DNA of 40,090 nucleotides from Oceanobacillus indicireducens (GTDB lineage: Bacteria; Bacillota; Bacilli; Bacillales; Amphibacillaceae), in the NCBI RefSeq assembly GCF_014647195.1, contig NZ_BMOS01000006.1, positions 107,173-147,262 on the forward strand, read 5' to 3'. Position numbers and translations under genes: made by a program. A model generated the notes under the pieces. It was not told where the DNA came from and made no database searches. It saw only the letters and a program-made list of their open reading frames with translations. Of the stretch, positions 1 through 40,090 are shown in pieces; within the stretch, counting starts at the first letter, position 1; each line of letters starts with the position of its first letter.

Positions 1-42
1 GTATGGATGGGTAAGCCCCCCACTGAATGAGTTTCACTTTAT
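1..42 (+). mobile_element. Right end of an IS200/IS605-type element, cut by window edge
   Basis: The segment with the core CCCCCACTGAATGA and the tail TTTCACTTTAT nearly matches the end of the element at 6704-6843; similarity stops just after TTTAT in both copies. The rest of the element lies left of the window. The border falls on the stop codon of the binding-protein gene, so an insertion probably defined that gene's present 3' end. In IS200/IS605 TnpB elements, the sequence just past this end would be the guide part of the omega RNA. The family assignment is inference. Confidence 0.5.
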
Positions 43-1835
43 TGTAATAATTCTTTGACTTTATCACTATCAGCTTCTAGTTTCAATCCAGTATCAACTA
101 ATGGACTAATAGTAGAAACTGCAGGCATTTTATTACCATGGTAATACTCAATTATATCGTCTTGATTAATAGAATAAAGTACAGCTTGGCGTAATTCTGT
201 ATTTGTAGCTATTTCACGGTCTTTGTCTTCCATATTGAAAGCAAGATAGGTAACGCCATTACTTTCATTTTGCTGAAGTGTTAATTTATCATCCTCTTCA
301 ACAATATCGTATTTGTTTTCCGGAACACCGTTTAAGATATGAATTTCCCCATTCCGCAGCGCTGATAGAGCACTATCAGAGTCTTCTATAAATCTTACAA
401 TAACTTCTGATATGTTAGGCTCATAATCCGTACCAGGCATATACCCCGGATTTTTCACAAAATGGGCTTCATAATCATTTTTATAGGTCATTATATAAGG
501 CCCGCTTGCATAGAGGGTATTCTCTTGATCACTGTCTTCTAGAACAGTAGATTGATCACCGTAAGCAATATCTGTATTCACATCATAATCTTCTACTTCA
601 TACGTATTGATCTTTTCAACTTGCTCTTTAGAGACAATTCCGCCAGATTGATGAGCGAGATAATTAAGAACTTGCGGGAAAGGATTTGTTGTTCTTACTT
701 TCACAACTTGATAAACTCCCGATGAGTTATCAACTTCAGTTTTATCCGACGTTAATGCTTCAATCTCTTGATCAATTCCGTCTTCTAATGCTTCTCGGAT
801 TGTTCTGCCATCAGCTGTATCGCCATCAAGCTCACTTAAATCACTGACAATCGAAATCTCTTCCATATTTTCATGAAGGCTGTATGTCCGATGGTCTGGA
901 ACTGAATTTGGGTTTTTTGCACGTTCTAGCGAGAATACAACATCTTCAGCCCCAACAAGTTCCCCTGTATTTACAGCTGTGCCGTCTTCTACTGCAGCAA
1001 ATTCAATATCGTCACGCAATAAGAAATAATACTCCTCATTTCCCTCTGCAATTGTATGGTTTAAAGACAATGAACCGTCTGAAACAATTTCATCATCATC
1101 AGTTAAATTAACAAGACGCACGTACAGATTCGTATTTAATGTATTGATAGAACCATCGTTTCCTTTAATAGGATCCAATGACGTCAGCGTTCCAATTGCT
1201 TGTTGTAAAATCAGAGGCTCTGTATCCCGCTTAGAAGTATCTGTAAAATCTATGGCCTCCCAAACTGCTGCCCTTGATTTTGGCAGGCGCACAGAAGACT
1301 CATCAATTATTTCGTGATTTACCCCTTGTGCTTTATAAGATGTGTAAAGCGGTACGATATACGCCTGGTCAAATACAATATGCTGCTCTAATTCTTTATA
1401 TGTTTCCACATATTCGTCTGCTAACTCTGTACTTGCTTGATTGATCAACTCATCTGCCCGTTCATCCGCAAACAAGCTGTTATCTCCTTCTGAAGTAAAT
1501 AACGAGCGTACCGCATAATCCGGATTGCCAGTTACTGTCGTCCAGCTGTTTAATGCTAAATCATAATTTCCTGCTTCTTTCTGCGTTGTAAAGCTACCGT
1601 AATCTGGTTGTATATTCAGCTTAACATTGAATCCATTTTTCGTCAGCTGATCACGCAGAATATTTAAATCATCCTCATTTGAACCCATTCCTAAAATTTC
1701 AACCGTATTATCCCCCGAATCTATTTCTCCGCTTCCACCCTCATTTACATCTGACTCCGTATTTAGGCAACCCGTTAAAATGAGCAAAAAAGCGCCTAAC
1801 AAGACATATAATCTTTTCAATGTATTAACCCCCAA
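39..1835 (-). CDS. Peptide ABC transporter substrate-binding lipoprotein, circularly permuted
   Basis: This is a family 5 (OppA/DppA-type) extracellular solute-binding lipoprotein, with a signal peptide and lipobox LTGC (Cys23). The domain order is unusual. Residues about 44-185 match what is normally the last part of the family (DDLNILRDQL, YDLALNSW, IVPLYTS). Residues about 205-540 then match the normal mature N-terminus (TLTSLDP, VFSLERAK, the ASGPYIM region). The chain ends with the middle of the second lobe (LRQAVLYSINQDDI, then KVKELLQ), exactly where the first segment would follow. The TAA stop lies in a mobile-element end, so a few terminal residues may be lost. It is the last gene of an operon with two permeases, 14 bp downstream of the nearer one. 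It probably binds peptides; the substrate is unknown. Confidence 0.85.
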   Translation of the reverse strand: MGVNTLKRLYVLLGAFLLILTGCLNTESDVNEGGSGEIDSGDNTVEILGMGSNEDDLNILRDQLTKNGFNVKLNIQPDYGSFTTQKEAGNYDLALNSWTTVTGNPDYAVRSLFTSEGDNSLFADERADELINQASTELADEYVETYKELEQHIVFDQAYIVPLYTSYKAQGVNHEIIDESSVRLPKSRAAVWEAIDFTDTSKRDTEPLILQQAIGTLTSLDPIKGNDGSINTLNTNLYVRLVNLTDDDEIVSDGSLSLNHTIAEGNEEYYFLLRDDIEFAAVEDGTAVNTGELVGAEDVVFSLERAKNPNSVPDHRTYSLHENMEEISIVSDLSELDGDTADGRTIREALEDGIDQEIEALTSDKTEVDNSSGVYQVVKVRTTNPFPQVLNYLAHQSGGIVSKEQVEKINTYEVEDYDVNTDIAYGDQSTVLEDSDQENTLYASGPYIMTYKNDYEAHFVKNPGYMPGTDYEPNISEVIVRFIEDSDSALSALRNGEIHILNGVPENKYDIVEEDDKLTLQQNESNGVTYLAFNMEDKDREIATNTELRQAVLYSINQDDIIEYYHGNKMPAVSTISPLVDTGLKLEADSDKVKELLQ

Positions 1836-1849
1836 ATTTAGTAAATATA

Positions 1850-3340
1850 TTAATCTAGCTTTGGATCTAATGCATCCCTTAACCCATCACCTAAAAAGTT
1901 AAAGGACAAGACGAGTAAAATTATCGCGATACCCGGAAAAATAGCTAAATAGGGATTTGTCTCCAGATACATGCTTCCTACTTTTAATATATTCCCCCAC
2001 TCTGGAATATGCGGTTCAACCCCTAAGCCGAGGAAGCTCAAACTACTTGTCGCAATCACTGCAGTTCCAATCGTTAAAGATGCCTTCACAATCATAGGAG
2101 CAAAAGAATTAGGAACGACCTGCTTAAAAATAATCTTCCACTCTGATTCTCCTAATGCCTTAGATGCCTCTACAAATTCCAGGTTGGAAACCGATAGCAC
2201 GTTAGCACGCATTGTTCTGGCATAGGTCGGAATCGATCCCACACTTAACGCAATGATTAAATTAGTCGTGCTTGAACCAAATGCTGCAATAATCGCGATA
2301 GCAAGCAGAATACCTGGAACTGCATAAATTACATCCAAAATACGCATTAGTACATTGTCGAGTGTATTTTTATAATATCCGGCCAGAGCTCCTAGGAATC
2401 CGCCAATAACTAACGGAATAATCGTCGTTATGACTCCTACGGTTAATGAAATTCTAGCCCCATAGATAATTCTTGAGAATACATCCCTGCCAAAGTCATC
2501 TGTTCCAAATGGATAGGCTAAACTTGGCTCCATTAGCATGGATGCGTAGTTATTTTCCGTGGCAAATCTGTCTACAAATGTTCCGTAACTTATTACTGAA
2601 ATGGAAAATGTAAAAATAACAAACAATAATCCAAGCATGGCTGTGAAGTTTTTAGTAATACTTAACCAGAATTTATTCCACCTATCAATTTTTGAATCAT
2701 CTCTAATCACTGTTTTTAATAGAATGCTATAACCTAAAACAAAACCAAACAAATTTCCTGTAAACCCGGCTAATAATACCACACCACCTAACCATTTTAA
2801 TTTCGAATAACCACCTTGAATCAAATCAATTTTCCCAAAAATGATTACTGTAATTAAAGAAAATATAATGAAGAGCGCCAAAATACTCATCGATGGTAAA
2901 AATGTATTAGATACATAAGGTTTAAAAATATTGAATAGTGACACAGTAAATATTAAAATGTTCGTCAAGAGCATATAATATGCCAATGTATATTCAATAG
3001 ATTCTTCCTTTCTTAGCACTCTAAAAGCAAATGCAGTGATAAAAACATTTCCAACTGTTATCCCCAGCAACTGAAGGGTACTCAGGACCCTCGTCCTTTT
3101 TTGAATTTCGCCTTTGTCCCGCAAATCTTTCTTTAACAATTGAATAAGTACACCTTGCAAGACTGTTCCAATTAAATAGGCAAGTGTAACAATACTCCAA
3201 GACACACTCCAGAGACCTTCCTGATAATCATACGCATTAAAGAAGCAAACGATTGTCAATGCTAGAGAGAGAACAAAGGCAAAATGAGCATGCTTGTATT
3301 TTTGTGAGTTTTTAAGTATAAAAGTTTTTGGCAATGTCAC
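1850..3340 (-). CDS. Peptide ABC transporter permease, OppC/DppC type, with long membrane N-extension
   Basis: The C-terminal 280 residues or so are a normal DppC/OppC permease: the mature start FAMLGLLFVIF, the PFGTDDFGRDVFSRIIYGAR segment, and an EAA loop (EASKALGESEWKIIFKQVVP) for contact with the ATPase. The protein is 496 aa, against about 300 for the family. The extra 215 N-terminal residues hold about six hydrophobic segments separated by short charged loops and match nothing I recognise. It lies 14 bp after the OppB-type gene and 14 bp before the binding protein, so the three are co-transcribed. It should form half of the membrane channel. The extension may be an accessory membrane domain. 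Confidence 0.88.
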   Translation of the reverse strand: MTLPKTFILKNSQKYKHAHFAFVLSLALTIVCFFNAYDYQEGLWSVSWSIVTLAYLIGTVLQGVLIQLLKKDLRDKGEIQKRTRVLSTLQLLGITVGNVFITAFAFRVLRKEESIEYTLAYYMLLTNILIFTVSLFNIFKPYVSNTFLPSMSILALFIIFSLITVIIFGKIDLIQGGYSKLKWLGGVVLLAGFTGNLFGFVLGYSILLKTVIRDDSKIDRWNKFWLSITKNFTAMLGLLFVIFTFSISVISYGTFVDRFATENNYASMLMEPSLAYPFGTDDFGRDVFSRIIYGARISLTVGVITTIIPLVIGGFLGALAGYYKNTLDNVLMRILDVIYAVPGILLAIAIIAAFGSSTTNLIIALSVGSIPTYARTMRANVLSVSNLEFVEASKALGESEWKIIFKQVVPNSFAPMIVKASLTIGTAVIATSSLSFLGLGVEPHIPEWGNILKVGSMYLETNPYLAIFPGIAIILLVLSFNFLGDGLRDALDPKLD

Positions 3341-3354
3341 TTTTTTCCACCTCG

Positions 3355-4719
3355 TTACGTTTTCTTCATTTCCGAACGGATTCTTGGATCCAGGAAAGCA
3401 TATAAAATATCAACAACTAAATTCACGATCGATATAACAATCGCAATATAGACGACTCCTCCAAGGACAGAAGGAATATCCGGGATGAATTGTTTATCCA
3501 CAATATAACTACCTAACCCACTAATATTGAAGACCTTCTCTGTGACTGCCGCACCCCCAAGCATCCCACCAAACTGAAGACCGATAATTGTTATGATCGG
3601 AATCATCGCATTTCGAAGAGCGTGGTTCATAAAAATACTTCTCGGCAATAGTCCCTTTGACTTTGCTGTCACAATATAGTCCTCACTAATGACCTCTAAA
3701 ATAGATGAACGAGTCATCCGCGCAACGGAAGCAGTCAATCCTGTACCAAGTACAATAACTGGCATGATAATCGAAGCCATATCACCTGGATAATAGGTTG
3801 CAGGTAGTATATTCCACTTTATAGCAAACGTTAAGATGAAAATAAGTCCTTGCCAAAAGTTTGGAATCGATAAACCTATCAAGGCAATAAACATAAAGCT
3901 ATAATCCCAAAATGAATTCCGTTTGGCTGCAGATATTATTCCAAACGGTAAAGCTATAATGACTGACATTAATAGTGACCATGTTGCAATAGTTAGCGTG
4001 ATCGGAAAACGATCACTAATGGTTTTTATGACATTTTCATTTCCGGTATAAGAACTCCCCAAATCAAATGTAAGAATTCCTTTTATTGCATCCCACAGTT
4101 GCACAATGTATGGTTGTTCCAATCCGTATTGTTGATTAAAAGCCTCACGTTGTTCCATTGTTGCTGCTTCTCCCAATATGTTCGCGGCCGTATCCGTTGG
4201 TGAAAAGTGTAAGATGGTAAACACAAAAATAATCACAGAAATAATTACAAAAAGGGTTTGTACGAGTCGTTCCGCAATGTATCGAATCATTGGTCTCGGA
4301 TAAACCAATAACAATAAATACATTAAAATTCCCGGGATGAAAGTAACTATAACGAAAAGTGGTTTTTCAAGACATTTTCCAAAAAAGGTAGCGTAATTTT
4401 CTCTCGTTAGATTTTCAGTAGCTAATTCTTTTTCCGCCATCTCTTGGATCCGTTCATTTGCCAAATTAGCCGCTTCATCGTTCATTTCTTTTTCATTCAC
4501 CGGGCGATGGAAAAATTGTTGTTTATTTTTATATTGTTGTTTATAACGTTCCAACAAATTAAGATATGTAGAAGATTCTTTCTTTATGTTAATTTTCTTT
4601 TGCAGGGCTTGTTCATACTCCTTATTTCTTGCCCCTGTCAAATAAGCAATCCCGGTAAATATATGAATAAGCAAACCTGACAAAAATAGCAAACTACTAA
4701 AGAAAGTACTTTCACTCAA
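3355..4719 (-). CDS. Peptide ABC transporter permease, OppB/DppB type, with N-terminal extension
   Basis: The region from about residue 145 (PMIRYIAERLVQTLF) to the end is a standard OppB/DppB permease, with the conserved GLEQPYIVQLW and FDLGSSY stretches and an EAA loop (TAKSKGLLPRSIFMNHALRN). The first 145 residues are extra: one hydrophobic segment, a Lys/Glu/Gln-rich probable coiled coil, and a second hydrophobic segment. The start is uncertain. The listed start is TTG with no clear ribosome binding site. A GAGGGTG lies six bases before an in-frame CTG at 4764-4762, which would add 15 residues. It is the first gene of the minus-strand operon, divergent from the ATPase. Confidence 0.87.
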   Translation of the reverse strand: MSESTFFSSLLFLSGLLIHIFTGIAYLTGARNKEYEQALQKKINIKKESSTYLNLLERYKQQYKNKQQFFHRPVNEKEMNDEAANLANERIQEMAEKELATENLTRENYATFFGKCLEKPLFVIVTFIPGILMYLLLLVYPRPMIRYIAERLVQTLFVIISVIIFVFTILHFSPTDTAANILGEAATMEQREAFNQQYGLEQPYIVQLWDAIKGILTFDLGSSYTGNENVIKTISDRFPITLTIATWSLLMSVIIALPFGIISAAKRNSFWDYSFMFIALIGLSIPNFWQGLIFILTFAIKWNILPATYYPGDMASIIMPVIVLGTGLTASVARMTRSSILEVISEDYIVTAKSKGLLPRSIFMNHALRNAMIPIITIIGLQFGGMLGGAAVTEKVFNISGLGSYIVDKQFIPDIPSVLGGVVYIAIVISIVNLVVDILYAFLDPRIRSEMKKT

Positions 4720-4824
4720 ATTGCGGTAAGTTACAGCAAAGCCGTTCTCTTTAAGTTTAGGCAGTCAAATCACCCTCTTTGCATTAATCTTGATTATCCC
4801 TAGGGATTTAGTATACTATTCAAT

Positions 4825-4853
4825 AGCATAAAATGTAATCAACAAGAAGTCAA
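4825..4853 (-). promoter_or_regulatory. SigA-type promoter for the permease/binding-protein operon
   Basis: On the minus strand, TTGACT (4853-4848) and TATGCT (4830-4825) are 17 bases apart. They point into the permease operon, within the 189-bp divergent region shared with the fused ATPase gene. No CodY or CcpA box was seen. Confidence is limited because the region is AT-rich. Confidence 0.5.
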
Positions 4854-4908
4854 TATATTAAGACTACATAATTTCAATTATAACTATTTAAAAATGAGGG
4901 TAATCATA

Positions 4909-6627
4909 ATGGAGAAAATTTTACAGGTAGATGATTTACACGTTTCCTTTATCACCCAAAATAAAGTAACGGAGGCTGTTAAAGGAATAACATTTGATGT
5001 ACATAAGGGAGAGACTCTAGGAATCGTTGGAGAATCAGGGTCTGGTAAAAGTGTCACTGCCCGTTCAATTATGAAGCTATTGCCATCTCCTCCTTCTTTA
5101 ATGACCGCTGGTAATATTCAATTTTTCGAAAAGCCAATTTCCGAGTATACAGTTCAGCAGATGGACACCATTAGAGGAAATGATATTAGCATGATTTTCC
5201 AAGACCCAATGACTTCCTTGAACCCAACGATAAGGATTGGAAAACAGATTGATGAAACCCTTCGGAAGCACCAAAAATTTTCATCTGCTGAAGCAAAGAA
5301 AAGAACGATTGATATGCTGAAAATGGTTGGCATTACGAATGCAGAGGAACGCTACAATCAATATCCTCATGAATTTTCCGGCGGGATGAGACAACGTGTC
5401 ATGATAGCAATGGCACTCTCCTGTCAGCCAAAGTTACTAATCGCTGACGAACCGACAACAGCACTTGATGTGACAATTCAAGCGCAAATTTTACGTTTAA
5501 TGAAAAGAATGCAACAGCAATTTGACACCTCCATTATATTGATTACACATGACCTTGGGGTTGTCGCTGGAATGTGTGACAGGGTCATCGTTATGAAAGA
5601 TGGAGAAGTTGTGGAGCAAAATACGATTGAAAAAGTATTTTCCGCTCCAAAGCATCCATATACGAAAAAGCTTTTAAATGCATTACCACAAATTAATGCT
5701 AAAAAAGAACCTAAAGGACAAATTACGTTACCTAAAGATATCCAGCCTGATCAACCGCTAATCGAAGTGCAGGATTTAACACAAGAATTTCCCATGGGAG
5801 CAGGTCGCTCAATAAAAGCGGTTGATTCTATTAGCTTTTCGATTCATCCTGGTGAAACACTAGGCTTGGTGGGAGAATCCGGCTCAGGTAAGTCGACTAC
5901 AGGTAGACTTTTATTACAATTACAAAAAGGGATTGGCGGCGATATTTTATACAGGGGCATGTCACTTAATCGAATGAACACGAAAGAAATGAAACAGCTT
6001 CGAAAAGAAATTCAGATTATTTTTCAGGATCCGTATGCTTCTCTCAATCCAAGAATGAAGATATTGGATATTATCGGTCAACCATTGGATATCCATAAAT
6101 TATATAACACAAAAAAAGAACGGAGAGAACGTGTGGAGGATTTATTACAGCTCGTAGGGTTACAAAAGGAACATGCCATGCGTTATCCACATGAGTTCTC
6201 CGGCGGACAGCGACAAAGAATCGGGATTGCCCGTGCACTGGCAGTTGAGCCCAAATTCATTGTATGTGATGAACCCTTATCTGCACTTGATGTATCGATC
6301 CAAGCTCAAATTGTCAGCTTGCTGAAGGATTTACAGAAAAAATTCGGACTTACTTATTTATTTATCGCCCACGACTTGTCAGTTGTTAAACATATAAGTG
6401 ACCGAATAGCAGTCATGAATGCTGGAAAAATTATCGAACTTGCCGAGAGTGAGGAATTATACAGTAATCCTATCCATCCATATACGAAATCACTTTTAGA
6501 CGCTGTCCCTGTTCCGAATCCTGCAATCGAATCGGTTAGATTGAACAGAAATATTGAACGACGCAATTTCCATATTAAGGGGGGTGTTTTAAAAGAAGTA
6601 TCGGACGGACATTGGGTATTACAATAA
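4909..6627 (+). CDS. Fused double ATPase subunit of peptide ABC transporter (OppD-OppF/GsiA type)
   Basis: One polypeptide carries two ABC nucleotide-binding domains. The first has Walker A GESGSGKSVT, signature FSGGMRQRV and Walker B LLIADEPTTALD. The second has Walker A GESGSGKSTT, signature FSGGQRQRI and FIVCDEPLSALD. Each is followed by the oligopeptide-family C-terminal extension (HPYTKKLL, HPYTKSLL). The fusion replaces the usual separate OppD and OppF. An upstream ATG at 4894 gives five more residues, but GAGGG sits between it and the ATG at 4909, so 4909 is the better start. The gene is divergent from the permease operon and very likely powers it. A strong terminator follows. Confidence 0.93.
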   Translation: MEKILQVDDLHVSFITQNKVTEAVKGITFDVHKGETLGIVGESGSGKSVTARSIMKLLPSPPSLMTAGNIQFFEKPISEYTVQQMDTIRGNDISMIFQDPMTSLNPTIRIGKQIDETLRKHQKFSSAEAKKRTIDMLKMVGITNAEERYNQYPHEFSGGMRQRVMIAMALSCQPKLLIADEPTTALDVTIQAQILRLMKRMQQQFDTSIILITHDLGVVAGMCDRVIVMKDGEVVEQNTIEKVFSAPKHPYTKKLLNALPQINAKKEPKGQITLPKDIQPDQPLIEVQDLTQEFPMGAGRSIKAVDSISFSIHPGETLGLVGESGSGKSTTGRLLLQLQKGIGGDILYRGMSLNRMNTKEMKQLRKEIQIIFQDPYASLNPRMKILDIIGQPLDIHKLYNTKKERRERVEDLLQLVGLQKEHAMRYPHEFSGGQRQRIGIARALAVEPKFIVCDEPLSALDVSIQAQIVSLLKDLQKKFGLTYLFIAHDLSVVKHISDRIAVMNAGKIIELAESEELYSNPIHPYTKSLLDAVPVPNPAIESVRLNRNIERRNFHIKGGVLKEVSDGHWVLQ

Positions 6628-6631
6628 TATA

Positions 6632-6673
6632 AGAAAGCGGATGGTCAGAAGAAACCATTCTGCTTTCTTTTTT
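6632..6673 (+). terminator. Rho-independent terminator of the fused ATPase gene
   Basis: AGAAAGCGGATGGT pairs with ACCATTCTGCTTTCT (one bulge), followed by TTTTTT. It begins a few bases after the stop codon. Confidence 0.85.
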
Positions 6674-6703
6674 ATTATGATGTTTATCACGCATTAACGG
6701 TCT

Positions 6704-6843
6704 ATAATACCCCCACCTCTAAACAGGAGGGAAGCCCAACATGTGAAGGTGGGGGATAGATAGTCCGTAAATCCCTGATTCTGTTCAACTAACATTCAGT
6801 GGCGGAGGTAAGGAAACCCCCACTGAATGAAGTTTCACTTTAT
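6704..6843 (+). mobile_element. Solo IS200/IS605-like element or omega-RNA-like remnant
   Basis: About 140 bp without an ORF carry two strong hairpins. CCCCCACCT (6710-6718) pairs with AGGTGGGGG (6747-6755), and CATTCAGTGG (6793-6802) pairs with CCACTGAATG (6820-6829). The end TGAAGTTTCACTTTAT is shared with the element at the left window edge. Subterminal hairpins, no target duplication and a conserved 3' end are what one expects of IS200/IS605 right ends, which include the TnpB omega RNA. No tnpA or tnpB is present, so this is a non-autonomous copy or a remnant. The family name is inference. Confidence 0.55.
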
Positions 6844-6940
6844 CAACTTGGAATTCATACTGGAAAGCAAGAAAAAAGAGTCAAGAAAAATTAATTCCTT
6901 AACCCTATTTCATACTAATAAGCAAGCCGTGCTTCCAGCT

Positions 6941-8782
6941 CTATTTTTTCTGCTTTCCTTGTCTTAATAAGCGTAATCCATTTAAGATTACTAGAATAGT
7001 GGAACCTTCATGGAATAACACTGCCATTGGTAAATTCAATAATCCAAATAAATTCAAGATAACCAAGGCGAGAATCACCCCAATGGAAAAAGCAACGTTC
7101 CCAACAATAATTCGATTTAGTCTGTGACTTAGCTTGAAGCTATAAAATAGTTTGGCTAAGTTATTTTTTACAATAACGACATCGGATGATTCCATTGCAA
7201 CAGATGAACCGCTTCCCATCGCGATACCAATATCTGCATTCGCAAGTGCTGGCGCATCGTTGATCCCATCCCCAATCATTCCGACAATCTTACCTGCTTG
7301 CTGGCTCTCATGAATGTATTTAATTTTGTCTTCCGGTAGACACGATGCAACATAATCAACTCCACCAACTTCATCTGCGACTTTCTTCGCAACCGTTTCG
7401 TTATCTCCTGTAAGCAAGGCAACACGGATCCCTTCCTTTTGGAATCCCGCCACCGCTTCGGCAGATTCTTTCCGCACGCGATCAGCAAGAGAGAAGTAGC
7501 CGACGATTTTGTTATTTTTTCCTACAAAAATATTCGTATTTCCGTCAATCGCTTTCTTCCGGTAATTATGAATATCTTCATACTGATCAAATACAGAAGG
7601 CTTTCCGATTTGAATTTCACCTTTTTTCATTCCGGAACCAGCTACTTCTTCAACCGGTTCATTCCGATCAATCTGGTCTAAATCCAAATAATTGAACGTG
7701 TCTACAATCGCTCTTGCAATCGGGTGACTGGACTGTTGCTCCATATATACGACTTCACTTAATGTATCCTCTTGTGCTGCATAATCAACAACTTCAAATT
7801 CGCCATGTGTAAGCGTACCAGTTTTATCACTATAGAGCACATCCATCGTGCTCAGTGCTTCCATTGCCGCTCCACCTTTAAATAACACACCATTCCTTGC
7901 CCCATTACTGATCGCACTGAGGGTAGCCGGAGTGGCGGATGCTACAAGTGCACATGGACTTGCTACCGTCAACATAACCATCCCACGATAAAATGCTTCT
8001 TGGAAGGTAAAATCATTAAATGCGTAAAGGATAAAAATAAAAATTGGAACCCCAACCAACACACTGATCACATATTTCGATTCAATCCGGTCAATAAATT
8101 TGGATACATTAGACGGCCGATTTTGTGCTTCTTCAACCATCCGTATAATATTGGAAAATACTGTCTCATTACTTAATTTGTTCACTTCAAGATGAAAAGC
8201 ATGACCTTCATTAATTGTTCCTGCAAATACTTCATCTCCTTTTTCTTTACTAACAGGAACAGATTCTCCAGTCAACGCAGCTTCGTTCACCATTGTTTGC
8301 CGGTCCGTGATGCCATCAATGGGAATAAGCTCTCCTTTTGATACAACAACCATATCTCCTATGTTTAAATCGTCTGTCGGAATCTCAACAACTTCCCCAT
8401 TATCTCTTAAAACTTGCGCAGTTGATGGAACTTGTGACATAAGCTCGGAAATAGCATTGGTCGATTTAGCTGATGCATAATCTTCAAGCGCCTCTGCTCC
8501 GGCGAAAATGAGTAAAAGAATCGCTCCTTCCGATTCATAATTAATAAGAACCGCACCAAGCGCAGCTAAAATCATAAGTAAGTCAACATTGGGAGATTTC
8601 GATTGAATGGTATCTACTACTGCACTTTTCGCAGCAAAGAATCCTAAAAAGAATATCGCTGCATAAAATGATAGTCGACTCACGATTTCAATAAACGGCG
8701 CGAATATAAATCCAAGAATAATAAAGAAAATACCAACGAGAAGAAACTGGCCAGGACGGCTTTTGATTAGATAGTTGAACAT
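6941..8782 (-). CDS. pfeT: P1B-4 metal-exporting P-type ATPase, PfeT/ZosA-like
   Basis: This 613-aa P-type ATPase has the actuator motif ALTGES, phosphorylation motif SDKTGTLTHG and hinge GDGINDAPAL. The transmembrane metal-site motif is SPC (TVASPCALV), and the last membrane segment has HEGSTILVILNGLRLL. SPC plus HEGxT defines the P1B-4 subgroup, which in Bacillus includes the Fe(II) exporter PfeT (earlier ZosA/YkvW). It has no N-terminal metal-binding domain, as is usual for this group. AAAGGA precedes the ATG by eight bases. A PerR-type box lies about 60 bp upstream, as expected for a PerR-controlled iron exporter. The likely role is Fe(II) (perhaps Zn or Co) efflux under peroxide or iron stress. 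Confidence 0.85.
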   Translation of the reverse strand: MFNYLIKSRPGQFLLVGIFFIILGFIFAPFIEIVSRLSFYAAIFFLGFFAAKSAVVDTIQSKSPNVDLLMILAALGAVLINYESEGAILLLIFAGAEALEDYASAKSTNAISELMSQVPSTAQVLRDNGEVVEIPTDDLNIGDMVVVSKGELIPIDGITDRQTMVNEAALTGESVPVSKEKGDEVFAGTINEGHAFHLEVNKLSNETVFSNIIRMVEEAQNRPSNVSKFIDRIESKYVISVLVGVPIFIFILYAFNDFTFQEAFYRGMVMLTVASPCALVASATPATLSAISNGARNGVLFKGGAAMEALSTMDVLYSDKTGTLTHGEFEVVDYAAQEDTLSEVVYMEQQSSHPIARAIVDTFNYLDLDQIDRNEPVEEVAGSGMKKGEIQIGKPSVFDQYEDIHNYRKKAIDGNTNIFVGKNNKIVGYFSLADRVRKESAEAVAGFQKEGIRVALLTGDNETVAKKVADEVGGVDYVASCLPEDKIKYIHESQQAGKIVGMIGDGINDAPALANADIGIAMGSGSSVAMESSDVVIVKNNLAKLFYSFKLSHRLNRIIVGNVAFSIGVILALVILNLFGLLNLPMAVLFHEGSTILVILNGLRLLRQGKQKK

Positions 8783-8838
8783 ATTAAGTATCCTTTCTTG
8801 AGGAGAATTTAATAAAACAAACTATATACGTTATTACT

Positions 8839-8853
8839 TTATAGTAATTATAA
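8839..8853. promoter_or_regulatory. PerR box upstream of the pfeT-like gene
   Basis: TTATAGTAATTATAA matches the PerR consensus TTATAATNATTATAA at all but one defined position. It lies 57 bp upstream of the start codon and would overlap the core promoter, which fits repression by PerR and release by peroxide. Confidence 0.65.
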
Positions 8854-8893
8854 TTTAACTATACCATTAGAAAGGTTTTCCAGCAACTAAAAT

Positions 8894-8926
8894 AGCAACC
8901 CACCTAACGAAACCAGGTGAGTTGCT
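8894..8926 (-). terminator. Terminator of the HMA-domain gene, possibly bidirectional
   Basis: AGCAACCCACCT pairs with AGGTGAGTTGCT across a nine-base loop (one mismatch). Minus-strand transcription runs into TATTTTAG. It lies just beyond the stop of the small metal-binding gene and separates it from the PfeT-like unit. Confidence 0.7.
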
Positions 8927-8940
8927 TGTATTTTACTTTA

Positions 8941-9147
8941 TTACAGTACAGCGTAACCTAATTTTTCTATTGTTTCCTTTATGTCATCAGCACTAACCTG
9001 TTCTTCATTAAACGTTGCCTTTACTTTACTTGAGTTGAACATCACTTTCGCTTCTTCTATACCATCGATTCTGCTTAAACCTGTTTCAATCTTTTTAATA
9101 CATGTTGGGCAAGTGAGGGGCTCCAATTGAAATTTAACTGTTGTCAT
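8941..9147 (-). CDS. Small heavy-metal-associated (HMA, CopZ-like) protein
   Basis: A 68-aa protein that is a single HMA domain: the metal-binding loop LTCPTC near residues 12-17, then the usual beta-alpha-beta pattern ending in KLGYAVL. Such proteins bind Cu(I) or other soft metals through the two cysteines and hand them to P1B ATPases. It has its own ribosome binding site (GGAGAG) and its own promoter. That promoter, including its operator, is nearly the same as the one in front of the next ATPase upstream, so the two form a regulon and probably work together. The metal is not certain. Confidence 0.85.
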   Translation of the reverse strand: MTTVKFQLEPLTCPTCIKKIETGLSRIDGIEEAKVMFNSSKVKATFNEEQVSADDIKETIEKLGYAVL

Positions 9148-9179
9148 TATTCATCTCTCCTTTGTTATTTTCTACCTTT

Positions 9180-9221
9180 ATCATATCCTGTATCCCATAT
9201 TCTTTCTTTGACCTACGTCAA
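9180..9221 (-). promoter_or_regulatory. Crp/FNR-type class II promoter of the HMA gene
   Basis: A perfect inverted repeat TTGAC-N4-GTCAA (9208-9221) lies upstream of a -10 hexamer TATGAT (9185-9180) with no good -35. The dyad centre is 29 bases from the -10 hexamer, putting it near -41.5, the class II activator position of Crp/FNR proteins. The same layout recurs at 11234-11275. Confidence 0.6.
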
Positions 9222-9284
9222 GTTTTTAAATTTTTTCTTTGATATTTTGTGCTCGCAGGGAATCGTTTCTATTCGCTGACCCCA

Positions 9285-11183
9285 TTAAACAAGTTTTGCT
9301 TTAAGACTTTCTTTGACTTCTTGATTCTTCTTGTTGAAACGGATTAGTCGCATCGCATTTAAAATTACCGCAAGTACGCTTGCTTCATGGATGAACATTC
9401 CTGACGCTAGATTGATTACTCCTGCAAGTACTCCTATTAAGAGAAGGAACACGACTCCGACAGCAAGGAATGTGTTTTGCTTCATATTACGAATTGTCGC
9501 TTTTGATAAAGAATAAGCGTGGGAGTACTGCGACAATTTATCTGCCATCAAGACGACATCTGCTGTTTCCATTGATATATCCGTCCCTCCTTCTCCCATC
9601 GCAAGCCCGATATCTGCAGTAGCAATCGCCGGTGCGTCGTTGATTCCGTCCCCGGCCATGGCGACAACGTGACCGGATTCCTTCAACTTTTTCACATACT
9701 TTACTTTGTCTTCTGGTAACAATTCTGCATAAAACACATCAATGCCCAACTCGTTGGAGACAAGTTCTGCTGCATGTTTGTTGTCACCCGTCAGCATGAT
9801 AATTTTCTTCACACCATTACGTCTCATTTCAGCTAGTGCAGCTTTAGCATCCTCTCTAATCTGGTCTGCAATGGAGAATATTCCTGCTATCGCACCATCG
9901 ATGCTTACGAAAATAGCGGTATTTCCTGCCTTTTCTTGGTTAATTTGATAAATTGCCACTTCTTCTGGTATGTGGATTCCTTCTGCATTCATCAATTTAC
10001 GATTACCAATTGCAAGCCCATAATCGCCAACGGTAGCTTTGATTCCGCCCCCTTTAATGACTTCACTACTTTCCGGCTCTCTTGTTAATTCAAGATTTCT
10101 TGCTTGAGCCTCCTTCACAATCGTTTGACCCAAGTGATGTTCAGAGATTGTTTCCGCTTCAGCTACAAGCTGTAATAATGTCACTTCATCATAATTACCG
10201 AACGTTTTAATATCCGTAACTTCCGGCTTTCCTTTCGTTAGTGTACCCGTTTTATCAAAGACAAGGGTGTCTACTTTGGAGAGGTTATCCATCATTTCTC
10301 CACCTTTTACGAGAACGCCGTTTCTTGCACCATTACCAATCCCCGCTACGCTCGATACCGGGGCACCGATTACGAGGGCACCAGGACAAGCGACAACTAA
10401 GAATGTAATCGCGATATGCAGATCCCTTGTTATCAGGTAAACGAGTATCGATAAAACAACAACTGCCGGTGTATAAATATTGGCGAATCTATCCAAGAAT
10501 TTTTGTGTTTTTGATTTGGACTCCTGAGCTTCTTCAACTAACTCAATGATTTTCGCAAACGTCGTGTCATCCCCGACTCGTTCCGCAATCATTTCAATAT
10601 ATCCATTATCAACAATCGTTCCACTGAACACTTGATCATCGTTACGCTTTGATACCGGTACAGATTCCCCGGTGACTGCAGCTTCATTCAGAAAGGCTTG
10701 CCCAGAAACGACCTTTCCGTCTACTGGCACTTTTCCCCCGGAACGAATGATGATGCGATCACCTGCCACGACATTTTCCACTGGAATTGTCTCTGTCTCG
10801 CCGTTACGGATAACCGTTGCTTCCTGTGGTGCCATATCGACAAGGTCTTTCAATGAGCGGCGGGTCTTCTCCAGTGTACGTGTTTCCAAGTAATCCCCGA
10901 ATAAAAATAAGAACGTCACGACAGCTGACTCAACAAACTCACCAATGAATAGAGCGCCGATGACGGCAATCGTGACAAGAAGTTCAATGCTGAACACCCG
11001 CATTCTTACGGCCTGGTACGCTTTAATGAAAATTGGAATTCCTGCTAAAACTGTAGCGAACACTAAGATTGCTTGCCTCAGCTCGTAGGGACCAAAATAA
11101 TGAATAATAAGCGCGAGAATTAACGATGCTCCTGATAGAAACGTAATTTGTTTTTTAGCTTTATTAATCCAGCGTATAAACAT
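9285..11183 (-). CDS. Heavy-metal P1B-type ATPase with a CPG metal motif
   Basis: A heavy-metal P-type ATPase of about 632 aa without an N-terminal HMA domain. Visible motifs are AVTGES, FDKTGTLTKG, the SEHHLGQ histidine motif and GDGINDAPAI. The membrane metal motif is VVACPGALVIG, CPG instead of CPC, confirmed from the codons TGT CCT GGT. The last membrane segment reads FIHEASVLAVILNAMRL, unlike the P1B-1 or P1B-2 patterns. Its metal is therefore hard to predict. The separate HMA protein may supply the missing metal-binding domain. GGAGAG is best spaced for the ATG at 11183; an ATG two codons upstream (11189) sits almost on it. Confidence 0.85.
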   Translation of the reverse strand: MFIRWINKAKKQITFLSGASLILALIIHYFGPYELRQAILVFATVLAGIPIFIKAYQAVRMRVFSIELLVTIAVIGALFIGEFVESAVVTFLFLFGDYLETRTLEKTRRSLKDLVDMAPQEATVIRNGETETIPVENVVAGDRIIIRSGGKVPVDGKVVSGQAFLNEAAVTGESVPVSKRNDDQVFSGTIVDNGYIEMIAERVGDDTTFAKIIELVEEAQESKSKTQKFLDRFANIYTPAVVVLSILVYLITRDLHIAITFLVVACPGALVIGAPVSSVAGIGNGARNGVLVKGGEMMDNLSKVDTLVFDKTGTLTKGKPEVTDIKTFGNYDEVTLLQLVAEAETISEHHLGQTIVKEAQARNLELTREPESSEVIKGGGIKATVGDYGLAIGNRKLMNAEGIHIPEEVAIYQINQEKAGNTAIFVSIDGAIAGIFSIADQIREDAKAALAEMRRNGVKKIIMLTGDNKHAAELVSNELGIDVFYAELLPEDKVKYVKKLKESGHVVAMAGDGINDAPAIATADIGLAMGEGGTDISMETADVVLMADKLSQYSHAYSLSKATIRNMKQNTFLAVGVVFLLLIGVLAGVINLASGMFIHEASVLAVILNAMRLIRFNKKNQEVKESLKAKLV

Positions 11184-11233
11184 CTTCATCTCTCCTTTTT
11201 GGTATATTTAGTATTGCGTTATCTTCTGCCTTT

Positions 11234-11275
11234 ATCATATCGAAGAATCCAAAGGGAGTAATTGACACGCGTCAA
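11234..11275 (-). promoter_or_regulatory. Crp/FNR-type class II promoter of the CPG ATPase gene
   Basis: The inverted repeat TTGAC-GCGT-GTCAA occupies 11275-11262 and the -10 hexamer TATGAT 11239-11234. The dyad centre is again 29 bases from the hexamer. The stretches AACTTGACG, GATATGATAAAGG and AAAGGAGAGATGAA are all shared with the HMA-gene leader. Confidence 0.62.
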
Positions 11276-11428
11276 GTTTTGAGGATAAGTTTAAAGTTAG
11301 TTTCTAGACATAGCGGGTTATAAAAAATCTTCAGAGGGTTTTAAGGAGCATAAACAATCCTTTAAAGAATGTATACTTAAATACAACATATATCGAAGGA
11401 TTTCAAAGGATTTATCGCTCTTCAATAG

Positions 11429-11605
11429 GATGTAAATAAATGGGGATTTCATGTTAGATTGCCTGATGATTTAAAGGTAAATGGTGTCGTTAAAACGGAT
11501 CAACTAAAAAATTTAGATTTCAAAGCTAGAAATTCTGAAACTATTGAAAATGCACCAGAAGAGATTGTTGAAGACTGCTTGAAGAAGATTAGGACATTTT
11601 TATAG
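11429..11605 (+). pseudogene. C-terminal fragment of a MazF/PemK-type toxin
   Basis: A frame opened by a stop at 11426 encodes the tail of a MazF-family ribonuclease. It shows GFHVRLPDDLKVNGVV, KTDQLKNLDFKAR, then PEEIVEDCLKKIRTFL and a stop. This matches the last half of the PemK/MazF fold (the V..DQ..SLD..R motif). The N-terminal half with the catalytic arginine is missing, there is no start codon with a ribosome binding site, and no antitoxin was found nearby. It is a dead remnant in a region that also holds an IS end. Confidence 0.7.
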
Positions 11606-11609
11606 TCTA

Positions 11610-11773
11610 TATATAAGGATGTTTGAAAAAATTGTGGGATTTGATGATATCCTTTGTGCCGAATGTGATGAGATTTAATCTGTTCACCATTTTTCTCCCT
11701 CAACATTCTATTATAAACTCAATTTTTGCACTGATAAACTTCATAAAATTGCTCTTAACCACTGTACGAAGAG
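11610..11773 (-). mobile_element. Truncated insertion-sequence end with start of an ORF
   Basis: The minus strand carries a 46-bp segment (11773-11728, GTACAGTGG and TCATAAAATT regions) that recurs at 20016-20060. After it, about 60 bp further, a frame begins (MVNRLNLITFGTKDIIKSH) and stops within 27 codons. This looks like the left end of an IS and the first codons of its transposase, cut off near the mazF fragment. The family was not recognised. Confidence 0.35.
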
Positions 11774-11850
11774 TTCAATACCATAAACGGACAGCTTTAG
11801 TAGTGAATTCAAGCAAAGTAAGTGTTTTCAGATGCTGATAAGATTTTCAG

Positions 11851-12020
11851 CCCGAGTGAACTAGGATCTTGTTCAAACGGGAATGGGGCTCCTCTATTTA
11901 CCCGAGCGGACTGGAATCTGCTGCATTCGATCGATTAGAGCCCCGCTATTCACTCGAATGAACTCGAATCACCTTCAAACGAGTCATTAGAATCCTCTAA
12001 TCACTCAATTGAAGTTTTGG
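11851..12020. repeat. Tandem 50-52 bp hairpin repeat, array 1
   Basis: Three full units start at 11851, 11901 and 11953, and a fourth partial unit starts at 12004. Each starts CCCGA or CTCGA, has CAAACGGG or CAAACGAG near base 25-32, and ends with an ATTAGA/TCTAAT-type dyad. The first arm changes together with its partner (CCCG with CGGG, CTCG with CGAG), which suggests a conserved hairpin. There are no unique spacers, so it is not CRISPR. The same family recurs at 37868-38062. It sits downstream of ileS. Confidence 0.75.
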
Positions 12021-12180
12021 GATCGTTCCATAACTATAATGAATTACTGGTTGCACTGATTATACCAAGGGATAGCTCAATGTTTCAGACTACGAAAGTT
12101 AAATTTAGAGGAAATTTATCTTTCTTTTCAACAAAAATACCAAAGAAACGAAGCAGCATTGTCTCTTTGATATTTTTTAA

Positions 12181-15100
12181 TTATGATTCAATATACAGTT
12201 GAATTTCATTTCCTTCCACTTCAAAACGCCTCATTTTTGGCTTTTCTTCAAAATTAATCGATTGAACGATTAGATTTTCATGCAGCAAGTCATCAAACTT
12301 AACTAATACTTTTTGAAGTTCCGGATTAGCTTGGATAAAAAGATCTATTCTTAACTCAACAGGAAGATTCAACTCTTTCCGATACGATTGAACAGCACGA
12401 ATAAATTCCCTAACCAATCCTTCTTCTTTTAATGCTTGCGTCAGTTCCGTATCTAATAAAACAGTAATATTATTTCGTTCTAATAATTCAAAACTGGATC
12501 TGCCTTTTTTCTCGATTATTAAATCACCTAAAGTAAGTGTTACCATTTCTCCTGTACTTAACGGTAACTTCAGTTCTTTTTCTTCAACAACTTTTTCTTT
12601 CTGTTTATCAGTTAGCGCCTCGACCTTATTTTTTACCTCACCAACGTACTTACCTAACTTTGGACCAACCACGGAAAAGTTTAATTTTAGATTGTATTGT
12701 AGATATGCACGCTCATCTACATTAAATATGACGTCCTTCACATTCAATTCATCCCGTATAATAGAAGCGTACTTTTCCAATTGTAATGAAGCAAATTCTT
12801 CTTTTAAAATGATAACCAGTTGGGCCAGAGGTAATTTCGTTTTTATCCCTGTTGTATTTCTGATCGATCTTGTAAGTTCAACTATTTGTAATACCGCATC
12901 CATATCTTTCTCTAATTGTTGATCGATCTTTGTCCCGTCTGGTGAAGGATAGTCAGATAAATGAACGCTATCTTCTACTAACTCGGAATAAATATCTTCT
13001 GTAATAAATGGAGTGTAAGGAGCCATGAGTTGCATGAGCTTCGTTAACACTTCAAATAAAGTGCTAAAAGCCGCTCGTTTATCATCACTCATTCCACTGC
13101 TCCAGAAACGCTGTCTGGAATTTCTCACATACCAATTACTTACCTCATCGATAAATAATGCTATCGATGTTGCACCCCTCGTAATTTCATATTCTTCTAA
13201 GCTTTGAGTAACTTCCTTTATTACCGTATTTAAGCGTGAAAGAATCCACTTATCAAGCACGTTCTGTTTGCCGCCGAAATCTTTTCGGGCATCAAATTGA
13301 TCTATCTTGGCATACATGGAATAAAACGAATATACGTTTTGTAGTGTATCGATAACTTTAGATTTTGCCTGACTCACTGTTTGTTTAGAAAAGCGTTTAT
13401 TATTCCAAGGCGAACTGTCGGCTAATAACGCCCATCTTAATGAATCAGCGCCGAATTCATGTATCAGCTCAGCAGGGTTCAATGCATTCCCTTTGCTTTT
13501 AGACATCTTTTGCCCATGTTCATCTAAAATATGGCCTAAAGAAAGAACTCGTTTATATGGTGACTGGCCGGTAAATAAAGTGGAAACTGCTAATAGACTG
13601 TAGAACCAGCCTCTTGTTTGATCAACTCCTTCAATAACTACATCCGCTGGGAATTGTTTCTGAAATAATGCTTCGTTTTCAAATGGATAATGATATTGAG
13701 CAAATGGCATCGAACCACTATCAAACCACACATCGATTACCTCGCTCGTTCTAATCATTACACCTCCGCAAGAACATCTGAGGTATATCCGGTCCACGTA
13801 TGGTTTATGCAACTCAATATGTTCAGGTAACTCCTCGGTAGAAAGGTCTCTTAATTCATTTATAGAGTGTGGGGCTTTTTCAGCGCCACAACCCTCACAA
13901 GTCCATACGTTTAACGGAGTTCCCCAGTATCTGTTGCGTCCGATATTCCAATCAACCATGTTATCCAAAAAGTTCCCAAACCTTCCATTTCTCATATGGG
14001 GCGGGTGCCAAGCCACTTCTTGGTTATTTGCTTTCATTTTTTCTTTTACAGCAGTTGTTTTAATAAACCAGCCTTCCATGGCATAATAAAGAAGTGGGCT
14101 ATCACACCGCCAACAATGAGGATAGCTGTGTTCATATTTTTTCTTATCGAATAAAAGATTTTCTTTGGCAAGCATTTTTATAATCTCGACATCACAATCT
14201 TTCACAAATTGCCCTGCAAGCGGAGTGACATAATCCTTATACCGCCCCTTTGTATCAACAACATTTACAAAGTCAAATCCATAATCCTTGATTGCCTCAT
14301 AGTCATCTTCCCCGTGTGCAGGAGCCAAATGAACAATACCAGTTCCACTATTTTCCGTTACAAAATCCGCTCCAATAATACGATATCCTTTATCTACTGT
14401 GACATAATTAAAAATGGCTTCATATGAAAGACCAATCAATTCTTTTCCTTTTAACACATCCAATATCTCATAATTTCCCTTTAAAACCATAGGTGCCAAA
14501 GACTCTGCCAAAATATATATATCTTCTTCAACTCTGACTCTTACATAGTTCATATTCGGATTCACAGCAAGTGCAACATTACCTGGTAACGTCCATGGCG
14601 TTGTTGTCCAACCTAGAAAATATTCGTTTTCCTTCCCTTTCAAACGAAATTTTGCGGTTACAGATAGATCTGATACATCTTTATACCCCTGTGCAACTTC
14701 ATGTGAGCTTAGAGAAGTCTCACAGTTTGGGCAATACGGAACAACCCGGTGTCCTTTATACAACAATTCTTTCTGATGGATAATCGATAAGATATTCCAA
14801 ACAGACTCAATATATTCATTGTTCAACGTTACATAAGGGGCATCCATATCTACCCAATACCCAAGTTCTTCGGTGAATTCTCTCCACTCATTTTCATAAG
14901 TGAAAACACTCTCTTTACACTTTTGGATAAAATTTTCAATCCCGTACGCTTCAATCTGATCCTTCCCACGAATGTTTAACTGCTTTTCAACTTCTAACTC
15001 GACAGGTAAACCATGTGTATCCCATCCCGCCTTTCTTAATACTTGATATCCTGACATCGTCTTATATCTTGCTACAAAATCTTTGATGGTTCTGCCAAGT

Positions 15101-15258
15101 GCGTGACCTGCATGGGGTAATCCGTTAGCTGTCGGCGGCCCTTCATAAAAAACATACGTCTCTTTCCCCTCGCGATTAGAGATTGAATGTTGAAAAGTTT
15201 TCTCCCGCTCCCATTTTTTACGTATTCTTAATTCCCTCTCGACATTTGTTTCCTTCAA
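12181..15258 (-). CDS. ileS: Isoleucyl-tRNA synthetase, type 2 (eukaryote-like)
   Basis: Charges tRNA-Ile with isoleucine. The 1025-aa length, the HIGH-type motif HAGH in [16 protein letters not shown], the KMSKS loop ([10 protein letters not shown]), the editing-domain [12 protein letters not shown] and the C-terminal anticodon-binding region identify IleRS. Length and internal sequence ([33 protein letters not shown]) place it with IleS2, the eukaryote-like form known in some Bacillus and linked to natural mupirocin tolerance. The chromosome may also hold a standard ileS; this cannot be seen here. The start is TTG with GAGGTGAT six bases upstream. A T-box leader lies ahead of it. Confidence 0.95.
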
Positions 15259-15284
15259 AATATCACCTCATTTAATATTAAAAA

Positions 15285-15314
15285 AGCCCGATTCCACCTA
15301 CGTAGAATCGAGCT
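15285..15314 (-). terminator. Terminator hairpin directly upstream of ileS
   Basis: On the minus strand AGCTCGATTC pairs with GAATCGGGCT, followed by TTTTTT, 27 bp before the ileS start codon. It may be the regulated T-box terminator or an extra one. It is very like the hairpin after the GNAT gene at 17713-17744. Confidence 0.75.
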
Positions 15315-15342
15315 CCTATTTAACTCGCCTTTAAACAAAATA

Positions 15343-15549
15343 AAAAACCATCGCAGTGGTGGTTTTTTTACTTGCTAAATACACTACGTACTATCATACG
15401 TGTCCTGGTTATCGGTAGGATGCCGTCAAAGTTTAATTCCATTCAACTTTGCTTCTCGGAAAGGATTTTCATTACGGACTTACCATTGACTCTCAGCAAT
15501 TCGTCAACTCTCTGTAGATAAGATTCCATAATTACTCGTTTTCGTCATC
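15343..15549 (-). ncRNA. T-box leader (tRNA-Ile responsive) of ileS
   Basis: Reading the minus strand from 15549, stem I landmarks are clear: GATGACGAAAACGAGTA with the AGTA box, CAGAGAG, then TGCTGAGAGTC, and a specifier loop GAAAATCCTTT with the isoleucine codon ATC at 15466-15464. Further stems follow (GTACGT and TGACGG regions). The leader ends in a hairpin AAAACCA/TGGTTTT with a T-run (15343-15368). The canonical AGGGTGGNACCGCG T-box is not intact: only an ACCACTGCGA-like piece is visible there. Uncharged tRNA-Ile would normally allow readthrough; here the antiterminator looks altered. Confidence 0.75.
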
Positions 15550-15573
15550 AAATTGGATATTAAATTGTTGTAA

Positions 15574-15602
15574 ACAATATCTTATTATTGTATAAATGTC
15601 AA
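15574..15602 (-). promoter_or_regulatory. SigA promoter of the ileS leader
   Basis: TTGACA (15602-15597) and TATTGT (15579-15574) are 17 bases apart on the minus strand, about 25-30 bases before the first T-box stem. Confidence 0.65.
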
Positions 15603-15690
15603 GTTATAATTTACAAATACTCCATAATTTCATTGTTCCCCTTCATTTAATTTTCGAGCGTTCCAAAAACTAAAGTTTCTGTGCTCTACT

Positions 15691-16392
15691 TTACACCTTC
15701 CTCACAACAGTCACCCTCTGTATAAACAGATAACTAAAAAGATATAAACCAATACCGATTACGAAAATCGTTGCAAAAGTCAGCATGGATGCATCAGATA
15801 AAATATTCGCAAATGCTTCAATTAACCAGCCCTCAAAAAGACCATACAAGATTACGACTAGTATTGCTCCTAATGTAATTCCTCCACCTAGTAAACCAGA
15901 TTGGTAAAATATTAATCCGACTAATAATAGTAAGGCCATAAGAAAGAACATAATGAATGTATCAATAACTGTTCTTGTCAACCACGTATCTGTCAGCAGC
16001 ATAACCGGATGTCCAAAAATATAGTTTGTAACACCGAAGACGTTAAGCAGCCCTTCTAAAATTGTCTGCAAGGTATTAGCCGCTATCGCCATTAATAGGG
16101 AATAGCAAAAGAAGAAATAGGCATAGCTCAGAAAAATGTTTTTCCGAATCGCTCCCATTTTCAATCCAAAAGGAATGTCCTTTTTAACACTTTGAAAAGC
16201 AATAATTGCGACATTCGTATACGTTGCAAACGGGAACGCCCAATAAAATCTGCTCCCTTCTACGCCCATCAAGAAATAAGCCATAATACTAGTAGCAACG
16301 GTAATCGCAATTAGAATCGTCCAAAAGATCTTCACATGATACTTCATGTCTTGTGTATAATAATAAATAAGTCCTTTCACTTGATTATTCAT
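15691..16392 (-). CDS. ABC-2 type membrane permease, GntR-ABC operon
   Basis: A 233-aa integral membrane protein with six predicted hydrophobic segments and little else. It overlaps the preceding ABC ATPase gene by 4 bp and is the last gene of a three-gene operon with a YtrA-type GntR repressor. In such operons the permease and ATPase form an exporter or self-protection transporter induced by cell-envelope antibiotics. That function comes from the family; nothing in this sequence names a substrate. Confidence 0.75.
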   Translation of the reverse strand: MNNQVKGLIYYYTQDMKYHVKIFWTILIAITVATSIMAYFLMGVEGSRFYWAFPFATYTNVAIIAFQSVKKDIPFGLKMGAIRKNIFLSYAYFFFCYSLLMAIAANTLQTILEGLLNVFGVTNYIFGHPVMLLTDTWLTRTVIDTFIMFFLMALLLLVGLIFYQSGLLGGGITLGAILVVILYGLFEGWLIEAFANILSDASMLTFATIFVIGIGLYLFSYLFIQRVTVVRKV

Positions 16393-17258
16393 GCGTGCGC
16401 TCCTTTCTTTTCTGTCAAATGAATCATTAATTCCTGTACCGGAACCGCTTCTGCATCTAATCCGAAATCTTTCGCTTCTTCGCTAGTACCAAAGGCATAG
16501 GCCATTGAATTTCCTGCAAGACTTTTGAGTTCAATCACATCTTTACCTTGTAAAAATTGATCTACTTTTTCCGTCGGTCCAGACACGGCTACCGTTTGTT
16601 GTCTTAACACCTCTGAATCCTCCTGCAAAACGACCAAGCCTTCCTGCAAGATAATTACCTCTTCAAACATTAAACTCACCTCATCAATTAAATGGGTGGA
16701 AAAGATGATTGTTCTTGGATAATCCTCGTAATCCTCTAACAATAATTCATAAAATCGTTTCCGTGACGGCGCGTCCATTCCAATATATGGTTCATCAAAA
16801 ACGGTAATCGGAGCCCTGCTCGCTAAGCCAACCGTGATACCTAAAGCAGACTCCATCCCTTTGGATAATGCTTTTACTTTTAATCGAGGTGTTAGATTAA
16901 ATTCTTTTAATAAATCTTCTGCAAAGGAGTAATCCCAATTCGGATAAAAGTAAGAAAATATCTTTAACACATCTTTGATTTTCAGTTCTTTGGGGAAGTT
17001 ATTGGATTCCTTAATCAGACAAATCGATTCCGTCAATTCTTGCTGATCGAATGGATTTTCACCAGCAATTTTTATTTCTCCACTCGATGGCATAATTTGG
17101 CCACTAAGAATATTCATGAATGTCGTTTTCCCGGCACCGTTTCTCCCAAGCAGACCGTAGATTTTATTTTTCTCGAGTGCAAAAGATACATGATTTAATG
17201 CATACTTTTCTCCATACTTCTTACTCAAATTATTCACTTCAATCTTCATATCCTTCAT
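16389..17258 (-). CDS. ABC transporter ATP-binding protein, YtrB-like
   Basis: A 289-aa ATPase with Walker A GRNGAGKTTF, a degenerate signature LSKGMESALG, Walker B PITVFDEPYIGMD and an H-loop (STHLIDEV). About 80 residues follow the ATPase core, typical for drug/antibiotic-type ABC-2 exporters. It starts 20 bp inside the GntR gene and ends 4 bp inside the permease gene, so translation of all three is coupled. Alternative start MKIEVNNLSKKYG, three codons later, is possible. Confidence 0.88.
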   Translation of the reverse strand: MKDMKIEVNNLSKKYGEKYALNHVSFALEKNKIYGLLGRNGAGKTTFMNILSGQIMPSSGEIKIAGENPFDQQELTESICLIKESNNFPKELKIKDVLKIFSYFYPNWDYSFAEDLLKEFNLTPRLKVKALSKGMESALGITVGLASRAPITVFDEPYIGMDAPSRKRFYELLLEDYEDYPRTIIFSTHLIDEVSLMFEEVIILQEGLVVLQEDSEVLRQQTVAVSGPTEKVDQFLQGKDVIELKSLAGNSMAYAFGTSEEAKDFGLDAEAVPVQELMIHLTEKKGAHA

Positions 17259-17616
17259 CCTTCCTTTGCAGCATTTCTATAAGTTCTTCATCTTTAATCT
17301 GAAGCTTTTTTGCTTCCTCTTTGAGTGGTAGCATGTAATTGTCATAAAAAGTCTGTTTCCTTTTCTCCATAACAATCTCTTTTGCTGTTTCGGTAACAAA
17401 CATGCCCACCCCTCTCTTTTTAACCAATATTCCTTCTCCGACCAACTCATTAATCCCTTTTCCAGCGGTTGCAGGATTAATTTGATAAAAGGCAGCAAAT
17501 TCATTCGTTGATGGTACCCTGGTCCCCGTCTGATAGGATTCATCCATAATCGAATCCTCAATTAAATCCTTTATCTGCATGAAAATTGGCTTGCTGTCAT
17601 CTAGTTTTTTCTTCAT
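17239..17616 (-). CDS. GntR-family (YtrA subfamily) transcriptional repressor
   Basis: A 125-aa protein with a GntR winged-helix DNA-binding domain (residues 10-78; PIFMQIKDLIEDSI, GTRVPSTNEFAAFYQINPAT, ILVKKRGVGMFV) and a short helical tail. This is the size and layout of the YtrA subfamily, whose members repress their own operon with ABC transporter genes. A perfect 11-bp inverted repeat overlaps its promoter and lies just upstream of its ribosome binding site, which fits autoregulation. The inducer is unknown. Confidence 0.88.
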   Translation of the reverse strand: MKKKLDDSKPIFMQIKDLIEDSIMDESYQTGTRVPSTNEFAAFYQINPATAGKGINELVGEGILVKKRGVGMFVTETAKEIVMEKRKQTFYDNYMLPLKEEAKKLQIKDEELIEMLQRKDEGYED

Positions 17617-17634
17617 TTAAGTTCATTCCTTAGT

Positions 17635-17685
17635 TGGTTAATTACTTATGTAATTAACCATATAACACCTTCAGATAAATGTCAA
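17635..17685 (-). promoter_or_regulatory. Promoter and palindromic operator of the GntR-ABC operon
   Basis: TTGACA (17685-17680) and TATGGT (17662-17657) are 17 bases apart on the minus strand. A perfect inverted repeat TGGTTAATTAC-TTAT-GTAATTAACCA (17635-17660) covers the -10 hexamer and the start site. A YtrA-type repressor bound here would block initiation. Confidence 0.75.
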
Positions 17686-17712
17686 TCCCATTTTCTAAAA
17701 TTAAGCTTAAAA

Positions 17713-17744
17713 AGGCTCGATCCCACATATGCAGAATCGAGCTT
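17713..17744 (-). terminator. Terminator of the GNAT gene
   Basis: GGCTCGAT pairs with ATCGAGCT, with a minus-strand T-run (GCCTTTTTAA) after it, three bases past the GNAT stop codon. It closely resembles the hairpin before ileS at 15285-15314. Confidence 0.75.
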
Positions 17745-17746
17745 GT

Positions 17747-18247
17747 CTATAATAATTTTGCCATATAATATTCATCCATGAACTCATCACCTATAAGCAA
17801 GGAATGCCTTTTGGTCCCTTCTATTTCAAACCCTGCTTTTCTATATAATGAAAGAGCTGTATCATTCTTCGTAACCACAGTTAATTCCAACCTTCGAATA
17901 TTCCTATCCCGTGCCCAACGATCCAACCGATAAAATAGTTTTGTACCAATTCCTTGTCCTCTCTTGGCTTGTAATATGCCGACAACGATATAAACGGAAT
18001 GCTTATTTCTTCGTGCCTTTCCACCTATTGCAAAAAGATAACCCACTAAATCCTGCTCCTTTTCTGCTACAAATATCGTAGAATTTTCACTTGCTTGTAT
18101 GCTTTTGATCATTTCCACTTGGCTCTCTGCCTGAACTTCTCTTTCACCAGATTCCCAGAGCATATATTTTGAATTTTTTTCGACTTCCTTTATAAGATTA
18201 GCTAATTTTTTTGCATCAGTTGTACTAGCTTTTCTAATAATCATCAC
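17747..18247 (-). CDS. GNAT-family N-acetyltransferase
   Basis: A 166-aa acetyl-CoA-dependent acyltransferase of the GNAT fold. The acetyl-CoA loop is visible as QAKRGQGIGTKL (motif A), followed by LTVVTKNDTALSLYRKAGFEIEG (motif B, typical of RimI-like enzymes). The substrate cannot be told from sequence. It is a single-gene unit with its own terminator and no functional link to the neighbouring ABC operon that I can see. Confidence 0.88.
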   Translation of the reverse strand: MMIIRKASTTDAKKLANLIKEVEKNSKYMLWESGEREVQAESQVEMIKSIQASENSTIFVAEKEQDLVGYLFAIGGKARRNKHSVYIVVGILQAKRGQGIGTKLFYRLDRWARDRNIRRLELTVVTKNDTALSLYRKAGFEIEGTKRHSLLIGDEFMDEYYMAKLL

Positions 18248-18409
18248 TTTCTCCCCTTAATTCTATATTTATTAATTATTCTAACTCAATTAATCTTACC
18301 ATATATTTCAAAACTAAATTCCTAGTTATTAATGGAATTAATCTTAAACAGTTAGAGGACTGGATTGCGATCAACCCAGTCCAATACTAAAGGCATTTTT
18401 TGTTACATG

Positions 18410-18569
18410 TTAATTTTTCTTTTGTACAGCAATCCAAATTTCGCTATAAACAAATAAATCCCCCGTAAATGAAATTTCATTTCAGGAGCCTCAACCAATT
18501 CATAATCTGATGAAGGGAGCCACTCAGAAACAATTCATATTTTTCAGCATCGCTTATTCCCTCCTTCAT
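18410..18569 (-). pseudogene. Frameshifted remnant of a GyrI-like/AraC effector-binding domain
   Basis: Three minus-strand frames together spell the end of a GyrI-like small-molecule-binding domain. ISDAEKYELFL runs in one frame, EWLPSSDYELVEAPEMKFH in the next and GDLFVYSEIWIAVQKKN plus stop in the third. One shift lies near 18520 and another at a run of G at about 18463. The pattern W-LPSS-YEL-APE-..-EIWIAV is typical of this domain. The N-terminal part is absent, so it is a decayed gene. Confidence 0.6.
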
Positions 18570-18683
18570 AAGATTATTATAATAACAATTGAAAACGAAT
18601 ACCCGAAAAATTAGAACCGGATATTGTCGGTTTAAAACACGAATAGCATTAACTAAATTTTAAAATAATTATTAAATTTTCTC

Positions 18684-18712
18684 TTGACATTTATACGAAA
18701 CCTATGTAGAGT
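18684..18712 (+). promoter_or_regulatory. SigA promoter upstream of the SAM riboswitch
   Basis: TTGACA (18684-18689) and TAGAGT (18707-18712) are 17 bases apart, about 30 bases before the riboswitch. Confidence 0.6.
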
Positions 18713-18742
18713 AAAAATTATCAAAATTAAATATGTAATTTT

Positions 18743-18841
18743 CTTATCTAGAGAGGTGGAGGGACTGGCCCTTTGATACCTCGGCAACAGACTTTTTGAA
18801 GCACTGTGCCAATTCCAGTAGCGTTAAGCTTGAAGATAAGA
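18743..18841 (+). ncRNA. SAM-I (S-box) riboswitch
   Basis: The conserved S-box core is present: CTTATC and GATAAG as the closing P1 stem, AGAGGTGGAGGGACTGGCCC, CTCGGCAACAG, GTGCCAATTCCAG and TTGAAGATAAG. It lies upstream of a homocysteine methyltransferase-like gene and directly before a terminator hairpin. By family knowledge, SAM binding favours the terminator and shuts the gene off when methionine/SAM is plentiful. Confidence 0.95.
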
Positions 18842-18864
18842 AGAGAAACTAGTAATGCGATTTA

Positions 18865-18895
18865 AACCTCTTCTTATATTAAGAAGGGGTTTTTA
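18865..18895 (+). terminator. Regulated terminator of the SAM riboswitch
   Basis: AACCTCTTCTTA pairs with TAAGAAGGGGTT, followed by TTTTATTATT. It lies between the S-box aptamer and the start codon, as expected for transcription attenuation. Confidence 0.8.
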
Positions 18896-18929
18896 TTATT
18901 TTATTACATATAAAACAGGAGGAGAAGAA

Positions 18930-19979
18930 ATGAAACGTACTCTAGAACAAAGGTTAAAAGAAGGAACAGTTATTGTTGGAGAAGGGTATTTGTTTGAATT
19001 GGAACGAAGGGGTTATTTACAAGCAGGGTCATTTGTACCGGAAGTGGCACTAGAAAACCCAGAAGCACTTAAACAAACCTATAGAGATTTTATGAATGCT
19101 GGATCTGATGTGATCTTAGCGTTTACGTATAATGGTCATCGAGAGAAGCTTCGCATTATTGGTAAAGAAGATTTATTAGAGCCGCTAAATCGGAGTGCAA
19201 TTCGGTTGGCAAAAGAAGTAGCCAAGGAACACCCGACAGAGGAAGCACTTGTTGCGGGAAATATTTCGAATACAAATATTTTTGATCCAAATAATCCAGC
19301 TTCCAAGGAAGAAGTGAGAAGTATTTTTGCAGAAATGGTGAAATGGTGTAAGGAAGAGGGCGTTGACTACATTGTTGGTGAAACATTTTATTATCATGAA
19401 GAAGCATTAATCGCCTTGGAAGAAATTCAAAAACAAGGTTTACCTGCAGTGATTACGTTAGCCTTATTTGCGGAGAACATTTTAAGAGATGGATATACGG
19501 CAGATGAATCATGTAAAATCCTTTCTGAAAAGGGGGCATTAGTAGTTGGTCTGAACTGCTTCCGCGGACCTGATACAATGCATTCATACTTAGTGGACAT
19601 CCGAAAAAATGTAGATGGCTATGTGGGCGCTCTACCACTTCCATATCGGACAACGGAAGAAAATCCGACATTCTTTAATTTGCCTGATGCCGGATGCAAT
19701 TGCACATTGCCTACGGAAACAACTTTCCCGACTGCACTTGATCCGCTTTACCATAATCGTTTCGAATTAGCGGAATGGGCAAAAGAGGCAAAAGAAATTG
19801 GTATTAATTATATCGGCTTATGTTGCGGTGCTTCACCTGCAATGCTAAGAGAAGTTGCAGAAGCTGTCGGAGTTGAAACAATAAATTCAAAATTCTCCCC
19901 GAACATGGAGAAACACTTTTTATTTGGTAATGATGAAACACTTAAAAAGCACAACACGGAATATCGTACAAAGGCATAA
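18930..19979 (+). CDS. Homocysteine S-methyltransferase, betaine-homocysteine methyltransferase-like
   Basis: A 349-aa methyltransferase related to BHMT. The N-terminus VIVGEGYLFELERRGYLQAG and the ENPEAL..YRDFMNAGSDV region follow the BHMT pattern. The three zinc cysteines are visible in GLNCFRG and GLCCGAS. It lacks the MTHFR half of YitJ and the folate/cobalamin domains of MetH, so betaine or S-methylmethionine is the likely methyl donor, consistent with betaine use in a halotolerant host. The frame is open from 18855, but that lies in the riboswitch expression platform; GGAGGAG seven bases upstream sets the start at 18930. SAM-I control places it in methionine synthesis. Confidence 0.85.
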   Translation: MKRTLEQRLKEGTVIVGEGYLFELERRGYLQAGSFVPEVALENPEALKQTYRDFMNAGSDVILAFTYNGHREKLRIIGKEDLLEPLNRSAIRLAKEVAKEHPTEEALVAGNISNTNIFDPNNPASKEEVRSIFAEMVKWCKEEGVDYIVGETFYYHEEALIALEEIQKQGLPAVITLALFAENILRDGYTADESCKILSEKGALVVGLNCFRGPDTMHSYLVDIRKNVDGYVGALPLPYRTTEENPTFFNLPDAGCNCTLPTETTFPTALDPLYHNRFELAEWAKEAKEIGINYIGLCCGASPAMLREVAEAVGVETINSKFSPNMEKHFLFGNDETLKKHNTEYRTKA

Positions 19980-20015
19980 TAAGATGACTGTTTTTTAATG
20001 AGTAACCCAACTTTA

Positions 20016-20060
20016 GCACTGTTAAATTCATAAAAATGCTCTACATCACTGTACAGAAGA
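20016..20060. repeat. Second copy of an IS-end-like repeat
   Basis: About 45 bp with GCACTGTTAAATTCATAAAA and CACTGTAC match 11728-11773 at most positions, with small indels. It lies between the methyltransferase and the terminator of the PASTA gene. It is probably a decayed IS end; no transposase is visible. Confidence 0.45.
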
Positions 20061-20106
20061 TAATAAGAAATGAAACAAGTTAACAATCAATCGATTTAAA
20101 TAAAAA

Positions 20107-20167
20107 AGCTTACCATACCGAAATGTATTTGCTACAGCCAGCACATTTCTTTCGGGTAGGGTAAGCT
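20107..20167 (-). terminator. Terminator of the ABC-PASTA operon, likely bidirectional
   Basis: A long hairpin pairs AGCTTACC and CCGAAATGT with ACATTT and CGGGTAGGGTAAGCT. Minus-strand transcription leaves it into TTTTTTAT. It lies 49 bp past the end of the PASTA gene. Confidence 0.8.
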
Positions 20168-20215
20168 CTCTCCTCATTTTAAATTTCGTAGTGCTTTTAA
20201 ACATGATGATTATAT

Positions 20216-21730
20216 TTATTCTTCGTCCACTTCAATATCTTCATCGACTACAGGGGCCTCCGGTTCATCATCAAAAAAGTCTGGCGGATTAGGTGGTGCG
20301 GAGGCATTATTACTAATACTGATTTCAACGGTATACGTCATTGGTACGAATTCATTGAATTTACTCATATTCACCACTGTTCCCTTTACTTCTGGAGAAT
20401 AGACATACTTGACTATATACTTAATATCAGCGCCTTTTGATTGATATTCATCAAAGAATAACCGTGGCAGATCTCCTTCCATTTGACCACGGAAATCAGC
20501 TAAATACGGCTTACCTAATGAATACGTAACAGTAACACCCTTATCATCTTGGTCCGTTAATTTGGTTTCCGCCTCAACGGATTGGGAAATGAATCTTCCA
20601 TAAGGTATGTCTGTATTGTATCTCTCTTTTACCGTCACATCTAAATCCGGGTAATTGCTAACTGCTTCCTCCGCAGTCAGTCCCCAAAAGTTTGGAACGA
20701 CCGTAGCTTTACCTACAGATACCTTCACTTTCATCTTATCTCGTTTTGCTACCTTTTCATCTGCAGCTTCACTTTGACTAATAATATGTTCTGGCTCGAT
20801 ACTGTCAGAGTCAGCTTCTTCATAAGTCATGTCAATTTCATTCGTTTCTGCCCACTTTTCCACTTCTTCTTTGGGCTTTCCTGTAAAGTCAGGTACCGTT
20901 ATATTCTTTTCAAAAACTTCCTTTCCTTTTGAATAATAGACGGCTGCACTGTGTTTACGTTGATATTCCGCCTCATCGACCCCACTATCCCGGATCGTAG
21001 TCTTAATATATTCCCCTTCTTCAAGGTCATCACTATACTCTGTAACCAATTGCAGGTTTTCCGCTTTATTTTCGTCAATCCAATTCCGTGCTTCCTCCTG
21101 GCTCATTTCCGAAAAGTCTGGGAGCGGTATAACCTCTTCTGGATCTGGTCCCAAGCTGCTCGTTAACTCTAGAGTCTTCCCTTTCCGTATTTTATCCCCA
21201 GCAGCTACACTTTGCTCAAAAACCTGATTGGCATCATATTCCATATTATACTCCTGGTTTAATTCAATTTCGACATCATTCTCACCTGCCCATTCCCGGG
21301 CCACGGATACAGACTCTCCTACAAAGTCTTCAACCTTCACATGGACAAGCAGATAATAGATGAAGAAAATCAAACCACAAGCTAAAACGGATCCTGAAAT
21401 AATCAGCCACATCCGACGTCTCTTTTTTCTTCGGTAGTCCAGATCAATTTCCACTTCTTCTTCGGCATCCCGCTGTCGGCTGTTCCGTGTAGGGGAAGGC
21501 GCCCGCGGAGGATCGGTCTCAAGTTCAGATTTGTTATCTTCTATTTCCGAAGCAGGCGCTTGGTTTTCTTGGTTTTCCTGGTTTTCTCGTTTTTCCGGCA
21601 ACTCTGTTTCTTCTTGATTCTCTGTTTGCCTATCTTGCTCCTCTTTTACTTGTTTATCTTTATCTTCCTCTTGCTCATTCAGCATATCTTGATACTTATC
21701 TTTATTAAATTTTGATAAAAAATCACTCAT
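20216..21730 (-). CDS. PASTA-domain membrane protein without kinase domain
   Basis: A 504-aa single-pass protein. Residues 1-100 are very acidic and Gln/Glu-rich; a basic stop (YRRKKRRR) precedes one membrane helix (about 108-128). The outside part holds about four PASTA-type repeats (DFVGESVSVAREWAGEND, PDFSEMSQEEARNWIDEN, VPDFTGKPKEEVEKWAE, VPNFWGLTAEEAVSNYPD) and an acidic tail. PASTA domains bind muropeptides or beta-lactams in PrkC-type kinases and PBPs; here no kinase or PBP domain is present. It overlaps the ABC ATPase gene by 8 bp (ATGAGTGA), so the two are coupled. A GTG 15 bp upstream is an alternative start. Its role as a wall-sensing accessory subunit is inference. Confidence 0.82.
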   Translation of the reverse strand: MSDFLSKFNKDKYQDMLNEQEEDKDKQVKEEQDRQTENQEETELPEKRENQENQENQAPASEIEDNKSELETDPPRAPSPTRNSRQRDAEEEVEIDLDYRRKKRRRMWLIISGSVLACGLIFFIYYLLVHVKVEDFVGESVSVAREWAGENDVEIELNQEYNMEYDANQVFEQSVAAGDKIRKGKTLELTSSLGPDPEEVIPLPDFSEMSQEEARNWIDENKAENLQLVTEYSDDLEEGEYIKTTIRDSGVDEAEYQRKHSAAVYYSKGKEVFEKNITVPDFTGKPKEEVEKWAETNEIDMTYEEADSDSIEPEHIISQSEAADEKVAKRDKMKVKVSVGKATVVPNFWGLTAEEAVSNYPDLDVTVKERYNTDIPYGRFISQSVEAETKLTDQDDKGVTVTYSLGKPYLADFRGQMEGDLPRLFFDEYQSKGADIKYIVKYVYSPEVKGTVVNMSKFNEFVPMTYTVEISISNNASAPPNPPDFFDDEPEAPVVDEDIEVDEE

Positions 21731-22397
21731 AAGAAGATAGTACACCTTTCCTTAGCAAGTAAGCCTGATCCGATTGCACTGCAATTTCATTGGAGTGCGT
21801 TACGACAACGACACATTTATCATGTTCGTGTGCCATTTTCTTAAAGATATCAATGATTTCCTGCTCCATCTCTTCATCCAAGTTCCCCGTCGGTTCATCG
21901 GCAAGAATCAACTCTACGTTCGTCGCCAGCGCGCGGGCAATCGCCACACGTTGCTGCTCTCCCCCGGAAAGCTTGTTAACCGGACGATCGGCTTTACTTT
22001 GTACAATCCCGATATAATCTAGTAAATTATATGCAACTGTTTTTACATCTTCCGGAATGTCATTTTCTGTAATTGACATCGGAATCAACACATTTTCCAC
22101 CGCAGTGAAGGTCGGGATTAAATTATAGCTTTGAAAAATAATACCGACATTATTACGGCGATACTTTTCATAGCCTATTTTCTTAATATCTTCATCATTA
22201 AACAAAACGGTCCCGCCATGCGGTGAATCCAAAGCACTGAGTAGGGATAAAAGAGTCGTTTTCCCTGAACCGGATTGCCCTAAAATCGTGTAGAACTTCC
22301 CCTTTTCAAAAGAAACAGATGTGTCTTTCAATATATAACGACGCTTGTCACCATCTTGATAATAATAATTTAAATCTTTCGCTTCTAATATCATCAT
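21723..22397 (-). CDS. ABC transporter ATP-binding protein, LolD/MacB type
   Basis: A 224-aa ATPase with Walker [13 protein letters not shown]-loop [18 protein letters not shown], signature [15 protein letters not shown], Walker [12 protein letters not shown] and an H-loop VVTHS. This is the MacB/LolD/FtsE class, which drives mechanotransmission permeases of the FtsX type rather than classical import. Its partner permease is 12 bp upstream, and the PASTA protein gene overlaps its 3' end. Confidence 0.92.
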
Positions 22398-22409
22398 TTC
22401 ACCCCTCCA

Positions 22410-23879
22410 TTACATCAGTATTTTCTTTGGATTCAACCGTAAAATATAAACAAGCGGAATAACCGTTGAAATTAAAATCGTTAACAGTCCAATTCCATAG
22501 AAGATAAGAATATAGCTTGAATTAAGGCTTACCTCATATGAATCCAAGACATCTTCTGTTGTTAGATTCGTCTGGATTTCACTAAAATACATCATTTCAT
22601 CTTGAGATGTATTATGATCAGCTTTCATCATCGTATCGGATACCTGTCCGGCTATGAAGTTACCGCTGAATAGGGATAGCGTAATCCCAATTAAAGCAAC
22701 AACCATTACTTCGATCAGTATTTGCCCGACAACGCGACCCCGTCGTTCCCCTAAAGATAAATAGATTCCTAGTTCACGTTTCCGGTCTCTCAAGAATAGT
22801 AGAACTACTAAACCAATAATCAGCACCGTTGCAATGACGGCAGCCGCTAGTACATATTTTGCTAGTTTCGACATCGACTCTACCGGACCGGCAATACTAT
22901 CATACTGATCCGTAGCACTGACTACTGTATAAAGCTTCGGCAGTAATGGAGCTACCTCTTCTTCAAATGCTTCACTATCTTCCGGATTATTTAAGACGAA
23001 CATTGGAGTGTAATATTCAAAGGAACTATCTTCCCCTTCCGCCTCCATCATCTCCGCAAATTCTTCATCTGACTTCAATAGCTCTTCCCAATAATATTCG
23101 GTTTCACTACGGACAATCTCATTTGGGACGTAGATTGTATTTTGGTAATCCATATCCATGAAATCGAACATTCCATCTTCTGAATCTTCCCCTGCATCTT
23201 CCTTCAGTGTTTGAGATTCAAATAAGCCGATTACTTCCAATACTACATCACGGGAAGTAACTATTTCCTCTTCACCGGTCTCATCATCATAAGTAAAGAC
23301 CATATTGGATAACGTAAAGGTATCGCCCACATGCAGATTATTTAATTCTGCTAATTTTTGCGAAATAATGGCGACAGAAGTACCGTTTTCCACTTCTTCC
23401 TCGTTAAAGACGCGTCCATCAACTAATTTCGCCTTCTCTTCTTCAAAATCAAGAACAGGAGCATAGTTAATTCCTTTCATCATAAAGTCCATACTCGGGC
23501 CAAATTGAACTAAATCTTCCATATCTTCACCCTGATAACTCTCAATACTCTCTGACCCTAGAGAGGTGGACATATTATAATCATAATATTTCACATAGGA
23601 GAGCTCACCAATTTGTTTTATCAAATCGATATCAATGTCTTCAATTTCCGTTTCCATCAATTCCGCTTCACTGAGAGCATCGAGCTCTTCATAATCAATC
23701 TCAACCGTCGCAGCAGCGCCAAGTCTCTCTTTGATATTCGACTCCACATTACTAGTTGCTTGCTGGATGGAAATTGCCCCCGATATTAAATTTCCCAATA
23801 TAAAGATAACAGCCAATAAAATTAATGATTTCCCCTTGTTTCTAGTAATACCTAAAAATCCCCGTTTAATAAAATTCAT
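22410..23879 (-). CDS. ABC transporter permease, MacB/FtsX type
   Basis: A 489-aa permease with one N-terminal membrane helix (about 15-38), a large extracytoplasmic domain of some 300 residues that is very rich in Glu and Asp, and three C-terminal helices forming the FtsX domain (AKYVLAAAVIATVLIIGLVV, GRVVGQILIEVMVVALIGI, the last helix near the end). A GTG at 23894 opens the frame, but GAGGGGG lies between it and the ATG at 23879, which is the likely start. First gene of a three-gene operon with the ATPase and the PASTA protein. Confidence 0.88.
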   Translation of the reverse strand: MNFIKRGFLGITRNKGKSLILLAVIFILGNLISGAISIQQATSNVESNIKERLGAAATVEIDYEELDALSEAELMETEIEDIDIDLIKQIGELSYVKYYDYNMSTSLGSESIESYQGEDMEDLVQFGPSMDFMMKGINYAPVLDFEEEKAKLVDGRVFNEEEVENGTSVAIISQKLAELNNLHVGDTFTLSNMVFTYDDETGEEEIVTSRDVVLEVIGLFESQTLKEDAGEDSEDGMFDFMDMDYQNTIYVPNEIVRSETEYYWEELLKSDEEFAEMMEAEGEDSSFEYYTPMFVLNNPEDSEAFEEEVAPLLPKLYTVVSATDQYDSIAGPVESMSKLAKYVLAAAVIATVLIIGLVVLLFLRDRKRELGIYLSLGERRGRVVGQILIEVMVVALIGITLSLFSGNFIAGQVSDTMMKADHNTSQDEMMYFSEIQTNLTTEDVLDSYEVSLNSSYILIFYGIGLLTILISTVIPLVYILRLNPKKILM

Positions 23880-23997
23880 TACAAACCCCCTCACTTCATA
23901 TTTTTTCCCTTTTAATTTTCTAAAAAAAGTAAACTTATGTATCTAGTATATAGAACTATTACCTATTATCCAACAACATTTTTCATTTATCTTAAAA

Positions 23998-24037
23998 AAA
24001 CTCCTCAAGGAGAGATTGCTCTAACCTTTAGGAGTTT
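23998..24037 (-). terminator. Terminator of the DUF421 gene
   Basis: AAACTCCT pairs with AGGAGTTT, and AAGG/CCTT extends the stem. On the minus strand the hairpin runs into TTTTTTT. It lies 17 bp past the true, out-of-frame stop of the DUF421 gene at 24054. Confidence 0.75.
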
Positions 24038-24053
24038 AGTTTCTTTCACTATA

Positions 24054-24155
24054 TTATTTGTATGTAAAAATTTTCACCTCATCATTACTGTCGATCGTTG
24101 CTAATAGAATTTCCTTTAAATCAACTGCAAACAATGCATGAATTTTTTCTTCAAC
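24054..24155 (-). pseudogene. Out-of-frame C-terminal end of the DUF421 gene
   Basis: The minus-strand frame reads VEEKIHALFAVDLKEILLA, then TIDSNDEVKIFTYK and a stop. This is the usual hydrophilic end of YetF/DUF421 proteins and directly continues the upstream frame, but shifted by one base. The shift lies close to 24156-24170 (GATGAGATCTGG). The main frame instead stops early at 24116. Confidence 0.75.
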
Positions 24156-24766
24156 CAGATCTCATCTTTTCCAAATTGATTAAGTGTTTCAACATCAATC
24201 TGTCCTTCTTTAACAATTGGCATGGGAAAAAATAATGGTTTAACAGCAATTTGCATGTCCGTTGGAGTAACTGTGTTATACTGCGAAAATAAAAACACGG
24301 ATAAACTGCCGCCTGGTTCCCATAATGCAAGAGAAACTTTATTAATATCATCTATTTTTTGCTTTCTTAATTCTGATAATAAAACATCGAGTGAGATTCT
24401 TGCTTTTAATAAACCTTTATAAATAATTTGTCCGTTTTTAATAAGCGGAATTGGGGTTGGTTCAAGGAACTTCCGCAGCGCTCTCCATTTTAAACTTAAA
24501 TATACACCCACCGTATACAGTATTACTAATACAGATATCGTGATCATCGAACCTTTTAACCCTAGTTGCTCATCAGATAAAGGGTGTGCAATAATATTCC
24601 CAATTAATAAAGCCATCATAAAATCAATTAATCTTAACTGGGATATGGATCGTTGCCCCATTATTTTAGCCACGATTAACAGAAAGAAAAACGCAACAAT
24701 TGCTCTTAGGACCCATTGTATAAAATTAAGAGACTCTTGTTCACCAAAAAACTCCAAATCATTCAC
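24116..24766 (-). CDS. DUF421/YetF-family membrane protein, frameshifted near its 3' end
   Basis: A membrane protein with three N-terminal helices (about 18-105) and a cytoplasmic alpha/beta domain. Family signs are RAIVAFFFLLIVAKIMGQR, the SQLRLIDFMMALLIGNIIA segment, KNGQIIYKGLLKARISLDVLLSELRKQ and LFFPMPIVKEGQID. The frame ends at 216 aa with unrelated residues (LKKKFMHCLQLI). The normal ending is found in another frame, so the intact protein would be about 238 aa. Either a real frameshift mutation or a base error is possible. Function of the family is poorly known; Bacillus relatives are expressed in spores or under stress. Confidence 0.82.
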   Translation of the reverse strand: MNDLEFFGEQESLNFIQWVLRAIVAFFFLLIVAKIMGQRSISQLRLIDFMMALLIGNIIAHPLSDEQLGLKGSMITISVLVILYTVGVYLSLKWRALRKFLEPTPIPLIKNGQIIYKGLLKARISLDVLLSELRKQKIDDINKVSLALWEPGGSLSVFLFSQYNTVTPTDMQIAVKPLFFPMPIVKEGQIDVETLNQFGKDEIWLKKKFMHCLQLI

Positions 24767-24863
24767 GCCCTCGGTCTTAAGTTTTCATTTGTTATTATTA
24801 CCTGTAAGCCTTATTCCCAATATTTACATGGGAGCAAGGCTGCTTTGAAACCAATTATCTAAT

Positions 24864-26339
24864 TTATTGAACAATTAACCCGAGCACAAACTCCTTCATA
24901 TCCACAAAGCGCGGAAAGACAGGTTTTTCGTTTGTACCTGCAATTACCAATGGTACCAGCGATTCTTGTCTGTGTAAGGAACCATGTGCTGCACCTGAAA
25001 GATGAGCTGGTGTAGATTGGGCTTTAAATTCACAGCCCGGTTTCGCATTTACCACAATAAATCTTCCCTTATGAGAGTGTAAAGCACCATATAAACGTGC
25101 TAACGCATCCGGATAATCTCCATAGGACAATACTTTATCATTCGACAACGTCAATTGAAGAAGCTCATGATTTCCGTGCACGTTCCATGTTTGATTATAT
25201 ACATCTCTATACTCCCCATCCCGGCTATATCGCAAGGAACCTTTTCTCATTCCCGATTCAATGTTTACGGAAGCCCCATCGTCGTTCTTCCAAGCAATGA
25301 TATCGATACGGTGATCCTTTTTTAACCTTTCGATAATAGGAGCCAATAAGAGATTCTCATTCAGCACATAAATATAAGCCATACGCTGATTCACACTAAA
25401 AGCTAGCTGATCTTTTTTATGTACTGGACGTTCAATCCGCGCTATGCGGTAACTTTTCAGCAGTTTACGTAAGTCAATAACAACATCTCGATGTTTGGTA
25501 CCTGTTGCAGCATGACCGTTATCCCCAATAATCAGCCATACATTCTGATTAAGCGCTTCTTCCCAACTTGAATATAAATTCAATGTTTTTTGTATTTCTT
25601 TATCTATTTTCGTAATGCCCTTTATACCCAGCGGACCTTTAAAATGAATACGGGCGTCCATATCCTGAAAAATACAGAAAGTAAACAAAGGAAGTTTATT
25701 TTTACGAATTAAATACCGAAGTTCCCTTGCTGTATATTTACGATTTCCTGCAGCTATCTGGGTTGGAAAACTCCATGACCTTAATTTTGAAAAAGTCCCT
25801 AACGAGAAAATAGAAGGGCCTTCAGCTGTCCACTTGCCATCTTCAAAATGAGTCAACGTGCTAAGCAGCCGTGGCACACGCAAACGTTTAGGGGTATTTC
25901 CACGATAGACAAAAGAATTAATAGAAGCCGAGGGAATTCCCAGCGCAGCCAATTCTTCGTAAATGGTGGTGACTTCATCACTCAAATGATCATGGTTCAA
26001 GCGATACAGCATATTATGAACAGATTTTCGCATTCCCATCCGAAATGTTTCCCGAAAGCCCGTACCGTAATTAATGAACTGCTTTTCCGAATCATCGAAC
26101 CAGTTCAACCCCGGTATATGATGTTTATCCGCATATGTACCTGTCAAAAGGCTACTGTCTATGGTTACAGACATCGTTGGAAACGAGGTTACCATATTGG
26201 ATATGTAATTACCGTTTTCCATTAAAAACTGTAAAGCGGGAGCGCGCCCTGTTTGGGCAGCTACCTCCAATGGCCCACTCATCAACGAATCGATATTTAA
26301 TAAAATAACTGGTTTTCGTAAAGATCGAGCTGCTTTCAT
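24864..26339 (-). CDS. Type I phosphodiesterase / nucleotide pyrophosphatase family protein
   Basis: A 491-aa member of the alkaline phosphatase superfamily. The N-terminal metal site is LLNIDSLMSGPL; the nucleophile threonine lies in SFPTMSVTID; later metal ligands fit DMDARIH, IGDNGHAATGT and the HLSGAAHGSLH region. No signal peptide is visible, so it should act in the cytoplasm. Substrate unknown; family members cleave phosphodiester or phosphonate bonds. It is transcribed alone, with a long repeat-filled gap upstream. Confidence 0.8.
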   Translation of the reverse strand: MKAARSLRKPVILLNIDSLMSGPLEVAAQTGRAPALQFLMENGNYISNMVTSFPTMSVTIDSSLLTGTYADKHHIPGLNWFDDSEKQFINYGTGFRETFRMGMRKSVHNMLYRLNHDHLSDEVTTIYEELAALGIPSASINSFVYRGNTPKRLRVPRLLSTLTHFEDGKWTAEGPSIFSLGTFSKLRSWSFPTQIAAGNRKYTARELRYLIRKNKLPLFTFCIFQDMDARIHFKGPLGIKGITKIDKEIQKTLNLYSSWEEALNQNVWLIIGDNGHAATGTKHRDVVIDLRKLLKSYRIARIERPVHKKDQLAFSVNQRMAYIYVLNENLLLAPIIERLKKDHRIDIIAWKNDDGASVNIESGMRKGSLRYSRDGEYRDVYNQTWNVHGNHELLQLTLSNDKVLSYGDYPDALARLYGALHSHKGRFIVVNAKPGCEFKAQSTPAHLSGAAHGSLHRQESLVPLVIAGTNEKPVFPRFVDMKEFVLGLIVQ

Positions 26340-26465
26340 ATCCCATTCATCCTCATCACGTTTGTTTGCGGAAAAATAAAATTAGGAGTTACTACTCCCT
26401 AGAAAATATTGTATCCTTTTGCGGATAAAATTATCCCATTGTTCCTGCGTATCTTTGTGAATAAT

Positions 26466-26735
26466 GGGGTTTTGTTTTCCCTTTAGCATGTTCGTCTTAC
26501 CTTAACGGGAAAAGAACTGGGGGTTATTTTACCTTTAGCATGTTCTTCTTACTTTAATGGGAAAACAACTGAGGGTTATTTTCCCTTTAGCATGTTCTTC
26601 TTACTTTAATGGGAAAACAATAGGGAACTATTAGCCTTTTAGGGCGCTCAGCTTGCCCTAATAAGAAAACAATCGATTCCTATTTTCCCCTACGCATGAT
26701 TATCTTACTTAATTGGGAAAGTATCCGTCCACCGG
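26466..26735. repeat. Tandem 52-bp hairpin repeat, array 2
   Basis: Five units repeat at exactly 52 bp: the anchor TTTTCCC or its variant starts at 26475, 26527, 26579, 26631 and 26683. Most units contain TTTTCCCTTTAGCATG and end TTAATGGGAAAACAA, so TTTTCCC pairs with GGGAAAA. Unit 4 differs strongly but keeps a stem (TTAGGGC with GCCCTAA). The sequence is unrelated to arrays 1 and 3, yet the period is the same. A degenerate unit may precede at about 26423. There are no ORFs in this 440-bp gap. Confidence 0.85.
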
Positions 26736-26782
26736 GCACCGGAACGGTAATCAGAGCACAAAAATCATAAATCTTATATTCA

Positions 26783-28192
26783 CTACCCTTCTTCATTTTT
26801 CATATCCGACCAAGGAACAAATGAAAATGGAACCCCAACAAATTTTGCTGTTGTTTCATCAAAGGATACGAGATCTTGTCTCGAAATTTCTTTCAAAGAA
26901 TGTTTGCCCATTGCACGGATACCTTCCTTGATTTCTTCTACACTTGATGTTAAATAATTTGCCGCTGCTTGAGCACCATCGTCAATGTTAAATTGGTTGG
27001 CGAATTTCCCTTCATGAAAAGCAACTTCAGTTGGTGGTTCAAAAGGAACTGCCTTTAGTGATTGATTATGGGTGACAGCAAATAACAATGCTGATCCTAT
27101 ATAGACAGCATCCGCCCCTAAAGCAAGCACTTTTAGAAACTCACTTGGTGTAAATAACCCGCCTGAAACAATTAAACTTACGGAATCTTTCTTTCCGAGC
27201 CTTTCCAGATGATTAACAGCACGAACAACTGCGTGGAGCGTAGGTATTCCGAAGCTGTCAGATAAAATCGGAGCACCACCATGGGTTGAGCCTTGGCCGC
27301 CATCAATTGAAATAAAGTCTATTCCGAGGTGAAGTGAAGCTTCAATATCTTCTTCCAATCTCCCGCCAGCAGCAATCTTTACCCCAATTGGAACACCGCC
27401 AGAAACTTTCCGTAGTTCCTTTACTAAATCCTTAAGGTCATCAATCGTTTGATCGTCAAAAAAATGCTCATAAATTTGAGCAACTTCTCCTTCCTTAAGG
27501 CCCATCAGCTTCCTCGCTCTCCCTGTCAAATTCTCCGGTTGAATTTTCGCTCCCATGCCCATCTTAGCACCTTGGCCAAGTTTAATCTCAATCATATCTA
27601 CTTGTTTATAAAGCTTCTGTTCTTTCGCCCAAGCTGTTTTGGAAAACTGCAAGATTAGCTTGCCGCCCAACTTTAATTCTTCGGGTAACACCACTCCTTC
27701 ACCGGTGTTAATTGCAGTATTAACCTCTTTAGCTGCCTTCGCAAGGGCCATCCGTACATGCTCACTTAGTGCCAGCCCATAAGCCATTCCACTAATCAAT
27801 AATGGGATTTCAGTATTTAAAGGTTTTTTTGCCTTGGGACCGATCGTAATTTTTACATCAACTTCATCATCGCTATCTGTAGGAAACGTGGTAATTTGGG
27901 CAGGGATGAATGTTAGACTAGACAAATGCGGCCAAGACCTAGAACCACCGATTGGACGGTGTAGAACTTCACCTGAATCTGCTCGCAGATTATTTTCCAA
28001 CATATTCTGTAAGCCAACATGTGCAAGTCCTGGAATTAATTCGATCAAATTTTCTTGATAGCTATCCGTAAATATTATGTTTCCAATTTTTTTTACGATT
28101 GCTTTAAAAATCCAGCGTCTTCCGAAAATGAGAAATAAAAGGATGGCAAGGACTATCGTAACCAATATAAGTGTTATTATTTGTAACATCAT
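26783..28192 (-). CDS. yerD: FMN-binding glutamate synthase-domain protein, YerD-like
   Basis: A protein of about 469 aa with one N-terminal membrane helix and a glutamate synthase alpha-subunit FMN-barrel domain (GSRSWPHLSSLTF, ISGMAYGLALSEHV, EIKLGQGAKMGMG, ISIDGGQGSTHGG, SGGLFTPSEFLKVLALGADAV in part). It lacks the amidotransferase and the cysteine-rich parts of true GltB. Bacillus YerD has this layout; its reaction is not established. The frame opens at a TTG (28225), but AAAGG lies 11 bases before the ATG at 28192. It follows the ger operon in the same direction and may be read from it. Confidence 0.85.
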   Translation of the reverse strand: MMLQIITLILVTIVLAILLFLIFGRRWIFKAIVKKIGNIIFTDSYQENLIELIPGLAHVGLQNMLENNLRADSGEVLHRPIGGSRSWPHLSSLTFIPAQITTFPTDSDDEVDVKITIGPKAKKPLNTEIPLLISGMAYGLALSEHVRMALAKAAKEVNTAINTGEGVVLPEELKLGGKLILQFSKTAWAKEQKLYKQVDMIEIKLGQGAKMGMGAKIQPENLTGRARKLMGLKEGEVAQIYEHFFDDQTIDDLKDLVKELRKVSGGVPIGVKIAAGGRLEEDIEASLHLGIDFISIDGGQGSTHGGAPILSDSFGIPTLHAVVRAVNHLERLGKKDSVSLIVSGGLFTPSEFLKVLALGADAVYIGSALLFAVTHNQSLKAVPFEPPTEVAFHEGKFANQFNIDDGAQAAANYLTSSVEEIKEGIRAMGKHSLKEISRQDLVSFDETTAKFVGVPFSFVPWSDMKNEEG

Positions 28193-28236
28193 TACCAGTT
28201 CACTACCTTTTTTAATGACAATCAATAAACGAACGG

Positions 28237-28401
28237 CTAATTAGGAGAAGATTGCTTTTCCTCTTCCTTCTTCCAAGGAGGATCAGCATCTTCATGTAAT
28301 TTCTGATTTACTTTATAAATGGAAAGCGGGATGAGGTATGCTAAAACAGTACAAAACACCCCTAATAGGGATGGTATCCTTTCGGTGATCATGCTCCACA
28401 T
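28237..28401 (-). CDS. Small membrane protein of the germinant-receptor operon (54 aa)
   Basis: A 54-aa frame starts MWSMITERIPSLLGVF, has one hydrophobic segment (about 10-29) and a charged tail (HEDADPPWKKEEEK). GAGAGGGG lies upstream of its ATG, and it begins six bases past the stop of the gerC-type gene. Small membrane D subunits are known in some Bacillus germinant receptors (GerKD, GerVB-linked); those usually have two helices and about 75 aa. By position and type it may be a shorter D-like subunit. It is below the usual ORF size cut-off. Confidence 0.7.
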   Translation of the reverse strand: MWSMITERIPSLLGVFCTVLAYLIPLSIYKVNQKLHEDADPPWKKEEEKQSSPN

Positions 28402-28406
28402 TTCTA

Positions 28407-29582
28407 CTAATCCCCTCTCGAGTTTACGCGAACTGAAGTACCTGGTTGTGTAATCGTTCCCTTTACATTAATGGTAATTTTACTTTCGGAAAAATAATTT
28501 TCCCCATGATCCCAATCTTGTTTTATTTCATTCCATAGTTTATTATGATGAATCCTAAGATATTTATCGAAATCCAGCACATCAACTTGTAGTTCATCCT
28601 TCATTTTTCGGACAGCTATTTCCGATAATTTTTTCACCTCCTTTTCAAACGCTTGTTCAAATATCTTTAAATTTTCTTCTTTATAGAAATCTACCGTACC
28701 AAAGTATTCTCTAATCGCTGCTGTTAATGAAATATCTACTTGAAATTCCAATGCATTTTTATCACGATTCAACAGCTTATAATCACTGCTACTCCCCGTA
28801 ATTTCAAATGTGGCCTGTTCACCCTCGACTTCAGTAGTAACACTACCATCCTGGGCACCGCCAGTAATAAATTGTCGCCCTTTTGCATCTGCTCCCGTTA
28901 GTGTATCAACCAGTTTATTTGGCTTTTCAGCAATTACCGCTATACCTTGGTAATATATAGAGTTGTCTGCCACCTCAGTAAGGAGTGGTACCGTAAAGCT
29001 TCGATTGATTAATAGCTTTTCTTGAACGTCTCCAATCTGGATCGGTTTCATCGTTGCCACAGATTCAGCATTCTCCATTATTTCGGTTATATACTCTGCC
29101 GGAATCTTGACATGTTCCGGCTCAACATTTAGAAGAGTTTTTGCTTTGTTATCAGCTACAACAATGAAGATACCCCTTCGCATGTACTCCTGCCTGACAA
29201 AAACGTCTAAAACATTTGCAAGCATATCTTCTTGCTCAGCTAACTCTTTAGATATAATAACTAAATCTAAATGTTCGACATCCATTTTTCGATTTTCCTG
29301 TCTTGAAATATCCCGATTTGTCTCGAATATTCCTTCTCCTGTTCTGCTTATATTTCGATATGCTTTTCCTCCCCCGGGCTCTGTAATTGTACCTAAACCT
29401 GCAGGAACTATAATTTGCTCGGTTAATTCAAGGATTGCCTTTCCACCATCATCTTCAGCCAAGTCAATTGCAACTGCAGATAAAAATGCTCTTTCTTCTA
29501 TTTGCACCTCATCCCAACATCCTGAAAGAGTGACTAAGAAGAAAATAAGAAGTGGCATGATAGGAAGCATTTTATTGTCCAC
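28407..29582 (-). CDS. Ger(x)C-family spore germination lipoprotein
   Basis: The C subunit of a germinant receptor, with signal peptide and lipobox LSGCWDE, followed by the conserved IEERAFLSAVAIDLAE and the C-terminal Ger(x)C domain (FEKEVKKLSEIAVRKMKDELQVDVLDF). It is anchored in the inner spore membrane and needed for nutrient response. The frame is open to an ATG at 29606, but AAAGGAGG sits eight bases before a GTG at 29582; that GTG is the better start. It overlaps the gerB-type gene by 11 bp. Confidence 0.93.
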   Translation of the reverse strand: MDNKMLPIMPLLIFFLVTLSGCWDEVQIEERAFLSAVAIDLAEDDGGKAILELTEQIIVPAGLGTITEPGGGKAYRNISRTGEGIFETNRDISRQENRKMDVEHLDLVIISKELAEQEDMLANVLDVFVRQEYMRRGIFIVVADNKAKTLLNVEPEHVKIPAEYITEIMENAESVATMKPIQIGDVQEKLLINRSFTVPLLTEVADNSIYYQGIAVIAEKPNKLVDTLTGADAKGRQFITGGAQDGSVTTEVEGEQATFEITGSSSDYKLLNRDKNALEFQVDISLTAAIREYFGTVDFYKEENLKIFEQAFEKEVKKLSEIAVRKMKDELQVDVLDFDKYLRIHHNKLWNEIKQDWDHGENYFSESKITINVKGTITQPGTSVRVNSRGD

Positions 29583-30750
29583 GATTTTTGCCTCCTTTAA
29601 TCCCATACATGATCCAAAGCGGAATCACGACAAATACAGGGAGAATAGAGGTTGTATAAGCCAGATACTCTTCAAATTTGACATTTTCCAAAAAGTTATT
29701 AGGAAGCGTCGAGATGAAATAAATAAGAGGTGATAGCCCAAATACAATCGTATGCTTTTTAAGCTTTGGCAAAATGGATTGCAGTGCCATTACAGCGACA
29801 TCATATGTCATCATTGCAGTTGTAAAAATCGACGTAATCCAAATCACAAAAAATAGCGATTCCATTCTTTCAAAAAAGCCTCCTGGTATTTTGATCGATT
29901 TTGCCAATTCGATTAAAGGAAGACGAATGACCTCAGTTGTGGCTTGTCCGAACACAGCGATACAAACTAAATAGATAAGCAGATATAAAAGCACCACCCA
30001 AGACATGCCAAATGCCGCTCGACCCGGTACTTTATTTATGTCTTTTACTAAAGGGATATAAAAAAATAAAATCCCTATTCCTGCATATGCAAGGGCACTA
30101 TCGATTGTACCTTTTACATATCCATTTATTCCGGTAGTGAATACAGGTAAGACATTATCTAACTTCATAAATCCGATTGCAAAAATGATTAACAGCCCTG
30201 TAACGAGAAAAATCAGCGGTAAAAACATCGCATTTAAGCGAAATAATCCGACTCGACTACCAGAAACAGAATAAACAACAATAAGCAAGAAGGAGAGTCC
30301 AATAACTTCAACTGGCGTCGTATCAAATAAATATTGTTTAGAGATAATACTAATCGACGAAACTTCATAAGCAGCAATCATCATTCCTTGTATCGCAAAC
30401 AATAGTGTCAATAGATAAGCAACGGGTTTAGACAAAAGGGAGGATGAATAGGACAGGAATGATTGATTGGGAAATTTGGAGACTATTTTTGCTACAAACC
30501 ATGTCAAGCTAACGGCCAGTATTCCTGCAATAATAATAGCTATCCATCCATCGGCAAATCTCACCGACTTTGCCAGTATTCCCGGAAGGTCTAATATGCT
30601 AACTGCTATAGCTACGGAAGGTATGGCGATCATAATATCTTGTGATTGAATGCTTTCATCTGCATATTTAAAAGGTGACATGAATGAATGTTTCTCCTTT
30701 GTAGAGGGCTTCTTATACGGTTCAAATATTATATTACTTTGATATGACAT
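29572..30750 (-). CDS. GerAB-type spore germination permease
   Basis: A 392-aa amino-acid permease-like protein of the spore-germination (GerAB, APC superfamily) type with about ten membrane helices. It starts with a short cytoplasmic arm and the family segment SIQSQDIMIAIPSVAIAVSI. This B subunit carries the nutrient-binding site in characterised receptors (amino acids or sugars). It lies between the A and C subunit genes: 12 bp from A, overlapping C. Confidence 0.92.
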   Translation of the reverse strand: MSYQSNIIFEPYKKPSTKEKHSFMSPFKYADESIQSQDIMIAIPSVAIAVSILDLPGILAKSVRFADGWIAIIIAGILAVSLTWFVAKIVSKFPNQSFLSYSSSLLSKPVAYLLTLLFAIQGMMIAAYEVSSISIISKQYLFDTTPVEVIGLSFLLIVVYSVSGSRVGLFRLNAMFLPLIFLVTGLLIIFAIGFMKLDNVLPVFTTGINGYVKGTIDSALAYAGIGILFFYIPLVKDINKVPGRAAFGMSWVVLLYLLIYLVCIAVFGQATTEVIRLPLIELAKSIKIPGGFFERMESLFFVIWITSIFTTAMMTYDVAVMALQSILPKLKKHTIVFGLSPLIYFISTLPNNFLENVKFEEYLAYTTSILPVFVVIPLWIMYGIKGGKNRGQ

Positions 30751-30762
30751 TGTTTTTGCCCT

Positions 30763-32310
30763 TTATTTAATAGAAGTATCTTTAGAAACATCATCTACTG
30801 GTTCCAAATGTTTTGGTCGACGAGTTAATTTCGTAAATGGCGCACGAATGATAACGTCCTTTAAATCTTTCAGAAACAATGGCCCAAAGGGAATCGAATA
30901 AGGCATTCCAATACTTTTTAAATTTACGATATGAATGTTCATCATAATATAAATAAGAATCAGCCCGTATAACCCTAAAGCCCCACTTGCAATAATAACG
31001 ATAAAACGAAATGTCCGAAGTGCGATACTCATACTATAAGTAGGAATACTAAACGCTGCAATCGCTGTAAGTGCTGTTACAATCACCATAATTGGACTGA
31101 CTATGCCAGCACTAACTGCCGCTTCTCCAATAACTAAACCACCTACAATTCCAATCGTTTGACCAATTACTTTAGGGAGTCTTACCCCCGCCTCGTGTAA
31201 AATTTCAAAAGTGATTGCCAATAGAATCGCTTCAACTGCGGCGGGAAATGGAACGCCTTCTCTAGAAGCTGCTATGGAATAAGCCAGTGTACTAGGGATC
31301 ATCCCAGGGTGAAACGATACAAAAGCAACATAAAGCCCGGGTAAAAACACAGCGATAAAAGCTGCTAGAAAACGCAATATCCTTAAAAGACTTGCTGACA
31401 TCCAGCGCTGGGTATAATCTTCCGGTGACGCTAGACCATCGCTAAGTGACATGGGAGCAATAAGTGCGAATGGTGTACCGTCAACAATAATTCCTACTTT
31501 CCCCTGTATTAAGCTTGCGGAAACTGAATCAGGTCTTTCGGTATCAAGAATTTGCGGAAAGGGAGAGTAGATACTATCTTCAATCCATTGCTCGATAAAG
31601 GATGAATCTGAAATAAAATCAATGTCCATCGTTGCCAGCCTACGATTTATTTCATTTACTAAATCCGGATTTGTGATCCCTTCTATATAACAGACAACCA
31701 CCATTTGTTTGGAACGCTTACCAACCTCGTGTTTCTTAAAGCGTAAATTGGGATCTCTAATATCTCTGCGGATTAATGCCATATTTGTAAAAATACTTTC
31801 AACAAATCCATCCCTTGGTCCGCGCACTAACGTCTCAGACTCTGGTTCTTCAATCGAGCGGCTTTCCCCGCCAGTAGTCCCCATAAGTAGTACTTCTTCA
31901 TAACCTTCTAAGTAGAAAGCAGTGTGCCCATTTAAAATGGCAAGGGAAACATCATCTAAATTATTGGATTTATCTGTATCCGTAACTGCAACAACTTCAC
32001 TATGTATTTTGTCTAGGATACCCGTTTCATACTGCATTAGATTTTCTTGGATCACTTTTAAAATATTGTTATTGATAAGATCTTCATCTGTAATTCCACT
32101 AATGTAAATGATGGCAGCTCTTTTTTCTATACCGCCAATAATTAATTCGCGCGTGACTAAATCAGTCGGATCTCCAAGCATTTTTTTGATTGACTTTAAA
32201 TTGTCATCTAGATTTTTAGTAATTGATGTATTGAACTCTTCTTGTTGTTCTTGGCTTTGCTTTATTTTATTTCTCGTTTTCATTCGATTGAATATCGAGC
32301 GTCTTGCCAT
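30763..32310 (-). CDS. GerAA/GerKA-type spore germination protein
   Basis: A 515-aa A subunit of a germinant receptor. A soluble N-terminal domain of about 300 residues (NLKSIKKMLGDPTDLVTREL, ETLVRGPRDGFVESIFTN, RDPNLRFK, QILDTERPDSV) is followed by membrane helices with the conserved FLPGLYVAFVSFHPGMIP. With the B and C subunits it forms an inner-membrane receptor that opens the spore to nutrients. First gene of the operon; GAGGGG precedes the ATG. No clear SigG promoter could be fixed by eye. Confidence 0.95.
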   Translation of the reverse strand: MARRSIFNRMKTRNKIKQSQEQQEEFNTSITKNLDDNLKSIKKMLGDPTDLVTRELIIGGIEKRAAIIYISGITDEDLINNNILKVIQENLMQYETGILDKIHSEVVAVTDTDKSNNLDDVSLAILNGHTAFYLEGYEEVLLMGTTGGESRSIEEPESETLVRGPRDGFVESIFTNMALIRRDIRDPNLRFKKHEVGKRSKQMVVVCYIEGITNPDLVNEINRRLATMDIDFISDSSFIEQWIEDSIYSPFPQILDTERPDSVSASLIQGKVGIIVDGTPFALIAPMSLSDGLASPEDYTQRWMSASLLRILRFLAAFIAVFLPGLYVAFVSFHPGMIPSTLAYSIAASREGVPFPAAVEAILLAITFEILHEAGVRLPKVIGQTIGIVGGLVIGEAAVSAGIVSPIMVIVTALTAIAAFSIPTYSMSIALRTFRFIVIIASGALGLYGLILIYIMMNIHIVNLKSIGMPYSIPFGPLFLKDLKDVIIRAPFTKLTRRPKHLEPVDDVSKDTSIK

Positions 32311-32387
32311 TTGATCCCCTCATTTAGCTGAAATAGAGCTTCCCCTTTCTTTTTCCCAATTCCTAGTGTTTTATACAATAACAAAAA

Positions 32388-32410
32388 GAGGGAAATAAAA
32401 AATCCCCCTC
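32388..32410 (-). terminator. Terminator of the yunF-like gene
   Basis: On the minus strand GAGGG and CCCTC form a short stem with a long T-rich loop, followed by TTTTTG. It lies 26 bp past the stop codon. Confidence 0.5.
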
Positions 32411-32435
32411 ATCTAAATATAATTCATTATTCAAG

Positions 32436-33287
32436 TTAAAATAAGCCGAGCTGCCTAGGAGCAAGCCCTTCATAGTCGATCCCTAACATCGCTTGAAATT
32501 GTTTTGCGTTCACAGCTGCATCCCCACCAGAATTATTATTAAACAAGACATAAATGTTTTCTGAGGATGTTGCCAGTTTTAAGACGCGCTCTTTCCATTC
32601 CAGTAATTCTTTTTCATTATACTTATACAAATAACGGACTTCTCGCCAATTCGTATCCGCATTCTTCGGTCTAACCCATCCATAGACATTCCTGCCATGC
32701 ATCCGGATCAATGTCATTTCAGAATGTGTCGCTACAGGTACAATGGGTACCGAACCGTTCCCCGCTTGCGGCTCATCGACAATCGCGTGAATCCAGCCTT
32801 CCTGTTTCATAAAATCAAGTGTACTGTCACGATGGGCTTCACTGAACCAAGATTGATGTCTAAATTCTAAGGCAATTGGAATATCACCCATCATCTGCTT
32901 ACAATACCGCAAATAAGTGACATTCTCTGTCCTACAATCAAACCAAGGCGGAAATTGAAATAAGACCATCGCTAACTTTTTCGCTTCTTGAAAAGGTACT
33001 AAGGAATCTTTAAATGCTTGAAACATCTCCGTTTTCGAATCAAAGGGAGAATTGCTCCGCTGATGACCTGTCATGCCTTGGTATGCCTTCACAACGAAAC
33101 GGAACATTTCCGGTGTTTCGTTAACCCATTTCGAAATGTTACGGACAGGCTGGACGGCGTAAAAAGATGCATCCACTTCTACTATTGGAAAATGACTGCC
33201 ATATTCTCCTAATTTATCTTTTGCTTTCAAATGTGGTTGGTACAAGGAATGGTGGTCCCTCCACCCGGTTACACCTATGTATATCAT
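32436..33287 (-). CDS. yunF: DUF72-family protein, YunF-like
   Basis: A 283-aa TIM-barrel-like protein of the DUF72 family. Signs are the start IYIGVTGWRDH, VDASFYAVQPVRN, FRFVVKAYQGMTGH, VLFQFPPWF, ALEFRHQSWF, RMHGRN and YVLFNNNSGG. The family's reaction is not established. An upstream in-frame start at 33347 would add 20 residues, but GGGGGAGGG lies just before the ATG at 33287, which fits the family start. Confidence 0.9.
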   Translation of the reverse strand: MIYIGVTGWRDHHSLYQPHLKAKDKLGEYGSHFPIVEVDASFYAVQPVRNISKWVNETPEMFRFVVKAYQGMTGHQRSNSPFDSKTEMFQAFKDSLVPFQEAKKLAMVLFQFPPWFDCRTENVTYLRYCKQMMGDIPIALEFRHQSWFSEAHRDSTLDFMKQEGWIHAIVDEPQAGNGSVPIVPVATHSEMTLIRMHGRNVYGWVRPKNADTNWREVRYLYKYNEKELLEWKERVLKLATSSENIYVLFNNNSGGDAAVNAKQFQAMLGIDYEGLAPRQLGLF

Positions 33288-33406
33288 GTAATCCCTCCCC
33301 CACCTATCATAGCATAAGAAAAATAATATATACGAATGCACCGGCATTTAAGGAATCGTCCAAAGAGGTTGATGGCATTTATTTTTCTTGCCAAAAAACC
33401 ATAAAA

Positions 33407-33442
33407 AATCCCTCAAGTACTTTAATAGTAAAATGAGGGATT
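33407..33442 (-). terminator. Hairpin terminator in the gap upstream of yunF
   Basis: AATCCCTCA pairs exactly with TGAGGGATT, followed on the minus strand by TTTTTTA. No minus-strand gene ends just before it; it may stop readthrough from the ABC operon or mark a short transcript. The rest of 33288-33643 shows only the leader of the small plus-strand gene. Confidence 0.6.
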
Positions 33443-33643
33443 ACCTTATTCAATGTTTCCAAACTCTGGAGTTAAAACCAGCTTTTTCACCTGTACTCAA
33501 TTGAAATAACTACCCACTATACACGAACATGCGTTCCTTTTTCGCTTTTTAAATAATGGTAATATATAAGTGCAGTTAAAGTTATATGGGTGGGTGGTTG
33601 TCACGTTTTCCTTTTCCTTAAAAAGGGGAGGGAGGTGATAATC

Positions 33644-33790
33644 ATGGATACTTTCTTGGAGTTTTTAAAAGAAGTGTTAAAAGGGATCATTCGCGCGATT
33701 AGTGCGTATGTATTTCAGAAAACTTTTTTAAACGAAGAGAAAACCACCCGTTGCCGTAGGAAGCCGGGTGGTTCTCGAAGTAATAAATAA
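33644..33790 (+). CDS. Small amphipathic peptide, candidate type I toxin
   Basis: A 48-aa peptide with very strong ribosome binding site (GGGAGGTGAT) six bases before ATG. Residues 1-30 form a hydrophobic, probably amphipathic helix (MDTFLEFLKEVLKGIIRAIS), and the tail is strongly basic (TTRCRRKPGGSRSNK). The upstream ATG at 33590 lacks such a site. The 5' leader GGTGGTTGT (33593-33601) is exactly complementary to ACAACCACC at 33800-33808 past the stop, and a minus-strand promoter and terminator bracket the 3' half. These are the marks of a type I toxin mRNA. No family match is certain. Confidence 0.6.
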   Translation: MDTFLEFLKEVLKGIIRAISAYVFQKTFLNEEKTTRCRRKPGGSRSNK

Positions 33791-33864
33791 TCTTTTGTTA
33801 CAACCACCGCCTGTACGGCCGAGGCTACAAAGAGAGAAGTTACTGCTTCTCTCTTTTACTATCT
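33733..33864 (-). ncRNA. Candidate antisense RNA (antitoxin) overlapping the toxin-like mRNA
   Basis: A minus-strand promoter TTGATT (33899-33894), 17 bases, TAAAAT (33876-33871) points toward the small gene. A stem ACCACCCG/CGGGTGGT (33743-33772) followed on the minus strand by TTTTCTCTT would end the transcript inside the coding region. The resulting RNA of about 130 nt would pair with the 3' half of the mRNA, as in the bsrG/SR4 and txpA/RatA pairs. Predicted by eye only. Confidence 0.4.
33829..33857 (+). terminator. Terminator of the toxin-like gene
   Basis: AAAGAGAGAAG pairs with CTTCTCTCTTT across six bases, then TTTTAC. It lies 39 bp past the stop codon. Confidence 0.75.
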
Positions 33865-34008
33865 ATATCCATTTTAACGTAAAAACATGCAAAAATCAAT
33901 GTGACTTATTCGTCAACCCTTGTTAACAACGTAACTAACTCCAAATGAAATAGTTAGGCTATTTCTCACACATTACGAGGAGATACATAGTCAAGTGTCT
34001 CCTGTGTT

Positions 34009-36372
34009 TTAAAGTTGCCGCCTGCTCATCTGGTATCCCTGTAATGTAAAGCAGATAAGCGTTAGTACAAATATGATAGCAACTGTATATAAAACCGCCG
34101 TACCATCTACTAGAGTACTAGATGCTGGATCAATTACATGCCAAAGCAGTTTCGTAAAGAATATACCGAAAGTTAACCCGAATACTATCCCATAACAAAC
34201 AAAAATCAATGCCTGCCAAACAATAACTGACATCATCCCGTTTTGTGTTAAGCCTAATAAACGTGTAATCCGATAACTTGATTGTTGGCTTAAGATGTCA
34301 TTCGTTAATGTCTGTAAAACACCAAACGATGCACCTATAATTAAAACAATTAATGTGCCGATAACTAAGACGTAGCGTTGTTGAAACATCTTGTATTCTT
34401 CCTCAAGTTCCGCTGTTTTTGTTGTGAAATGCATTGCAGGTAATTTACTCATAATAGGCTGCAAAACTTCCACGTCATCCGCATCAACAAAAACTTCATG
34501 CATATATAAAACATTTGCTATCTCTTCGGACCAGTCAACGACAATATCGCTATATTGAAATAGTGTTGATTCGTCAGAAATCGCGCTAACAAGAAGTGGC
34601 TCATAGTTTTGATTATTATAGTAGTCTATTATTAGAAGTACATCTCCCACTTCAATATGATGCTCTTTTGCAAAACTTTCCTTGACAACTGCACCTGTGA
34701 CAGGATATTGCTGATCTCGATAAGCAAGGTTTGTTGCCTGTACATCCGCATCAATCATTTCATTAGGCAATTGGACACCAAGGCTTGCAATTCCACTGCT
34801 GGCATACACATCACGCACACCTTCTAAATTCCTAATATCAGCTAATAATTCAAGCGTCTGTTCTCCTGTTATATCAGATAAATCATACGTTCCGTGAACC
34901 TCAGTTTCAAATTTATTGTCAATATATTGCTCGCTTGACACAGCTACACTTTTCATCGTAGCAGTGCTAAACACCAAAATGACCATCACGCTTATAATTG
35001 TTAATATCGCCGACATATTTTTACGTACTTGAGGGAGCAGCCGCTGCAATGCTATATAAAAGTTTTTGCCAAATATCCCCCGCAAATATGGCAGAGAATG
35101 TTGTATACACCATTTAAATACATACGGCAAGACATATATAAATAAGACGGTCATCATAGCGGAACCAATGAAGCTTTGAACGGGAGCATTTTCTCTCATT
35201 CCGATTAACAATAAAAAGATGGCAATGACTGCAACCCCACTGCTAACCCATCCTTTTTTCCTCGTCCAAACAACCTGTTTTTCTAATTGTTTCATTTGCA
35301 TTGGTAACACATTGGTGCTCTTCCAAACTTGCCACATCACAAACAGCTGTAGTACGACAAGACTCACTAATGCAATTACGATAACCGTAATAACAGGTAT
35401 TGTTGTTTGTACAGGGGGCAATGCCAATGACCGAATGATTCGATGAAGTCCAAATTTCATCATCCCAACACCGAGCAATGTGCCAGCTAATACACCTATT
35501 ATAATAATCGTAGTTAGTTGGGTTAGTACTATCAGCGCAACTTGTGTCATTGTCGCCCCTATTGCCCGTAAACGCATTAATTGCTTTTGCAGCTTAGTAA
35601 AAATGATACGAAAATTTGATAAGAGTAACGTGCCCGTAATGATTAATACAAATAGGGATAAGACAACGATAAAAACAAGCAGACCTTCAATATTCTTTTG
35701 CATAGCTTCCGATTCATTCAATAAATCCACACGTAAATATTCATCCATTTTAGCAATTTGTGTTCCTACTGTTTCCTCTAGTTCAGGAATTGTCTGTACC
35801 AATACAAACTTTCCTTCCTGCATATAGGGAAATAGTGATTTCATATCAGCATTTGTAATATAAGCTGTATTAAATTCATGGATTGGTAAAGTATCTGCAA
35901 TCGTAAATGTTTGATGTCCAACTTCCAATTGATCCCCAATCGACTTTTCCAAAGAATGTAATAAACGTTCACTTACAATGATCTCATTTTGCTCAATATT
36001 ATCCGTAAAATGCAAACGACTTTTCGTAAGTTCATCGTTATTCACGCCAAGCATGTTAATAGATATACCTTCTACCGTAACTTCCGGATTTAACAATATT
36101 GGTGCAACCGCCATAACACCAGATAAATTCGCTACCTGTGTAAGCTGTTTTTTATCTATATATCTCTCATCTTCTAGTTCGTAACCAAACTCAATATTAC
36201 TATCACCGTATAGCTCATAGATATCTTCATCCAGTTTTTCTTTGGCACTAAAACCATAGGTACACATCATCACCACAAGTGCTATCGCAATTGCCACGGT
36301 GATTATACTCGTTATTGCTTGTGTCTTTCCTGCACGAAAAAGCTTTAAGGCGATGGTGCGTAGATTAAACAT
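34009..36372 (-). CDS. Large FtsX/MacB-type ABC transporter permease
   Basis: A 787-aa permease. One N-terminal helix (about 16-38) is followed by an outside domain, then helices near 225-375 forming a first FtsX domain (LRAIGATMTQVALIVLTQL), a second set, a further outside domain and a second FtsX domain at the end (LLGLTQNGMMSVIVWQALI). This is the two-FtsX-domain layout of BceB/YknZ-like and related exporters. The start codon touches the ATPase stop. Likely roles are antibiotic defence or lipid/peptide export; substrate unknown. Partner ATPase and an ECF sigma factor precede it. Confidence 0.9.
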   Translation of the reverse strand: MFNLRTIALKLFRAGKTQAITSIITVAIAIALVVMMCTYGFSAKEKLDEDIYELYGDSNIEFGYELEDERYIDKKQLTQVANLSGVMAVAPILLNPEVTVEGISINMLGVNNDELTKSRLHFTDNIEQNEIIVSERLLHSLEKSIGDQLEVGHQTFTIADTLPIHEFNTAYITNADMKSLFPYMQEGKFVLVQTIPELEETVGTQIAKMDEYLRVDLLNESEAMQKNIEGLLVFIVVLSLFVLIITGTLLLSNFRIIFTKLQKQLMRLRAIGATMTQVALIVLTQLTTIIIIGVLAGTLLGVGMMKFGLHRIIRSLALPPVQTTIPVITVIVIALVSLVVLQLFVMWQVWKSTNVLPMQMKQLEKQVVWTRKKGWVSSGVAVIAIFLLLIGMRENAPVQSFIGSAMMTVLFIYVLPYVFKWCIQHSLPYLRGIFGKNFYIALQRLLPQVRKNMSAILTIISVMVILVFSTATMKSVAVSSEQYIDNKFETEVHGTYDLSDITGEQTLELLADIRNLEGVRDVYASSGIASLGVQLPNEMIDADVQATNLAYRDQQYPVTGAVVKESFAKEHHIEVGDVLLIIDYYNNQNYEPLLVSAISDESTLFQYSDIVVDWSEEIANVLYMHEVFVDADDVEVLQPIMSKLPAMHFTTKTAELEEEYKMFQQRYVLVIGTLIVLIIGASFGVLQTLTNDILSQQSSYRITRLLGLTQNGMMSVIVWQALIFVCYGIVFGLTFGIFFTKLLWHVIDPASSTLVDGTAVLYTVAIIFVLTLICFTLQGYQMSRRQL

Positions 36373-37187
36373 TATCGTTCACCTCGAGCTACATATTTAA
36401 ATTTTTCCAAGATCTTATCTAAGTCGTTTTCATCTTTTTCATTTGTATAAACATCAATAATTTGTCCATCATGGAAGAATAAGACTCGATCTGCATATGA
36501 CGCAACGTATGCATCATGGGTGACGATAACCATTGTTTGTTGAAGGTCTTTATTTAATTGCACGAGTAAATTTAGAATATCATTCGTTGTATTAAAATCA
36601 AGTGACCCTGTAGGTTCATCTGCTAGTAATATCGACGGTTTTGCGACCAAAGCGCGTGCAATTGCAACACGTTGTTGCTGTCCGCCTGATAACTCCGTAG
36701 GCAAATGTTTGCGCCATTTTTTCATACCGACCTGGTCAAGTGCTTCCTCGACACGCAACTCAATTTCATAATGCGTTAATCCTTTTAAAATCAGTGGCAT
36801 TGCTATATTATCCATCACATCAAGATCTTCTAAAAGCTCAAAAGACTGAAATACAAAGCCAATATGGTCACGCCGATAAATCGTTGCTTGTGGTTCTTGG
36901 TGAATATTTGCATGTTCACCAAAAACAAACATTTTCCCACTTGTTGGAGCATCAATAGCACTTAACATATTAAGGAGTGTACTTTTACCCGATCCGCTCG
37001 TTCCCATTATCGCTACCATTTCACCCTCGTACAATGTAAGATCAACTTCCCGTAATGCCTGGATACGGTGCGATGACCTATCAAATACCTTATTTAGTCC
37101 CTCTACACGTAAAACTTCTTTCAGTTTTTGCTGTGGTACAGGAATATTATTCATCAGTTTCTTCAACGGATTTTGCCCACTCATCAT
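36372..37187 (-). CDS. ABC transporter ATP-binding protein with extra N-terminal segment
   Basis: A 271-aa MacB/LolD-type ATPase: Walker A GTSGSGKSTLL, Q-loop FVFQSFELLEDLDVMDNI, signature [15 protein letters not shown], Walker B ILLADEPTGSLD and VTHD. The ATPase core starts near residue 26 (VLRVEGLNKVF). The 25 residues before it (GQNPLKKLMNNIPVPQQKL) are not part of ABC ATPases and resemble the beginning of some Bacillus ECF anti-sigma factors. The gene starts 41 bp inside the sigma factor gene, exactly where an anti-sigma gene usually begins. Partner of the large permease. Confidence 0.9.
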   Translation of the reverse strand: MMSGQNPLKKLMNNIPVPQQKLKEVLRVEGLNKVFDRSSHRIQALREVDLTLYEGEMVAIMGTSGSGKSTLLNMLSAIDAPTSGKMFVFGEHANIHQEPQATIYRRDHIGFVFQSFELLEDLDVMDNIAMPLILKGLTHYEIELRVEEALDQVGMKKWRKHLPTELSGGQQQRVAIARALVAKPSILLADEPTGSLDFNTTNDILNLLVQLNKDLQQTMVIVTHDAYVASYADRVLFFHDGQIIDVYTNEKDENDLDKILEKFKYVARGER

Positions 37188-37692
37188 TATACACTCCCTT
37201 CAATTGTTGTCGTAGCATCTGTAAACCGCGACGAATATGTGTTTTTACAGTTCCAACCGGAAGTTCAACCACTTCAGCTATCTGTGGCACTGTATAATCA
37301 TGATAAAACCGTAATAACAAAGCAGTTTTATAATGATTCGGTAAAGACTGTAATGCTTGCCATAAATCAAGTTGCTCTTCAATCGGTTTATAATCTGCCT
37401 CTATTAAATGCAAGGTTTCCGGAGCAACCGCGCGCTCTCTATCTCTTTTTTTCACATATGTAATACTTTGGTTAATCGCAATCCGCATCAGCCACGTAGA
37501 AAAATACAAGGGTTCTCTTAATTGTGCGATCCCTTCAAAGGCACGAATAGTTACTTGTTGAAAGACTTCAATTGCATCCGTTTCATTTTGCACGTATGCA
37601 AAGATCATTCGGTAAATTTTATCTTGTTCTTTATTTAGTAATGATAGAAAAGCCGCTTCATTTCCCTGCTGAGCTTGTTTAACCCGTTGCAT
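37147..37692 (-). CDS. ECF-type RNA polymerase sigma factor
   Basis: A 181-aa sigma-70 factor with region 2 (DKIYRMIFAYVQNETDAIEVFQ, FSTWLMRIAINQSI) and region 4 (LPNHYKTALLLRFYHDYTVP, ELPVGTVKTHIRRGLQML), the size and layout of SigW/SigV-like ECF factors. No anti-sigma gene follows; the next gene is an ABC ATPase. A candidate ECF-type promoter lies directly upstream, which suggests autoregulation. It likely controls the ABC transporter in response to envelope stress. Confidence 0.93.
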   Translation of the reverse strand: MQRVKQAQQGNEAAFLSLLNKEQDKIYRMIFAYVQNETDAIEVFQQVTIRAFEGIAQLREPLYFSTWLMRIAINQSITYVKKRDRERAVAPETLHLIEADYKPIEEQLDLWQALQSLPNHYKTALLLRFYHDYTVPQIAEVVELPVGTVKTHIRRGLQMLRQQLKGVYNDEWAKSVEETDE

Positions 37693-37712
37693 TTTTTCAC
37701 CTCTCTATCTAT

Positions 37713-37741
37713 TAGACACACGAGTATGGCGAAACGATTCA
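37713..37741 (-). promoter_or_regulatory. Candidate autoregulatory ECF promoter
   Basis: On the minus strand TGAATC-GTTTC (from 37741) and TGTCTA (37718-37713) are 17 bases apart. This is near the ECF pattern TGAAAC-N16/17-CGTCTA, with two mismatches. Confidence 0.35.
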
Positions 37742-37755
37742 AAATCGCCATTTTA

Positions 37756-37797
37756 AAAGACCAATTTTTCATTATTATAATTGAGAAATTGGTCTTT
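37756..37797. terminator. Long hairpin upstream of the sigma operon
   Basis: AAAGACCAATTT pairs exactly with AAATTGGTCTTT around an AT-rich loop. No gene obviously ends here. It may be a terminator or a regulatory stem beyond the sigma promoter. Confidence 0.5.
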
Positions 37798-37867
37798 CCC
37801 GTAACTTCAGTAAGCTCCGGTATAAATGATGAAACCTAAACTTAGGCATCTCGTTTACGGTAAAATG

Positions 37868-38062
37868 CCCGAACGAAATGGTATCTAGCTAGAATGGGCA
37901 ATTAGACTGCCTTTAATCACCCGAACGAACCCGAATCTAACTCAAACAGGCGATTAGACCGCCTCTAATAACCCGAACGAACTCGAATCTGGCTCAAACG
38001 GGCGATTAGACTGCCTCTAATCCCCCAATAAACTCAAACCTGGCTCGAACAGGCAATTAAAG
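37868..38062. repeat. Tandem 52-bp hairpin repeat, array 3
   Basis: Units start at 37868, 37920 and 37972 (exactly 52 bp each), with a shorter fourth at 38024. The best pattern is CCCGAACGAACTCGAATCTG, then CAAACGGG, then GATTAGA-CTGCC-TCTAATC, which folds into a short stem. It belongs to the same family as array 1 (11851-12020), some 26 kb away. The units are head to tail without spacers. It lies between the sigma operon and the SEC-C gene; no ORF is present. Confidence 0.8.
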
Positions 38063-38146
38063 ATTAAAATACCCCTATTTAAACGATTACAATTTCTAAT
38101 CAAGTCAGTACAATGCAAAGCACTCTCTTTTACAGATGCAAAGAAA

Positions 38147-38195
38147 AGTGACTGTCCCCATTACTTTAGCACTTTACAGTCGCGGGGGACTGACA
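38147..38195. repeat. REP-like palindromic element
   Basis: GTGACTGTCCCC at the left and GGGGGACTGACA at the right face each other across about 30 bp. Similar GTC-CCC palindromes accompany REP-associated (RAYT) transposases in Bacillaceae; that link is inference. It lies 15 bp beyond the stop of the SEC-C gene. Confidence 0.45.
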
Positions 38196-38209
38196 TTTGG
38201 TTCTACATG

Positions 38210-39001
38210 TTACTTCCCACAGCATTTCTTATATTTTTTTCCGCTACCACAAGGGCAGGGATCATTTCTACCTACTTTAATTGTTTTTACTAGGGGATTC
38301 TTTTGGAATAATGGTAACACTTCTTCCCATTCTCCAATATTCCTTTTCCCCTTCTCGTCGGCAATTTTGTGTAATAGTTCTACCGATTCTTGTGTCATTC
38401 CCAGTTCTGTGTATAACGCCTCTAGCCTTTCAAGCACATCTAGCTTATCATTAAGCCCTTCTACCTCTAGACCTTGCTCTAATATCTGTATTGCTTTTTC
38501 AATATCCCTGTTCTGTGGTTCTGAAAACATACCATACTGATCTGACCAATGAATCCATCCCCAGCCTGAGGTAGGATGCTCCTTAATATACGCCTTGAAA
38601 AGCTTCTCACCTTCATCAGTCTCACCCATTTCGAAGTATGAAGCAGCAATTACACGTTTTAGAACAAGAACATTATACTCGTTCTTATCTTTCTTTAAAG
38701 CTATGTATTTCGTGCAAAAGTCTATTTTGCTCTGAACAAACCTTTTATCTTCCCTCGCAGCATTACTTAATTCCACTTCAAAATCCATCGACCAGTTGTA
38801 AATACTTTGCAAGCCAGAAAACGCTTTATCCATGTCTTCAATGTATTCCAGATTATACAAATCCATCGTATCAATGAACTTCCTCCATAGCCCAATCCAC
38901 ATATCGGCAGCAGCCGTCGTTTTCCCGGACATTGAAAGCTTGTAGCCTTCCTGCATTTGTTCATCCAACTCAGATTGTAAATTTTCATCTATTTTAACCA
39001 T
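38210..39001 (-). CDS. SEC-C metal-binding motif protein with TPR-like repeats
   Basis: A 263-aa protein made mostly of helices. The C-terminus is a SEC-C zinc motif ([20 protein letters not shown]), as found at the end of SecA and in many stand-alone proteins. Helical pairs before it ([20 protein letters not shown], the [20 protein letters not shown] region) resemble TPR repeats. Function unknown. GGAGG is eight bases before the ATG at 39001; the ATG at 39016 lies on the ribosome binding site. Confidence 0.85.
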
Positions 39002-39141
39002 ACTGCATACCTCCATTTCCTCACAATATTTTTATTTTTTTGTCCTGAATTTTATTTTACTATTACTAGAATTGAGGGTCAAAACAGAAAATAATTATGG
39101 TGCCATAATTCCGTTCTTCAGGGGAGCCAAGACGTGATTTT

Positions 39142-39225
39142 TTACTTATAGATTGCCTCCAAATCTATCGTCGAAATAACCGCTTCATACTTTTTTGAGT
39201 AGATTCCATCTCGTATAGTGGTCAT
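39142..39225 (-). other. Possible 27-aa reading frame, otherwise empty gap
   Basis: The gap 39002-39337 holds little. One short minus-strand frame (MTTIRDGIYSKKYEAVISTI, 27 aa) starts seven bases after GGAGT. It may be a tiny gene, a gene remnant or chance. GAGGTG/CACCTC (39287-39308) can form a small stem upstream. Confidence 0.2.
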
Positions 39226-39337
39226 AAGATGCACTCCTTCAGTCTTTTTATGGTTTTGTGGATATTACCATCATACAAGATTTGGGGAGGTGCTTCTTTT
39301 TCCACCTCTCAAAAGCGTTGGGAGACAAGCGGTAAGA

Positions 39338-39474
39338 ATTATGAAATTCATTCATTTTAATGAATTTCATAATACGTATTTAATGCTTTCCCATCACCAT
39401 ATGTAGTTGAGTTGGTTCGTTCCCAACTACATATGGTGATGGAAAAGCCGACTTTGGTAATTATGAAATTCATT
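39338..39474. repeat. Nested palindromes, MITE-like element
   Basis: A 24-bp arm (39386-39409, CATCACCATATGTAGTTG core) is repeated inverted at 39424-39447 with one mismatch and a 14-base loop. It is flanked by inverted 15-mers AATGAATTTCATAAT (39359-39373) and ATTATGAAATTCATT (39460-39474), and a third copy of the 15-mer lies at 39338-39352. Terminal inverted repeats around an inner palindrome suggest a small non-coding mobile element. No ORF. Confidence 0.6.
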
Positions 39475-39492
39475 CATTTATTAAAAGATAAA

Positions 39493-39528
39493 AAAATCGG
39501 GCTCCCTGTGAGGACAACCCGAGATTTT
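39493..39528 (-). terminator. Terminator of the RelE/ParE-type gene
   Basis: AAAATCGGG pairs with CCCGAGATTTT (one bulge); minus-strand transcription leaves it into TTTTTTTA. It is 44 bp past the stop codon. Confidence 0.75.
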
Positions 39529-39572
39529 ACTCAATTTTGGAACTGAAAATGCTTATTTTAACAATAAAACTA

Positions 39573-39890
39573 TCAGGAGTCTTTCAAGCGGTTGGAAATA
39601 TCACTAGAACTATACATTACATTTGTAATGATAGCCCGTTCTTCTCTTAAATGGAAAAACTCTGAAAGGTTATCAACTGGCATCTGTCTAAGCCCCAACA
39701 AATGGCCTTGTTCTGTCCCCGTTAACTTCACACGTTCCGGAAACATACCAAGTGTTTCAATTGTTTCCGCTATCCTATTATACTGTCCCATAGCCACTTC
39801 TGGTTCCTGTAATTGCTCTGAAATATAACGATATATCTCCTCCATATCGGAAAGTGCCCTGTCAGTGATTTGAATCTTATATTCCTTCAT
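39573..39890 (-). CDS. RelE/ParE-family toxin
   Basis: A 105-aa type II toxin of the RelE/ParE fold: KEYKIQITDRALSDMEEIYR at the start, then the YRYISEQLQEP, FPERVKLTG and the RQMPVDNLSEFFHL strands and an IITNVMYSSSD end. ParE members poison gyrase and RelE members cut mRNA; the sequence does not settle which. The frame is open 11 codons further up (39923), but the family start is at 39890. No antitoxin gene lies between it and the right window edge: an IS200/IS605-type end is directly upstream, so it may be separated from its antitoxin and promoter. Confidence 0.85.
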   Translation of the reverse strand: MKEYKIQITDRALSDMEEIYRYISEQLQEPEVAMGQYNRIAETIETLGMFPERVKLTGTEQGHLLGLRQMPVDNLSEFFHLREERAIITNVMYSSSDISNRLKDS

Positions 39891-39927
39891 TCGTCCATCT
39901 TGCGTAGTATAAACCTTAATCATTCGA

Positions 39928-40090
39928 GTGAACTACTCCCACCACTTATCCTCCTTGCGGGTCTCTTGAAGTGGGAGCTTCTCGACTTATCGTTGCTTTT
40001 ACTAGCCAACGAAAATTGACCGAGCTAACCCTCTCGTTCCAAGAGTTTTGGTTGCTTATGATAACGCTAATAGGCGTATCCCTTCATTTT
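39928..40090 (-). mobile_element. Right end of an IS200/IS605-type (TnpB) element, cut by window edge
   Basis: On the minus strand AGCTCCCACTT and GTGGGAG form a hairpin with GACCCGCAAGGAGG in the loop, ending AGTAGTTCAC at about 39928. Such hairpins with a TTCAC end are typical of TnpB-type right ends, whose transcript is the omega RNA. The sequence beyond the end (TCGAATGATTAAGG) would be the guide. tnpB itself would lie right of the window. Family assignment is inference. Confidence 0.5.

Follow-up and report, generated by a model that had tools for sequence, protein, structure and literature searches.

A conserved family of solute-binding lipoproteins with the two parts of the family-5 fold in swapped order

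A gene at one end of a 40,090-nucleotide stretch of Oceanobacillus indicireducens DNA (the window) raises the question of whether a large solute-binding protein (SBP) can carry the parts of its fold in swapped order and be conserved in that form. The earlier note had claimed that the segment normally ending a family-5 SBP comes first in this lipoprotein and is followed by the normal N-terminus. The open reading frame lies on the minus strand and starts with TTG; the plus strand is full of stops over the same positions. It contains all the landmarks on which the claim rested: the lipobox L-T-G-C23, DDLNILRDQL (residues 55-64) through IVPLYTS, TLTSLDP (216-222), VFSLERAK and the chain end KVKELLQ (Table 1). 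We put at about 0.86 the probability that the gene encodes the lipid-anchored SBP of a four-gene ABC importer of the peptide/nickel family, and that it represents a natural, fixed circular permutation of family 5 (cluster C, type II).

Table 1. Genes and parts of the importer locus, in positions of the window
Feature	Position	Strand	Remarks
Permuted family-5 solute-binding lipoprotein (GisD-like)	39..1835	-	598 aa
Lipoprotein signal peptide and lipobox	1767..1835	-	residues 1-23, LTGC23
Low-confidence tether/linker	1716..1766	-	residues 24-40; lengths vary among orthologues
C-part	1224..1715	-	residues 41-204; ends a canonical SBP5, first here
N-part	42..1223	-	residues 205-598; canonical mature N-terminus to helix K-V-K-E-L-L; last here
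OppC-type permease	1850..3340	-	496 aa; PF00528 at residues 313-495
OppC N-terminal extension	about 2705-3340	-	~210 residues, 6 hydrophobic segments (simple hydropathy scan)
OppB-type permease	3355..4719	-	454 aa; PF19300 at residues 144-245, PF00528 at 256-448
OppB N-terminal extension	about 4291-4719	-	~143 residues, 2 hydrophobic segments (simple hydropathy scan)
Fused two-domain ATPase (OppD-OppF type)	4894..6627	+	577 aa, divergently transcribed

A canonical HMM trained on 15 canonical SBP5 sequences from related genomes matched the window protein in two pieces of swapped order, with model positions 379-502 on residues 56-176 (46.8 bits) and positions 53-355 on residues 216-597 (128 bits). 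The halves also matched Pfam family SBP_bac_5 (PF00496) in swapped order. That match, 140.5 bits against a cut-off of 32.4, consists of model positions 301-367 in the 5' part of the gene (28.1 bits, by itself under the cut-off) and 11-274 in the 3' part (117.8 bits). The PF00496 pieces were swapped in all three permuted genes among 13 genomes searched; a further two-piece gene of the same genomes (G001:C125) has them in normal order. We then counted the order in 53 proteins, namely the 50 rows of alignment A2 (48 of the best 80 loci, the window and L017) and the SBPs of three loci named L152 to L154. With part boundaries taken from alignment columns, the linear N-to-C order typical of SBP_bac_5 and cluster C is absent and the swapped order present in all 53, so that chance is very unlikely. 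An earlier boundary definition gave 47 of 53, probably because a signal-peptide match was counted as N-part, and the join motif that it used for rotation is missing in 14 of the 53. Every A2 member (50/50) matches PF00496 at E <= 0.001, and each of the 53 proteins has one Cys, which the alignment places at the lipobox.

Rotation of the sequences in silico raised the score against the canonical HMM in 53 of 53 cases (mean 109.8 to 151.7 bits), and the best match then spanned model positions 45-55 to 493-504 of 522. Permuting the 15 canonical proteins in silico lowered their best domain from a mean of 778 to 513 bits and split each into 2-3 domains, although these controls had also built the HMM. 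PDB chain 5u4o was matched in two swapped pieces (profile 442-578 to chain 199-333 and 55-162 to 379-490); no close relative turned up in the PDB copy searched. HMM order, conservation and the rotation test thus support the permutation that the earlier note had read from the landmarks.

The importer would consist of the divergent fused ATPase, an OppB-long and an OppC-long permease and the permuted SBP. The YejF and GsiA models cover most of the ATPase, scoring below their cut-offs, and the longer permease models begin at residues 214-229 of OppC. A relative of the SBP occurs at 227 loci in one-per-species genomes. Among the best 80 of these, all aligned from query residue 1-22 to 597-598, the four genes stand together in 79, and the place and orientation of the ATPase are likewise the same in 79. 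One locus (L075) starts some 830 bases ahead of the SBP, and another (L085) has its ATPase split over two ORFs. At the clustering thresholds used, other gene families each recur in at most 11 of these 80 loci.

The OppC extension co-occurs with the permuted SBP. A profile of the extension (A3) matched 34 of 398 genomes in a class sample at E <= 1e-5, and these are the same 34 that carry a full-length permuted SBP. It was found neither in the 363 genomes lacking the permuted SBP nor in G406, which carries a fragment; in 398 genomes neither element is seen without the other. Linkage in one cassette accounts for part of this co-occurrence. A phylum search with the window's OppC extension alone found it in 2 of 299 genomes, its own and G084, both carriers. 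Operator motifs were counted in the 80 ATPase-OppB intergenic stretches and in shuffled ones. The counts, 6 against 5 for the CodY box, 12 against 16 for the CymR box, 15 against 9 for an AT palindrome and 17 against 17 for a Fur-like motif, give nothing to build on. An Rfam scan of the window found one SAM riboswitch only (RF00162, 88 bits, 18741-18842), just upstream of a plus-strand ORF (18855-19979) and not near the cassette. Two adjoining heavy-metal P-type ATPase genes lie on the minus strand of the window (6941-8782 and 9285-11189).

As described for S. aureus, gisA and gisBCD-ggt form a layout in which a divergent ATPase gene faces genes for two permeases and a lipidated SBP (PMC10355420). 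Mutants in gis show reduced growth when GSH or GSSG is the only sulfur source, a delta-gis mutant takes up less GSSG (PMC10355420), and Gis is treated as glutathione-specific also in PMC12510641. The window cassette has the same layout of ATPase, permeases and lipidated SBP. It differs in that no ggt was found nearby or in the genome, and in its OppC extension of ~210 residues, compared with ~105 in gis-layout loci. At L152, L153 and L154 the layout runs on into a gamma-glutamyltransferase gene (TIGR00066 501-507 bits, cut-off 358), and their SBPs have the permuted order and are 40-41% identical to the window SBP. Against L152, identities are 41% for the SBP, 45% for OppC (residues 108-496), 46% for OppB and 50% for the ATPase. 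By this homology the window SBP appears GisD-like. A form at least 65% identical to L152 occurs in 9 of 61 genomes of one genus (2.0-3.2 Mb genomes).

Because L152-L154 lie beside ggt in the gisABCD-ggt layout, S. aureus GisD itself is probably permuted, as judged from layout, homology and one database record (L197, NZ_CP077929.1, recorded as S. aureus). That record holds two inverted SBP copies of residues 1-224/225 only, 81% and 68% identical to L152 and flanked by two inverted ATPase gene copies; the chain starts with the moved segment, as in the window protein. L197 is a linear 30.5 kb 'S. aureus plasmid' with incomplete gis-type genes and one ATPase accession annotated twice in opposite directions, and looks like an assembly artefact. 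R-G-D is present in all three L152-L154 SBPs, which fits the label 'RGD-containing lipoprotein', a phrase that occurs in five S. aureus papers and may or may not refer to this gene. The main text of PMC10355420 uses no word that begins with 'permut'.

Judged by homology, the likeliest ligand, at about even odds, is glutathione/GSSG or a related gamma-glutamyl or thiol peptide. That the cassette imports something else, such as another peptide, an opine or a metal chelate, is a serious possibility, a little short of even. It gains from the absence of Ggt: no TIGR00066 match was found in the whole genome of the window, when 8 of 14 control genomes were positive, and the ORFs in the 80 wider loci (best 80 of 227) yielded no ggt. 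It gains also from the binding site. DppA holds its dipeptide by R383 and D436 (PMC12136057), and the latter, which contacts the amino group, lies in the alignment three residues after the Trp of WTGD (mature 408) and reads R in the D436R chain 8z1z. This position is Val in 53 of 53 permuted proteins (WTTVTGNPDY or WTTVFGDPNY), which makes it probable that the ligand is bound in another way than a dipeptide in DppA. Against another ligand stands the homologous gis locus of the same layout, which genetics identifies as a glutathione importer. Ggt is present in 29 of 35 carrier genomes (a count read by eye) and in 215 of 363 others, a co-occurrence that is not independent of phylogeny and was therefore not used as proof of substrate.

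A tree separates 15 sampled permuted proteins from 33 canonical SBPs by one branch with a support of 100/100, although a long-branch warning leaves the attachment point of that branch unsure. No intermediate between canonical and permuted order was found, and the permuted proteins form one group. A single origin is probable, in which two tandem SBP genes (or copies) would have fused and both outer parts been lost. Since the same genus has canonical SBP genes in tandem (L156), the simplest route is for neighbours to fuse in frame and lose their outer parts.

The two parts may also derive from two different neighbouring SBP paralogues, so that the permutation would be a recombination as well, a view that we consider unlikely while crediting it with some support. 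The affinities of the N-part and the C-part to the 33 canonical SBPs show no correlation (rho -0.14; -0.34 when limited to the first 29), compared with correlations of 0.80-0.85 within three canonical subfamilies. The N-part scores best with DppA-like proteins and the C-part with W-G-T-V-T / W-V-T-G-T-G proteins. Speaking against mixed parentage, controls matched for distance number just three and gave rho values of 0.19, 0.47 and 0.50, so that the contrast may stem from distance, and single permuted sequences range from -0.68 to 0.22.

The same tandem genes would be raw material for a fused pair that still carries, or has recently lost, a second C-part. The statement that no part is duplicated holds, however: a second C-part is found in 0 of 53 proteins, and seven aligned orthologues all end at nearly the same place. 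Such duplication, very improbable overall, is refuted for the present-day proteins examined and remains only as an evolutionary route.

The predicted structure bears on whether the first segment belongs to the fold. The AlphaFold model of the window protein is confident (pLDDT 85), with values below 50 at residues 13-40. Foldseek alignments of the whole model follow chain order, and the VIA rows cover residues 198-598 only; for this reason a separate model of the first segment was made and searched. The N-part (residues ~206-598) aligns structurally to DppA 1-336 and the first segment to DppA 342-472, with structures 1dpp and 3m8u matched by both pieces and 1uqw by the N-part. The match to a type II binding protein is seen for the two parts taken separately, weakly for the first segment; the model as a whole reached a TM of about 0.3-0.5. 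Modelled alone, the first segment is a low-confidence mixture of helices and strands with weak matches, as might be expected of a separate accessory domain in front of a truncated SBP. We hold that interpretation to be hardly credible, as the segment matches the model positions that are missing from the N-part, is confident only within the whole-protein model, and, upon rotation, matches together with the N-part as one domain.

The gene is conserved. A full-length copy is present in 8 of 58 genomes, its own included, the other seven being 62-81% identical in the search and 61-80% in an alignment. In the class sample, 35 of 398 genomes, from 12 of the 145 genera, have a match at E <= 1e-20. Of these, 34 are matched at full length; in the remaining one, G406, only positions 381-600 are matched. 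This locus (L155), a 215-aa remnant in a genome without the OppC extension, is decaying. The best 80 of the 227 loci come from Oceanobacillus, Lysinibacillus, Sporosarcina, Psychrobacillus, Paenibacillus, Brevibacillus, Bacillus and others. One contig labelled Arthrobacter beigongshangensis (L073; 38.5% G+C, Sporosarcina-like cassette) was probably given the wrong label or comes from contamination. A 362 kb Metabacillus plasmid (L198, NZ_OK052578.1) bears four genes in this same layout, with the SBP annotated as a CDS, so the cassette may travel. Purifying selection acts on the permuted gene: of 12 part-by-part comparisons from six pairs, 8 give dN/dS values of 0.035-0.067, with dS near saturation in two of these 8 and saturated in the other 4. 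An artefact of annotation or assembly, or a pseudogene, might be suspected from the stop codon 38 bases inside the window edge and the assembly N run directly beyond it, and is refuted, with next to no probability left, by intact copies in other genomes and contigs, the plasmid among them, and by the selection. Because the seven aligned orthologues stop within 3-6 residues of the same end, the window gene is not cut off.

A short repeat starts at this stop codon (window 11-42) and has at least 40 further copies in the genome (41 matches listed including its own; 40 of 172 candidates scored). It is an interspersed repeat. A perfect match to a related pattern lies at 6818-6838 on the minus strand.

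In the permuted SBP, the old C-terminus would be joined to the old mature N-terminus by a short linker around residue 200, and the new ends would lie at the junction between the canonical K-x-K-x-L-L helix and the next beta-strand, about DppA 337-342. The protein would form a normal two-lobed flytrap, binding a small ligand in its cleft and delivering it to the permeases. Going by the domain boundaries of OppA, the lipid tether would now sit on the lobe opposite to the usual one.

The presumed fold is that of E. coli DppA and GsiB (YliB) and H. parasuis GbpA, which are matched in two pieces and differ in their canonical order. Closer at hand, canonical SBP5 paralogues of the same genera (e.g. 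L028 and L033) share W-T-T-V-T-G with the permuted family; these have canonical order and 530-551 aa, and are separated from it by the 100/100 branch. The accessible open-licence literature yielded no earlier report of permuted family-5/cluster C SBPs, and the one natural permuted SBP recognised there is T. pallidum TpMglB-2 (Tp0684), a lipidated SBP proposed as type Ic / cluster Bc (PMC4990184). Its family comprises Gram-positive and spirochaete proteins, and its authors raise a possible adaptation to membrane anchoring (PMC4990184). TpMglB-2 and the window protein are alike in being permuted, lipidated SBPs with a family-wide order. In contrast to TpMglB-2, a sugar-binding cluster B (type I) fold in which the strands of the canonical N-terminus have shifted to the end, the window protein belongs to cluster C, with ~160 residues moved from back to front. 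SBP_bac_5 is its only Pfam family, and cluster B / type I was not matched by sequence.

The permuted SBP family is real and conserved, ordinary in its class of function and unusual in its topology, and would be the cluster C counterpart of type Ic / cluster Bc. More tentatively, one might propose a 'cluster Cc' class in which S. aureus GisD, too, is permuted, the tether on the opposite lobe has co-evolved with the extra transmembrane helices that start both permeases, giving a docking and delivery geometry unseen in Opp/Dpp, and halves of two paralogues may be joined. A Ggt-based survey placed the complete GisABCD-Ggt system in S. aureus relatives only (PMC10355420), whereas in Bacillales the four genes are commonly found without ggt. 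Reports of natural permutation in large binding proteins seem to be scarce, the recognised case lying in another fold cluster, and domain models tied to linear order align permuted SBPs only piecewise. As this family is widespread, conserved and probably already characterised (GisD), and canonical relatives in the same genomes serve as natural controls, the effect of permutation on tethering, docking and secretion can be asked directly.
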